Source: an uncultured Bacteroidales bacterium (lineage in GTDB: Bacteria > Bacteroidota > Bacteroidia > Bacteroidales > Bacteroidaceae). Taken from it: a stretch of 44,565 nt of DNA. The notes beneath the pieces were generated by a model, which saw nothing but the letters and a program-made list of their open reading frames with translations, ran no database searches and was not told where the DNA came from. Of the stretch, positions 1-44,565 are shown one piece after another. Each line of letters begins with the position of its first letter. Within the stretch, counting starts at the first letter, position 1. The position numbers were made by a program, and so were the translations under genes. The stretch is taken from the NCBI GenBank assembly GCA_902774275.1, contig CACYHN010000011.1, positions 1 to 44,565 of the forward strand, in the 5' to 3' direction.

Positions 1-1
1 G

Positions 2-277
2 AAGAGTACACCGGCTACCACACCGTATGCCCTTGCATCTGAACAGTTTGTTATTGAGATAGATCCGCGTATGCCCGATATGGGTAACCATACATCACCC
101 GGCAACGAGGCCCTCCGGCTTCAGGCCGATGGCAGCTACCTGGGTAATGTAAACCTGACTATGACCGGCAGATGGCGTATCCATCTTACCATTAAGGATA
201 AGGATGGAAACGTTGTTGCCGGCGGCGATAACCTGAGCGACGGTTTCAGCTCGCTCTATTGGGAAGTAACAATTTGA
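2..277 (+). CDS. YtkA/FixH-like domain protein, C-terminal part (cut by window edge)
   Basis: The reading frame is open to the left edge, so only the last 91 residues are visible and the start lies outside. The segment with MPDMGNH, a GSYLGNVNLTMTGRWRIHLTI-type stretch and KDKDGNVV resembles the YtkA-like/FixH fold, a periplasmic beta-sandwich seen in copper handling and cbb3 oxidase assembly proteins. It ends 28 bases before the ATG of a copper-type TonB receptor, which fits a shared metal-uptake role. The family is recognised from pattern only; the copper role is inferred from the neighbour. Confidence 0.6.
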   Translation, partial: KSTPATTPYALASEQFVIEIDPRMPDMGNHTSPGNEALRLQADGSYLGNVNLTMTGRWRIHLTIKDKDGNVVAGGDNLSDGFSSLYWEVTI

Positions 278-1463
278 CGTTTTGTGTTTTAGTTTTGTTT
301 TCAAGATGCTGGAAACGGTTTTATTGACAACAGTATTGATGAGTGATACGGTAGTACCTGACAAGGTGCAGAACCTTGATGAGGTGGTTATCGTATCAGA
401 TGAGGGGAGAGGCCGTAAACGCTCCGTAAAGGGGCAGGTGGCCAGCATCGATGAACATCTGGGTGAACTGCGTAATGTCAACCTGGTTCGCAGGGGGTCT
501 TACGCATGGGAACCCGTTGTCAACAACATGCAGACAGAAAGGCTGTCAACGACCATTGACGGAATGAAGATTTTCTATGCATGTACTGACAAGATGGATC
601 CTGTCACGTCCTATGTTGAGAGTGGTAACCTACAGAGTATCAGTCTCAACTCAGGACTTGACGGCAGCCTTGATTTGAAACTGCGTAAGATTGGTTTTGA
701 AGCCAATCCACGACAGATAAATCTGTCGGCAGGACACGAGTGGAACGGACATCTGCAGGTTTATGGTGCCGATGCGGCATTCAGCGGCCGCAGGGCTTAC
801 CTTAACACCGGCGTGTTTTCTCGTGCTGCCGACTGCTACCAGGTGGGCGGCGGACAGCTGCTCAACTATTCACAATTCAGTAAGGTCAATCTCTTTGCCA
901 ACGCAGGAGTGCGCCTGGGTTACCCGGCGCTGAACATGGATGTATCAAAAGCGCAGGGATTCATTACATCGCTCTCATACAAGCACCGGTTCAGCGGTGC
1001 CGGCTGGGAGACCAAGGCATATTACAACCATATAATCCATATCATGGATGATACCACGCGTCCTGATGTGGCCATCCATATGGATATGCCGGGTGACAGC
1101 TGGACTACAGGTCTGTACAGCTTGCTTACCACATCCTTAGGCGGTGAGTCAAGGGTACAGCATGATGTGGCTGTGAACTATGACCTCTACTACAACCGCC
1201 TGTTTGCCGATATGACCATGTATCCCGGTGGCGCTGCTCCCATGTATATGGTCACCTGGCCCGATGTGGGTACACTCAATACCGGCCTTGCTTTGACGGA
1301 TAACGTGAGTATTGATGAGAGGCAGTCTCTGCGCCTGTCAGGCAAGTTGGCATGGCAGCAGCAGCGTCTCAACAATGAGGAGGGGTATAGCGGTCAGAAA
1401 GTATTCTTTCCGCTCATGACAGACTCCTACCATCAGACCACCGGCCGCATAGCCGCTAGCTAT

Positions 1464-1496
1464 CAATTCTCAATTTTCAATTCTCAATTCTCAATT
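1464..1496 (+). repeat. Heptanucleotide tandem repeat (CAATTCT)n inside the receptor gene, tract 1
   Basis: About 4.7 copies of the 7-bp unit CAATTCT, one with CAATTTT. The tract is 33 bp, so the frame is kept, and it encodes a QFSIFNS-type peptide. Because 7 is not a multiple of 3, gain or loss of one copy would shift the frame. Confidence 0.85.
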
Positions 1497-1628
1497 GGAA
1501 CAGGTTGGGGAAGCCGTGCACCCACAGTAACTGAGGCTTACGGCTATTACCTGAACAATACCTTTGACCAGTATGACTACATAGGTAACCCACACCTTAA
1601 GAACGAGTCCGCCTTTGAACTGAACGCT

Positions 1629-1669
1629 AATTCTCAATTTTCAATTCTCAATTCTCAATTCTCAATTCT
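1629..1669 (+). repeat. Heptanucleotide tandem repeat (CAATTCT)n inside the receptor gene, tract 2
   Basis: About 5.9 copies of the same unit, one with CAATTTT. It encodes two copies of the heptapeptide NSQFSIL in the barrel and is the longest of the four tracts. No triplet in any frame of this strand of the repeat is a stop codon. Confidence 0.85.
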
Positions 1670-2176
1670 CATTGATGCCAACGTGTTCCTGTTCAAAGAC
1701 TACATAATAGGCCGTCTGGACGACCGTCTGTCGGCCATGACCGTAGGTGCAGAGGGTGTCAAGGTTTACCGTAACCTGGATCATGCCACCATAGCCAACC
1801 TGTCACTTACGGCAGATTGGCAGCTCACGGAGAGGCTTGCCTGGAGCGGTAAGGTTAGCTACAGTCTGGGACGTGATGATGAGGACAATCCGCTGCCTGG
1901 AACTGGAGTACAGTTACCGTCATCTCCAGACCAGAGTGGAGGTCAAAGGCAATGCTGACCAGACTGATTATGCCGCCCGTTATGGCGAGACTAAGACTCC
2001 CGCCTGGACCATAGTAAACCTCTCTGCATCTTATCAGTTCACAAATTACTCAATTCGTGCCGGTGTAGAGAACCTGTTTGACAAGAGATACTCATCATAC
2101 TCTGATTGGAACAACATACCCCAAAAGGGTCGCAATATTTACTTAAATTTGTCAGTTGAACTGTAATAATACAGAT

Positions 2177-3379
2177 ATGAGAAGAACATTGATTTGGATT
2201 GGGGTACTTGTGATTGGTGCCGTATTGGGGTTGTTCGGTATTGAATGGCTGGATAAGTCCATGGAGTATGTGGCTTTGGTATATACACGTCTGTTCCAAT
2301 TGTTGGCTGTACCAACCATCGTACTTGCTGTAATAACCACATTCGCTACATTCGGATCCAACGGGTCCGGAAAGATTTTCGGGCGCACCATAACCTATAC
2401 TTTGCTTACCACTGTTGCAGCAGCCGCGGTAGGAGCCATACTTTATGTCCTGATTGCGCCGGGTAACCTTCCTGCTTCCGTTATCAGTGACAATTCTCAA
2501 TTCTCCGCTCTCAATTCTCAATTATCGTACTCTGACCATGTTGTCAGTATAATTCCAAACAACATCATCAGACCGTTCCTTGAAGGTAACGTGCTGTCCC
2601 TGTTGCTGCTCTCATTTGCGGTTGGCATAGGACTTTCCAAACTGCCTGATTCTGAGAACAAGGCAGTAGTTGTCAAAGGATTGCTTGGGCTGCAGGACCT
2701 GCTGTTCCTGCTCATACGCGGCCTTATCTGGACACTGCCCCTTGGCATCGTGGCCTTCTCTGCACAGCTTTCTGCCCAGATATCGGCAGGAGTTATAGCT
2801 GATTCGATAGGTAAATACGTTCTGGTGGTTCTGGGAGGCAACGTTATCCAATTCTTTGTGGTGCTGCCCCTGTTTCTGCTGGTACGCGGACTCAACCCCA
2901 TTCATGTGTTGAGCCGCATGACTCCTGCTGTACTGATGGCCCTCTTTACAAAGAGCAGCGCTGCAACTCTGCCTGTTACGATGGAATCGGCTGAGAACCG
3001 TCTGGGAGTGCGTAAGGAGGTGTCCCGTTTTGTGTTGCCCATCTGCACCACCATCAATATGAACGGTTGCGCGGCATTCATACTGGTAACGTCATTGTTT
3101 GTCATGCAGAATGGCGGTACACCGCTTACGCTTGGAACCATACTGCTGTGGATACTTATTTCGGTGGTATCGGCCGTAGGTAATGCAGGCGTTCCCATGG
3201 GCTGTTTCTTCCTCACGCTTTCGCTGATGTCAGGTATTGGCGCACCGGTGGCCATCCTGGGTGTAATCCTTCCTATCTATACTGTAATTGATATGGTTGA
3301 GACGGCTGAGAATGTATGGTCAGACTCATGTGTGACCTCTATGGTCAACCATGACGTTGCTGTACAGGAGAATAATTAG
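2177..3379 (+). CDS. Dicarboxylate/amino acid:cation symporter (SLC1/DAACS family)
   Basis: An inner-membrane symporter of the GltP/SLC1 fold, about 400 residues with many hydrophobic segments, close to family length. Landmarks are the serine-rich hairpin motif FTKSSAATLPVT, the TM7 motif TTINMNGCA, the second hairpin VGNAGVPMG, and the TM8 segment TVIDMVETAENVWSD. Compared with aspartate carriers (NMDGT in TM7, DMGRT in TM8), the TM7 Asp is Asn and the side-chain-binding Arg is Glu, so an acidic substrate is unlikely. The ATG at 2177 is preferred to the TTG at 2156 because it lies 10 bases after the receptor stop and begins a normal first TM (RRTLIWIGVLVIG). The loop after TM3 carries an in-frame CAATTCT repeat tract. 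It is probably co-transcribed with the receptor. Confidence 0.85.
   Translation: MRRTLIWIGVLVIGAVLGLFGIEWLDKSMEYVALVYTRLFQLLAVPTIVLAVITTFATFGSNGSGKIFGRTITYTLLTTVAAAAVGAILYVLIAPGNLPASVISDNSQFSALNSQLSYSDHVVSIIPNNIIRPFLEGNVLSLLLLSFAVGIGLSKLPDSENKAVVVKGLLGLQDLLFLLIRGLIWTLPLGIVAFSAQLSAQISAGVIADSIGKYVLVVLGGNVIQFFVVLPLFLLVRGLNPIHVLSRMTPAVLMALFTKSSAATLPVTMESAENRLGVRKEVSRFVLPICTTINMNGCAAFILVTSLFVMQNGGTPLTLGTILLWILISVVSAVGNAGVPMGCFFLTLSLMSGIGAPVAILGVILPIYTVIDMVETAENVWSDSCVTSMVNHDVAVQENN
2491..2523 (+). repeat. CAATTCT repeat tract inside the symporter gene
   Basis: Two copies of CAATTCT, a 5-base interruption (CCGCT), then a further CTCAATTCTCAATT. It encodes NSQFSALNSQL in the predicted extramembrane loop between TM3 and TM4, and the reading frame is maintained. 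Confidence 0.8.
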
Positions 3380-3426
3380 CATTCACTTGCAAATAAGAGC
3401 CGGATGGAGTATTTTTGGGTTCTGAT

Positions 3427-4869
3427 ATGAATGTAGAACTCAGAGATCTTTTCCGGCAGTATGCCGGGGCCGATGTGGAGTCTGCAACCCGTCTGACGGC
3501 TGCGGGTTCTAACCGTGTATATTACCGTCTGGGCTTATCAGGCGGTAAAACCGTTGTAGGTGTAGAGGGTACCAATGCGGATGAGAACAGGGCGTTTCTG
3601 AGCATAGGACGTCATTTGCGTGACGCCGGCCTGCTGGTACCTGAGATTCTGGCAGTGTCAGACAGCCGCATGTGCTATCTCCTGCAGGACCTTGGTGACA
3701 TTTCACTGTTCTCTCTTATGGAGAGCGCCCGTGAAAGCGGTGAGTATAGCGCTGAGCAGACCGCCCTGCTTGAAAAGGTGATGCATCTGCTGCCGGATCT
3801 CCAGTTCAAGGGTGGCGCAGGGCTGGATTACAGCGTCTGTTTTCCGTGTGAGTCATTTGACCACCGCAGCATATTCTGGGACCTGAACTATTTTAAGTAC
3901 TCGTTCCTTAAGGCAACCGGACTTGAGTTTCATGAGGCCCGTCTTGAGGATGATTTTGAGAGGTTTGCATCGGTCCTGCTTGCCGATGCCCCCTACGACA
4001 CGTTCATGTACCGTGATTTTCAGGCACGTAATGTAATGGTATTGGATGGTGAGCCTTGGTTCATAGATTTTCAGGGTGGTCGCCGCGGGCCTGTGGAATA
4101 TGATGTGGCATCATTCCTTTGGCAGGCTCGTGCCGCATATCCCGCCCAGTTGCGTGAGCACCTTATAGATGTATATATTGACTCGCTTGGGCGTTACCGC
4201 AAGGTTGACGGCAAGGCGTTCCGCCACGGACTGATGCACTTTGTGCTGTTCCGTACGCTGCAGGTGCTGGGAGCCTACGGGTTCCGTGGTTATTTTGAGC
4301 GCAAGCAGCATTTCATAGAGAGTATACCCGGAGCCATCCGTAATCTTAAAGATTTGCTTGATGCCGGTGTGGGCTCTGTGGAGTATCCTTATCTTGTTGA
4401 AGTGTTACGCGGGCTTGTAGAACTGCCTCAGTTTGCTCCCGCACAGCCGGCCGACGGCAAACTTACAGTCCGTGTAATGAGTTTCAGTTACCGTAAGGGC
4501 GGAATACCTGAGGACCCCAGCGGCAACGGAGGCGGATTCGTGTTTGACTGCCGTGCCATGCATAACCCCGGCAAGTATGAGCAGTACAAGAAAATTACCG
4601 GGGCTGATGCTCCCGTGATAGAGTTCCTGGAGAGTCAGGGTGAGGTACAGCGTTATCTGGATAATGTCTATGGCTTGGTGGATCCGGCTGTTGACAAATA
4701 CATTGAGCGCGGATTTCTGAACCTGATGGTTGCATTTGGCTGTACCGGTGGTCAGCATCGGTCATTATATTGCGCCAACCATCTGGCTGAGCACTTGAAA
4801 GAGAAGTACGCAGACAGGATTCACATAGTGCTTGAACATCGCGAACAGAAAGTACGTAAGGAGTTATGA
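3427..4869 (+). CDS. Sugar kinase (APH-fold, AmgK-like) fused to a RapZ C-terminal domain
   Basis: A two-domain cytoplasmic protein. Residues about 1-330 form an aminoglycoside-phosphotransferase-fold kinase, with catalytic YRDFQARN near residue 197 and the metal-binding FIDFQGGRRGPVEYD downstream, the pattern of AmgK-type anomeric MurNAc/GlcNAc kinases. From about residue 344 it matches the C-terminal half of RapZ: SFSYRKGGIP, FVFDCRAMHNPG, VIEFLES and GCTGGQHRS. In E. coli that half binds GlcN6P and the GlmZ RNA. The RapZ N-terminal P-loop half is absent. The next gene overlaps by 4 bases (ATGA) and is MurU-like, so the pair probably turns salvaged MurNAc into UDP-MurNAc. ATG 3427 is preferred to TTG 3415. 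The exact sugar is inferred. Confidence 0.85.
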   Translation: MNVELRDLFRQYAGADVESATRLTAAGSNRVYYRLGLSGGKTVVGVEGTNADENRAFLSIGRHLRDAGLLVPEILAVSDSRMCYLLQDLGDISLFSLMESARESGEYSAEQTALLEKVMHLLPDLQFKGGAGLDYSVCFPCESFDHRSIFWDLNYFKYSFLKATGLEFHEARLEDDFERFASVLLADAPYDTFMYRDFQARNVMVLDGEPWFIDFQGGRRGPVEYDVASFLWQARAAYPAQLREHLIDVYIDSLGRYRKVDGKAFRHGLMHFVLFRTLQVLGAYGFRGYFERKQHFIESIPGAIRNLKDLLDAGVGSVEYPYLVEVLRGLVELPQFAPAQPADGKLTVRVMSFSYRKGGIPEDPSGNGGGFVFDCRAMHNPGKYEQYKKITGADAPVIEFLESQGEVQRYLDNVYGLVDPAVDKYIERGFLNLMVAFGCTGGQHRSLYCANHLAEHLKEKYADRIHIVLEHREQKVRKEL

Positions 4870-5612
4870 ATGCTCTTATTCTTGCAGCAGGGCTGGGCAC
4901 ACGCCTGGGTGAGCTTACATCAGACCGTCCCAAGGCGCTGGTTGAGGTGGCCGGGCATACCATGCTTGAGCATCAACTTAAGCATTTGCATTCTGCCGGT
5001 TTTGATCATTTTGTAATCAACATACACCATTTTGCTGCTTCCGTGCGTGAGTTTCTTGAGGCTCACGGCAATTTCGGGCTTGACATACGCCTGTCCGATG
5101 AGAGCGGTCTGCTGCTTGATACAGGAGGTGGCATCCGCAAGGCAATGCGTCTGTTTGATGATGACCAGCCCGTGTTGGTGCATAACGTTGACATCTTTTC
5201 CTGTGTTGATTTGAAGGCTCTTTATTATGGTCACATCAAGAGTGGGGCAGACTCTACCCTGTTGGTGGCTCAGCGCTCTACATCCCGTTACCTCTATTTT
5301 GATTCTGAGGGCTTGCTTCGCGGCTGGAGCAATGAGAAGACTGGCCAGGTACGCTCCCCGTATCCGGGATTTGACAAGTCCCAGTTTACGCCTTGCGCAT
5401 TCCAGGGTATTCATGTGGTATCACGTTCATTGCTGCCGTTGCTTGACGCCATACCTGAACAAAAGTTCTCAATAACTGATTTCTATGTTGACAACGCCGC
5501 CCATTTGAGACTGCGTTCGGTCGTATCGGACCCAAAGGATTGGGTGGATGCGGGCAAACCCGAGACCCTTGCTGCAGCGGCAGCAGTAACCCGTTTATGG
5601 AAAGATGAGTAA
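4866..5612 (+). CDS. murU: MurU-like sugar-1-phosphate nucleotidyltransferase
   Basis: A 248-residue NTP_transferase. The N-terminal nucleotide-binding signature is LILAAGLGTRLGELTSDRPKA, then LVEVAGHTMLEHQL, a DTGGGIRKA loop, and an acidic metal motif HNVDIFS in place of the common NGD. Length and the LxTGGGI loop fit MurU (MurNAc-1-phosphate uridylyltransferase) rather than larger GlmU-type enzymes. It is translationally coupled to the kinase/RapZ fusion by ATGA. The product would be UDP-MurNAc (or a related UDP sugar) feeding peptidoglycan synthesis and bypassing the fosfomycin-sensitive MurA step. Substrate assignment rests mainly on the gene pair. Confidence 0.8.
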   Translation: MNALILAAGLGTRLGELTSDRPKALVEVAGHTMLEHQLKHLHSAGFDHFVINIHHFAASVREFLEAHGNFGLDIRLSDESGLLLDTGGGIRKAMRLFDDDQPVLVHNVDIFSCVDLKALYYGHIKSGADSTLLVAQRSTSRYLYFDSEGLLRGWSNEKTGQVRSPYPGFDKSQFTPCAFQGIHVVSRSLLPLLDAIPEQKFSITDFYVDNAAHLRLRSVVSDPKDWVDAGKPETLAAAAAVTRLWKDE

Positions 5613-6312
5613 CATACTTAAAGAACAGATAACTGCACTTGCTGACCCGTCACAGGTTGAGGGCTTGATGCGTTTCTTCAAGACAGGTCCCGGCCAGTAT
5701 GGTGAGGGTGATAGGTTCCTTGGCATTAAAGTGCCGGTAACTCGCTCCGTCGTTAAGGAGTGCTGGAAAGACGTGGGCTTTACGGAACTTGAGGAGTGCA
5801 TAATGAGTGAGTATCATGAGATACGCTTGGCTGCGCTTTTGGCACTGGTTCAGATATTCAGTCATGCCAAGAAGAACCCGGCATTGCAGAAACAGTGCAT
5901 AGACTTTTATCTGTCGCACACCGACCGCATAAATAACTGGGACCTTGTTGACCTGTCATGCTATGAGCTCATCGGTTCATGGCTGCTTGATAAGGACCGC
6001 ACCCTGCTCTATGACCTGGCCCGCAGCGGCCGCAACATCTGGGAGCAGCGCATAGGAATGGTAAGCACCATGCAGTTCATCCGTCACGGCCAGACCGCCG
6101 ATACCTACGCCATTGCCGATATCCTGCTCAATCATAAGCATGACCTCATCCAGAAAGCAGTAGGCTGGCTGCTCCGTGAAGCCGGCAAGCGTAATCCCGA
6201 TGCCTTACGCCAATGGCTTGAGCCCCGCGCTCACACCATGCCCCGCACCGCCCTGCGCTACGCAATCGAGAAATTCCCCGACTCCGAGCGCCGCGCCTGG
6301 CTCTCAAAGTGA
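5605..6312 (+). CDS. alkD: DNA alkylation repair glycosylase AlkD
   Basis: A 235-residue all-helical HEAT-repeat DNA glycosylase that excises alkylated (N3/N7) purines. The active-site residues known from Bacillus AlkD are recognisable: Trp112 and Asp116 in NNWDLVDLS, Arg149 in WEQRIGM, and Trp188 in KAVGWLLRE. It overlaps the end of the nucleotidyltransferase gene by 8 bases, so it is likely the last gene of that operon. Its stop codon touches a 12-bp perfect inverted repeat. Confidence 0.92.
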   Translation: MSNILKEQITALADPSQVEGLMRFFKTGPGQYGEGDRFLGIKVPVTRSVVKECWKDVGFTELEECIMSEYHEIRLAALLALVQIFSHAKKNPALQKQCIDFYLSHTDRINNWDLVDLSCYELIGSWLLDKDRTLLYDLARSGRNIWEQRIGMVSTMQFIRHGQTADTYAIADILLNHKHDLIQKAVGWLLREAGKRNPDALRQWLEPRAHTMPRTALRYAIEKFPDSERRAWLSK

Positions 6313-6338
6313 CCCATTAGGGACAGTCCCTAATGGGT
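6312..6338. terminator. Perfect 12-bp inverted repeat after alkD
   Basis: ACCCATTAGGGA, a CAG loop, then TCCCTAATGGGT. There is no clear U-run on the + side. It lies at the original meeting point of alkD (+) and the displaced fic 3' end (-), whose stop codon TAG (6332-6330) lies inside the stem. It is best read as the old convergent terminator. Confidence 0.6.
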
Positions 6339-6343
6339 GATGG

Positions 6344-6384
6344 AGGTTTTAGGACGGGATTGCTTCTTCTTTTGGGCAATCTCG
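6344..6384 (-). repeat. 41-bp direct repeat, left copy: displaced 3' end of fic (att-like)
   Basis: 40 of 41 bases match 21859-21899, the end of the intact fic gene. Read on the minus strand it encodes EIAQKKKQSRPKT and then continues SITH with a TAG stop at 6332-6330, so this is the native fic C-terminus left behind. The single difference (CAA/CAG) is synonymous. It marks the left boundary of the accessory island. Confidence 0.85.
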
Positions 6385-6435
6385 ATTTTTATGATATGAA
6401 TAATTTAGCGCCGTCTAAAAATAATGCAGAAAATG

Positions 6436-6464
6436 TTTGTTTTTACATTTTTTAAATATATTTG
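6436..6464 (+). promoter_or_regulatory. Candidate Bacteroidetes promoter for the island operon
   Basis: TATATTTG (6457-6464) fits the -7 box TAnnTTTG, with a TTTG at 6436-6439 as a possible -33 element. The 17-base spacing is slightly short. Transcription would begin near 6470, giving a leader of about 150-250 nt before UpxY. Confidence 0.5.
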
Positions 6465-6622
6465 CAGATATCATGATAGAAATCGTTGCTGACATTGTCT
6501 GCATGAAAAGGAATCAGCCTTGCATGGCGGATTAGTATCAGTGAGTGCCCGCGTTTTCAGTTTCGTGATATTCCAATTAATGCTTACAGCTTAGGGTACG
6601 GGCAATTTTTGTTTTCAACACA
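6465..6622 (+). promoter_or_regulatory. Long 5' leader of the UpxY-led operon
   Basis: No gene is seen here; apart from the fic remnant and promoter above, this is the content of the 310-base gap after alkD. A TGCCCG (6545-6550) can pair with CGGGCA (6599-6604), which is followed by a T-rich run, a weak attenuator-like arrangement. Further short stems (GAAGG/CCTTC near 6645-6663, CCCCTGT 6691-6697 with ACAGGGG 6716-6722) fall at the start of the annotated coding frame, so the leader may extend to a GTG start at 6722. UpxY proteins act on the leader of their own operon, which makes this the probable target. Confidence 0.35.
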
Positions 6623-7285
6623 TTGTCTAATGTGGTAAACCGTGAAGGCGGTTTGAATCCTTCGAGCGCGGCTTTAACCTCCGTAGCTCTCCCCTGTAAT
6701 AAGGACTCTCAGCCAACAGGGGTGTCCGTAAGGTATGCATATGATGAAAAAAAGAAATGGTATGTGTTTAGAGCTACTTATGGACGTGAAACGAAAGCTT
6801 TTTCTTATCTGGAATCAAAGGGAATAGAAGCATATTTGCCTCAGCGTTGGACAGTCAAGCAGCGTGAAGGTGTCACTAAGCGTGTAAGGGAACCATTGTT
6901 GCCTAACTTGTTATTTGCTTATTGTAGTTCGGAGCAGGCAGAGATGTTTGTAAAACATACCGCCGATCTCCAGTACCTAAATTATTACTACAATCGCCTT
7001 CAGTCTGAACCTGATGGCAAGAATCCTCCACTAACCGTCAAATATGACCAGATGATGAATTTTATTGCGGTTACATCGGCCCCGAATGAACATATCCGTG
7101 TAGTGGACGCATCTAAATGTCATTTTAAAAACGGTGATAAGGTGCGTGTTACAAACGGGGCGTTTATTGGCGTTGAGGGTAAGGTGGCCAGAGTATCGGG
7201 CCAGCAGCGTGTGGTGGTTGAGATTGATGGTTTGTGCGCAATAGCCACAGCCTATATCCCCACTGCATTTCTTGAAAAAAGTTGA
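6623..7285 (+). CDS. upxY: UpxY-family transcription antiterminator (NusG-like)
   Basis: A NusG-N domain begins at KKWYVFRATYGRETKAF and continues through IEAYLPQRWTV and REPLLPNLLFAY. A KOW-like segment follows (GDKVRVTNGAFIGVEGKVARV). UpxY proteins are operon-specific processive antiterminators normally encoded first in Bacteroides capsule loci. Here the same position is held, but no polysaccharide gene follows; downstream are a TIR/FGE cluster and the RyR operon, all co-oriented. The only in-frame starts are TTG 6623, GTG 6632 and GTG 6722. The first 33 residues before VSVRYAYDEKKKWYV look unlike UpxY N-termini, so GTG 6722 is possible. No UpxZ partner is visible. Confidence 0.85.
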   Translation: MSNVVNREGGLNPSSAALTSVALPCNKDSQPTGVSVRYAYDEKKKWYVFRATYGRETKAFSYLESKGIEAYLPQRWTVKQREGVTKRVREPLLPNLLFAYCSSEQAEMFVKHTADLQYLNYYYNRLQSEPDGKNPPLTVKYDQMMNFIAVTSAPNEHIRVVDASKCHFKNGDKVRVTNGAFIGVEGKVARVSGQQRVVVEIDGLCAIATAYIPTAFLEKS

Positions 7286-7313
7286 TGTATATATTTGATT
7301 AAAACCAGCATAT

Positions 7314-7790
7314 ATGAAACTTGATATTGATCGACTTGAATCTCTGTGTAAAGATAGGGAAGAAAAGCTACTAAAGGGCTATTTTTATAATCTTGTGAAG
7401 GAGGCTGCACAAGAAAGGCCAGAGTATATAGGAAAATACACGCCGGATCTGCCTTACAAAATCGAATCGGAATATCGCGAATATCTGGATTTTCTTGTCA
7501 GACAGTTATTCCCGGAGGATGAAACGATAAGTGTAGATAACTTCCTTGACGAGGAAAAACTGCGCACTCTTATAACAGATGATGATAGAGAGATCATTCA
7601 GACAGCGTATGAAAAGGCCATGAAGAGATCCGTTGTAGAAAGGCTGACAAAAACCAATCACAAGGATGTAACTTTTTACAAAGGACTTTTGGAGGCCCAC
7701 GCCAAAGACCTTTTGTTGGTGATGCGCACTGATTTTCTGGAGGAATTGACAGGTAAGTATATTAGGAATAAGACTTTTGAGGAGGAATGA
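7314..7790 (+). CDS. Uncharacterised charged helical protein, coupled to the TIR gene
   Basis: 158 residues, very rich in Glu, Lys, Asp and Leu, with no signal peptide or membrane segment, so probably cytosolic and mostly alpha-helical. I do not recognise a family. The last codons overlap the start of the TIR-TM-FGE gene (ATGA at 7787), which predicts coupled translation and a physical or regulatory link, for example an adaptor or inhibitor of the TIR protein. That role is inference. Confidence 0.75.
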   Translation: MKLDIDRLESLCKDREEKLLKGYFYNLVKEAAQERPEYIGKYTPDLPYKIESEYREYLDFLVRQLFPEDETISVDNFLDEEKLRTLITDDDREIIQTAYEKAMKRSVVERLTKTNHKDVTFYKGLLEAHAKDLLLVMRTDFLEELTGKYIRNKTFEEE

Positions 7791-9103
7791 GTCAAGATGT
7801 TTTTATAAGCTATTCCAGTTATAATAAAGAAGCGGCTCAAGCAATTTGTCATGTTCTGGAGCAAGGGGGTATCCGGTGTTGGATGGCTCCACGCGATATC
7901 CCTTATGGTTCTCAATATGGTGATGTTATAGATGATGCAATAAAAAATTGCAAGGTTGTAGTTGTCGTTTTCTCAGAAACTGCAGCAAACTCACAATGGG
8001 TTAATGGTGAATTGAATGTCGCATTTGAAGAGCAAAAAACCATCATTCCATTCAGAATTGATAAAACGCCACTAACAGGACAGACTCGTGTCATGCTTAA
8101 TCAAAGGCACTGGATTGATGCATACCCTGATTATAAAATAAAATTTAACGATCTGGTAAAGGCTGTTTCCCAGTATTTGGGGCGGGAAATAGAGGTCAAG
8201 ACAGATGATGTTCAGGTATCTTTCATAAAAAGAGAAAGAAAGAATTGGAATAGGATTATATGGGGAGTAGCTGTTATATTGATTATAGTGGTAATAGCGT
8301 TTCTTGCTCCTTTTCCTTTAAGAAACGATACTCCCTATTCATATGACAAACAAGGGTTGCATGTAAAGAAGAAGGACATCTCTCTCTTACAACAGGATGC
8401 ATTAACAAACATATTAGACAATATGGTGTTGGTTGAAGGAGGAACCTTTATAATGGGAAATACTCCAGAGATGAATGATTATTTGACAGAGCAAGATAGT
8501 TTGAGCATAAACCCACATGAAGTTGAGTTGGATAATTATTACATCTGTAAATATGAAGTGACACAAAAACAATGGCAGGCATTTCTTTCTGTCGAAGGAC
8601 GATGCCTCTCGGATGGAGATGACAAAGCAATGGATATGCTTTCATGGGAAGATTCAAAAACATTTGCAGACACACTCGCTTTCATAACAGGATTGAATTT
8701 TTCTCTTCCTACCGAGGCTCAGTGGGAGTATGCCGCTAGAGGTGGACAAAAAAGCCATAAGTATATCTTTTCCGGTAACAATGATGCGACAGAGGTTGGG
8801 TGGACTTCATTTGAAAACCTTTCATCAGCCCATGAAGTGGGAGGGAAACGGTATAATGAGTTAGGCCTTTTTGATATGACTGGTAATGTAAGCGAATGGT
8901 GTTTGGATTATTTTCAGTTGTATTCTAAAGAAAGAGGAATAAACCCAATTGGACCGAATAGAGGGATGAACAGAGTCCTTCGTGGAGGCGATTTCCGTAT
9001 AGATAATTTCTTTGATATGAAGATAACGACCCGCTATTTTGATTCTCCTTTTGTGAATAGGAAAGGGGCTGGTCTTAGGCTTGTTATAAACATTGAGAAG
9101 TAA
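7787..9103 (+). CDS. TIR domain - transmembrane - FGE/sulfatase-modifying-factor-like protein
   Basis: A three-part architecture. Residues about 3-135 are a TIR domain: VFISYSSYNKEAA start, CWMAPRDI, and SQWVNGEL with Glu75 at the NADase position. Residues about 156-178 are a single TM helix (IIWGVAVILIIVVIAFLAPF). Residues about 212-438 are an FGE-sulfatase/C-type-lectin-like domain: MVLVEGGTFIMGN, YEVTQKQW, LPTEAQWEYAARGG, DMTGNVSEW, RVLRGG. The catalytic Cys pair of true formylglycine-generating enzymes is missing after the RGG, so the outer domain is more likely a ligand-binding fold. The arrangement suggests an outside or periplasmic sensor with an internal NAD-cleaving or signalling TIR. 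It is coupled to the 158-residue protein upstream and is part of the UpxY-led operon. Confidence 0.88.
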   Translation: MSQDVFISYSSYNKEAAQAICHVLEQGGIRCWMAPRDIPYGSQYGDVIDDAIKNCKVVVVVFSETAANSQWVNGELNVAFEEQKTIIPFRIDKTPLTGQTRVMLNQRHWIDAYPDYKIKFNDLVKAVSQYLGREIEVKTDDVQVSFIKRERKNWNRIIWGVAVILIIVVIAFLAPFPLRNDTPYSYDKQGLHVKKKDISLLQQDALTNILDNMVLVEGGTFIMGNTPEMNDYLTEQDSLSINPHEVELDNYYICKYEVTQKQWQAFLSVEGRCLSDGDDKAMDMLSWEDSKTFADTLAFITGLNFSLPTEAQWEYAARGGQKSHKYIFSGNNDATEVGWTSFENLSSAHEVGGKRYNELGLFDMTGNVSEWCLDYFQLYSKERGINPIGPNRGMNRVLRGGDFRIDNFFDMKITTRYFDSPFVNRKGAGLRLVINIEK

Positions 9104-9709
9104 ATGCGTATGAAGAGATTTGTTTTGATGCTTTTGTCATTATTCGCCTTTTGTACAGGGTTTGCGCAGGAAACTGCAGAACAGAAAGATTCTAAACGAC
9201 GTTTGTTTATTGACGATTTCCTTGCAACATATGAGGCTGCGTACGAGAATAAGGAGATTGAATATATTGAACAATTCTTCAGTGATGATGCTTTGATTAT
9301 TACCGAAACAAAAAAACTAAGTCCCGTAGGCAAGGAGATAGTTCCTTCAATAAAGAAATCACGCCCATATGAAACTATAATAGAAAACCGCAAAGAATAC
9401 ATTCGTAGATTAAAGGAAGTATTTAATTCAAATACTACAATTAAGTTAAGCATTGCGGCCAAAACAATTCGCCAACACGCTAAATACCCTGAGATATATG
9501 GAGTGAACTTTACCCAATTATGGAAAGACCAAAATGGAGGTGATAATCTTGAAAGCCAGATGCCTGGTTTTGTGTTTCTGATGATTGATTTTAAGCATTC
9601 AGAGCAAACGCCAACTATTCATGTTAGGACTTGGCAACCCAAAGACAATATTGAGAAGGAACAAGACAAGTACTTTTTAAGAGACTTTATGGTATATGAA
9701 ACGATGTGA
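9104..9709 (+). CDS. Secreted NTF2-like protein of unknown function
   Basis: A signal peptide (KRFVLMLLSLFAFCTGFAQE) precedes FLATYEAAYENKEIEYIEQFFSDDALII, the first helices and strand of an NTF2/SnoaL-like cone fold. The rest alternates strands and ends with RDFMVYETM. No catalytic motif is recognised. Translation may begin at 9104 (right after the TIR-FGE stop) or at ATG 9110. It overlaps the next gene by 14 bases, so it belongs to the same operon and is presumably a periplasmic accessory protein. Confidence 0.7.
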   Translation: MRMKRFVLMLLSLFAFCTGFAQETAEQKDSKRRLFIDDFLATYEAAYENKEIEYIEQFFSDDALIITETKKLSPVGKEIVPSIKKSRPYETIIENRKEYIRRLKEVFNSNTTIKLSIAAKTIRQHAKYPEIYGVNFTQLWKDQNGGDNLESQMPGFVFLMIDFKHSEQTPTIHVRTWQPKDNIEKEQDKYFLRDFMVYETM

Positions 9710-10577
9710 TTTTTTTAGAATCGTATTCTTATTCCAGTTATTTATCAATCTTGGATATTTGCAAGCCCAAACCCTGCGGGTCGATTTGAGCCCGGATAAA
9801 TCTAAAGTGGATCGTTCTACAAATAATGGGGTAGCTACAATTTTTTTTGATAGTAATATTGATGATTTGAGTATAGTATGTACCGATGACAATCCTGATG
9901 AACCTATTCAGAAAACGGGAAATAAATTGTGGTTTACTCATATTAACGTCAAAAACGATATTGATGTTGATGGTATTTGTTATCGTAATTATTTACTCAA
10001 AAGCAGTTCTTCGGCAGAATATTATCTTACTACTCCGGAAATAGGCTACAACCAAGTACTGTATTATACTGTTGTATTATCCAATCAGTTTGCAAAAACA
10101 ATTACGGTAGAATATTTGTTTTCAAAAACCACAATGCATGGCTTTCGATTGTCTTATGGAAAACGATTTGGTGTATATGTCAGTTATAAATGGGGAGAAT
10201 ATGTGAAAACTGGAGTTTGTATTGATGATTATCAGGAGGATACGGATGTAGGGCAAGCTGAATTTATGGGTTATAACCGCAATTCTTTTACAGCAGGAAT
10301 TCGATTTGGAGTGAATAGTAGAATCGTACCTATTTATCTCTATTTAGGTGGTGGTTATGGGGAATATGGGAGACAGTGGCAAAATATGACAGAAATTGAA
10401 AAGAATATATATTTCCATAGTGATTATCTGAATGGTTTTGAAGGAGAAATAGGATTATCTTGTATTCTCGGCAAGCACTTATATTTATCCATTGGCACCA
10501 ATGCATTATTTGGAGTTAGCAAGATGTCTTCGGATTATCAATTAGGAATAGGTTTCAACATTAATAAAAATCATTAG
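9696..10577 (+). CDS. Secreted beta-rich protein, possible outer-membrane beta-barrel
   Basis: 293 residues with a signal peptide (FFRIVFLFQLFINLGYLQAQ). The first half is a beta-rich periplasmic-type domain. The second half has alternating amphipathic strands (FRLSYGKRFGVYVSYKWGEY, YLYLGGGYGEYGRQW, LYLSIGTNALFGVSK, YQLGIGFNINKNH), typical of Bacteroidetes small OM barrels, though the end lacks a terminal aromatic residue. No family is recognised. Starts and stops are tightly packed with neighbours on both sides. Confidence 0.65.
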   Translation: MKRCDFFRIVFLFQLFINLGYLQAQTLRVDLSPDKSKVDRSTNNGVATIFFDSNIDDLSIVCTDDNPDEPIQKTGNKLWFTHINVKNDIDVDGICYRNYLLKSSSSAEYYLTTPEIGYNQVLYYTVVLSNQFAKTITVEYLFSKTTMHGFRLSYGKRFGVYVSYKWGEYVKTGVCIDDYQEDTDVGQAEFMGYNRNSFTAGIRFGVNSRIVPIYLYLGGGYGEYGRQWQNMTEIEKNIYFHSDYLNGFEGEIGLSCILGKHLYLSIGTNALFGVSKMSSDYQLGIGFNINKNH

Positions 10578-10605
10578 TTTATACATGAGAAATATGTTGA
10601 ACGAA

Positions 10606-11793
10606 ATGAGAAAGATTGTTATAATATTATGCTTTGCTTTCTCAATTGTGAATATGAGTTGTGAGTATAAGGATTTTTCACCTAAGGAGTGGGCTGTTGA
10701 TCAGTGGCTGGAAATTTCAGAAAGTGGATATGTGGCATCTAGTTATGAAGAACAGTATAAATTATCAGTATCCACGAACTACAAAATCTTTTCTGCGTGG
10801 TCTGATAAATCATGGTGTAAAACTACCGTAGATTTGAATTCGCGAATAGTGAACATTTTTATTGAGCCAAATGATGGGGCGTCCCAAAGGCATGCAATAG
10901 TAACCGTTGGTATTCAGCGTGGAAATAAATCACTCACTAGGGATTTTTCAGTATATCAGGTTGGTGGCGCTTGGGATGTTGTCGAAGGAACAGACTTTCG
11001 TATGCGTTGGTCGCAAGACATAAGTGATTCTCAAAAAGATATAATAAAAAGGCAAATACAGCAATTAGTTTTTGTGGAAGGAGGAACCTTTGTTATGGGT
11101 GCTCAGTATGAGGATAGTTCAGCTCCTTATTTTGATGAAAATGCATATTGTTCTAGCCCCCCACATAATGTTACATTGTCAGATTATTATATTGGAAAAT
11201 ATGAAGTTACCCAGGAACAGTGGGCTGCTGTTATGACCACTTCGCCAAGTCTATTTGTTGGAGGTCATCGTCCTGTCGAAAGTATAACGTGGTATGAAGC
11301 GCAGGATTATATTTCAAGATTGTCAAGCCTAACAGGGCTTGACTTCAGGATGCCTACTTCGGCACAGTGGGAATATGCAGCTAGAGGCGGTCGTTATAGT
11401 ATGGGATATAGTTATGCCGGCAGTAATAATGTAAACGATGTTGCTCATTTCATACCTGTTTTAACAGAGGAAACATCACCACTTTACACAACCATTGATG
11501 TTGGCCAGAAACGTCCAAATGAATTAGGCTTATATGATATGAATGGAAATGTTGCAGAAATGTGTAGCGATTGGTATGGTGTCGTATCAAATGTTGATCA
11601 AACAGATCCAACAGGACCGAATAAAGGGACTTCTAAAGTGGCCAGGGGGGGGTGTTTTAATGATAATGTTAGCTTTTGTTCTGTGTATTCTATTGATATG
11701 CTTCTTTATACGGATAATCTCTATACAGAAACATCTTTTAATAGCATGCGTCCTTTTTATGGTTTGCGTCTTGTGATGAAAAAGAAATATTAA
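10606..11793 (+). CDS. BACON-like + FGE-like domain lipoprotein
   Basis: A lipoprotein signal (RKIVIILCFAFSIVNMSC) favours ATG 10606 over ATG 10585. A BACON/Ig-like beta domain follows (WLEISESGY...RNFSVYQ-like pattern, about residues 30-120), then an FGE-sulfatase/C-type-lectin-fold domain from LVFVEGGTFVMGA to YGLRLVMKKKY, with YEVTQEQWAAVM, MPTSAQWEYAARGG and DMNGNVAEMCSDW. After VARGG there are Cys residues at +1 and +9; authentic FGE has them at +4 and +9, so only one position agrees. A surface- or periplasm-exposed binding protein is more likely than an enzyme. It is the second of three FGE-like proteins in this operon. Confidence 0.8.
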   Translation: MRKIVIILCFAFSIVNMSCEYKDFSPKEWAVDQWLEISESGYVASSYEEQYKLSVSTNYKIFSAWSDKSWCKTTVDLNSRIVNIFIEPNDGASQRHAIVTVGIQRGNKSLTRDFSVYQVGGAWDVVEGTDFRMRWSQDISDSQKDIIKRQIQQLVFVEGGTFVMGAQYEDSSAPYFDENAYCSSPPHNVTLSDYYIGKYEVTQEQWAAVMTTSPSLFVGGHRPVESITWYEAQDYISRLSSLTGLDFRMPTSAQWEYAARGGRYSMGYSYAGSNNVNDVAHFIPVLTEETSPLYTTIDVGQKRPNELGLYDMNGNVAEMCSDWYGVVSNVDQTDPTGPNKGTSKVARGGCFNDNVSFCSVYSIDMLLYTDNLYTETSFNSMRPFYGLRLVMKKKY

Positions 11794-11797
11794 TACA

Positions 11798-12712
11798 ATG
11801 AAACGAGTTGTTCCCTCTTATATATTATTGATAGGTAGCATACTGCTTGTTATAATATGTTGTTCAAAATATCCAAATCTAGAAGATTATTTGCATGAAG
11901 AAGACGTTGTCGTGAATGGTTTTAATGTCCATTGGCGCGCATGTATGACAAAAGAGCAACGTGAAATAGTTTGTGAAATACTTAATGATATGGTGTTGGT
12001 TGAAGGGGGCGTTTTTTCAATGGGGTCTAATCAGATTTATGATCCGGATGCAAGACCAAATGAATCACCGGTTCATTTAGTGAAGTTGACTGACTTCTTT
12101 ATTTGTGCTCATGAATTAACATTTGAGCAGATGTCTGTGCTGTTTCCTGATTTTAGTGCTGGTTATCAGAATATTAGAAAAGTCAACAATAAAAAGTTCC
12201 TAAATTATTCTTGGGAAGATTGGAATAATATCCTTAGTCAGCTCTTTTTATTGACTAACATAGAGTTTTCATTTCCTACTGAAGCACAATGGGAATATGC
12301 GGCTAGAGGGGGAAAATACTCTAAATGTTTTCTCTATCCTGGTTCTAATGACAGAGATGAAGTGTTTGCAGATGATGTGAATGGCATAGACATTACACTA
12401 CCAAACGAACTTGGAATTTTTAATATGGCAAATTGTCGCAGTGAATGGTGTGCAGATGCATATTCAGATTATTCAGATGGTCCGATGGCGATAAATCCAT
12501 ATATTACTGATGGTGATAGTCATGTTGTTCGTGGTGGATGTCATGTTTCTGTAAATATAACAGATAAATGGTCTTTGTCGAGTGTTTACTATAGTAATGT
12601 TTATGAAGATTATCGTTTTTGCCGCTCTACTTCAAGAGCTAAAGGTTATTCTTCAAAAAGTTGGTATATAGGTTGCAGACCCGTAATAAATATAAAAAAT
12701 AAAAATGAGTGA
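11798..12712 (+). CDS. FGE-like (C-type-lectin-fold) lipoprotein
   Basis: 304 residues with a hydrophobic signal ending in IICCSK (lipobox Cys). The FGE-like domain runs from ILNDMVLVEGGVFSMGSN through FPTEAQWEYAARGGKYS, FNMANCRSEWC and VVRGGCHVSV to GCRPVINIKN. The canonical catalytic Cys pair is not conserved. The opening ILNDMVLVEGG closely resembles ILDNMVLVEGG in the TIR protein, so the two domains look like diverged duplicates. It is coupled to the LRR gene by a GTGA overlap. Confidence 0.8.
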   Translation: MKRVVPSYILLIGSILLVIICCSKYPNLEDYLHEEDVVVNGFNVHWRACMTKEQREIVCEILNDMVLVEGGVFSMGSNQIYDPDARPNESPVHLVKLTDFFICAHELTFEQMSVLFPDFSAGYQNIRKVNNKKFLNYSWEDWNNILSQLFLLTNIEFSFPTEAQWEYAARGGKYSKCFLYPGSNDRDEVFADDVNGIDITLPNELGIFNMANCRSEWCADAYSDYSDGPMAINPYITDGDSHVVRGGCHVSVNITDKWSLSSVYYSNVYEDYRFCRSTSRAKGYSSKSWYIGCRPVINIKNKNE

Positions 12713-14865
12713 CTAAAAAGGTAATCATTATATCAATATATTGGGTCTTGCTTTTTTCTGCATGTTCCAAGGAACTTGCCTATGAATCCTCTTCTGAAGT
12801 TATATACAATGATGGTAAGGCAGAAGTTATTTTATTGGAAGCAGGAACACTCAAACAGCAATTGTCTCATATAGATGATATGATGCTATTGCAGTCCTTG
12901 GTTATTACAGGCCCAATTAATGGTTCAGATCTTAAATTGATTCGTGAGTTGTCAGGGGCTGATTCCATTGGAAATGAAACTAATGGTCATTTGGAGTATA
13001 TTGACCTTTCAAATGCCTACTTCGTTAAAGGTGGTGAAATCCCTTTCATATATGAAGGAGAACAATTGGAGCCATGTCCGATAGACGAAGACAATGTTAT
13101 TCCTAGATTTGGTTTCGGTTATTGTAAATTAAAAGAAATAAAGTTACCAGACAATGTTATAGGCATTGGAAGTCAGGCTTTCTATAATTGCATATCGTTA
13201 CAAACAATAAATATCCCTAAATCACTCAGGTATCTCAATCGAAGCGTTTTTTGCTATTGTAATGAGTTGAGTTCTCCTATTATTATTCCGGAATCAGTTA
13301 ATACCATAGAGGATTATACATTTTATAAGTGTACGTCATTGAAAAATGTTAAGCTACACAATAAAATCAAAACAATAGGTTATGCGGCTTTTTTTGATTG
13401 TAAAATTATTGAAAGTTTTGATAGTTCACTGTCTGGCCTAGATAGTATTGGGGCGTACTCATTTTGTAACTGTAGTGCATTGAAGCAAGCTAATTTGCCC
13501 AAAAAAATGTTGTCAATTCCTGATTATGCTTTTTATGGATGTCGGGCTATAAACCATATTTCTTTGGATAATAAAAAAATAATAGGTAATTATTCATTCT
13601 ATGGTTGTAGCGGTCTTGAATCTGTTTCTTTTCCGGATGACATATGCACTATCGGTTCATATTCTTTTGCAAAGACTAAAATAGAAGGATTGTTGTCATT
13701 GCCTAACAGTGTCAAAGAAATAGGTTATGGTGCCTTTGGCTATACAAATATTACATACTTGAAAATTAATTCAGACATTAGTTTGATAGGTGAACCCAAG
13801 GAAAATGCTATTCTTGATGGTGTTTTTACCAGTTGCAGTAAACTTACTACAGTAAAGGTGGCTGAAGGGTGCACAGAATTACATCTACCATTTAATGGAT
13901 GCAAATCACTGGTTAGCGTCCAATTACCATCAACACTAAAAAGAATAGGCGAAGAGCGTGATTTAGTTAGTAATGGGCCAGGAGGAATCTTTCAGGATTG
14001 TACATCTTTAAAAACAATTTCTTTGCCTGAGAGCCTTGAAATGATTGGATATGCAACCTTTTACGGGTGCTCTAGTTTAGAAACGGTTGTTATTCCCTCT
14101 AATGTCAAAAAGATTGGATCCTCAGTATTCTATGGTTGTTCTTCTCTTGATAGCATTGTGATACCTGAGCAAGTAACTGATATTGGACTGTTTCTTTTTG
14201 CGAATTGTTCATCTTTAACGGATGTGCGAATTGAAATGCCAATTGAGGAGATACCACAGAATATGTTTGAGAAATGTTCAAAATTATCGTCCTTTACAAT
14301 TCCCTCTTCAGTCAAGGAAATCGGTTATAGATCTTTTGAAGGAACGGGACTGACTTCTTTGATTTTGCCCGATGGTGTTACCGTAATTAAAGAGGGGGCA
14401 TTTATGGATTGCAAGTCTTTGAAAAGTGTGGTGATTCCTGATGCTGTTGAATTTATTATGACCGATGCTTTTTTTGATTGCGATAATCTTAATTTTATAT
14501 ATTTTTCAGAAGGAAGCCGTTTGAAAACAATTGGTGATGCCTGTTTTTTCCATTGCCTTTCATTGAATGACATTGTTTTGCCGGATTCTTTACAAGTTAT
14601 TGGCTCTAGCGCTTTCGATACAAGCGGATTGATACGTATTACCATCTCAAATAGTGTGACGACTATTGGTAATAATTGTTTTGCACATTGTAATCGTTTG
14701 CAGAAGGTTTCAAATATGTCATTTATACCTCAAGTAATTGATCCATCGGTTTTTTCTGGATTGTCATTGGAGGATGCTTCACTATATGTGCCAGCTGTGG
14801 CTGAAAAATCCTACGAGGATGCAGATGTTTGGAATAGGTTTGGTACGATCAACCCAATCGAATAG
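12709..14865 (+). CDS. BspA-type leucine-rich-repeat lipoprotein
   Basis: 718 residues. A lipoprotein signal (VIIISIYWVLLFSACSKE) precedes a short N-terminal region, then about 18 tandem LRR_5 (BspA/TpLRR) repeats of the form IGxxAFxxCxxLxxIxLPxSVxxI, for example IGSSVFYGCSSL and IGYATFYGCSSL. The chain closes with a typical cap (VPAVAEKSYEDADVWNRF). Such proteins sit on the cell surface and bind proteins or host matrix. The start is GTG 12709, overlapping the previous stop by 4 bases. No ATG lies near the signal sequence. It is the last gene of the first half of the island. Confidence 0.88.
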   Translation: MTKKVIIISIYWVLLFSACSKELAYESSSEVIYNDGKAEVILLEAGTLKQQLSHIDDMMLLQSLVITGPINGSDLKLIRELSGADSIGNETNGHLEYIDLSNAYFVKGGEIPFIYEGEQLEPCPIDEDNVIPRFGFGYCKLKEIKLPDNVIGIGSQAFYNCISLQTINIPKSLRYLNRSVFCYCNELSSPIIIPESVNTIEDYTFYKCTSLKNVKLHNKIKTIGYAAFFDCKIIESFDSSLSGLDSIGAYSFCNCSALKQANLPKKMLSIPDYAFYGCRAINHISLDNKKIIGNYSFYGCSGLESVSFPDDICTIGSYSFAKTKIEGLLSLPNSVKEIGYGAFGYTNITYLKINSDISLIGEPKENAILDGVFTSCSKLTTVKVAEGCTELHLPFNGCKSLVSVQLPSTLKRIGEERDLVSNGPGGIFQDCTSLKTISLPESLEMIGYATFYGCSSLETVVIPSNVKKIGSSVFYGCSSLDSIVIPEQVTDIGLFLFANCSSLTDVRIEMPIEEIPQNMFEKCSKLSSFTIPSSVKEIGYRSFEGTGLTSLILPDGVTVIKEGAFMDCKSLKSVVIPDAVEFIMTDAFFDCDNLNFIYFSEGSRLKTIGDACFFHCLSLNDIVLPDSLQVIGSSAFDTSGLIRITISNSVTTIGNNCFAHCNRLQKVSNMSFIPQVIDPSVFSGLSLEDASLYVPAVAEKSYEDADVWNRFGTINPIE

Positions 14866-14997
14866 ATAAAGTCGGGTGTTGTTAATTAGGTTGCCATGGT
14901 CGGCTGGTTCGTCCAATATATGGTTTACCAAACCAGGAAGGTGTTATATATGATCTGGATGATTTGTTCAATTGATTTATTTATAGGAGATGTATAG

Positions 14998-17196
14998 ATG
15001 GTATTCAATATGTATCTGAATTGTAGTTGCGTGTTATCAAGAATAAACGAATGGTTGGTTAAGATATCTCCAAATACCACAAGTAGGGCAATAGTTGCTA
15101 TAGTGTCGTTTTTGTTTGTGGGCTTTTATGTTTATTTTCTGCTAAGAAATAGCAGAAATGAAAAATGGAGACGTACGCTTGTCACAGGTTTTTGGACTAT
15201 TTTGATAATAGGATTTGTGGTACACTTGTTCATTCTCATGGAAGTGGGAAAACCTTGTGGACCAAAGAGTGGGCTTTCTATAGCACTGATGTCGGCAATC
15301 AGTTCGTTTGAAATGTTTGTGGGAAGCACTAAAATGTTTGATAATGGTATTCAGGAGGTTTTGTTTGGTGCCGAAAAAATTTCGCCTCATACTATAGAAT
15401 TGATTCTTCTCACAGCCGTTTATGTTGCGGCTTTAATAACTACAGCCTATCTTATTTTTGTCTTATTTCTCAGAAATATAGGTAGTCGTAGATGGTTAAA
15501 GAGACACAAGCCATCTAATGGCGATGAGGTTTATGTGTTGTTTGGAATGAACACTTATGTGAGGCATCTCATAAAAGAGTTAAGGGTTAACCATGCTGAT
15601 GCATTGATTCTTGTAGTTGATTATCTTACTGAAGAAGAGAAAAGCATTGATATTTCATTGCTTGAAAGAGTGAGGTTGTTTTTTTCATATAGAGAAGAAA
15701 CAGTTGATGGTGCTACGATTGTTTTGAAAGCAAAGAAAAATCTTGCTGAAATAAAATCAATTGATATTTGTGGCAGTATAGGATTGGAGGGTCTCAGGCC
15801 ATATCTGGATAATTGTATAAACATCTATTTGCTGCTGGATAACCAGGATGAGAATGTGGCTGCACTAAACAATCTGCTCAAAGCAGAGATAGGTTGCAAA
15901 ACAATTTACTGTCATGCCCGTAATGATGAAACCAACAAAGAAATAGAGGAGGCATACCACAAGGAGAATACAGAGGAACAGAAACATGAGACCGATAACC
16001 CGGAACCGAAAATCGAGGAACAGAAAAAAGAACTACCCGGAGTGGTATTTGTTGATTCATCCATGCTGTCGGTGCGAAGTCTGTTGGTTAATGAAAAAGG
16101 CGCGTTGCCGATTAATTATGTAAAGATTGCAAGGGATGAAACCATCGGACAGAATCTGGGTTATGTGGAGAGCGGATTCAAGGCTATGATTCTAGGATTC
16201 GGCGAGACCGGTCAGGAGGCTTTGGCTTTCTTGTATGAGTATGGCGCGTTTGTGGGCAAGAACAAGAAGAAGGCTTCGTTTGAGTGTCATGTTTATGACA
16301 GCCGTATGGATAAGATTCTGGGTTCTTATGAGGTGTCTCATCCTGGTTTGAATCCCGATGAGGCTGGGATTTATTATCACAATATGGAGATAGGCTATGC
16401 ACAATTTAGGGATTCGTTTGAGAAGGAGATTCTGGATACCAACTATGTCGTGGTTTGTGGCGGATCGGACGATATAAACCTCAAGATAGTTCAGTTCATT
16501 ATGCAGCATCTGGGCGGTAAGGATACCAAGGACAGGTTCTGCATATGGGTTAGAATGTACAATCCCAACGATATTGTAACCAAGACGATTGCCTCTATGG
16601 GAGCCAGGGAGAATGGTTGTATAAAGACATTCGGCGAGGTCGAAAAGATTTGGTTGGAGAATGTCATTTCAGATAATGATATTACCGAAAAGGCAAAAGA
16701 TTTCCATGCAAATTATCTCAAGGCCAAATACGGAGACAATATTCCTGAGGATAAAACGTGGGATTCATATGATAATACTATTCATGATTCTACAACCCAC
16801 AGAAAGGAAAGGTTGGATGCAATCCGTCAAAAAGCACAGAACTATTCCAATTATTTCCATTCTTCAACCAAAGAGGCGCTTATGGCTGGCCCATTGTTGG
16901 ATGATCCTCAGAGTATTGCCAATTGTATTCCAGTCAAATATGTTGATACTTTGTTTACCGGAGATGTCAAGACCAGGAAGATACTTGAGTATATGGCTAT
17001 TGGCGAGCATTTGCGCTGGCAGGCATCGCATGAGGTCCTTGGGTATCGCAGAGGTGAGAAGACTGATTGTTTGTTGAAGACTCACGCATTTATCAAAGAT
17101 TATACAAAGTTAGAACCCACGACGCAGCATTATGATTGGGAGGTGGTAAGGACAACTCTCGAGTGGTATGCAGACAAAAAACAACAGAAAAAATGA
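14998..17196 (+). CDS. Membrane protein with two Rossmann (TrkA-N-like) domains and a RyR-like C-terminus
   Basis: 732 residues. The N-terminus has about three or four TM helices (near 31-50, 63-82 and 135-160). A cytosolic Rossmann-like domain begins at EVYVLFGMNTYVRHLIKEL. A charged linker rich in Glu/Lys follows, then a second Rossmann with MILGFGETGQEAL (GxGxxG). The tail (YMAIGEHLRWQASHEVLGYRRG...YTKLEP...YDWEVVRTTLEWY) has the spacing of a diverged RyR repeat (HxxW, GW/GYxxG, a closing helix). It resembles a nucleotide- or ligand-gated K+ channel or sensor, but no K+ selectivity filter is seen. It overlaps the solo RyR gene by ATGA. The 131-base gap upstream has only a short stem (TGGTTT/AAACCA at 14921-14935). 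Confidence 0.75.
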   Translation: MVFNMYLNCSCVLSRINEWLVKISPNTTSRAIVAIVSFLFVGFYVYFLLRNSRNEKWRRTLVTGFWTILIIGFVVHLFILMEVGKPCGPKSGLSIALMSAISSFEMFVGSTKMFDNGIQEVLFGAEKISPHTIELILLTAVYVAALITTAYLIFVLFLRNIGSRRWLKRHKPSNGDEVYVLFGMNTYVRHLIKELRVNHADALILVVDYLTEEEKSIDISLLERVRLFFSYREETVDGATIVLKAKKNLAEIKSIDICGSIGLEGLRPYLDNCINIYLLLDNQDENVAALNNLLKAEIGCKTIYCHARNDETNKEIEEAYHKENTEEQKHETDNPEPKIEEQKKELPGVVFVDSSMLSVRSLLVNEKGALPINYVKIARDETIGQNLGYVESGFKAMILGFGETGQEALAFLYEYGAFVGKNKKKASFECHVYDSRMDKILGSYEVSHPGLNPDEAGIYYHNMEIGYAQFRDSFEKEILDTNYVVVCGGSDDINLKIVQFIMQHLGGKDTKDRFCIWVRMYNPNDIVTKTIASMGARENGCIKTFGEVEKIWLENVISDNDITEKAKDFHANYLKAKYGDNIPEDKTWDSYDNTIHDSTTHRKERLDAIRQKAQNYSNYFHSSTKEALMAGPLLDDPQSIANCIPVKYVDTLFTGDVKTRKILEYMAIGEHLRWQASHEVLGYRRGEKTDCLLKTHAFIKDYTKLEPTTQHYDWEVVRTTLEWYADKKQQKK

Positions 17197-17477
17197 ATAA
17201 GAAATATATCCCCAATCCATCGGACCTGACCGATATTGTGCTGCCCGATGAACTAACTCAACTGACCGAGGCCATTGCAGCCAATGTGCATGAGGTGTGG
17301 GCTGCGGGCCGTATTAAGGAGGGCTGGAAACACGGGCCCGAGCGCAGTGACAGTCTTAAGACGCATCCTTGTCTGGTTCCTTATGACGAACTTCCCGAAT
17401 CCGAGAAACAGTATGACAGGGAGACTGCTATGAATACCCTGAAACTGATAGTAAAATTGGGGTATAGGATTTCATGA
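17193..17477 (+). CDS. Stand-alone RyR-domain protein
   Basis: 94 residues from ATG 17193, consisting almost entirely of one RyR repeat: AIAANVHEVWAAGRIKEGW, HGPERSD, THPCLVPYDELPESEKQYDR, TLKLIVKLGY. In animals these repeats decorate ryanodine receptors; bacterial versions exist but their ligand is unknown to me. The 4-base overlap with the membrane double-Rossmann gene and the 16-base gap to the sigma-factor gene point to one operon. It may bind the same ligand as the RyR tail of its neighbours. Confidence 0.88.
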   Translation: MNKKYIPNPSDLTDIVLPDELTQLTEAIAANVHEVWAAGRIKEGWKHGPERSDSLKTHPCLVPYDELPESEKQYDRETAMNTLKLIVKLGYRIS

Positions 17478-17493
17478 TTGTGATATTCCACTT

Positions 17494-18051
17494 ATGACTG
17501 ACAGGGATATTATTCACGGATTGATTGAGAAGGACAACCGGGTAACCCGGGAGTTCTTTTTTGGCACCTGTCGTCCGTTGTTCTGCAGGATTATCGGCCA
17601 ACTGTTCAGTTATGATGTGGATTATGATGAATTTGTGAATGAGTTATATGTGTATCTGATGGATGACGATGCGCGTAAACTCAGGGAGTTTGAATACCGC
17701 AGTTCAGTTTATACCTGGCTTAAGGTATTGGCTATCCGGTACTTCATGAAGAAACGGGACCGCTTGATAGATGACAGTTCCCGAAAACCTCTATATGAAG
17801 AGCCGGTGCAGTCTGATGAGAAAGAGGATGGATTGACTGTAGAATCTGATTTAGAGAAGTTGCTGTCTCTGATGCCCAACCCAAGGTACGCCTATGTTAT
17901 CAGGAAACTGATGCTGGAGGACTGTGAGCCTGATCTGTTGGCCGATGAGATGGGTGTGACAACTGCAAATCTGTATAATATAAAACGGCGTGCGATTGCG
18001 CAACTTACACTAATCGCCCTAAACGACATTGAAGAGTATGGCAAAAAATAA
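17494..18051 (+). CDS. ECF-like sigma-70 family RNA polymerase sigma factor
   Basis: 185 residues. Region 2 is visible as FFFGTCRPLFCRIIGQLF, DEFVNELYVYLMDDD and SSVYTWLKVLAIRYFMKKRDR. After a linker, region 4 carries the helix-turn-helix segment LADEMGVTTANLYNIKRRAIAQL. It sits between two RyR-domain genes and overlaps the next gene, which starts like an anti-sigma factor, by 14 bases. It therefore probably transcribes a regulon controlled through the RyR proteins. A GTGATATTCCA motif lies just upstream of its start. Confidence 0.82.
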   Translation: MTDRDIIHGLIEKDNRVTREFFFGTCRPLFCRIIGQLFSYDVDYDEFVNELYVYLMDDDARKLREFEYRSSVYTWLKVLAIRYFMKKRDRLIDDSSRKPLYEEPVQSDEKEDGLTVESDLEKLLSLMPNPRYAYVIRKLMLEDCEPDLLADEMGVTTANLYNIKRRAIAQLTLIALNDIEEYGKK

Positions 18052-18976
18052 AAGCATATCGGACCAACTGTTGGCGGCATATCTGGATGGAAAGACCAGC
18101 CCGGCGGAAACTCTTTTGGTGCTGGAGGCTCTGAAGCAGGATAGCAGTCTTCGTGAGGCTCTGGGCATTGCACTGGCGGTTGATGATAAGGTAACGTTTG
18201 ATATCCTGCCCATGATGGAACATGCGGCCCAAAACCAGGGCAATATATGCAGCGTATTGTGCGAGGCGTTTATCCTGCATCGTAGGGATGTGCTTTTTTC
18301 AGAGAAAGATTTGCTGGAGATGGCCAATGCAAGAAACTGGCTCAAGCCGCAGGGTGCTCCGATACATTCAATCGGTCAGCTACTGGCTCATTACGGGTTG
18401 ATGGTTACGCGCAGGTACAATGCATGCACAGATGATATCCTGGGTGCCTTACAGACCAATAATGATGTGATTGTGGCCGTTGACAGTGATAAACTCTATC
18501 CCGATCGCGACGATCCAGATGATGCGGTTAATCATGCGGTCGTTGTGCTGGGCGTTGAAGGGGAGTGGGTGAGTCTGTTTGATCCATCTGGCAAGGAGAC
18601 GAATGTGAGGGTCCGGACAAAGGACTTTACAAGAGCGTGGAACGAATCAAAAAACTATATGGTACGTGTATTGCAATCTGTTGAGGATTATGAGCCTCAA
18701 CCTATAAATCTGGATGATGTTGAACTAACCGATGATTTGGTTGAACTGCGTGAAGCGATAGCCGAGAACGCTCATGAGGTGTGGGCTGCGGCGCGTAAAA
18801 AAGAGGGCTGGACATACGGAAAGGTTAGGGATGATGAACATAAGAAACATCCGGACCTGATTCCTTATTCGGCTCTTCCGGAAAGTGAGAAGGAATATGA
18901 TCGGATTATGGCTCTCAACACCATCAAGTTGGTCCGTAAACTTGGATTTGATATAGTAAAAAACAAAAAGAAATAA
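18038..18976 (+). CDS. Anti-sigma-like / C39-peptidase-like / RyR three-domain protein
   Basis: 312 residues from ATG 18038. Residues 6-45 (SDQLLAAYLDGKTSPAETL) resemble the N-terminal helices of Bacteroidetes anti-sigma factors but lack a zinc motif. Residues about 65-215 look like a C39/papain-like peptidase: Gln67, Cys71 in NICSVLCEAFIL, His166 in NHAVVVLG, Asp182 in LFDPSG. Residues about 228-308 are a RyR repeat (AIAENAHEVWAAARKKEGW...LIPYSALPESEKEYDR), close to the solo RyR protein. No signal peptide or TM is seen, so it acts in the cytosol. The layout suggests ligand binding by RyR, a peptidase step, and release of the sigma factor. That scheme is inference. Confidence 0.78.
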   Translation: MAKNKSISDQLLAAYLDGKTSPAETLLVLEALKQDSSLREALGIALAVDDKVTFDILPMMEHAAQNQGNICSVLCEAFILHRRDVLFSEKDLLEMANARNWLKPQGAPIHSIGQLLAHYGLMVTRRYNACTDDILGALQTNNDVIVAVDSDKLYPDRDDPDDAVNHAVVVLGVEGEWVSLFDPSGKETNVRVRTKDFTRAWNESKNYMVRVLQSVEDYEPQPINLDDVELTDDLVELREAIAENAHEVWAAARKKEGWTYGKVRDDEHKKHPDLIPYSALPESEKEYDRIMALNTIKLVRKLGFDIVKNKKK

Positions 18977-19013
18977 GGTATATTGGTGAAAAAAGACAGG
19001 ATTGTGATGTCTG

Positions 19014-19081
19014 AGTGATAGATTCCGCTCATGGTGGTTATTATTATGTGTGAACTATATTTAAAGAGAAGAATCATTATG
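19014..19081 (+). repeat. Leader repeat copy A upstream of the YD-repeat lipoprotein gene
   Basis: AGTGATAGATTCCG, then TCATG, TAAAGAG and ATTATG blocks, shared in the same order with 20666-20725. In this copy the ATG at the end opens only an 11-codon frame (MLAIQLLYVA). The 185-base gap holding it has no other gene. Confidence 0.55.
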
Positions 19082-19161
19082 CTGGCGATTCAACTATTAT
19101 ATGTGGCTTAAGTCTGATAACAGAGTTTATTATTACATTATTAAGTCTCAATACTATCTTT

Positions 19162-20643
19162 ATGAGGAAAGATATTATCCAATTTTACTTGTGTTTTTAT
19201 TTGACAATTGTTTTTTTCTGTCAATGTGGTAGTTCTAACAGTAAACCAGAATCAAGGATTTATGCGCGTGATCTACCGGATGAGCCAACTGCACAAGATT
19301 ATGGTTTACGACAGGATGTTGAATCTATGACAGAGGATTCATACTATTATTATGATGATAGTCCTGTCGAAAATGAAGTAACAGAGACAGGGAAGATAAA
19401 ACAATATGGACAGTATCGTTACACTTCTACTATCCTTTTTGACCGAGAAGGAAAGAATACAAAGCAAACATTTACAAGAATGGATTATGATAATAAAACT
19501 CTTGTTAATAATTCCGATATAAAGTTGTATGATAATAAAGGTAGACGTATTTTATATGAAGAACACTATTATTATGTTGATGATGAAACTGGAAAAAGAA
19601 ATAAGAGGGTTTTCGGAGCTAGCGATATTTATGAAGATGAAGATTATAAAACGTACCGCACAAATATTTTTATGTTTGAAGATGGTCGAACTCAGAAGAC
19701 CGACAGATATTTATTTGAAGAGTATGATGATAACCATCGGGTAACAAAAAGATACAACCAAAACCAGGAATGTATAGTAATGTGGTATGAATCTAAAAAT
19801 GATGAAGAGAAACTTGAATATTCTGAAGATGGTAAACTGTTAAGCAAAACAATATACGATACCCAAGGTCGATTAATCGAATGCTGGTCAAGAAATGAAG
19901 ATGGAGACTTGTTTTTGAGTAAAAAAAACGTTTATGATAAGAAAGACCAGACCCGAACTTGTTTTGATTATGCGAATGGGGTGTCTTTGATAGAATACTA
20001 TGATAATCCAGATTTTACCAAAGTGACAAAGATAGTGCAAAAAGATTCTGATGGCAATATAACAGATGAAAGATCATATTTGTATGATAGCAGAGATAAT
20101 GTTGTAAATGTGGTTTCCTTGGTTAAACATAATGAAAACACTAATTATACATACGAATATGATGAAAAAGATAACTGGATAATTAAGAAATCCATTTCTG
20201 CTAGTGCGGATGTAATTATCATAATTGTAAGACATATTAAATATTATGATGGGTATAATTCCGATGATAGATTATCAGAAATAATTGATGAATATATAGA
20301 TAAGTCTACATTGTCATCCAAACAGTTAAGAAGTACACAAACAAATAGCGGTTTAACGCCCTTTGCCCACTACAACATCACTTATCCGACAATACAATCT
20401 GTACCAAGCGTAATACCTACACAAAGTAATACATCGAACAATGATAATTTTGGTATCGATGCAAACCATGTTTGTAGTTTATGCCACGGAAATGGTCGAA
20501 TTGAAAAATACAATTATACGCCATTGTTTGGGTTGGATGATTCATATGTGTTATGTGAAGAATGTGGTAAATCATTTTTGCGTTCTATGGGACATACACA
20601 TATAACTTGCCCGCAATGTCATGGGAACAAGGTGATGAATTGA
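19162..20643 (+). CDS. YD-repeat-like lipoprotein with C-terminal CxxC zinc cluster
   Basis: 493 residues. The hydrophobic leader (FYLCFYLTIVFFCQCGSS) looks like a lipoprotein signal. The middle is a run of degenerate YD-type repeats (YDNKGRR, YDTQGRLIECW, YDSRDNV, YEYDEKDNW) with strong Asp/Tyr/Lys content, the beta-rich pattern of Rhs-related scaffolds but without an Rhs core or toxin tip. The last about 55 residues hold three CxxC pairs (CSLCHGNG, CEEC, CPQCHGN), like the DnaJ cysteine-rich zinc cluster, which is unusual on an exported lipoprotein. It is the first gene after the RyR operon. Its function is not recognised. Confidence 0.75.
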   Translation: MRKDIIQFYLCFYLTIVFFCQCGSSNSKPESRIYARDLPDEPTAQDYGLRQDVESMTEDSYYYYDDSPVENEVTETGKIKQYGQYRYTSTILFDREGKNTKQTFTRMDYDNKTLVNNSDIKLYDNKGRRILYEEHYYYVDDETGKRNKRVFGASDIYEDEDYKTYRTNIFMFEDGRTQKTDRYLFEEYDDNHRVTKRYNQNQECIVMWYESKNDEEKLEYSEDGKLLSKTIYDTQGRLIECWSRNEDGDLFLSKKNVYDKKDQTRTCFDYANGVSLIEYYDNPDFTKVTKIVQKDSDGNITDERSYLYDSRDNVVNVVSLVKHNENTNYTYEYDEKDNWIIKKSISASADVIIIIVRHIKYYDGYNSDDRLSEIIDEYIDKSTLSSKQLRSTQTNSGLTPFAHYNITYPTIQSVPSVIPTQSNTSNNDNFGIDANHVCSLCHGNGRIEKYNYTPLFGLDDSYVLCEECGKSFLRSMGHTHITCPQCHGNKVMN

Positions 20644-20665
20644 TGAAAAATGCCTGATTACAGCA

Positions 20666-20725
20666 AGTGATAGATTCCGATCATGATTGTACTCTTTATG
20701 TCGTATGATAAAGAGTACGATTATG
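20666..20725 (+). repeat. Leader repeat copy B upstream of the WG-repeat gene
   Basis: Same block order as copy A at 19014-19081 (AGTGATAGATTCCG, TCATG, TTATG, TAAAGAG, ATTATG) with a few deletions. Here the final ATG (20723) is the likely start codon of a real gene. Confidence 0.55.
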
Positions 20726-20726
20726 A
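20681..20726 (+). promoter_or_regulatory. Hairpin enclosing the start codon of the WG-repeat gene
   Basis: An 11-bp perfect stem, GTACTCTTTAT (20689-20699) with ATAAAGAGTAC (20708-20718), has an 8-nt loop. Outer bases continue pairing with wobbles down to 20681/20726, so the ATG at 20723 lies within the stem. Folding of the mRNA could hide the start and limit translation. Confidence 0.5.
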
Positions 20727-21778
20727 AAGAAAAGTTTGCAAAAGTGTTGAACGCCGCCTGGAAAATGGGTGTTGCGTTGGTAGGTCTATGGATTGTTCTG
20801 ACTTTCTATAGGCATGTAAATTTCTATTGGGGCCGAGCCGGATGGAGCGATAGGACATTATCGGCCGATGTCGAGGTTCGCGCCTATAGAAACGATACAT
20901 GGCGTGTTTACAACAAGCATATCGGACGTTATACCACAAAGAAGGTGCGTTGGGTATCTGGGACTCCGGAGCGTGACAGTTTAACGGTGTTTTGTGACAT
21001 GAAAGGGTATCGTGGCTTCCTCAATGTGAATACAGGGGAGATTGTGATTCCGGCACAGTATGGTAAGGCTTGGGTATTCTCTGAAGGGCTGGCAGCGGTA
21101 GAGTATGATAAGAAGAAACTGGGATTCATAAACCATGACAATGAAATGGTTATTGAAGATGTGCCTCATGAATCCGGTTTCTTTGACTATGTGTTCAAGG
21201 ACGGATTCTGCACGGTTATGATTTGGGATGACAAGACCGATAAAAGGATATATTCAGTTTACAGCAGCAAGACATTGGGAAAAGTTGGCGAGTACCATTG
21301 TATCAAACAACTTGAACGTGGTAACTACATGATAGCACGCAGTGATGAAGGTTACTGGTTATTGGACAGTGAATACAAAAGCGTGTTTGATGAACCGTAT
21401 GATTACATGGAAGAAGTATATGGAGGGGATGGCGTTTTTGCGACACGCAACTTTGTAAAACAGTACTTGGATTATGACGGAATGCTATTGGAACCGTTTG
21501 TAATAGATGGTACCGAGAGGCTGAATTATGCAACCGGACTTACGGATGCCAGTTCGGAATATGACCAGGATGTAGTTCTTGAATTTGAGCCGGAATTGGT
21601 AGCATATAGAGTCAATGACAATTACGGATTGATGAATGCCCACACCGGAAAGATTATCACACCAGCCCAATATGGCGAGATATACATGATCTCAAAAGAT
21701 TTGTTGCGCGCAGAAGTGAATTACAGCAACAATGAAAGTGTGTTGTTGGACAGGAACGGAAATAAAGTTGAGCAATAA
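20723..21778 (+). CDS. WG-repeat membrane-anchored protein
   Basis: 351 residues from ATG 20723, with an N-terminal TM anchor (MGVALVGLWIVLTFY). The body is built of WG (KWG) beta-repeats such as GFLNVNTGEIVIPAQYGKAWVFSEG, LGFINHDNEMVIE and YGLMNAHTGKIITPAQYG. These form a beta structure used in binding, in periplasmic or surface proteins. The earlier TTG 20687 is less likely. It is the last gene of the island on this strand and is followed by a probable terminator. No enzymatic motif is seen. Confidence 0.8.
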   Translation: MKEKFAKVLNAAWKMGVALVGLWIVLTFYRHVNFYWGRAGWSDRTLSADVEVRAYRNDTWRVYNKHIGRYTTKKVRWVSGTPERDSLTVFCDMKGYRGFLNVNTGEIVIPAQYGKAWVFSEGLAAVEYDKKKLGFINHDNEMVIEDVPHESGFFDYVFKDGFCTVMIWDDKTDKRIYSVYSSKTLGKVGEYHCIKQLERGNYMIARSDEGYWLLDSEYKSVFDEPYDYMEEVYGGDGVFATRNFVKQYLDYDGMLLEPFVIDGTERLNYATGLTDASSEYDQDVVLEFEPELVAYRVNDNYGLMNAHTGKIITPAQYGEIYMISKDLLRAEVNYSNNESVLLDRNGNKVEQ

Positions 21779-21824
21779 AGTAGGGTGTTAAGAATGATTT
21801 GTATGCTAACCTTTAAATTTGACA

Positions 21825-21849
21825 ACTGGTATATAGTTACCTGTTTTTT
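21825..21849 (+). terminator. Probable rho-independent terminator at the end of the island operon
   Basis: ACTGGTA, loop TATAGT, TACCTGT (one mismatch), followed directly by a run of Ts (21844-21849). The stem is weak, but the position, 46 bases after the last island gene, fits. The T-run overlaps the present fic stop codon on the other strand. Confidence 0.45.
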
Positions 21850-22633
21850 AGAATATAAAGGTTTTAGGACGGGATTGCTTCTTCTTCTGGGCAATCTCGT
21901 CTTGCATGCGGGCTGTTGCTTTCTTAAAGAAATAGGATATCAGATACTCGTCTGTGCCTTCTGTTCTGATAGCCCTGAGTGCTTCAATGTAAGCTGATTT
22001 GTCCTGTTGGGGGATGATGATGATGGGATGTCCCATCTTTTGGAGAATAAAGTTCGAGAACAGACGGCCTAACCTGCCGTTACCGTCGCGGAAAGGATGC
22101 AGATACTCATAGAATCCGTGGAATCTTGCGGCGATTATTACGGGATGTATTCTGGCAGCTTCAATCTGCTTCTGGGTTGATGCAAGCAAATCCGGAACTT
22201 TAGCAATCAATAACTCGTGTTGACCGAAAACGGTATCACCTGCAGCCATATCCTTATTGGTATATTGGCCGGGGACTGCGCCGGGATGGCGATATGAGAT
22301 AGTGTGTTGGGTAAGTAACTTGTGAGTTTTTTTAAGAAGTTGTTCAGATAGAGGATTGTTCAATTGTGAAAACAGATACTCATAAGCTTGGAAATGATCC
22401 AGTATCTCAAAAGCCTCAAACAACGTCTTACCCTTGGGAATTAGTCCTAACCCTTTCTCTTTGAGTTCACGAGTGTCATTAACCGTGAAAGAGTTTCCTT
22501 CTATGGCGCAACTATGAGCAGAGAACAGAACCTCATTGTACTGCCTCAAGTCCTCAACGGACATTCTATCAGATATGTAACTCCGATAGATATCCAGTAG
22601 TTCGTTATATTGGGCTATCTCTTTCTCAAACAT
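21848..22633 (-). CDS. Fic family protein (AMPylase-type), C-terminus rebuilt by the island
   Basis: 261 residues. It carries the Fic core HPFRDGNGRLGRLF (catalytic His, phosphate-binding GNGR) and an N-terminal auto-inhibition motif SCAIEGN of the (S/T)xxxE(G/N) type, so it is expected to be a self-inhibited nucleotidyl- (AMP-) transferase acting on a cytosolic protein. The C-terminus reads SRPKTFIF here, whereas the remnant copy beside alkD reads SRPKTSITH, showing that the last three codons and the stop now come from island DNA. It lies 47 bases after the SpoIID-fusion gene on the same strand. Confidence 0.9.
   Translation of the reverse strand: MFEKEIAQYNELLDIYRSYISDRMSVEDLRQYNEVLFSAHSCAIEGNSFTVNDTRELKEKGLGLIPKGKTLFEAFEILDHFQAYEYLFSQLNNPLSEQLLKKTHKLLTQHTISYRHPGAVPGQYTNKDMAAGDTVFGQHELLIAKVPDLLASTQKQIEAARIHPVIIAARFHGFYEYLHPFRDGNGRLGRLFSNFILQKMGHPIIIIPQQDKSAYIEALRAIRTEGTDEYLISYFFKKATARMQDEIAQKKKQSRPKTFIF
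21859..21899 (-). repeat. 41-bp direct repeat, right copy (fic 3' coding end)
   Basis: Matches 6344-6384 at 40 of 41 bases and encodes EIAQKKKQSRPKT at the end of fic. Together with the left copy it brackets about 15.5 kb in which every gene is on the + strand. It marks the right boundary of the accessory island. Confidence 0.85.
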
Positions 22634-22680
22634 GTTTGCAAATTAAGGTAAAGTCTTGCAAATAACAAAACACTGTCCCA

Positions 22681-24855
22681 TTAGTAGAATCTGCCCAGTG
22701 TAGTGCCAGGATAGTAATGCTGCAGGATTTCGCGGTAAGTGTAGCCCTTGGCGGCCATGACGGCGGCTCCAATCTGGCATAGGCCTGCTCCGTGTCCCCA
22801 GCCTGCTCCGTGCAGGATGAAGCCTTGAATATTGCCGTTTTCATCGGTGTTTTTCTCAACTACGAACGCGCTGCTGAATAGATGACTTTCAGAGAGGGTG
22901 CGCCTTATCTCCAGTTCCTTGCCGATAGTAACGGTACTCTTGGTGCCTTCAATCTCCAACTCATAGATACGGCCCGATGGACCACGCTTAATAGGCCTTA
23001 AATCAACAATGTCACCTATATCCAGCCCCGATTTACGGCGGAAAATATCAGAAACCTGTTCTGTGGAGTACTCTACTTTCCAGCGGTAATAATCAGGTGT
23101 TTCAAGGTCATAGCCGTTGAGTGACTGGGCCAGGATGTTGCCGTCAGCTGAATTGCAGAATGATTTGGGCTCTGACATGATCCACTGGCGGGCATTCTCC
23201 TCAATTGAGAGGTCGGGCAGGGCACCCTCATTAATGCTGCTGTCACGCAATGCTACCAGATATGGCTTGTGCTCATCCTGCCAGCAGGTCTCAAACTGCT
23301 CGGTCACGCCGCCGCAGCACTTGCTGAAACGTGCGTCACACAGGTGACCGTCATACACCAGGGTCTGTCCCATGGTTTCCTTTACTGCGGTCTGGGCTGC
23401 TGCGCTGATTATACGTGTGCGGCCCTGATAGCGCTGGCAGTGGTCATCGGCACAGACGTCAAATAGTGTGTGCTGGTCATGATCATACCATTTGATTATG
23501 CGGTTCAGGATATAATCATGCGCCGGTGTGGCAATACCGGCAGCCTCTTTCTTGCGGTATGGTGAACGCAGCTGCGCCAGAACCCAGCTGCGTGAAATAA
23601 CGGCATGGGCCTTGAGGAACTCCTTGGAGGCCGTGGGTTTCATCTCTGATGAGATAACGCTTGTCAGGTAATCCTCCACGGGCAGTATGTTGATGGCACG
23701 GACCAATCCGTTCTCAACAATGAACTTAAGTTGCCCGGAGAAAGTCTGCTCCTCATTACGTTCCCAATGGAATCCGATGCCAATAGTTACGTCATGCAGC
23801 GTGAATGTGCTGCCGTGCTCGTGAGGCTTGAGAGTGAGGCTGTCCAGGAGTATGCCGTTCCAGTTCAAACGGCCTTGGACAGCGTTTATGCTCATCTCAC
23901 CCTCAAAACTGTTGTGGCCGTCTGTGTAGCTGTCATTGAGGCAGAAACGTATCTCCTGAGCGGCCATGATGCCCACCTTGATCTTGGGCTGTTGCGGGGT
24001 AACCTGACGATATATGTCAAGCACCTGGCGCTCTGTGAGACTGTCAAAATCCTCTTTGCGCGGAGTGATTACCAGTCCGAACATATCAACTGCACCTGGG
24101 CTGACCATAATTTTGCCCATTTCATCGGCATAATAGCAGTCAGGGCGGTGCTTACTGCGTGGTATGATGGCGGTTATCACCTGACCGTTACGGTTGAATG
24201 AGAGCACGTTCATGCGCGGTTCATAATCTCCGTCATAAATAGTCATGCCGTTCACGTAATCCCACAGCTTGGAGGGATCAGAACCTTTGATTACTATAAC
24301 CGGGAATCCGAAGGGCTGGATAGTTACAGGCTCGTCTTTTGCTGACGGCTCGTTCTCACGCAGTTTGTCCACCAACGGAATGCCTTCAGAACGCCCTATC
24401 TGCATGTGCAGATGGTCCGGGGCCGATGCTCCGCTGCGTGGCCCGTTGTAGAATATCATGTAACCAGGCTCAAGCTCAGAGGCAATCTGAAGCATCTTCT
24501 CATAGCAATCTTTGAATGCCTGCTTGCGGTGCTCTCGGCTCACCACACAGAAATGCTCCCTGAGTATAGGATAGGGGTTGAGCAAGAGGTCAAATCCGTC
24601 ACCGGCGTCAAAGGCAATCTGCTCTTGAGGACGGTTTTCACTGCAAAGGAAACAGGGGCGTACGGTAGTCTCTGCCGGTTGAACCTTAGCTGTGGTTGAA
24701 ATTATGCGTGCAGGGTTGTGCTGGAGTGCAAGTCCCGATGATGAGAGTACACGTGTCTGTACCTGCTCCAGGTTGCTGAATGCCTCACGTGCCGCAGGCC
24801 ATACGTTGAGTTGCTGTTCCAGGCAGATATCCAGATGCTTGAAAAAGTTATCCAT
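22681..24855 (-). CDS. HIT-fold (DUF4922) phosphorylase-like / SpoIID-LytB fusion protein
   Basis: 724 residues. Residues about 1-310 match DUF4922, a GalT/HIT-fold nucleotidyl hydrolase/transferase region with HLHMQ (His148, His150, Gln152) and a CFLC pair at 68-71. Residues about 320-724 match SpoIID/LytB: LPVEDYLTSVISSEMKPTASKEFLKAHAVISRSW with the catalytic-type Glu, CCGG, and a GAGWGHGAGLCQIGA end. SpoIID-type enzymes cut peptidoglycan glycan strands outside the membrane, yet no signal peptide or TM is visible, so the location is puzzling. It starts 3 bases after the GT2 gene stop and is co-transcribed with it. Confidence 0.85.
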   Translation of the reverse strand: MDNFFKHLDICLEQQLNVWPAAREAFSNLEQVQTRVLSSSGLALQHNPARIISTTAKVQPAETTVRPCFLCSENRPQEQIAFDAGDGFDLLLNPYPILREHFCVVSREHRKQAFKDCYEKMLQIASELEPGYMIFYNGPRSGASAPDHLHMQIGRSEGIPLVDKLRENEPSAKDEPVTIQPFGFPVIVIKGSDPSKLWDYVNGMTIYDGDYEPRMNVLSFNRNGQVITAIIPRSKHRPDCYYADEMGKIMVSPGAVDMFGLVITPRKEDFDSLTERQVLDIYRQVTPQQPKIKVGIMAAQEIRFCLNDSYTDGHNSFEGEMSINAVQGRLNWNGILLDSLTLKPHEHGSTFTLHDVTIGIGFHWERNEEQTFSGQLKFIVENGLVRAINILPVEDYLTSVISSEMKPTASKEFLKAHAVISRSWVLAQLRSPYRKKEAAGIATPAHDYILNRIIKWYDHDQHTLFDVCADDHCQRYQGRTRIISAAAQTAVKETMGQTLVYDGHLCDARFSKCCGGVTEQFETCWQDEHKPYLVALRDSSINEGALPDLSIEENARQWIMSEPKSFCNSADGNILAQSLNGYDLETPDYYRWKVEYSTEQVSDIFRRKSGLDIGDIVDLRPIKRGPSGRIYELEIEGTKSTVTIGKELEIRRTLSESHLFSSAFVVEKNTDENGNIQGFILHGAGWGHGAGLCQIGAAVMAAKGYTYREILQHYYPGTTLGRFY

Positions 24856-24858
24856 CAG

Positions 24859-26193
24859 TTAAAGGCTGTTGTTCTTGATTCTTCTCTCCAACTCAGCGGT
24901 GCGGAGAGAGTCTTTGTAAAGGTTGTTGGCGTTAACTTTTTCTGCGCTAAGGGCAGCGTCACTGTTGCCCTCCCAGCGGCGGCATAGGTAGAGCTCATCA
25001 AAGATACGGCCCAGACGGTACTCACCGGTTATGCGTATGGCTACGGCATAATCCTCACCGTAACTCACGTTGGGGAAACCTATCTGCCGTACCACAGGTG
25101 TGTAGAATGCACGCGGAGCGCCCAGTCCGTTTATGCGCAGTGCGTTGTTGGGGCCGTTCTCATCAGTCCACTCCTTATGGTCGATGATTCCGGGGGGCAG
25201 GGTTTCAAGGTTGAAGTTGCACATGCGGTAACTGCCTATCACCATGGCATAACCTCCCTCACGGAACTTGTCAACCACTTTCTGCAAGGTGTCTGGTCCG
25301 CTGTACAGGTCATCACTGTCCAACTGTACTGCGTATCGGCCGCAATGGGTGTCATTGATGGCCAGGTTCCAGCATCCGCCAATGCCCAGGTCTGTGCGCT
25401 CAGGTATGATATGTACCAGACGTGAATCATCAAGAGCCAGTTTGTTCAGTATCTCTGTGGTGCCGTCAGTGGAGTAGTTGTCAATAACAATTACATTGAA
25501 TGTGCTGTCCAACTGCTGGCTGAGGGCGGACTTGACGGCATCGGCTATGGTACGGGCACGGTTCCTCACGGGAATTATGACCGATGCCTCAACCGGGAAA
25601 TCACCGTCGTTGGATTCCACTTTCTTGCCGAATCCGGGTTTCAGATAGCCGTCTATATGTTTGAGATGCTCCGTGCAAACCGCCTCCATCTCAATCTGGA
25701 CGTCACGGTTGCGCGGGTTCACGTAATCAAACTGCTTCTGTCCCGATGTGCGGAAATCAGTCTCTGCAATGGTGTAGAGAGGCTGTGAGACACGAACTAT
25801 GGGGAGGGCGCGCTGGATGGCCAGACGCATCTGGTAGAATCCCGCGGTCTTGAACTCTGCGCCGCCTGAAGCCAGATAAGCGTCTATGCCTGCCGGTGTG
25901 ATCAGAACCAGGGCTCCAAAGTCAAAATCATCCCTAAGACTGCCCTTCTGTATGTCAATGAGGGGTGCGGGAACGATTGCATCGGCCCCCATGGCCTTGA
26001 GGTAATCTGAGAAGACCATTCCGGCGCCTGATGAATCTGCGCACTCTTTCATGCGGTCTGTAGCCTCAGGGGTTATTGTCACTTCCCTGCCACTTATGTT
26101 AAGCAGGATATATTGGCCGCGGCAGGCATTCAGGATCTCCCTGACATATGCGGTTGAGCTGCCGTATTGTGGTAAATCAATAGTCTGTATCAT
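24859..26193 (-). CDS. Family 2 glycosyltransferase with long N-terminal extension
   Basis: 444 residues from the ATG at 26193. The upstream TTG at 26256 would overlap a likely rlmN promoter box, so it is rejected. Residues about 1-200 are an unrecognised domain. From [23 protein letters not shown] the GT-A fold of GT2 begins, with the DSDD metal motif in [11 protein letters not shown] and an acceptor-side [10 protein letters not shown] (catalytic ED-like) and RRWEGNSDA. No TM segment is present, so it is cytosolic. The acceptor is unknown. It is translationally adjacent to the HIT/SpoIID fusion, suggesting a cell-wall or glycan link. Confidence 0.82.
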
Positions 26194-26221
26194 ATTCAGC
26201 GAAGATAAGGAATAAATTTCG

Positions 26222-26229
26222 TAACTTTG
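26222..26229 (+). promoter_or_regulatory. Candidate -7 box (TAACTTTG) for rlmN
   Basis: Fits TAnnTTTG and lies 57 bases before the rlmN start, between divergent genes. No clear -33 TTG is seen. Confidence 0.5.
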
Positions 26230-26285
26230 CATATTATTTTGACGTATTATAGGCAAGTTTACGTTTAAGGATAAAAGAGACTACA

Positions 26286-27311
26286 ATGGCCCTCAAGAAT
26301 CTCATAGGAATGACTCTGTCACAGCTGCAGCAGGTAGTAGTGGAGAACGGCATGCCGTTGTTCACAGCCAAGCAGATGGCAGACTGGCTTTATGTCAAGC
26401 AGGTCAGGTCAATAGATGAGATGACCAATCTGTCACTCAAGCACAGGGCAAAGCTGGCAGAGAAGTATGAGGTAGGGCTGGCTGAGCCTTCTCACAAGGC
26501 TGCGTCAACAGACGGTACGGTTAAATATCTCTTTCCGGTACAGAACGGCCATTATGTGGAGGCTGTCTATATTCCCGACGGTGACCGCGCCACTCTGTGC
26601 ATCTCAAGCCAGGTAGGTTGCAAGATGGGCTGTGTGTTCTGCATGACAGGTCGTCAGCACTATACGGCAAGTCTTACTGCAGGTGAGATACTGAACCAGA
26701 TACTCTCACTGCCAGGTAAGGAGAACCTGACCAATGTGGTGTTTATGGGCATGGGTGAGCCGCTTGATAATCTGGAGAACGTGCTGGCCGTTCAGGAGAT
26801 ACTCACTGCACCCTGGGGATTCGGCTGGAGTCCCAAACGCATCACAATATCAACAGTGGGCCTGCGCCGTGAACTCAAACAGCTTATTGAGGGTTGTGAG
26901 TGCCACATTGCGGTCAGTCTGCATGCTCCCACGCCAGAGAAACGCCGTGAACTCATTCCGGCTGAGAAAGCATTCTCCATGACTGAGATGCTTGAGGTGT
27001 TGCGCCGGTATGATTTCAGTCATCAGCGTCGTCTCTCATTTGAATATACCATGTTTGACGGTGTCAATGACTCTTCTGATGATGCCCGTCAACTGGTCAA
27101 GACATTGAACGGCCTTAGTTGCCGTGTAAACCTGATACGTTTCCACGCCATACCTGACAGTCCCTTGCGTCCGGTATCAGAGGAGCGTATGACTGAGTTC
27201 CGTGATTGGCTTACCGCTCATGGCGTTTTTGCCACGATACGTGCATCGCGGGGTGAAGACATCTGGGCTGCCTGCGGAATGTTGAGTACGGCTAAAAATG
27301 AAAACAGTTAA
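26286..27311 (+). CDS. rlmN: 23S rRNA/tRNA adenine-C2 methyltransferase RlmN (radical SAM)
   Basis: 341 residues, normal length. It binds a 4Fe-4S cluster through CKMGCVFC, followed by MTGRQHYTASLTAGEIL and VVFMGMGEPLDN. The later FEYTMFDGVNDS and the catalytic Cys in WAACGML near the end complete the family signature. It methylates C2 of A2503 in 23S rRNA and A37 in some tRNAs, affecting decoding accuracy and resistance to peptidyl-transferase antibiotics. It is the first gene of a + strand run with the DUF4837 gene and pdxA. Confidence 0.96.
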   Translation: MALKNLIGMTLSQLQQVVVENGMPLFTAKQMADWLYVKQVRSIDEMTNLSLKHRAKLAEKYEVGLAEPSHKAASTDGTVKYLFPVQNGHYVEAVYIPDGDRATLCISSQVGCKMGCVFCMTGRQHYTASLTAGEILNQILSLPGKENLTNVVFMGMGEPLDNLENVLAVQEILTAPWGFGWSPKRITISTVGLRRELKQLIEGCECHIAVSLHAPTPEKRRELIPAEKAFSMTEMLEVLRRYDFSHQRRLSFEYTMFDGVNDSSDDARQLVKTLNGLSCRVNLIRFHAIPDSPLRPVSEERMTEFRDWLTAHGVFATIRASRGEDIWAACGMLSTAKNENS

Positions 27312-27322
27312 ATCCTTACGGT

Positions 27323-28510
27323 ATGAAAAAGAATATTCTGAAAGTTTGCATGATGCTGCTTGCTTTTATGGTCATGATTGCATGCGGTAATAAGGCACAA
27401 AGTGGTGAAAATGGCCAGGAAGGTGCCAAGACAGAGGCTGCCGCCTCTTCAAAGTCCGGAAAAGCCAAGAAATCAAAGAAGAACAAGGATATAAAGACAA
27501 AAGGCAGAAAGAAAAAGAAATCCATTCTCACACCTACATCGTCCGGTTCTCCTTATGAGATTCTTTTAGTGGCCGCAGAGGATGATTTCCGCAACGGTGT
27601 GGTAGATTCCCTCTATGCAGTTCTTACTGATGACGTGTTTGGCGTTGCCCAGTCCGAGCCCAGTTTCAAGGTGGTTAAGATAACTCAGAACAATTTCTCC
27701 AAGACCTTGCGGATGTGCCGTAACGTCATCGTCATCAAGATAGATCCCGCCACATACAGCAAGTGTAAGTTCAAGTTCTCAAGGGATGTGTATGCCGCAC
27801 CTCAGATCATAATGACTATTCAGGCTCCCAGTGCCTCCAAGTTCAAGGATTATGTGACTGATAACAGGAACGTCATCATTGATTTCTTCAATAAGGCGGA
27901 ACTGAACCGTGCGTGTGAACTCCTGGAGGAAGACCATCAGCCGTATATTCAGGATGAAGTCAGGAAAATGTTCGGATGTGATTTCTGGGCACCGACAGAG
28001 TTGACCAAGATTACCAAAGGAAAGAACTTCCTGTGGTTGCACAGCGAGCAATTCGTAAGAAGGGTGGAGCAGGACCTGAATATCGTAATATATTCATTCC
28101 CATACCGTGATTTGAATACATTCACAGAGGAGTATTTTGTAAAAAAGCGTGATTCAGTGATGAAGGCCAATATACCCGGTCCGCGTGAAGGCCAGTACAT
28201 GATGACCTCAATGCCGTATATATTCGTATCCGATGAGGAGGTACACGGCGAGTATGCCCAGGTGGTACGCGGGCTCTGGAACGTCAAGGATTACGATATG
28301 GGCGGCCCGTTCGTATCAGTAAGCCGTGTTGATGAGAAATACCAGCGGGTGATTGTGGCAGAGGCATTCGTCTATTATCCAAACCAGCCTAAGCGCAATG
28401 TCCTCAAGAAACTTGAGGCAGCCCTGTACACATTACGCCTCCCTGATGAACTTGATCTGGCCAGATTCAGCTATGATCTGGATGAGATAATTATTGTACC
28501 CGACGAATAA
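27323..28510 (+). CDS. DUF4837 family lipoprotein
   Basis: 395 residues with a lipoprotein signal (MLLAFMVMIACGN). A low-complexity Lys/Ala/Gly linker (about residues 30-65) is followed by the conserved DUF4837 body: SPYEILLVAAEDDFRNGVV, then NVIVIKID, DFWAPTELTKITKGKNFLW, and late FVYYPNQPKRN. The family is common in Bacteroidales next to core genes and has no known function. It lies 11 bases after rlmN and 15 bases before pdxA, so the three are probably co-transcribed. Confidence 0.85.
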   Translation: MKKNILKVCMMLLAFMVMIACGNKAQSGENGQEGAKTEAAASSKSGKAKKSKKNKDIKTKGRKKKKSILTPTSSGSPYEILLVAAEDDFRNGVVDSLYAVLTDDVFGVAQSEPSFKVVKITQNNFSKTLRMCRNVIVIKIDPATYSKCKFKFSRDVYAAPQIIMTIQAPSASKFKDYVTDNRNVIIDFFNKAELNRACELLEEDHQPYIQDEVRKMFGCDFWAPTELTKITKGKNFLWLHSEQFVRRVEQDLNIVIYSFPYRDLNTFTEEYFVKKRDSVMKANIPGPREGQYMMTSMPYIFVSDEEVHGEYAQVVRGLWNVKDYDMGGPFVSVSRVDEKYQRVIVAEAFVYYPNQPKRNVLKKLEAALYTLRLPDELDLARFSYDLDEIIIVPDE

Positions 28511-28525
28511 AACAGAGATAATATA

Positions 28526-29617
28526 ATGAGTGAAAGATTGATAGTAGGCATCACCCAGGGTGATGTGAACGGAATAGGATATGAGGTGATCCTTAAGACA
28601 TTCTCAGATCCCACTATGTTTGAGTTCTGTACTCCTGTAGTCTATGGATCACCCAAGGTGATGACATATCACCGCAAGACCATAGATTCACCAACCAATT
28701 TCAATGTGGTGGATTCAGCTTCCGATGCACAGCCGGACCGTCTGAATGTGGTCAACTGCAATAAGGAGGATGTCAAGGTGGACTTTGGCCTGCCTACTGA
28801 AGAGAGCGGCCAGGCTGCATTCCAGGCTTTGGAACGTGCAGTCAAGGAGTACCGTGAGGGTAAGATTGACGTACTGGTTACAGCACCTATCAACAAGAAG
28901 ACAATCCATTCTGATGCATTCCATTTTCCGGGACACACTGAGTATATAGAGTCAGAACTCGGTGATGGCAACAAGGCACTTATGATCCTTATGAACAGTT
29001 CCATGAGAGTGGCGCTTGCCACTGTGCATGAGCCTATCTCCAAGGTGGCTTCACTGCTCAGCAAGGATCTCATTAAGGAAAAACTGAGAATACTCAACAA
29101 GTCGCTCAAGATAGACTTTGGTATAGAGATTCCGCGTATAGCTGTGCTCGCATTGAACCCTCATGCCAGCGATGACGGCCTTATCGGTAAGGAGGAGAAT
29201 GAGATAATCAAACCCGCCATTGATGAGATGGCTGCTGACAAGGTACAGTGCTTTGGTCCGTTCTCTGCCGATGGCTTCTTTGGCAGCGGTGAGTACCGCA
29301 AGTTTGACGCTGTGCTGGCCATGTATCATGATCAGGGGCTTATTCCGCTCAAGGCACTAGATATGGATGGTGGAGTGAACTTTACGGCCGGTCTGCCGGT
29401 TGTACGCACATCGCCGGACCATGGTACGGCATATGATATCGCCGGGCAGGGACTGGCCAGTGAGGAGTCAATGCGTCAGGCAATATATGCTGCAATTGAC
29501 ATCTACCGTTCACGTTGCAAGGAGGAGGAGATCAGTGCCAATCCGCTTGGCAAGCTCTTCTTTGACCGTCGCGATGACAGCGACAAGCTTAAGCATTTAG
29601 ACACGGGTAAGGAGTAA
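28526..29617 (+). CDS. pdxA: 4-hydroxythreonine-4-phosphate dehydrogenase PdxA
   Basis: 363 residues, family-typical. It oxidises 4-phosphohydroxy-L-threonine in pyridoxal-5'-phosphate (vitamin B6) synthesis. The metal-binding histidines are seen in FPGHTEY, in LNPHASDDG, and in TSPDHGTAYDIAG; the N-terminal GITQGDVNGIGYEV is the usual start signature. pdxJ is not in the window. Confidence 0.95.
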   Translation: MSERLIVGITQGDVNGIGYEVILKTFSDPTMFEFCTPVVYGSPKVMTYHRKTIDSPTNFNVVDSASDAQPDRLNVVNCNKEDVKVDFGLPTEESGQAAFQALERAVKEYREGKIDVLVTAPINKKTIHSDAFHFPGHTEYIESELGDGNKALMILMNSSMRVALATVHEPISKVASLLSKDLIKEKLRILNKSLKIDFGIEIPRIAVLALNPHASDDGLIGKEENEIIKPAIDEMAADKVQCFGPFSADGFFGSGEYRKFDAVLAMYHDQGLIPLKALDMDGGVNFTAGLPVVRTSPDHGTAYDIAGQGLASEESMRQAIYAAIDIYRSRCKEEEISANPLGKLFFDRRDDSDKLKHLDTGKE

Positions 29618-29636
29618 AATCCTCCCCAAAAGGATT

Positions 29637-30332
29637 ATGCGTTTCGGCATCATATCGGCAGGCAAGGGAAACCGTCTGGTAGCAGAAGGGTACGGACAGC
29701 CTAAACCGCTGGTGTCTGTAAACGGTGTTCCCATGATTGAACGCCTGGCACGTATCATGATGCGTTGCGGGGCTGACAGGATAGCCGTCATAGTGAATGC
29801 CGATAATCGTGAAACAGTAGATTTCGTGACGTGTCTCTCCCGTGAGCTTCCCATAGACCTCACGGTCAAAAGTACGCCGTCTCCCATGCATAGCCTCATG
29901 GAGCTTGCTCCGTATCTGGGTAATGACCGGTTTTGCGTTACAACCGTTGATACCGTCTTTTCTGAAAGCCGTTTCCGCGCCATGATGGATGAGTTTGCCC
30001 GTACCCCTTATGACGGAATGATGGGCGTGACCTCATTTATAGATGATGAGAAACCTCTTTATGTGGATGTTGATGGAGAGATGATGATACAAGGATTCCT
30101 CGATGAAATGGGCGTTTCCCGTTTTGTGTCAGCCGGTATCTATGCGCTGAAAACATCGGCTTTTGATTTACTTAAGGAGTGTTTGGAGAGCGGACAGGAC
30201 AGGATGCGTTATTTCCAGCGCCAACTCCTTAAATCAGGCCTCAGACTCAAGGCTTTTGACATGGGGCAGGTGGTGGATGTGGATCACATAAGTGATGTGG
30301 CAAAGGCTCAACAGATAGCATCAATTCTATGA
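29637..30332 (+). CDS. NTP-transferase-fold sugar/alcohol-phosphate nucleotidyltransferase
   Basis: 231 residues. It opens with FGIISAGKGNRLV and QPKPLVSVNGVPMIERL and has a VTTVDTVF metal motif and a QVVDVDHISD end. It presumably transfers CMP or UMP to a small phosphorylated alcohol or sugar. Overlap with the ATP-grasp gene (ATGA at 30329), then a CDP-alcohol phosphatidyltransferase, suggests it makes a CDP-activated head group. A small stem (AATCCT/AGGATT, 29618-29636) lies before its start. Confidence 0.75.
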   Translation: MRFGIISAGKGNRLVAEGYGQPKPLVSVNGVPMIERLARIMMRCGADRIAVIVNADNRETVDFVTCLSRELPIDLTVKSTPSPMHSLMELAPYLGNDRFCVTTVDTVFSESRFRAMMDEFARTPYDGMMGVTSFIDDEKPLYVDVDGEMMIQGFLDEMGVSRFVSAGIYALKTSAFDLLKECLESGQDRMRYFQRQLLKSGLRLKAFDMGQVVDVDHISDVAKAQQIASIL

Positions 30333-31153
30333 AGTATCTTGGAGTAAGCCGTGCGGAATTGTATTCACCGGGGCGAGTATCGGGTGATGCAGCCGTGTTC
30401 CGTGCAGTGGCGGCGGAGCTGGAGCGTCATGGACATGAGGTAATCTGTATGACTGAGCAGGAACTGGTCAGTAACGGTATACCGGCAGATGTAGACGGCA
30501 TATTCCAGATGGCAAGGAGCCGTGAGGCGCTTTCTGTTCTTGATGGGGCCCATATTCCAGTAACCAATACCGTTCAGGCTGTAAGGAACTGTGGCCGTGC
30601 GGCTCAGACAGATCTTTTGCAGGGGACAGGGTTAATACCGGAGAGTATAATATGTTCTACGGCAGGAGTGCCTGATGGATGGCATATTTATCCCTGCTGG
30701 ATTAAACGGGCTGATAGCCATGCTGTGGAGCAGGATGATGTTCAATATATTGAGAATGCAGCCCAAAGTGCGGTTGATATGCGCGGTTTTGCCGGGCGCG
30801 GATTGAAAGAATGTGTACTGCAGGCACATGTCAAAGGATGGCTCGTCAAGTTCTATGGCGTAAGAGGCATGGGTCTGACAGATTGTTATGCCGCTTCTCC
30901 TGTTGACGGAAAGTTTGGTCTGGAACGTTATAATGACCAGCCAGACTGTGCCAGTGTAGATATTCAGGCTTTGACCGCTGTGACTGAGCGTATATCGGAA
31001 ATATTGGGAGTAGATATTTATGGCGGCGATGCCGTAGTTGGGGATGACGGTGCAATTACTGTTGTTGATTTCAATGACTGGCCAAGTTTCCGTTCATGTA
31101 TCGTAGGGGCTGCGCAGAAGATAGCTTCGTTAATAATGAGCAAGAACCTATGA
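30329..31153 (+). CDS. ATP-grasp-like ligase, substrate unknown
   Basis: 274 residues with a RimK/GshB-like layout: a pre-ATP-grasp domain (YLGVSRAELYSPG...HGHEVICMTEQ), a central segment with WIKRADSHAVEQDD and VLQAHVKGWLVKFYGVRG, and the acidic metal site GGDAVVGDDGAITVVDFNDWPSF (D...DFND). Such enzymes join a carboxylate to an amine or thiol through an acyl phosphate. Four-base overlaps on both sides (30329 and 31150) place it firmly in the head-group cluster. The substrate cannot be told. Confidence 0.75.
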   Translation: MKYLGVSRAELYSPGRVSGDAAVFRAVAAELERHGHEVICMTEQELVSNGIPADVDGIFQMARSREALSVLDGAHIPVTNTVQAVRNCGRAAQTDLLQGTGLIPESIICSTAGVPDGWHIYPCWIKRADSHAVEQDDVQYIENAAQSAVDMRGFAGRGLKECVLQAHVKGWLVKFYGVRGMGLTDCYAASPVDGKFGLERYNDQPDCASVDIQALTAVTERISEILGVDIYGGDAVVGDDGAITVVDFNDWPSFRSCIVGAAQKIASLIMSKNL

Positions 31154-32070
31154 CAGATAATAAAAGAGGAAAAGTTGCTGCCACTTTCAAGTCAAAGGAT
31201 ACTGAGGAGTGGCTTGACATCTGGTTTACAAGACCAATCGGATATGTGCTTGCCAGGTTCTTTGGCGCTTTGGGCATTCATCCTAATGTCGTAACCATAA
31301 TATCCATCTTTTTAGGCGTGTTTGCCGGATTCTGCTGGTGGCATACTACTATGGACTGGACCATACTGGGCATAATAATGCTTATGCTTGCCAATTTCCT
31401 GGACAGTGCCGATGGGCAGTTGGCCCGTATGACCGGCAAGAAAACCCTGTGGGGCCGACTGCTTGATGGTTTCGCCGGTGATTTGTGGTTTGCGTCAATA
31501 TACTTTTCAATAGCCTTCAGACTTTACAATGAACCTATGCCTTTTGTTGAAGGCCGATGCTGGGGGGTGTGGATTTTTGTTCTCATGCTTATATCAGGGG
31601 GCGCTTTTCATACACGTCAGGCAGGACTTGCTGATTATTACCGTAACATTTACCTGTTGTTTCATGGTGACCATTCGGAACTGAATGACAGTAGGGAACT
31701 TGCAGAGCAACAGAGTGCCACTCCATGGCGTAACGGCTGGTTCTGGAAGATATGGCTCTTTTTCTATCAGAATTACACCCGCAGCCAGGAGCGTATGACC
31801 CCCTGTTTTCAAAGTTTTCTGGCCTCTGTCCGTAAAAGATACGGTAATGATATTCCCATAGAACTTGGTAAGGAATTCTGTGGCCGTACATACCATTTGT
31901 TGAAATGGACCAATATATCAACCTTCAATACCCGCGCCATAGTGCTTTATGTCACTTTGCTCATAGGACAGCCTTGGATATATTTTATCTTTGAGATTAC
32001 GGTTATGAATATCATATTCTATGGCATGAGGGCTGCACATGAAAGGGTTTGCAGGGATATGATGAATTAG
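31150..32070 (+). CDS. CDP-alcohol phosphatidyltransferase family membrane protein
   Basis: 306 residues from ATG 31150, overlapping the ATP-grasp stop. It has the CDP-OH-P-transferase signature DSADGQLARMTGKKTLWGR followed by LLDGFAGD, after an IHPNVVTIISIFLGVFAG TM segment. The fourth Asp of the usual DxxDG-AR-GxxxDxxxD pattern is at +5 rather than +4. A polar insert of about 100 residues (31650-31920) splits the TM bundle. It would join a phosphatidyl or other CDP-activated group to an alcohol to make a phospholipid. The head group is unknown. Confidence 0.82.
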   Translation: MTDNKRGKVAATFKSKDTEEWLDIWFTRPIGYVLARFFGALGIHPNVVTIISIFLGVFAGFCWWHTTMDWTILGIIMLMLANFLDSADGQLARMTGKKTLWGRLLDGFAGDLWFASIYFSIAFRLYNEPMPFVEGRCWGVWIFVLMLISGGAFHTRQAGLADYYRNIYLLFHGDHSELNDSRELAEQQSATPWRNGWFWKIWLFFYQNYTRSQERMTPCFQSFLASVRKRYGNDIPIELGKEFCGRTYHLLKWTNISTFNTRAIVLYVTLLIGQPWIYFIFEITVMNIIFYGMRAAHERVCRDMMN

Positions 32071-32072
32071 GT

Positions 32073-33083
32073 ATGAAGAAACGCTGGCATAACATATTCT
32101 TCATTTGCGGAGTAGCTGCCGTGGTGCTGATGCTCCTCACTTTTGATGCGGATTGGACGCATGTCAGGGAGGTGCTGTCACAGGCTGGAATATGGTTTCC
32201 TGCAATAGTTGTTCTATGGGGCCTTATTTACTTAATGAACGCCTGCTCATTCGGACTCATTATCAATGACGGAACGGGCAGGAGAGTGCCGTTTTTCAAG
32301 GTCTTCCAGCTTACTGTATCGGGTTATGCGCTCAACTATGTCACTCCACTGGGGCTTATGGGCGGAGAACCGTACCGCATTCTGGAGTTGTCAGATTATG
32401 TGGGTGGCAGGAAGGCGACATCGGCTGTTATTCTATACTCCATGATGCATATCTGCTCACATTTCTGCTTTTGGCTGTCGGCGGTGGCGCTTTATGTCAT
32501 GCTGCATTTTACGGTTGGTGGCGCTTATGGACTTGATGTGTGGATGAGCATAATGCTGGGCATTCTGACCGTAGTCTTTGTCGCAGTGCTCTGGCTGTTC
32601 TCATTGGGTTATCGCAAGGGTTTTGTGGTCAAGGTTTTCGGGCTGCTGAGCCGTATCCCGTTGGTCAGGAAGTGGGCTATAGGTTATATGGAGAGGCATC
32701 GCTCTGACCTTGAGGAGGTAGATAGCCAGATAGCCTTCCTGCATGGTGAGCGCCGTGCTCCGTTCTGGTGGTCGCTGCTGCTTGAGTATGCGGCACGCGT
32801 GGTATCTTGCTTGGAGTACTGGCTGCTTATAGGGCTGTTTATGCCCGGGTTCACATTCTGGGACAGCATACTGGTCATGGCGTTCTCATCACTCTTCAGT
32901 AACCTGATATTCTTCTCACCTATGCAGATGGGTGGCTATGAGGGTGGTATGGCTCTGGCTGCAGGTGGAGTACAGGTGCCAGGCGCTTACGGGCTCTACA
33001 CTGCTTTGGTGGCCCGTTTACGTCAGATGGTGTGGACTTTGATAGGCATTATAATAATGAAAACCGGCCGTAAACATGATTAA
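32073..33083 (+). CDS. Lysylphosphatidylglycerol synthase-like TM protein (UPF0104/AglD family)
   Basis: 336 residues with about eight TM helices. Signature segments are GYALNYVTPLGLMGGEPYRIL and SNLIFFSPMQMGGYEGGMALA, typical of the LPG_synthase_TM / flippase-like domain. There is no soluble aminoacyl-transferase domain. In this setting it may move the new lipid across the membrane or modify it. The ATG at 32073 lies 2 bases after the previous stop. It overlaps the HAD gene by 8 bases. Confidence 0.82.
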   Translation: MKKRWHNIFFICGVAAVVLMLLTFDADWTHVREVLSQAGIWFPAIVVLWGLIYLMNACSFGLIINDGTGRRVPFFKVFQLTVSGYALNYVTPLGLMGGEPYRILELSDYVGGRKATSAVILYSMMHICSHFCFWLSAVALYVMLHFTVGGAYGLDVWMSIMLGILTVVFVAVLWLFSLGYRKGFVVKVFGLLSRIPLVRKWAIGYMERHRSDLEEVDSQIAFLHGERRAPFWWSLLLEYAARVVSCLEYWLLIGLFMPGFTFWDSILVMAFSSLFSNLIFFSPMQMGGYEGGMALAAGGVQVPGAYGLYTALVARLRQMVWTLIGIIIMKTGRKHD

Positions 33084-33747
33084 GGGTATACTCATAGACT
33101 TTGGCGGAACAATTGATTCCGATGGCATTCACTGGCTCGATGCTTTCAGTGAGGCATACGCCCTTGTGGCTGGTATTCCTGAGCCCTTGCTGCGTGAAGC
33201 ATACGTCCATACGGAGCGCGCCTTAGGCACCAATCCCATCATTGCCCCTGATTACTCATTCTGCAAGACACTCCAGACCAAGATAGCGTTACAGACAGAG
33301 TATATGCAATCAAAGGGTCTGATGTTTACTAAGCAGGATACGGTATTGGATTACTGTTACAATAAGGTGGTACGGCATATTTCCACCGTCTCCAAGCCTG
33401 TTCTTGAAAAACTGAGCAGAAAGTATCCTCTGGTATTGGTAACCAATTTCTACGGCAATATGCACTCAGTCCTTGATGAGTTCGGCCTGAGCCATCTGTT
33501 CAAAGACGTAATTGAATCGGCCGTAGTGGGAATCCGCAAACCCGATCCTGAAATCTTCCGCCTTGGAGTCCACGCTCTAGGCCTGGAACTGCAAGAAACC
33601 ATCATGATAGGTGACAGCCCCGATAAGGATATTCTGCCGGCTCAAAGAGTTGGTTGCCAGACCGTCTGGCTGCGTGGAAAAAGTTGGTCCGGTATGGATT
33701 GCACACCGGACCAGACTATCTCCTCTTTATCAGACATTACTTTTTAA
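33076..33747 (+). CDS. HAD-superfamily hydrolase
   Basis: 223 residues, C1-cap HAD fold. Motif I is DFGGTID, so the nucleophile Asp is present but the usual second Asp (DxD) is Gly. Motif II is LVLVTNF, the motif III Lys is in GIRKPDPEIF, and motif IV is IMIGDSPDKDI. Loss of the acid/base Asp raises doubt about ordinary phosphatase activity, although DFGGT variants occur in Bacteroidetes. Position in the lipid cluster suggests a head-group phosphate phosphatase. Its end overlaps the convergent esterase gene by 11 bases. Confidence 0.8.
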   Translation: MIKGILIDFGGTIDSDGIHWLDAFSEAYALVAGIPEPLLREAYVHTERALGTNPIIAPDYSFCKTLQTKIALQTEYMQSKGLMFTKQDTVLDYCYNKVVRHISTVSKPVLEKLSRKYPLVLVTNFYGNMHSVLDEFGLSHLFKDVIESAVVGIRKPDPEIFRLGVHALGLELQETIMIGDSPDKDILPAQRVGCQTVWLRGKSWSGMDCTPDQTISSLSDITF

Positions 33748-34879
33748 AGAGCATCGGAGCAAACTGATGCAGGGAGCGGCGCCAGGTGAGCCATTCGTGG
33801 CCGGTGCCGGGAGACTCGTAGTAGATATGGTTGATTCCCAGCTCGTCAAGAGCAATATGGAGGTCATGAATACCCTTGTACATCTGTGCTGGCTCATCGG
33901 TGCCAATGCTTATGTACAGAAGGTGATACTGGTCATTGATTGACTTGGGATACATCTCAGCATCACGGCGGTCATTGGGACCACGGCCCGAGCCGCTGAA
34001 TCCGCCAATCCATCCAAACAGTTCGGGATGGTTAAGGCCGATGTAATATGACTGGAATCCGCCCAGTGAAAGGCCGCATATGGCGCGGTTGTCACGGTCG
34101 GTGAGAGTGCGGTAATGGGCATCAAAATATGGAACCACCTCCTGAACCATCACTTTTTCAAAGAAAGAGAACTCAAACATGTTCTGGCGTCCGGTGGCGT
34201 TGGGGTCATTAGCAACGGCATGCTCCATTACGATAATCATGGGCTCAGCCTCCTTGGCAGCAATCAGGTTGTCCATGATGTTGCCCAGCTTACCCTGGGT
34301 GCCCCATCCGGTCTCATCCTCACCGGCTCCGTGGAACAGGTAGAGCACCGGGAAACGGCGGTTCTGCTCCTTCTTGTACTGAGGTGGCAGATATACCCAT
34401 GTGGTACGCTCGGCATTGGTCAGGTCAGAGTGATATTTTACAATCTCTATCTCGCCGTGCGGAACTTTCTTTTCCAGATAGTAGTCCACTCCGGCCTCAG
34501 GAACATCAATTCCGCTCTGCCAGAAGTTAGAACCGTAAAATTCCTTACTGTTGGGGTCCGATACACGCTTGCCGTCAACATTCATGGTGTAGTAGTGGAA
34601 ACCCACCACCAGAGGATCGGTAGTAACTTCCCAAATGCCGTCCTCACCCTTGGTCATGGGGTAGTTCTTGCCGCCCACATTGACGGTTACGGTCTTGGCC
34701 TCAGGAAAATCATTGCGGAAAATAGCACTCAGGTCAGGATTGATCTTTGGATACTCATGACCTTCAAGATTGGTTGAGGCACTTGTGGGCTTGGTAATAA
34801 CACCCACCTGCTGGTTACTCTTGCAGGAACCGAGCATTGCGGCTGCAATCAGCAGTACTGAAAAGACTTTAGTTCTCAT
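33737..34879 (-). CDS. CBM48-like/alpha-beta hydrolase esterase lipoprotein (CE1-type)
   Basis: 380 residues with a lipoprotein signal (LLIAAAMLGSCKS). An N-terminal E-set/CBM48-like domain (about 50-130) precedes the esterase domain: TTWVYLPPQYKK, FPVLYLFHGAGEDETGW, nucleophile Ser in CGLSLGGFQSY, catalytic His in GTGHEWLTWR. This layout matches feruloyl/acetyl-xylan-type esterases of Bacteroidetes glycan utilisation. It probably de-esterifies plant polysaccharides at the cell surface or in the periplasm. The substrate is unproven. Confidence 0.88.
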   Translation of the reverse strand: MRTKVFSVLLIAAAMLGSCKSNQQVGVITKPTSASTNLEGHEYPKINPDLSAIFRNDFPEAKTVTVNVGGKNYPMTKGEDGIWEVTTDPLVVGFHYYTMNVDGKRVSDPNSKEFYGSNFWQSGIDVPEAGVDYYLEKKVPHGEIEIVKYHSDLTNAERTTWVYLPPQYKKEQNRRFPVLYLFHGAGEDETGWGTQGKLGNIMDNLIAAKEAEPMIIVMEHAVANDPNATGRQNMFEFSFFEKVMVQEVVPYFDAHYRTLTDRDNRAICGLSLGGFQSYYIGLNHPELFGWIGGFSGSGRGPNDRRDAEMYPKSINDQYHLLYISIGTDEPAQMYKGIHDLHIALDELGINHIYYESPGTGHEWLTWRRSLHQFAPMLFKK

Positions 34880-34895
34880 ATTAATAGCATTATTT

Positions 34896-34930
34896 CAATT
34901 ATTCAATTTTCAATTCTCAATTCTCAATTT
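34896..34930 (-). repeat. CAATTCT repeat tract between relA and the esterase gene
   Basis: On + it reads CAATT, then CAATTTT and CAATTCT CAATTCT CAATTT. Read in the relA direction it is AATTGAGAA, which contains TGA: the relA stop codon (34926-34924) is inside the repeat. Same family as the receptor and symporter tracts. Confidence 0.8.
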
Positions 34931-37095
34931 ATCCTCTCAATTTCCCTAACTCCCTTAATCTGCTTAAGTTTCTTGACCAGTCTGTCCAGTGATGACAGGT
35001 CACTAACCAGTACCGTAAGCCGTCCCTGGAACAGACCACCGTTTGAGTCAATGTTTATGGAACGCATCAGGGTATCGGGTTCCTTGTTTATTACGGATGA
35101 TATGTTTGATATTATGCCTATGTCATCCTGCCCTATAACATTGAGTGTTATGCTGTACTGGCTGCCGCTCTTGCCTGACCAGCGGGCGCGTACAATGCGG
35201 TACGGGTAGCGCTCCCTCATACGTAGTAGGTTGGGGCATGAACTGCGGTGAATCCTTATGCCGCCGTTGATGCTTACGAATCCGGTTACATCATCTCCGT
35301 AAATGGGGTGGCAGCATCCGGCCATCTTGAATTCAATGCCGGTAAGGTTATCACCTATAACCAGTACGTCAGTATCCTGGGCGGCTTTCCTTTCAGGATC
35401 CGTAAAGGTTTTCTCTATGTCAAAATCCTCAGCATGATGCACCTCCTGTTCTGACTGGGAGTGCATCTCCTCATATACTTTCAGCACGTCATCGACCGTA
35501 ATGTCATCCTCCATAAGGGCATGGAAGAACGGGGTCTGACCCTTGTAGCCCATGCGGACAATGAGACGTGACATGTCGCTTTCCGATATATCTATCTTGC
35601 GGTTCTTGAAACGGCGTTGAAGGAACTCCTTGCCTGCCTGTGCCTCACGGTTGCGTATCTCGTTTATGCCCTGGCGTATGCGCATGCGGGCACGTGATGT
35701 AACAGCTATGTTGAGCCAGTCCTGCTTGGGCGTTTGGGTGGACGATGTAAGCACCTCCACGGTATCACCGCTTTGCAGCTTGTGGCTTATACGCACGTTG
35801 CGGCCTCCTACACGTGCACCTACGCAGGTAAGACCCAGCTTGCTGTGAATGGAGAATGCAAAGTCCAAAACCGTTGCGCCCTTGGGCAGCTGACGTACCT
35901 CACCGTTAGGAGTGAATACGAATATCTCCTCCTGATACATATCCAGCACAAAGTCCTTGCGCATCTCATCAGGACTGGAATTGTGCTCCAGAATCTCACG
36001 TATGCCAGCCATGATATTGTCAGCAGCACCCTCACTCTTAATGCCCTTGTATGACCAGTGGGCTGCCAGACCGCGTTCCGCGATGTCATCCATTCGGCGT
36101 GTACGTATCTGTATCTCCACCCAGCGGTTCTCGGGACCGTTTACAGTGATGTGCAATGACTCGTAACCATTGCTCTTGGGTACGCTCAGCCAGTCACGCA
36201 GTCGCTTGGGGTTGGGCTGATACATATCGGTTACGATACTATATACCTGCCAGCATTGGGCCTTTTCCTTATCGGCCGGTGAATCCAGAATGATTCTGAT
36301 GGCAAACAGGTCATAGATATGGTCCAGAGTGGTGTTCTGGGCCTTCATCTTATTCCATATGCTGGATATGGATTTGGTGCGGCCCTTTATGGTGAACTTA
36401 AGCCCGGCCTCCTCCAGACGCTGTTTGACAGGCTCAATGAATGACTTTATGTAAGCCTCGCGGGCACGTTTGGTCTCGTTGAGCTGGCGTGCTATATCAT
36501 CATAAATGTCACGGTGCTCATACTTGACCACCATGTCCTCCATCTCACTCTTTATGGCGTAAAGACCCAAACGGTGCGCCATGGGGATATAAAGCAGGCG
36601 GCACTCCTCGGTTACGTGCAGGCGGTAGTCTGTATCGGCCGTGTTTGCCAGCATCTGCATGAGTACGTAGCGGTCGGCAATAAGGCAGATTATTACGCGA
36701 ACGTCCTCGGCAAATGAAACCAGCAGTTTGCGGAAGTTCTCATCGGCTATGGAATCATGCTTGGAATAGAGGTCCTTTACGCGGCACATGCCTTGGATAA
36801 GCTGCGCCGCATCCTGGCCAAACTGCTCTTGGAACTGCTCCGGAGCAATAAGGCCCTGCTGTACCATGGGGTCAAACAGCGCTGTCAGGAGTGATGCCTT
36901 TTTAAGTCCCGTTTTTTCTATGATGACAATACCGGTCCTGATGCACCGCTCCAGCATGGGAATCCCGTGAGAATCCGTTCCGTAGGCGCCCTTTTCAATG
37001 CCTTCGCGGAGCAACCCCTTGAGCCTGCGCCAGTCATCCTCCTCAAACAGCGGCTTGGCTGCCTTGATCAATTCCCTGTATATACCGTAATTCAT
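34924..37095 (-). CDS. relA: RelA-type (p)ppGpp synthetase (RSH protein)
   Basis: 723 residues from ATG 37095 (TTG 37107 is less likely). The N-terminal HD hydrolase motif is destroyed (ALFDPMVQQG where HD would be, ADRYVLMQ later), as in E. coli RelA. The synthetase motifs look intact: RTKSISSIWNKMK, DLFAIRIIL, KSNGYESLH, VEIQIRTRRMDDIAERGLAAHW. TGS (IFVFTPNGEVRQLPKGATVLDFAF), a CC/HxSSC zinc-finger-like region (MAGCCHPIYGDD...IHRSSC) and a C-terminal ACT domain follow. So it should make but not degrade (p)ppGpp, implying a second, SpoT-like protein elsewhere in the genome. Its end lies in the heptamer repeat. Confidence 0.92.
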   Translation of the reverse strand: MNYGIYRELIKAAKPLFEEDDWRRLKGLLREGIEKGAYGTDSHGIPMLERCIRTGIVIIEKTGLKKASLLTALFDPMVQQGLIAPEQFQEQFGQDAAQLIQGMCRVKDLYSKHDSIADENFRKLLVSFAEDVRVIICLIADRYVLMQMLANTADTDYRLHVTEECRLLYIPMAHRLGLYAIKSEMEDMVVKYEHRDIYDDIARQLNETKRAREAYIKSFIEPVKQRLEEAGLKFTIKGRTKSISSIWNKMKAQNTTLDHIYDLFAIRIILDSPADKEKAQCWQVYSIVTDMYQPNPKRLRDWLSVPKSNGYESLHITVNGPENRWVEIQIRTRRMDDIAERGLAAHWSYKGIKSEGAADNIMAGIREILEHNSSPDEMRKDFVLDMYQEEIFVFTPNGEVRQLPKGATVLDFAFSIHSKLGLTCVGARVGGRNVRISHKLQSGDTVEVLTSSTQTPKQDWLNIAVTSRARMRIRQGINEIRNREAQAGKEFLQRRFKNRKIDISESDMSRLIVRMGYKGQTPFFHALMEDDITVDDVLKVYEEMHSQSEQEVHHAEDFDIEKTFTDPERKAAQDTDVLVIGDNLTGIEFKMAGCCHPIYGDDVTGFVSINGGIRIHRSSCPNLLRMRERYPYRIVRARWSGKSGSQYSITLNVIGQDDIGIISNISSVINKEPDTLMRSINIDSNGGLFQGRLTVLVSDLSSLDRLVKKLKQIKGVREIERIN

Positions 37096-37133
37096 ACTGA
37101 AGGTCAAAGGTAGGTTATTTTATGAAAATACTG

Positions 37134-37141
37134 TATTTTTG
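37134..37141 (+). promoter_or_regulatory. Candidate -7 box (TATTTTTG) for the small barrel gene
   Basis: Fits TAnnTTTG, 45 bases upstream of the ATG at 37186. No convincing -33 element. Confidence 0.45.
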
Positions 37142-37185
37142 TACCCCAAAAGGACATTCAATTATTTTTAAACAACATATTCGGC

Positions 37186-37782
37186 ATGAAAAAGTTTTTT
37201 TTGTTGGCTACAGTTGCAATGTTGACTGTAACAAATGTAAGTGCACAGAGTGATTCTCGTGATTCAAAGCATGAGATTGCTGTTTCATACGGCTCTCTGT
37301 CAAATTCCGATTGGCTTAACATATTTGAAAATGTCTTAGGAGCTATTTTTGGTGAAAACTATAAGGATGATACTTTCTTTGGTCCTATAGGCCTGGAGTA
37401 TTTCTATCACGTTAAACCTTGGTTGGGTGTAGGTGCTATAACAACCTATGGCCAGTTGACCCAGGACGCATACAAGAGTGATGAAAAAGTAGGAAAAAAA
37501 TCCAATTACTATTTTACTGTTTTGCCTGCCGTTAAGCTTGACTGGTTGCGTGGTAATGTAGTAGGTCTCTATTCAAAATTGGGTGCCGGTGTCACTATGC
37601 GTAGAGAAATCAGGGAGTTTGATGGAGATAGAGCAGAGTATAACACAGATAAAACGGATTTTCATTTTAATTGGCAAGTCTCCCTTATAGGTATTGAAGT
37701 AGGTAAAAGCTTGCGCGGATTTGCCGAAGGCGGATTCGGTGAACAAGGCGTGCTGATGCTAGGCCTCCGCTACAAATTCTGA
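37186..37782 (+). CDS. Small outer-membrane beta-barrel protein
   Basis: 198 residues with a clean signal peptide (FFLLATVAMLTVTNVSAQ). Amphipathic strands follow (KHEIAVSYGSL, FFGPIGLEYFYHVKPWLGVGAITTYG, YYFTVLPAVKLDWLRGNVVGLYSKLGAGVTM) and the chain ends GVLMLGLRYKF with a terminal Phe, the classic OM barrel sorting signal. An 8- to 10-strand barrel is likely. The ligand is unknown. It stands alone between the divergent relA and the structured element. Confidence 0.8.
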   Translation: MKKFFLLATVAMLTVTNVSAQSDSRDSKHEIAVSYGSLSNSDWLNIFENVLGAIFGENYKDDTFFGPIGLEYFYHVKPWLGVGAITTYGQLTQDAYKSDEKVGKKSNYYFTVLPAVKLDWLRGNVVGLYSKLGAGVTMRREIREFDGDRAEYNTDKTDFHFNWQVSLIGIEVGKSLRGFAEGGFGEQGVLMLGLRYKF

Positions 37783-37802
37783 TAAGGTTTCCCCTTGCAG
37801 TA

Positions 37803-37993
37803 GCCGGACATCCGTTTTTGGGACCATCAGTGCAGGGCGTAAGCGGAGCGCCCCGGAAAGGCCGTTAAGAACATCGTAACGTTTAACGACCGTTAGACAC
37901 CGTAGGTGGCTAAAAAGGAGGCGATCGATGTTTAGGCCTTGGAGGGAGCGCGCAGTAGCCCGGAACGTTGCGTCCCAAAAACGAATGTCCGGC
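37803..37993. ncRNA. 191-bp structured element bounded by 22-bp inverted repeats (candidate ncRNA or MITE)
   Basis: Arms 37803-37824 and 37972-37993 are inverted copies with 21 of 22 matches (GCCGGACAT..TTTTTGGGAC). Inside, further hairpins are visible: GGGCG/CGCCC near 37834-37853, CGTTAA/TTAACG near 37863-37892, and TAGACACC/GGTGGCTA near 37896-37914. It has no ORF, is more GC-rich than the flanks, and shows no obvious target duplication. It fills the 294-base gap between the barrel and the activator genes. A folded RNA, a palindromic mobile remnant or a bidirectional terminator are all possible. Confidence 0.5.
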
Positions 37994-38048
37994 GGTGTTC
38001 ATTAAAGAAATAATCTGCCAAAAATTCCGTATAAAGAGATAAAGTGTG

Positions 38049-38056
38049 TATTTTTG
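38049..38056 (+). promoter_or_regulatory. Candidate -7 box (TATTTTTG) for the sigma-54 activator operon
   Basis: Fits TAnnTTTG and gives a short leader before ATG 38077. No clear -33 element. Confidence 0.45.
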
Positions 38057-38076
38057 TCACACTATATTATTGAAGC

Positions 38077-39294
38077 ATGAATCTGGAAGAGATACAGAGA
38101 ATGAAGCAGAGGTTCCGGATTATCGGAAACTCCCCTGAAATGAACCGAGCCATAGATGTAGCCATACAGGTGGCACCTACGGATCTGACGGTTCTGATAA
38201 CAGGTGAGAGCGGTGCCGGAAAGGATGTTTTTCCACGCATTATACATGAGAACAGCCTGCGCAAGACCAAGAAGTATCTGGCTGTAAACTGCGGCGCAAT
38301 ACCGGAGGGCACCATTGACTCAGAGCTGTTCGGACATATCAAGGGCGCATTTACCAATGCTATCAGTGACCGCAAGGGCTATTTCGGAGAGGCTGATGGC
38401 GGAACCATATTCCTGGATGAGGTGGCTGAACTGCCGCTTGCCACCCAGGCTCGCCTGCTCCGTGTACTTGAGTCAGGCGAATTCATCCGCGTGGGCTCCA
38501 GCACCGTTGAGAAGACCAATGTCCGCATAGTAGCGGCAACCAATGTCGATCTGCTTAAGGCGATAGAGCAGGGCCGTTTCCGTGAGGATCTCTTCTACCG
38601 TTTGAGTACCATTCCCATCAAGGTGCCGCCACTGCGTGAACGTGGGGCCGATGTGCTGCTGTTGTTCCGCAAGTTTGCAGCCGATTGCGCCGAGAAATAC
38701 CGCATGCCTGCAGTGCAGCTCTCTGAGGATGCCAAGCAGATGCTCATGACCTATCACTGGCCCGGCAATGTGCGTCAGCTCAAGAATATCACCGAGCAGA
38801 TTTCAATCATGGCACCGCAGCGTGTCATCACTGCGGATATGCTGCAGGAGTATCTGCCTGACCGCCGTACCTCAATGCTTCCTATGCTCACTGGAGGACA
38901 GCGTCAGGAAAACTCTTTTGAAAATGAGCGTGAGATACTCTACAAGGTGCTTTTTGATTTGCGTCGTGACGTAACTGACCTTAAGGCCCAGGTAAGCAGC
39001 CTGTCACAAGGACAGCAGCCTGTTCAGCAGCCGGTTTCAATAATTACGCCTGATGACGGCTTAACTACGGTCCAGAACATACCTTCAGGCTCCAAGAAGA
39101 GCACTCAGCCTGATGATGACATACAGGATACTGAGGTCTATGTTGAGGAGACCCTCTCGCTTGATGAGGTTGAGAAGGACATGATCAAACGTGCCCTGGC
39201 CAAACATGGAGGTAAGCGCCGTGGCGCTGCTGCAGACCTGAATATCTCAGAGCGTACACTATACCGTAAAATCAAAGAATATAATCTGGAATGA
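38077..39294 (+). CDS. Sigma-54 interacting transcriptional activator (AAA+ and Fis-type HTH)
   Basis: 405 residues, AAA+ domain almost from the N-terminus with no receiver or other sensor domain. Walker A GESGAGKD, sigma-54 contact loop ELFGHIKGAFTNA (GAFTGA variant with Asn), Walker B GGTIFLDEVAEL, sensor/R-finger FREDLFYRLSTIPI, then WPGNVRQLKN. A linker rich in Gln/Ser leads to a Fis HTH (LAKHGGKRRGAAADLNISERTLYRKIKEYNL). Its stop overlaps the lptE-type gene (ATGA), so it heads an envelope/secretion operon. Confidence 0.9.
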   Translation: MNLEEIQRMKQRFRIIGNSPEMNRAIDVAIQVAPTDLTVLITGESGAGKDVFPRIIHENSLRKTKKYLAVNCGAIPEGTIDSELFGHIKGAFTNAISDRKGYFGEADGGTIFLDEVAELPLATQARLLRVLESGEFIRVGSSTVEKTNVRIVAATNVDLLKAIEQGRFREDLFYRLSTIPIKVPPLRERGADVLLLFRKFAADCAEKYRMPAVQLSEDAKQMLMTYHWPGNVRQLKNITEQISIMAPQRVITADMLQEYLPDRRTSMLPMLTGGQRQENSFENEREILYKVLFDLRRDVTDLKAQVSSLSQGQQPVQQPVSIITPDDGLTTVQNIPSGSKKSTQPDDDIQDTEVYVEETLSLDEVEKDMIKRALAKHGGKRRGAAADLNISERTLYRKIKEYNLE

Positions 39295-39809
39295 AAAACA
39301 GCATACTCAAATCAGTCCTTTTGGCATTGCTGTCACTTGTTATGGTGTGCGGATGTACGGTGTCATACAAGTTGAACGGTGCGTCAATTGACTATAATAC
39401 CATCAAGACTATCACTATTGAGACGTTTTCAAACCGTGCGGCATATCAGTGGGCGCCCATGGCTCCCATGTTCAATAACACTCTGAGTGATAGATATAAT
39501 AGCCAGACAAAGTTACGTCAGGTAAAACGTGACGGTGATCTGGTACTGTCGGGTGAGATAACATCTTATGACCAGACTAACAAGTCAATCTCTGCCGATG
39601 GTTATTCATCAATGGTCCAGCTTAAGATTACAGTCAAAGTCAAGTTTACAAATAACAAGCAACACAATGATGACTTTGACAAGACATTCACTGCCAATCG
39701 TGAATATGACTCGTCGCAACAGCTCTCAGCCGTTCAGGAAGAACTTGTACAGCAGATGATTGATGATATCGTTGACCAGGTGTTTAATGCAACCGTAGCC
39801 AACTGGTAA
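39291..39809 (+). CDS. lptE: LptE-type LPS-assembly lipoprotein
   Basis: 172 residues. The lipoprotein signal (LLALLSLVMVCGCTVSYKLNG) and the early SIDYNTIKTITIETFSNRAA pattern are those of the Bacteroidetes LptE family, which plugs LptD and delivers LPS to the outer leaflet. A long beta-rich body and a C-terminal helix (VQEELVQQMIDDIVDQVFNATVANW) complete the fold. It overlaps the activator gene by 4 bases and shares one base with the TPR gene start. Confidence 0.82.
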   Translation: MKNSILKSVLLALLSLVMVCGCTVSYKLNGASIDYNTIKTITIETFSNRAAYQWAPMAPMFNNTLSDRYNSQTKLRQVKRDGDLVLSGEITSYDQTNKSISADGYSSMVQLKITVKVKFTNNKQHNDDFDKTFTANREYDSSQQLSAVQEELVQQMIDDIVDQVFNATVANW

Positions 39810-40294
39810 TGGGAGAGGGTAAGGATGAACGCCTGATGTTCCTGCTTGATTCCTTTCTGGAGGATAAGGAGGATTGCTCAGTCCATGACCAAGTGCTTGG
39901 TGCCGTTCCGATGGACTATGTATCTGATTATCTGAGTATCCCCGATAAATCAGAGACAGGTGCAGAGAGCGCCATCCGATCCAAAACCGAGCAGCTTTTG
40001 GATGCCTTCCTGGCTACGGATCATGAAAGACCGTCGTTCAATCTGGAGTTTCAGAAGGGGGAATGTGATACGCAGGATAGTGATTATTCCGATACTCGTG
40101 AGGAAGAGGCGGAACAGCTTGATGATTCGTACTTTACCGAGACATTGGCGCGTATCTACCTAAAACAGCATAGATATGATAAGGCTTTGGAAATTATTCG
40201 GTCTCTTTATTTGAATTTTCCGAATAAAAGCATTTACTTTGCGGACCAAATCCGGTATTTGGATATTTTAGTTAGGATAAATCAAAAAAATTAA
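39809..40294 (+). CDS. TPR-like small protein of the lptE-secG operon
   Basis: 161 residues, acidic, no signal peptide. The last 50 residues (YFTETLARIYLKQHRYDKALEIIRSLYLNFPNKSIYFADQIRYLD) form a TPR-like helix pair conserved at this locus in Bacteroidales. The N-terminal part is not recognised. It starts on the last base of the lptE-type gene and ends 6 bases before secG. Confidence 0.7.
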   Translation: MGEGKDERLMFLLDSFLEDKEDCSVHDQVLGAVPMDYVSDYLSIPDKSETGAESAIRSKTEQLLDAFLATDHERPSFNLEFQKGECDTQDSDYSDTREEEAEQLDDSYFTETLARIYLKQHRYDKALEIIRSLYLNFPNKSIYFADQIRYLDILVRINQKN

Positions 40295-40300
40295 TAGAAA

Positions 40301-40648
40301 ATGTTTAAGGTTTTACTCATTATTATCGTGATACTGGCACTGTTCCTGTGCTTTGTAGTTACCATCCAGAACTCAAAAGGCGGTGGCCTGGCAGCTGGCT
40401 TTGCTTCATCAAACCAGATTATGGGCGTACGCAAGACTACTGATATTCTTGAGAAGACAACCTGGACTCTGATTGCCTGTATTGCCATACTCAGCATAAT
40501 AACTGCTTACGTTGCCAAGCCAAAGGCTATTAACGTAGGTTCAGTGTTGGAAGGTGAGGCTATAGAGAATCAGATAATCAATCCTGAGTCATCAACTACC
40601 ACGTTTGACTCACCTATCGAGATTGAGGATCTGCCGGAAGCAGAATAA
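40301..40648 (+). CDS. secG: Preprotein translocase subunit SecG
   Basis: 115 residues, two TM helices (VLLIIIVILALFLCFVVTIQ and TLIACIAILSIITAYVA) separated by the SecG loop NSKGGGLAAGFASSNQIMGVRKTTDILEKTTW (GGGLA..F.., T.D.LEK). An acidic C-terminal tail follows, as in other Bacteroidetes. It assists the SecYEG protein channel. It is the last gene of the operon, followed by a strong terminator. Confidence 0.93.
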   Translation: MFKVLLIIIVILALFLCFVVTIQNSKGGGLAAGFASSNQIMGVRKTTDILEKTTWTLIACIAILSIITAYVAKPKAINVGSVLEGEAIENQIINPESSTTTFDSPIEIEDLPEAE

Positions 40649-40665
40649 TATTCAGACAATAGGAT

Positions 40666-40701
40666 AAAAAAAGGGCATCACTATTTGTGTTGCCCTTTTT
40701 T
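40666..40701. terminator. Bidirectional rho-independent terminator
   Basis: A-rich stretch, GGGCATCAC, loop TATTT, GTGTTGCCC, then a T-run. The stem has a single T-T mismatch and the A/T flanks also pair. It separates secG (+) from the convergent GT4 gene (-). Confidence 0.88.
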
Positions 40702-40710
40702 ATGTTTGTG

Positions 40711-41829
40711 TTACAGAACCTTTTTGTAGATACTCATAAGCTTTGCCGCCAGGACATCAGGACTGAACTGTTGCTTGGCAAACTCATATCCTTTAGCTAT
40801 GATTTCTGAACGCAAGGTGCTTTCAGTGAGAATCCTGCTCATCTTGTCGGATATATCCTGAATGTTGCTGGGATTAACCAGAAGGGAGTGGGGACCGGCC
40901 GCCTCGGGCAGTGAGGATACGTTACTTGTTACTACAGGACATCCTGAAAGCAGGGCTTCAACCACAGGCAGCCCGAAACCCTCATAGAATGACGGATAGA
41001 TGAGCATCTGTGCATTACGGTATAGGTATCGCAATCCTTCAAGGCCTACTTTCTCAGGAGAGAAAATGACCATATCCTGAAGTGAGTGTTCTGCAATATA
41101 GTTCTGCACTTTCTGTTTGTATTCTCTGCCGTCGCCTATAACCACAATAGGTATCTGCAGGTCACGCGGTAAAAGTTCCAGTGCCTTTATGGCTCCTAAC
41201 AGATTCTTGCGTGAGTTGATGGAACCTACGTACAGTATGTACGGCTTGCCGTCAACGTATGATGCAAGGCTGTCAGGACACACTCCTTTGTAATCGGTAT
41301 AGAACAGGCGGTTGACAGGCTGATATACAACATCAATTCTGTCTGCATCAACATCATAGAAACGTATGATGTCCTGTTTGGTGCATTCACTTATGGCTAT
41401 TATCCTGTCAGCCTTGCGGCAGGCATATCGCCACTTGAGATTGTATGTGAACCGGTCTGCGGCATGGTACATATCGGGAAAGGTCTTGAATGCCACATCG
41501 TGTATGGTTACTACCGATGGAATATCAAGGCCAGTAGGCAGTTCATTTGAGAGACCGTGGAAGATGTCAATGGAGTCTTTCCGTGCAATATCGGCAAGAC
41601 GGAAGGTCCTCCATAATCCGCCCTTTATCACTCCATCCGGCAGTATGGTTCTGCAATGGTCTTTATCAGTATAAGGATCAGTTACTGAGTTGTGTTTTAT
41701 TTTAGGGGTATAAAGCAGGTATTCATTCTCAGGAAAGAATTCTGTGAGAATGTCAATTGTTGTGCGGCTGTGGTTGCCCAGACCGGTAAAGTTGTTGAAA
41801 AGACGTTTGGCGTCGAATCCTATTCTCAT
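40711..41829 (-). CDS. Family 4 glycosyltransferase
   Basis: 372 residues from ATG 41829 (MRIGFDAKRLFNN); the upstream 32 codons belong to the overlapping ROK gene region. GT-B fold: N-terminal NFTGLGNHSRTTIDIL donor loop, then LYVGSINSRKNLLGAIKAL, and the GT4 EX7E-like end YPSFYEGFGLPVVEALLSGCPVVTSN. It probably transfers a sugar from a nucleotide donor to a glycan. It overlaps the ROK kinase by ATGA, so it is the third gene of a minus-strand operon. Confidence 0.88.
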   Translation of the reverse strand: MRIGFDAKRLFNNFTGLGNHSRTTIDILTEFFPENEYLLYTPKIKHNSVTDPYTDKDHCRTILPDGVIKGGLWRTFRLADIARKDSIDIFHGLSNELPTGLDIPSVVTIHDVAFKTFPDMYHAADRFTYNLKWRYACRKADRIIAISECTKQDIIRFYDVDADRIDVVYQPVNRLFYTDYKGVCPDSLASYVDGKPYILYVGSINSRKNLLGAIKALELLPRDLQIPIVVIGDGREYKQKVQNYIAEHSLQDMVIFSPEKVGLEGLRYLYRNAQMLIYPSFYEGFGLPVVEALLSGCPVVTSNVSSLPEAAGPHSLLVNPSNIQDISDKMSRILTESTLRSEIIAKGYEFAKQQFSPDVLAAKLMSIYKKVL

Positions 41830-42803
41830 ATTATCTCCGGTGACCAAACCATTGAACTTGCTCCCAGAATTGCGGCGTCTGACTCCTTGAGTGATGAGTA
41901 AAGGATCTGTATCTTGTTCTTCCATATCTGCATCAGGTTGTCGTTCATTGCCTTGACCATCTCATCATGGAAGAACTCGCGTGACTTGGTAAGGCCGCCA
42001 AACAGCACTATGGCCTTTGGTGAACTGAACTTGACGAAATCACCCATGGCACGCCCCAGTATCCGGCCGGTAAAGGCAAATATCTCTTTTGCCAATTGGT
42101 CACCCTGAACGGCTGCATCATAGATATCCTTTGACGATATCTTTTCCGGATCAAGGTTGCGTAACAGGCTTTCTCTTGAGTCGTTCTGTAATATCTCACG
42201 AGCAGTCCGGGCCACACCCATGGCACTTGCGTATGTCTCAAGGCAACCTTTCAGACCGCAGTTGCATTGACGGCCATCCTGAATGACGCATACATGCCCC
42301 AACTCGCCGGCAAAACCGTCATGACCGTAAACCAGACGTCCGTGTGATATGATTCCGCTGCCTACACCTGTACCGAGTGTAATCATAATGAAATCATTTA
42401 TGCCGCGTGCCACTCCGTATGTGTGCTCGCCGCGTGCCGCCGCATTGGCGTCATTGGTTATCCTTACATGCAATCCTGTAGCTTCTTTCAGCCGTTTTGC
42501 CAGATGTATCACCGTGGGATTCCCATGGGCGTCACGCGCCCATTTGAGATTCGGGGCATAACGGATCGTTCCGTCCAGACGGTTGGCGTTCGGTGCTCCG
42601 ATGCCTATTCCCACCACAGTGCCACGGTCGGCTGTACGACGTACCATGTCCCTTACCGTATCGGCCAGTAGCTTGAGGTACTCGTCAAAGTTGTCAATAA
42701 GTGACGTGACCACACTCTGGTAGAGTATGGTCCCGTCTTCTGTCACTACTCCGCATTTGGAGGATTGACCACCTATGTCAATTCCTATGGCAAGTCTGTC
42801 CAT
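41826..42803 (-). CDS. ROK family sugar kinase (glucokinase-like)
   Basis: 325 residues. ATP-binding IGIDIGGQSSKCGVV, catalytic ITNDANAAARGEH, LGTGVGSGIISHG, and the ROK zinc signature CNCGLKGCLETYAS after GHDGFAGELGHV. No HTH, so it is an enzyme and not a repressor. It likely phosphorylates glucose or a related hexose in the cytosol. It starts directly after the phosphatase stop codon and overlaps the GT4 gene, so the three genes form one operon. Confidence 0.9.
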   Translation of the reverse strand: MDRLAIGIDIGGQSSKCGVVTEDGTILYQSVVTSLIDNFDEYLKLLADTVRDMVRRTADRGTVVGIGIGAPNANRLDGTIRYAPNLKWARDAHGNPTVIHLAKRLKEATGLHVRITNDANAAARGEHTYGVARGINDFIMITLGTGVGSGIISHGRLVYGHDGFAGELGHVCVIQDGRQCNCGLKGCLETYASAMGVARTAREILQNDSRESLLRNLDPEKISSKDIYDAAVQGDQLAKEIFAFTGRILGRAMGDFVKFSSPKAIVLFGGLTKSREFFHDEMVKAMNDNLMQIWKNKIQILYSSLKESDAAILGASSMVWSPEII

Positions 42804-44165
42804 TTATCTGTTTGTGGTGAGTTCAGCCTTGATCTTGTCCCATTTGGCAAGGATGTCGCGGTAGTATTTCTCTAATTTATCCCACTCATAGAAGTAGGGA
42901 TATTCTTTGCCCTTGGCATCCTTGTAGCACTCTGTGGGCAGCTTGGCCTCTTTCTCGTCAAGCAGAGCCCTGACCAGGATCTTTCCGTTCTTGTCTTTGA
43001 AGAATATGAGCTGCAGGTTGCTGGCCATATGGACAATGTCATAGTTTACCCACTTTGTGGCCAGGTCCTCAATGTCTTTCGGGGCAAATTCGCAATCGTT
43101 TACCTCCATGAGGCAAAGGAGCGGATAGAGCGCAGTGTCATGTCCGTAACGCAGGTTGGCGGCAGGCGTGCCGTTGGCTAAAGCTATATCGGCTTTGTCA
43201 AGGAAATCTTGAAGCAGTGTGGCGTGGCCGTAAGGAACAATGTTCTGGGTAAGGTCATGATAACCTGAAACGGAGAACCAATAGAGGTTGTTCTGGAGCC
43301 AGCAGTCATACCACTCGTCAAAAGTGAATACGTCATCAAGGTCAAATCCAAGGTATGAGTGGCTTCCCATATTGGCAGCGATGTCATAAATCTTGGTGTA
43401 GAGGTCATCTGAACGGTCAGAAACCGATACGGATCCCGATGATGACGTTCTCTGGTATCTTGTTATGAATGTGGTGTCAGTAAAGAGGGCGCACATAAGA
43501 CGCTCAGGGTTGTTGTGCTTGGCGTTGAATGCGTTGACGGCAGCGTTCCTCTCGCGGCTGTTCTTGGCACTGTTGATAGCCCTGTCCTCAGAGTTCATGT
43601 AGCCGCGGTCAAAATCGCTGCAGTTGTAGTCTATGTTCATCTTGGGCAGTATGCTTGAGAACTCCATCATGGCAGCCGTCATACTGGCCATGACGCGGTG
43701 TGATGTGGTGGAACGTGCTACAATGGTGGTATTCTTGTTGAAAATCTCCGGATAGTTGCGTACCATACGGCGTGCTATGCCGCGATGCTGCTGCTGTCCT
43801 ACTATGGTGAGGTCACCCAGATGACCATCGGCATCCTTGGCCATTATCTCCAAACGTCTCAGTACATCCTTGCCGAAATCGGTCAGTACGCCTTTTTCAT
43901 CGGCCTGCTGGAGTATTGTATAAGGGTCATTGTACTGCGGTGTGTTGAGCAGATAGCGTGAGCCGTGACGTCCGTAGTGGCTCATATAGAAAGGCTTGAA
44001 ACCCTTGGGGGCCTTTGAGTAGGTTACTCCGGGATCCTCATATTGGGTCATGCTCCCTCTGAACTTGTAGAGGTTGTCTTTGTTGATGTCTTCTTTTTTT
44101 GTGATTTCAGCACACAGGGCCAGTGGAATAAGAAGTGCCAGGCTGACGATGATTGATTTTTTCAT
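42804..44165 (-). CDS. Secreted histidine acid phosphatase (phytase/MINPP-like)
   Basis: 453 residues with a signal peptide (KKSIIVSLALLIPLALCAE). The phosphohistidine motif is YMSHYGRHGSRYL (RHGxR); the distal proton donor motif is LRYGHDTAL (HD). Size and both motifs fit branch-2 histidine phosphatases that attack phytate or other phosphomonoesters in the periplasm. First gene of the minus-strand operon. A possible promoter box (TACTTTTG) lies on the minus strand at 44218-44211. Confidence 0.88.
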   Translation of the reverse strand: MKKSIIVSLALLIPLALCAEITKKEDINKDNLYKFRGSMTQYEDPGVTYSKAPKGFKPFYMSHYGRHGSRYLLNTPQYNDPYTILQQADEKGVLTDFGKDVLRRLEIMAKDADGHLGDLTIVGQQQHRGIARRMVRNYPEIFNKNTTIVARSTTSHRVMASMTAAMMEFSSILPKMNIDYNCSDFDRGYMNSEDRAINSAKNSRERNAAVNAFNAKHNNPERLMCALFTDTTFITRYQRTSSSGSVSVSDRSDDLYTKIYDIAANMGSHSYLGFDLDDVFTFDEWYDCWLQNNLYWFSVSGYHDLTQNIVPYGHATLLQDFLDKADIALANGTPAANLRYGHDTALYPLLCLMEVNDCEFAPKDIEDLATKWVNYDIVHMASNLQLIFFKDKNGKILVRALLDEKEAKLPTECYKDAKGKEYPYFYEWDKLEKYYRDILAKWDKIKAELTTNR

Positions 44166-44210
44166 TTTAAGGTCAGTATTCGTTAGTGTTAATACTCAGA
44201 TTGTTGTTTG

Positions 44211-44218
44211 CAAAAGTA
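44211..44218 (-). promoter_or_regulatory. Candidate -7 box (TACTTTTG) for the phosphatase operon
   Basis: Fits TAnnTTTG on the minus strand, 45 bases upstream of the ATG at 44165. No convincing -33 element. Confidence 0.45.
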
Positions 44219-44300
44219 ATAAAAAAAGGCTTGAAAGCAGCATTGCAGACTCCTTTATTATAAAAAAAGGCTTATGCTTCATTGCTGCCGATTTTTTTGC

Positions 44301-44308
44301 TAAATTTG
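44301..44308 (+). promoter_or_regulatory. Candidate -7 box (TAAATTTG) for transketolase
   Basis: Fits TAnnTTTG, 38 bases upstream of the ATG at 44347. No convincing -33 element. Confidence 0.45.
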
Positions 44309-44346
44309 CAAGCTACTGCGCAAATTCAAACTAAACATATATTACA

Positions 44347-44565
44347 ATGAACAGTAAAGAATTGATGAACAAGGCAGCTGATAATATCCGTATTCTGGCT
44401 GCATCAATGGTCGAGAAGGCCAAGTCCGGTCACCCCGGTGGTGCTATGGGTGGCGCTGATTTCATTAACGTGCTTTTCAGCGAGTTCCTGGAGTATGATC
44501 CCCGCAACATGAAGTTTGAGGGTCGTGACCGTTTCTTCCTGGATCCCGGCCATATGGCTCCTATG
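44347..44565 (+). CDS. tkt: Transketolase, N-terminal part (cut by window edge)
   Basis: 73 residues are visible before the window ends. NIRILAASMVEKAKSGHPGGAMGGADF is the transketolase start, with the substrate/TPP-site His in SGHPGG, and GRDRFFLDPGHMAPM continues it (usual form DRFVLSxGH). Transketolase moves two-carbon units in the non-oxidative pentose phosphate pathway using thiamine diphosphate and Mg. The rest lies outside the window. Confidence 0.93.
   Translation, partial: MNSKELMNKAADNIRILAASMVEKAKSGHPGGAMGGADFINVLFSEFLEYDPRNMKFEGRDRFFLDPGHMAPM

Follow-up and report, generated by a model that had tools for sequence, protein, structure and literature searches.

A gene run in an uncultured Bacteroidales bacterium encodes what we consider, at slightly better than even odds, to be a TIR-based nucleotide alarm resembling Thoeris. 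RyR domains would serve as its receivers, one arm passing through a channel-like protein and the other through an anti-sigma switch. The genes of this gut-type bacterium suggest an immune alarm that would act both at the membrane and on transcription. Four observations point to this reading: which domains are present, which residues are conserved, how the genes are ordered and how TIR and RyR genes associate in genomes. The window (the whole stretch of DNA analysed) is 44,565 nucleotides long.

Gene run upstream of P1 and the TIR protein

The run begins well upstream of the RyR genes, and all of its members lie on one strand:

6623..7285, forward strand: NusG-family protein (NusG 3.4e-10, KOW), which opens the same-strand run
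7314..7790, forward strand: 158-aa protein of no known family (no Pfam match), with an ATGA overlap with the TIR gene
7787..9103, forward strand: TIR-TM-FGE protein, 438 aa (TIR_2 7.4e-25; FGE-sulfatase 7.8e-37)
9104..9709, forward strand: 201-aa protein with weak NTF2-like similarity (E 0.019)
9696..10577, forward strand: 293-aa outer-membrane beta-barrel-like protein (1.7e-6)
10585..11793, forward strand: FGE-sulfatase domain protein (FGE 1.4e-38) with weak BACON similarity
11798..12712, forward strand: FGE-sulfatase domain protein (7.6e-19)
12709..14865, forward strand: BspA-type leucine-rich-repeat protein (LRR_5 3.7e-133)

The NusG-family gene, a possible operon-specific antiterminator, is separated from the next gene by 28 nt. 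Close relatives occur at four further loci (L046, L060, L080 and L122), and at L046 and L060 they adjoin sigma and C39/RyR genes. The family of the 158-aa protein has 26 members, counting that of the window; their genes frequently lie just 5' of one for a TIR protein or a short RyR protein. Word and spaced-word enrichment upstream of 67 operon starts, compared with 107 other upstream regions, yielded only A/T-rich words and no promoter motif.

TIR domains are an enzyme type known for making cyclic ADP-ribose alarm signals. The protein at 7787..9103 has a TIR_2 domain (residues 5-122), a hydrophobic stretch judged by eye (~155-176) and an FGE-sulfatase domain (211-433). Glu75 is kept in 142 of 146 aligned TIR domains. 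By its sequence (the TIR_2 match and Glu75) the domain expected of a Thoeris signal-making protein is present, and this protein is likely the signal maker of the system. In PADLOC it scores best against the TIR parts of SAVED_TIR (1.6e-11) and PDC-S66 (1.3e-10), with partial matches to ThsB models (best 6.7e-7). It is the sole TIR_2 match in the source assembly (78% complete), and both RyR matches of that genome lie in the same run.

RyR domains, the dual-RCK protein and the sigma/C39 pair

The run continues with P1 to P4:

14998..17196, forward strand: P1, dual-RCK ion-channel-like protein with a C-terminal RyR domain, 732 aa
15076..15504, forward strand: P1 helices 27-53 and 57-82, pore-helix-like segment 91-108 and long helix 132-169 (low confidence; pLDDT blocks 40-74)
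15529..15960, forward strand: P1 RCK-like Rossmann domain 1 (~178-321; predicted fold)
16177..16683, forward strand: P1 RCK-like Rossmann domain 2 (~394-562) with a GFGETG nucleotide motif (sequence and predicted fold)
16966..17190, forward strand: P1 RyR domain (~657-731), His671, Trp674, His696, Asp713
17193..17477, forward strand: P2, solo RyR domain, 94 aa (5.4e-35), His33, Trp36, His58, Asp75
17494..18051, forward strand: P3, ECF sigma factor
18038..18976, forward strand: P4, anti-sigma-like helices, C39 peptidase fold and RyR domain, 312 aa (AlphaFold2 pLDDT 91.8)
18062..18184, forward strand: P4 N-terminal helices 9-49, weakly anti-sigma-like
18230..18685, forward strand: P4 C39 peptidase domain (65-216), Cys71, His166, Asp182
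18686..18967, forward strand: P4 RyR domain (217-310), His246, Trp249, His271, Asp288

In the ryanodine receptors of animals, RyR is the domain that binds ligands. An earlier note on this DNA described a multi-RyR operon, and RyR domains are indeed found in P1, P2 and P4; the gene overlaps it reported (ATGA at 17193 and 14 bases at 18038) are real. P2 (120 bits) and P4 (108.2 bits) exceed the curated PF02026 cut-off of 27.4 bits. P2 also matches the Bacteroides thetaiotaomicron RyR protein 3nrt (7.5e-37); a literature search found no text on the putative ryanodine receptor of that species (PDB 3nrt, 4n05, 6uag). The P1 sequence alone scores E 0.0085 and 16.7 bits, below the cut-off, and its phmmer comparison with solved structures reaches an RyR at 0.15. 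On sequence grounds this weak tail is a genuine RyR domain, because a search with the P1 family profile reaches solved RyR domains at 1.6e-18 and the pocket residues are kept in 17/17 P1 sequences at the spacing seen in RyDEP. The family profile thus bears out the RyR similarity that had been supposed for the tail of the 732-residue protein. Both flanking proteins, P1 and P4, match RyR in profile searches; a lack of such matches had been named as grounds against the operon.

The pocket consists of a His, a Trp at +3, a second His at +25 and an Asp at +42. All four residues are present in P2. In the P4 relatives His, Trp and Asp are kept in 54/54 and the second His in 33/54. Residues and spacing match H75, W78, H100 and D117 of RyDEP, as given in the available text of a preprint (PMC13232231), and the equivalents of the RyDEP dyad are kept in P1, P2 and P4. 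In that text RyDEP is a phage RyR protein, a glycosidase with an H75/D117 catalytic dyad which cleaves 2'/3'cADPR. Six of eight homologues are reported to bind these molecules and two phage homologues to act as sponges; the other homologues tested did not cleave them, though they are highly conserved in sequence. The same portions of the preprint describe adenine-containing ligands in the structure of human RyR3 Repeat12, and pose a possible tie between cADPR and the animal ryanodine receptor as an open question.

The fold matches of P1 (GsuK in the top row, TrkA, DMI1 and CASTOR) span residues ~176-623 and indicate two RCK domains; the VIA-align rows tested little beyond residues 157-623. P1 had been called a membrane double-Rossmann protein. 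The two Rossmann domains stand, and the predicted fold is more specifically dual-RCK and ion-channel-like, as in GsuK, CASTOR and DMI1. The canonical K+ filter TVGYG is absent from the P1 sequence; CASTOR-type channels are not known to have it either. The P1 family profile matched no channel at the sequence level, and for a sister group of P1-like proteins (A6) the profile matched DMI1 (2.6e-4) and CASTOR (1e-3). The idea that P1 is a mere membrane nucleotide sensor heading a cascade was rejected, as its RyR tail and channel-type fold suit a receiver better. Of the cascade proposed earlier, from a membrane nucleotide-binding protein to transcription, the operon and the sigma factor are retained and the start at the 732-aa protein is not. 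The cascade probably does not start at P1, which by its predicted fold and RyR tail would more probably act as a receiver or effector alongside the sigma branch; the TIR protein, which the earlier note had passed over, is the likelier source.

The ECF sigma factor claimed for the one gene of the four without RyR is confirmed by the P3 family profile, which matches a sigma-E factor (1.3e-7) over positions 7-181, covering the sigma2 and sigma4 regions. The model of P4 predicts a C39 fold with its Cys and His. C39 peptidases have an oxyanion Gln upstream of the Cys. The previously proposed C39-like site is supported as to fold, Cys71, His166 and Asp182, but not as to Gln67, which occurs in 4/54 P4 sequences; Asn69 occurs in 49/54. 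The N-terminus has a weak zf-HC2 match (0.014), and the P4 sequence and model show neither a zinc-ligand motif nor a transmembrane helix. PADLOC matches of P4 to CARF models are weak (0.005 and 0.0099) and straddle the C39/RyR boundary. The gene pairing and the zf-HC2 match suggest that P4 is an anti-sigma-like partner of P3.

Gene neighbourhoods and the TIR-RyR association

Conservation was followed around relatives of P4. The best 80 of 154 confirmed stretches gave 79 fetched loci, 74 of them anchored on a C39/RyR gene that was picked regardless of TIR; L078, L081, L109, L135 and L137 had no anchor and were left out. L071 and L073 are from one assembly. Neighbour counts are lower bounds because many loci stop at contig ends. 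In 70/74 loci the gene just upstream of the C39/RyR gene encodes a sigma factor, which supports the earlier description of an anti-sigma-like/C39/RyR protein beside an ECF sigma factor. TIR is present in at least 53/74 loci and is encoded by the next gene downstream in 21/74; 92 of the 107 TIR genes around these loci are on the same strand. A home-made profile served to detect these TIRs, and moving its cut-off from E 1e-4 to 1e-12 leaves the counts as they are.

P1-like genes occur at 46/74 loci (28 directly upstream) when the sister group A6 is included; the strict window-type P1 profile without RyR finds 19/74 (7 directly upstream). A6 was first reached via profile A3, which held two sequences of similar kind (L059, L067). 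A6 appears to be kin to P1 by shared layout, RyR-like residues and this A3 profile, the search not being independent. Short RyR genes (<260 aa) are present at 29/74 loci, and the idea that solo RyR is rare near C39/RyR genes was rejected on this count. All four kinds of gene (P1-like, short RyR, sigma and C39/RyR) are found together in the fetched flanks of 20/74 loci, in an order that sometimes differs from that of the window. The four-gene set is conserved elsewhere; its absence from other genomes would, by the earlier note, have refuted the claim. Of the 74 anchored relatives, 53 are aligned with the window P4 in A4; the P1 alignment (A5) holds 16 of 41 P1-like genes >600 aa and the window, A6 holds 24, and L090 is in neither. 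Thirty neighbour proteins were Pfam-scanned, 10 of them taken from the 79-locus set and the other 20 from five family-survey loci. The two surveys overlap: L037/L072, L040/L116, L061/L143 and L065/L076 look like identical contigs.

RyR is patchy in the family (31/201 genomes). Across the 31 RyR-bearing genomes, 33 of 94 TIR_2 matches are within 10 kb of a RyR match, against 0.99 expected; by contig, such proximity is found in 18 of 60 TIR-bearing contigs. The corresponding figures are 2/70 for the Fic control (0.61 expected) and 0/79 for N6_Mtase (0.67 expected; 1/79 within 20 kb), the latter a weak control because so few are expected. Expectations assume uniform placement, were computed from rounded genome sizes and take no account of contig ends. 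TIR is present in 26/31 genomes with RyR versus 33/170 without (Fisher p 7e-12, uncorrected for phylogeny). In the wider phylum, TIR is within 7 kb in 5/6 RyR-bearing genomes outside family f18, and at L180-L182 the TIR gene abuts or overlaps the gene for a RyR/Rossmann membrane protein. Two RyR matches in the family survey and several TIR matches in the phylum sample are interrupted by stop codons and entered the counts as the tool reported them; in the latter sample the RyR match of G289 is below cut-off (21.8 bits) and that of G296 is partial.

Proposed signalling, alternatives and known systems

The membrane TIR-TM-FGE protein (or another TIR in related loci) would be triggered, probably by infection, and would convert NAD+ to an ADP-ribose-type signal, as expected from the TIR family and Glu75. 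The signal would then bind the RyR domains of P1, P2 and P4 at the His/Trp/His/Asp pocket, which is identical to that of RyDEP in residues and spacing. Going by its fold, binding to P1 may shift the dual-RCK gating ring beside the short pore-like membrane part, and an ion path would open or close. Binding to P4 would control the C39 domain or the contact between P4 and P3; the gene pairing points to P3 then turning genes on, likely its own operon. Solo P2 may buffer or remove the signal.

What RyR senses might instead be a common adenine nucleotide (ATP, ADP or NAD), giving the sigma factor and channel-like protein a readout of stress or energy, with the neighbouring TIRs doing another task. 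This is rather unlikely. It accords with the RyR3 Repeat12 ligands (PMC13232231, available text), with ATP, ADP and AMP-PCP complexes among the fold matches, with the activation of GsuK, the top P1 fold row, by ADP and NAD+ (PMC3510474, available text), and with f18 genomes that have RyR and no TIR on the same contig. However, it leaves the TIR enrichment, the 21/74 direct downstream TIRs and the abutting TIR/RyR pairs unexplained. We give a smaller chance to the view that RyR domains, chiefly P2, clear away or sequester the TIR signal as a brake on self-harm and are not receivers. The glycosidase activity of RyDEP, the phage sponges and the retained dyad residues agree with a brake, but fusion of RyR to dual-RCK channel-like and anti-sigma-like/C39 proteins suits a receiver better, and in the preprint the other tested homologues did not cleave despite their conservation. 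The two roles could coexist. That shared genomic islands carry RyR and TIR genes as unconnected passengers is improbable: the patchiness of RyR and the numerous other conflict-type neighbours would fit, whereas restriction-type methylases, also a defence class, are not enriched near RyR (by the weak control above), and same-strand, operon-like adjacency with overlaps recurs in distant families.

If RyR domains are receivers of a TIR signal, as preferred here, they would be host receivers, and TIR immunity would be extended by an effector resembling an ion channel and by an output through a sigma factor. The 94-aa P2, or P4 with its confident model, would then be a small soluble test case for RyR binding of cADPR isomers. 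More tentatively, and with the balance somewhat against it, a bacterial TIR making cyclic ADP-ribose and a RyR-domain RCK-gated channel would be the direct counterpart of the proposed animal cADPR-ryanodine-receptor link; in Bacteroidales a second RyR receiver (anti-sigma/C39) would lead to transcription, giving membrane and gene-expression arms.

Thoeris pairs a TIR protein (ThsB) with a ThsA-type effector. The window shares a TIR with the conserved Glu, a putative nucleotide-type receiver in the run and the partial ThsB match. It differs in its top PADLOC rows, which are not ThsB, and in its proposed receiver, which is RyR and not SLOG or macro as in the available text on Thoeris (PMC12948488); it also has sigma, C39 and dual-RCK parts. 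PADLOC found no ThsA match in P1-P4 (2023 library, from which newer Thoeris types may be absent). P1 resembles the dual-RCK channels GsuK and CASTOR/DMI1 in having hydrophobic helices followed by two RCK domains; unlike them it has a C-terminal RyR domain and no TVGYG, and its channel-likeness is one of fold. The P3 gene immediately precedes that of P4, as in ECF sigma/anti-sigma pairs, and overlaps it in the window, whereas P4 differs from the usual partner by its C39 and RyR domains and by the zinc-ligand motif and transmembrane helix not seen in it. The window RyR domains belong to the same Pfam family as RyDEP and have the same pocket. They differ in that RyDEP proteins, in the preprint text available, are phage anti-defence proteins, whereas those of the window are encoded by bacterial genes, two of the three as fusions, with a TIR gene in the same run.

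The gene run and its neighbours

Twelve genes on one strand of the window, from 6623 to 18976, form a close run with gaps of -14 to +28 nt; the one exception is a gap of 132 nt before P1. In order, they encode a NusG-family protein, a 158-aa protein, a TIR-TM-FGE protein, a small weakly NTF2-like protein, a beta-barrel-like protein, two FGE proteins, a BspA-type LRR protein, and P1 to P4. The last four were described in an earlier note as a multi-RyR operon. All four are present on the + strand, and the overlaps claimed for P1/P2 (4 nt) and P3/P4 (14 nt) are real. The source assembly is 2.1 Mb in 107 contigs and is rated 78% complete.

Features of the run (window coordinates, strand, description)
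6623-7285, +, NusG-family gene, first gene of the run
7314-7790, +, 158-aa protein, no Pfam match
7787-9103, +, TIR_2 domain (7.4e-25), hydrophobic stretch and FGE domain
14998-17196, +, P1, dual-RCK, ion-channel-like protein with RyR (732 aa)
17193-17477, +, P2, solo RyR protein (94 aa)
17494-18051, +, P3, ECF sigma factor
18038-18976, +, P4, anti-sigma-like helices, C39 fold and RyR (312 aa)

The TIR gene is a neighbour which the earlier note overlooked. It holds the only TIR_2 match in the assembly; the profile scan for RyR gives two matches, P2 and P4. FGE (FGS) lectin-like domains in TIR gene neighbourhoods are proposed to be invader-sensing parts of conflict systems (PMC8195603; PMC10907252).

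The NusG-family gene may encode an operon-specific antiterminator. Two further loci have a NusG-family gene beside their sigma and C39/RyR genes (L046, 13299-14045; L060, 7531-8205). Downstream of the run, on the opposite strand, lies a Fic-domain gene (21848-22633); the genome has three Fic matches.

The 158-aa protein belongs to a family with 26 members in the surveyed loci, window included. Directly after the family member, in its own direction, there is a TIR gene in 10 of the 26 and a short RyR gene in 5. In L063 (9703-10623, 306 aa), the family part (residues 80-182) is fused to a RyR domain (211-300). Such placement would fit an adaptor common to TIR and short RyR proteins.

Association of TIR and RyR genes

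RyR is carried by 31 of the 201 genomes of the family. These 31 have 94 TIR_2 matches, of which 33 are no more than 10 kb from a RyR match; uniform placement would give 0.99. As a control, the unrelated and about equally abundant Fic family was counted (2/70 within 10 kb, 0.61 expected). A restriction-type methylase family gave 0/79 within 10 kb (0.67 expected) and 1/79 within 20 kb. Contig-level counts are also relevant because TIRs occur clustered: 18 of 40 RyR contigs have a TIR within 10 kb and 22 do not, and the 18 belong to 60 TIR-bearing contigs. TIR is present in 26/31 RyR genomes versus 33/170 non-RyR genomes (Fisher p 7e-12, in a test which ignores phylogeny).

A profile search of contigs, with the P4 alignment as query, yielded 79 loci from the best 80 of 154, with hosts apparently in Bacteroidia (Prevotella, Alistipes, Muribaculaceae, Rikenellaceae, Barnesiella and others); 74 have a usable anchor. 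Among these 74, the sigma gene is directly upstream of the P4 relative in 70. A P1-like gene is found in 46 (directly upstream of the P4 relative in 28), a TIR gene in 53, and a RyR gene of less than 260 aa in 29. All four gene classes of the earlier note occur together in 20 loci, in an order that can differ from the window's; TIR accompanies all four in 15. TIR genes share the strand of the P4 relative in 92 of 107 cases; in 21 loci the P4 relative has a TIR gene immediately downstream. The TIR profile used here was home-made; counts are the same at E 1e-12. Further recurrent neighbours include M48 peptidases, WG repeats, TPR, CHAT, PrsW peptidases, LRR and nSTAND proteins.

Three loci have unusual RyR genes. 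In L056 (443-2953), a RyR domain lies at the N-terminus of an 836-aa protein whose long tail has no match to local profiles; the gene adjoins PrsW, C39/RyR and sigma genes. In L066 (153-1847, genome G193), a sigma gene is accompanied by a C39/RyR gene in which RyR is spread over two frames and contains stop codons; the gene seems to be either degraded or misassembled. In L086 (15735-16013), the first part of a TIR domain runs into the second part of a RyR domain within one 92-aa open frame. A deletion or a chimeric assembly may have produced this frame, which was counted twice, as TIR and as short RyR.

In a phylum sample of 395 genomes, RyR occurs in 26 genomes besides that of the window. Twenty of these are a single genus (f18/g86), in which the matches are mostly tandem pairs at the end of open frames, the majority of about 880-940 aa, an arrangement like that of animal RyR Repeat12. 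In these 20 genomes no contig has both a RyR and a TIR match; TIR is found elsewhere in 15. In L178, the one g86 locus scanned with Pfam, the pair is preceded by a weak AAA-type ATPase match. These frames (seen at L178, L179 and L183) are a separate use of RyR.

In five of the remaining six genomes, counting G289 with its RyR match below cut-off, a TIR is no more than 7 kb away from RyR; two of the five are one genus. In three that were inspected closely, a TIR protein gene adjoins, on one strand, a gene for a TrkA_N-type Rossmann and RyR protein of 561-611 aa. With just two genes, for TIR and a RyR-channel-like protein, these pairs look like the minimal form. The expected K+ filter stretch in L180 and L182 retains, by eye, a GD-P-like pattern without TVGYG.

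Pairs of TIR and RyR/Rossmann membrane-protein genes (gene gap by first-start reading)
L180, 7706-10658, gap +4 nt
L181, 3977-9024, gap +23 nt
L182, 6545-11774, gap -11 nt

Conserved residues and proposed mechanism

RyDEP, a phage RyR protein which cleaves 2'/3'cADPR, has the pocket residues H75, W78, H100 and D117, according to a preprint (PMC13232231). All four recur at equal spacing (+3, +25, +42) in P2 (His33, Trp36, His58, Asp75), P1 and P4. Those of P1 (His671, Trp674, His696, Asp713) are kept in 17/17 sequences, window included. In P4 and its relatives, also with the window, His246, Trp249 and Asp288 are kept in 54/54 and His271 in 33/54. Other families supply three RyR proteins paired with TIR: spacing is identical in two, and in L180 the second His and the Asp are one residue later. 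The C39-like site proposed earlier for P4 holds in part: Cys71 and His166 are invariant (54/54) and Asp182 is Asp in 41/54, but Gln67 is Gln in just 4/54.

Most likely, the run works by a TIR signal which is received by RyR domains. The TIR protein would produce an ADP-ribose-type signal; P1 would convert it into a membrane event, P4 would convert it into the freeing of sigma P3, and P2 would buffer or remove it. We infer both the chemistry and the direction of the signal; the gene layout, the conserved residues and the gene association are results of the computations. The direction claimed previously, from a membrane nucleotide-binding protein to transcription, is accordingly revised in this proposal: P1 and P4 would act side by side, each receiving a signal that originates elsewhere.

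Comparison with known systems

Bacterial RyR domains may be covered in a 2015 comparative-genomic study by Burroughs and colleagues on nucleotide-centred conflict systems. Apart from the RyDEP preprint on phage proteins (PMC13232231), a search of literature listings, mostly outside subscription papers, brought up no obvious report that links bacterial RyR domains to TIR or a sigma factor. Since P1-P4 gave no ThsA match and an anti-phage role is only a possibility, the run would be grouped with TIR nucleotide-signal systems rather than with Thoeris.
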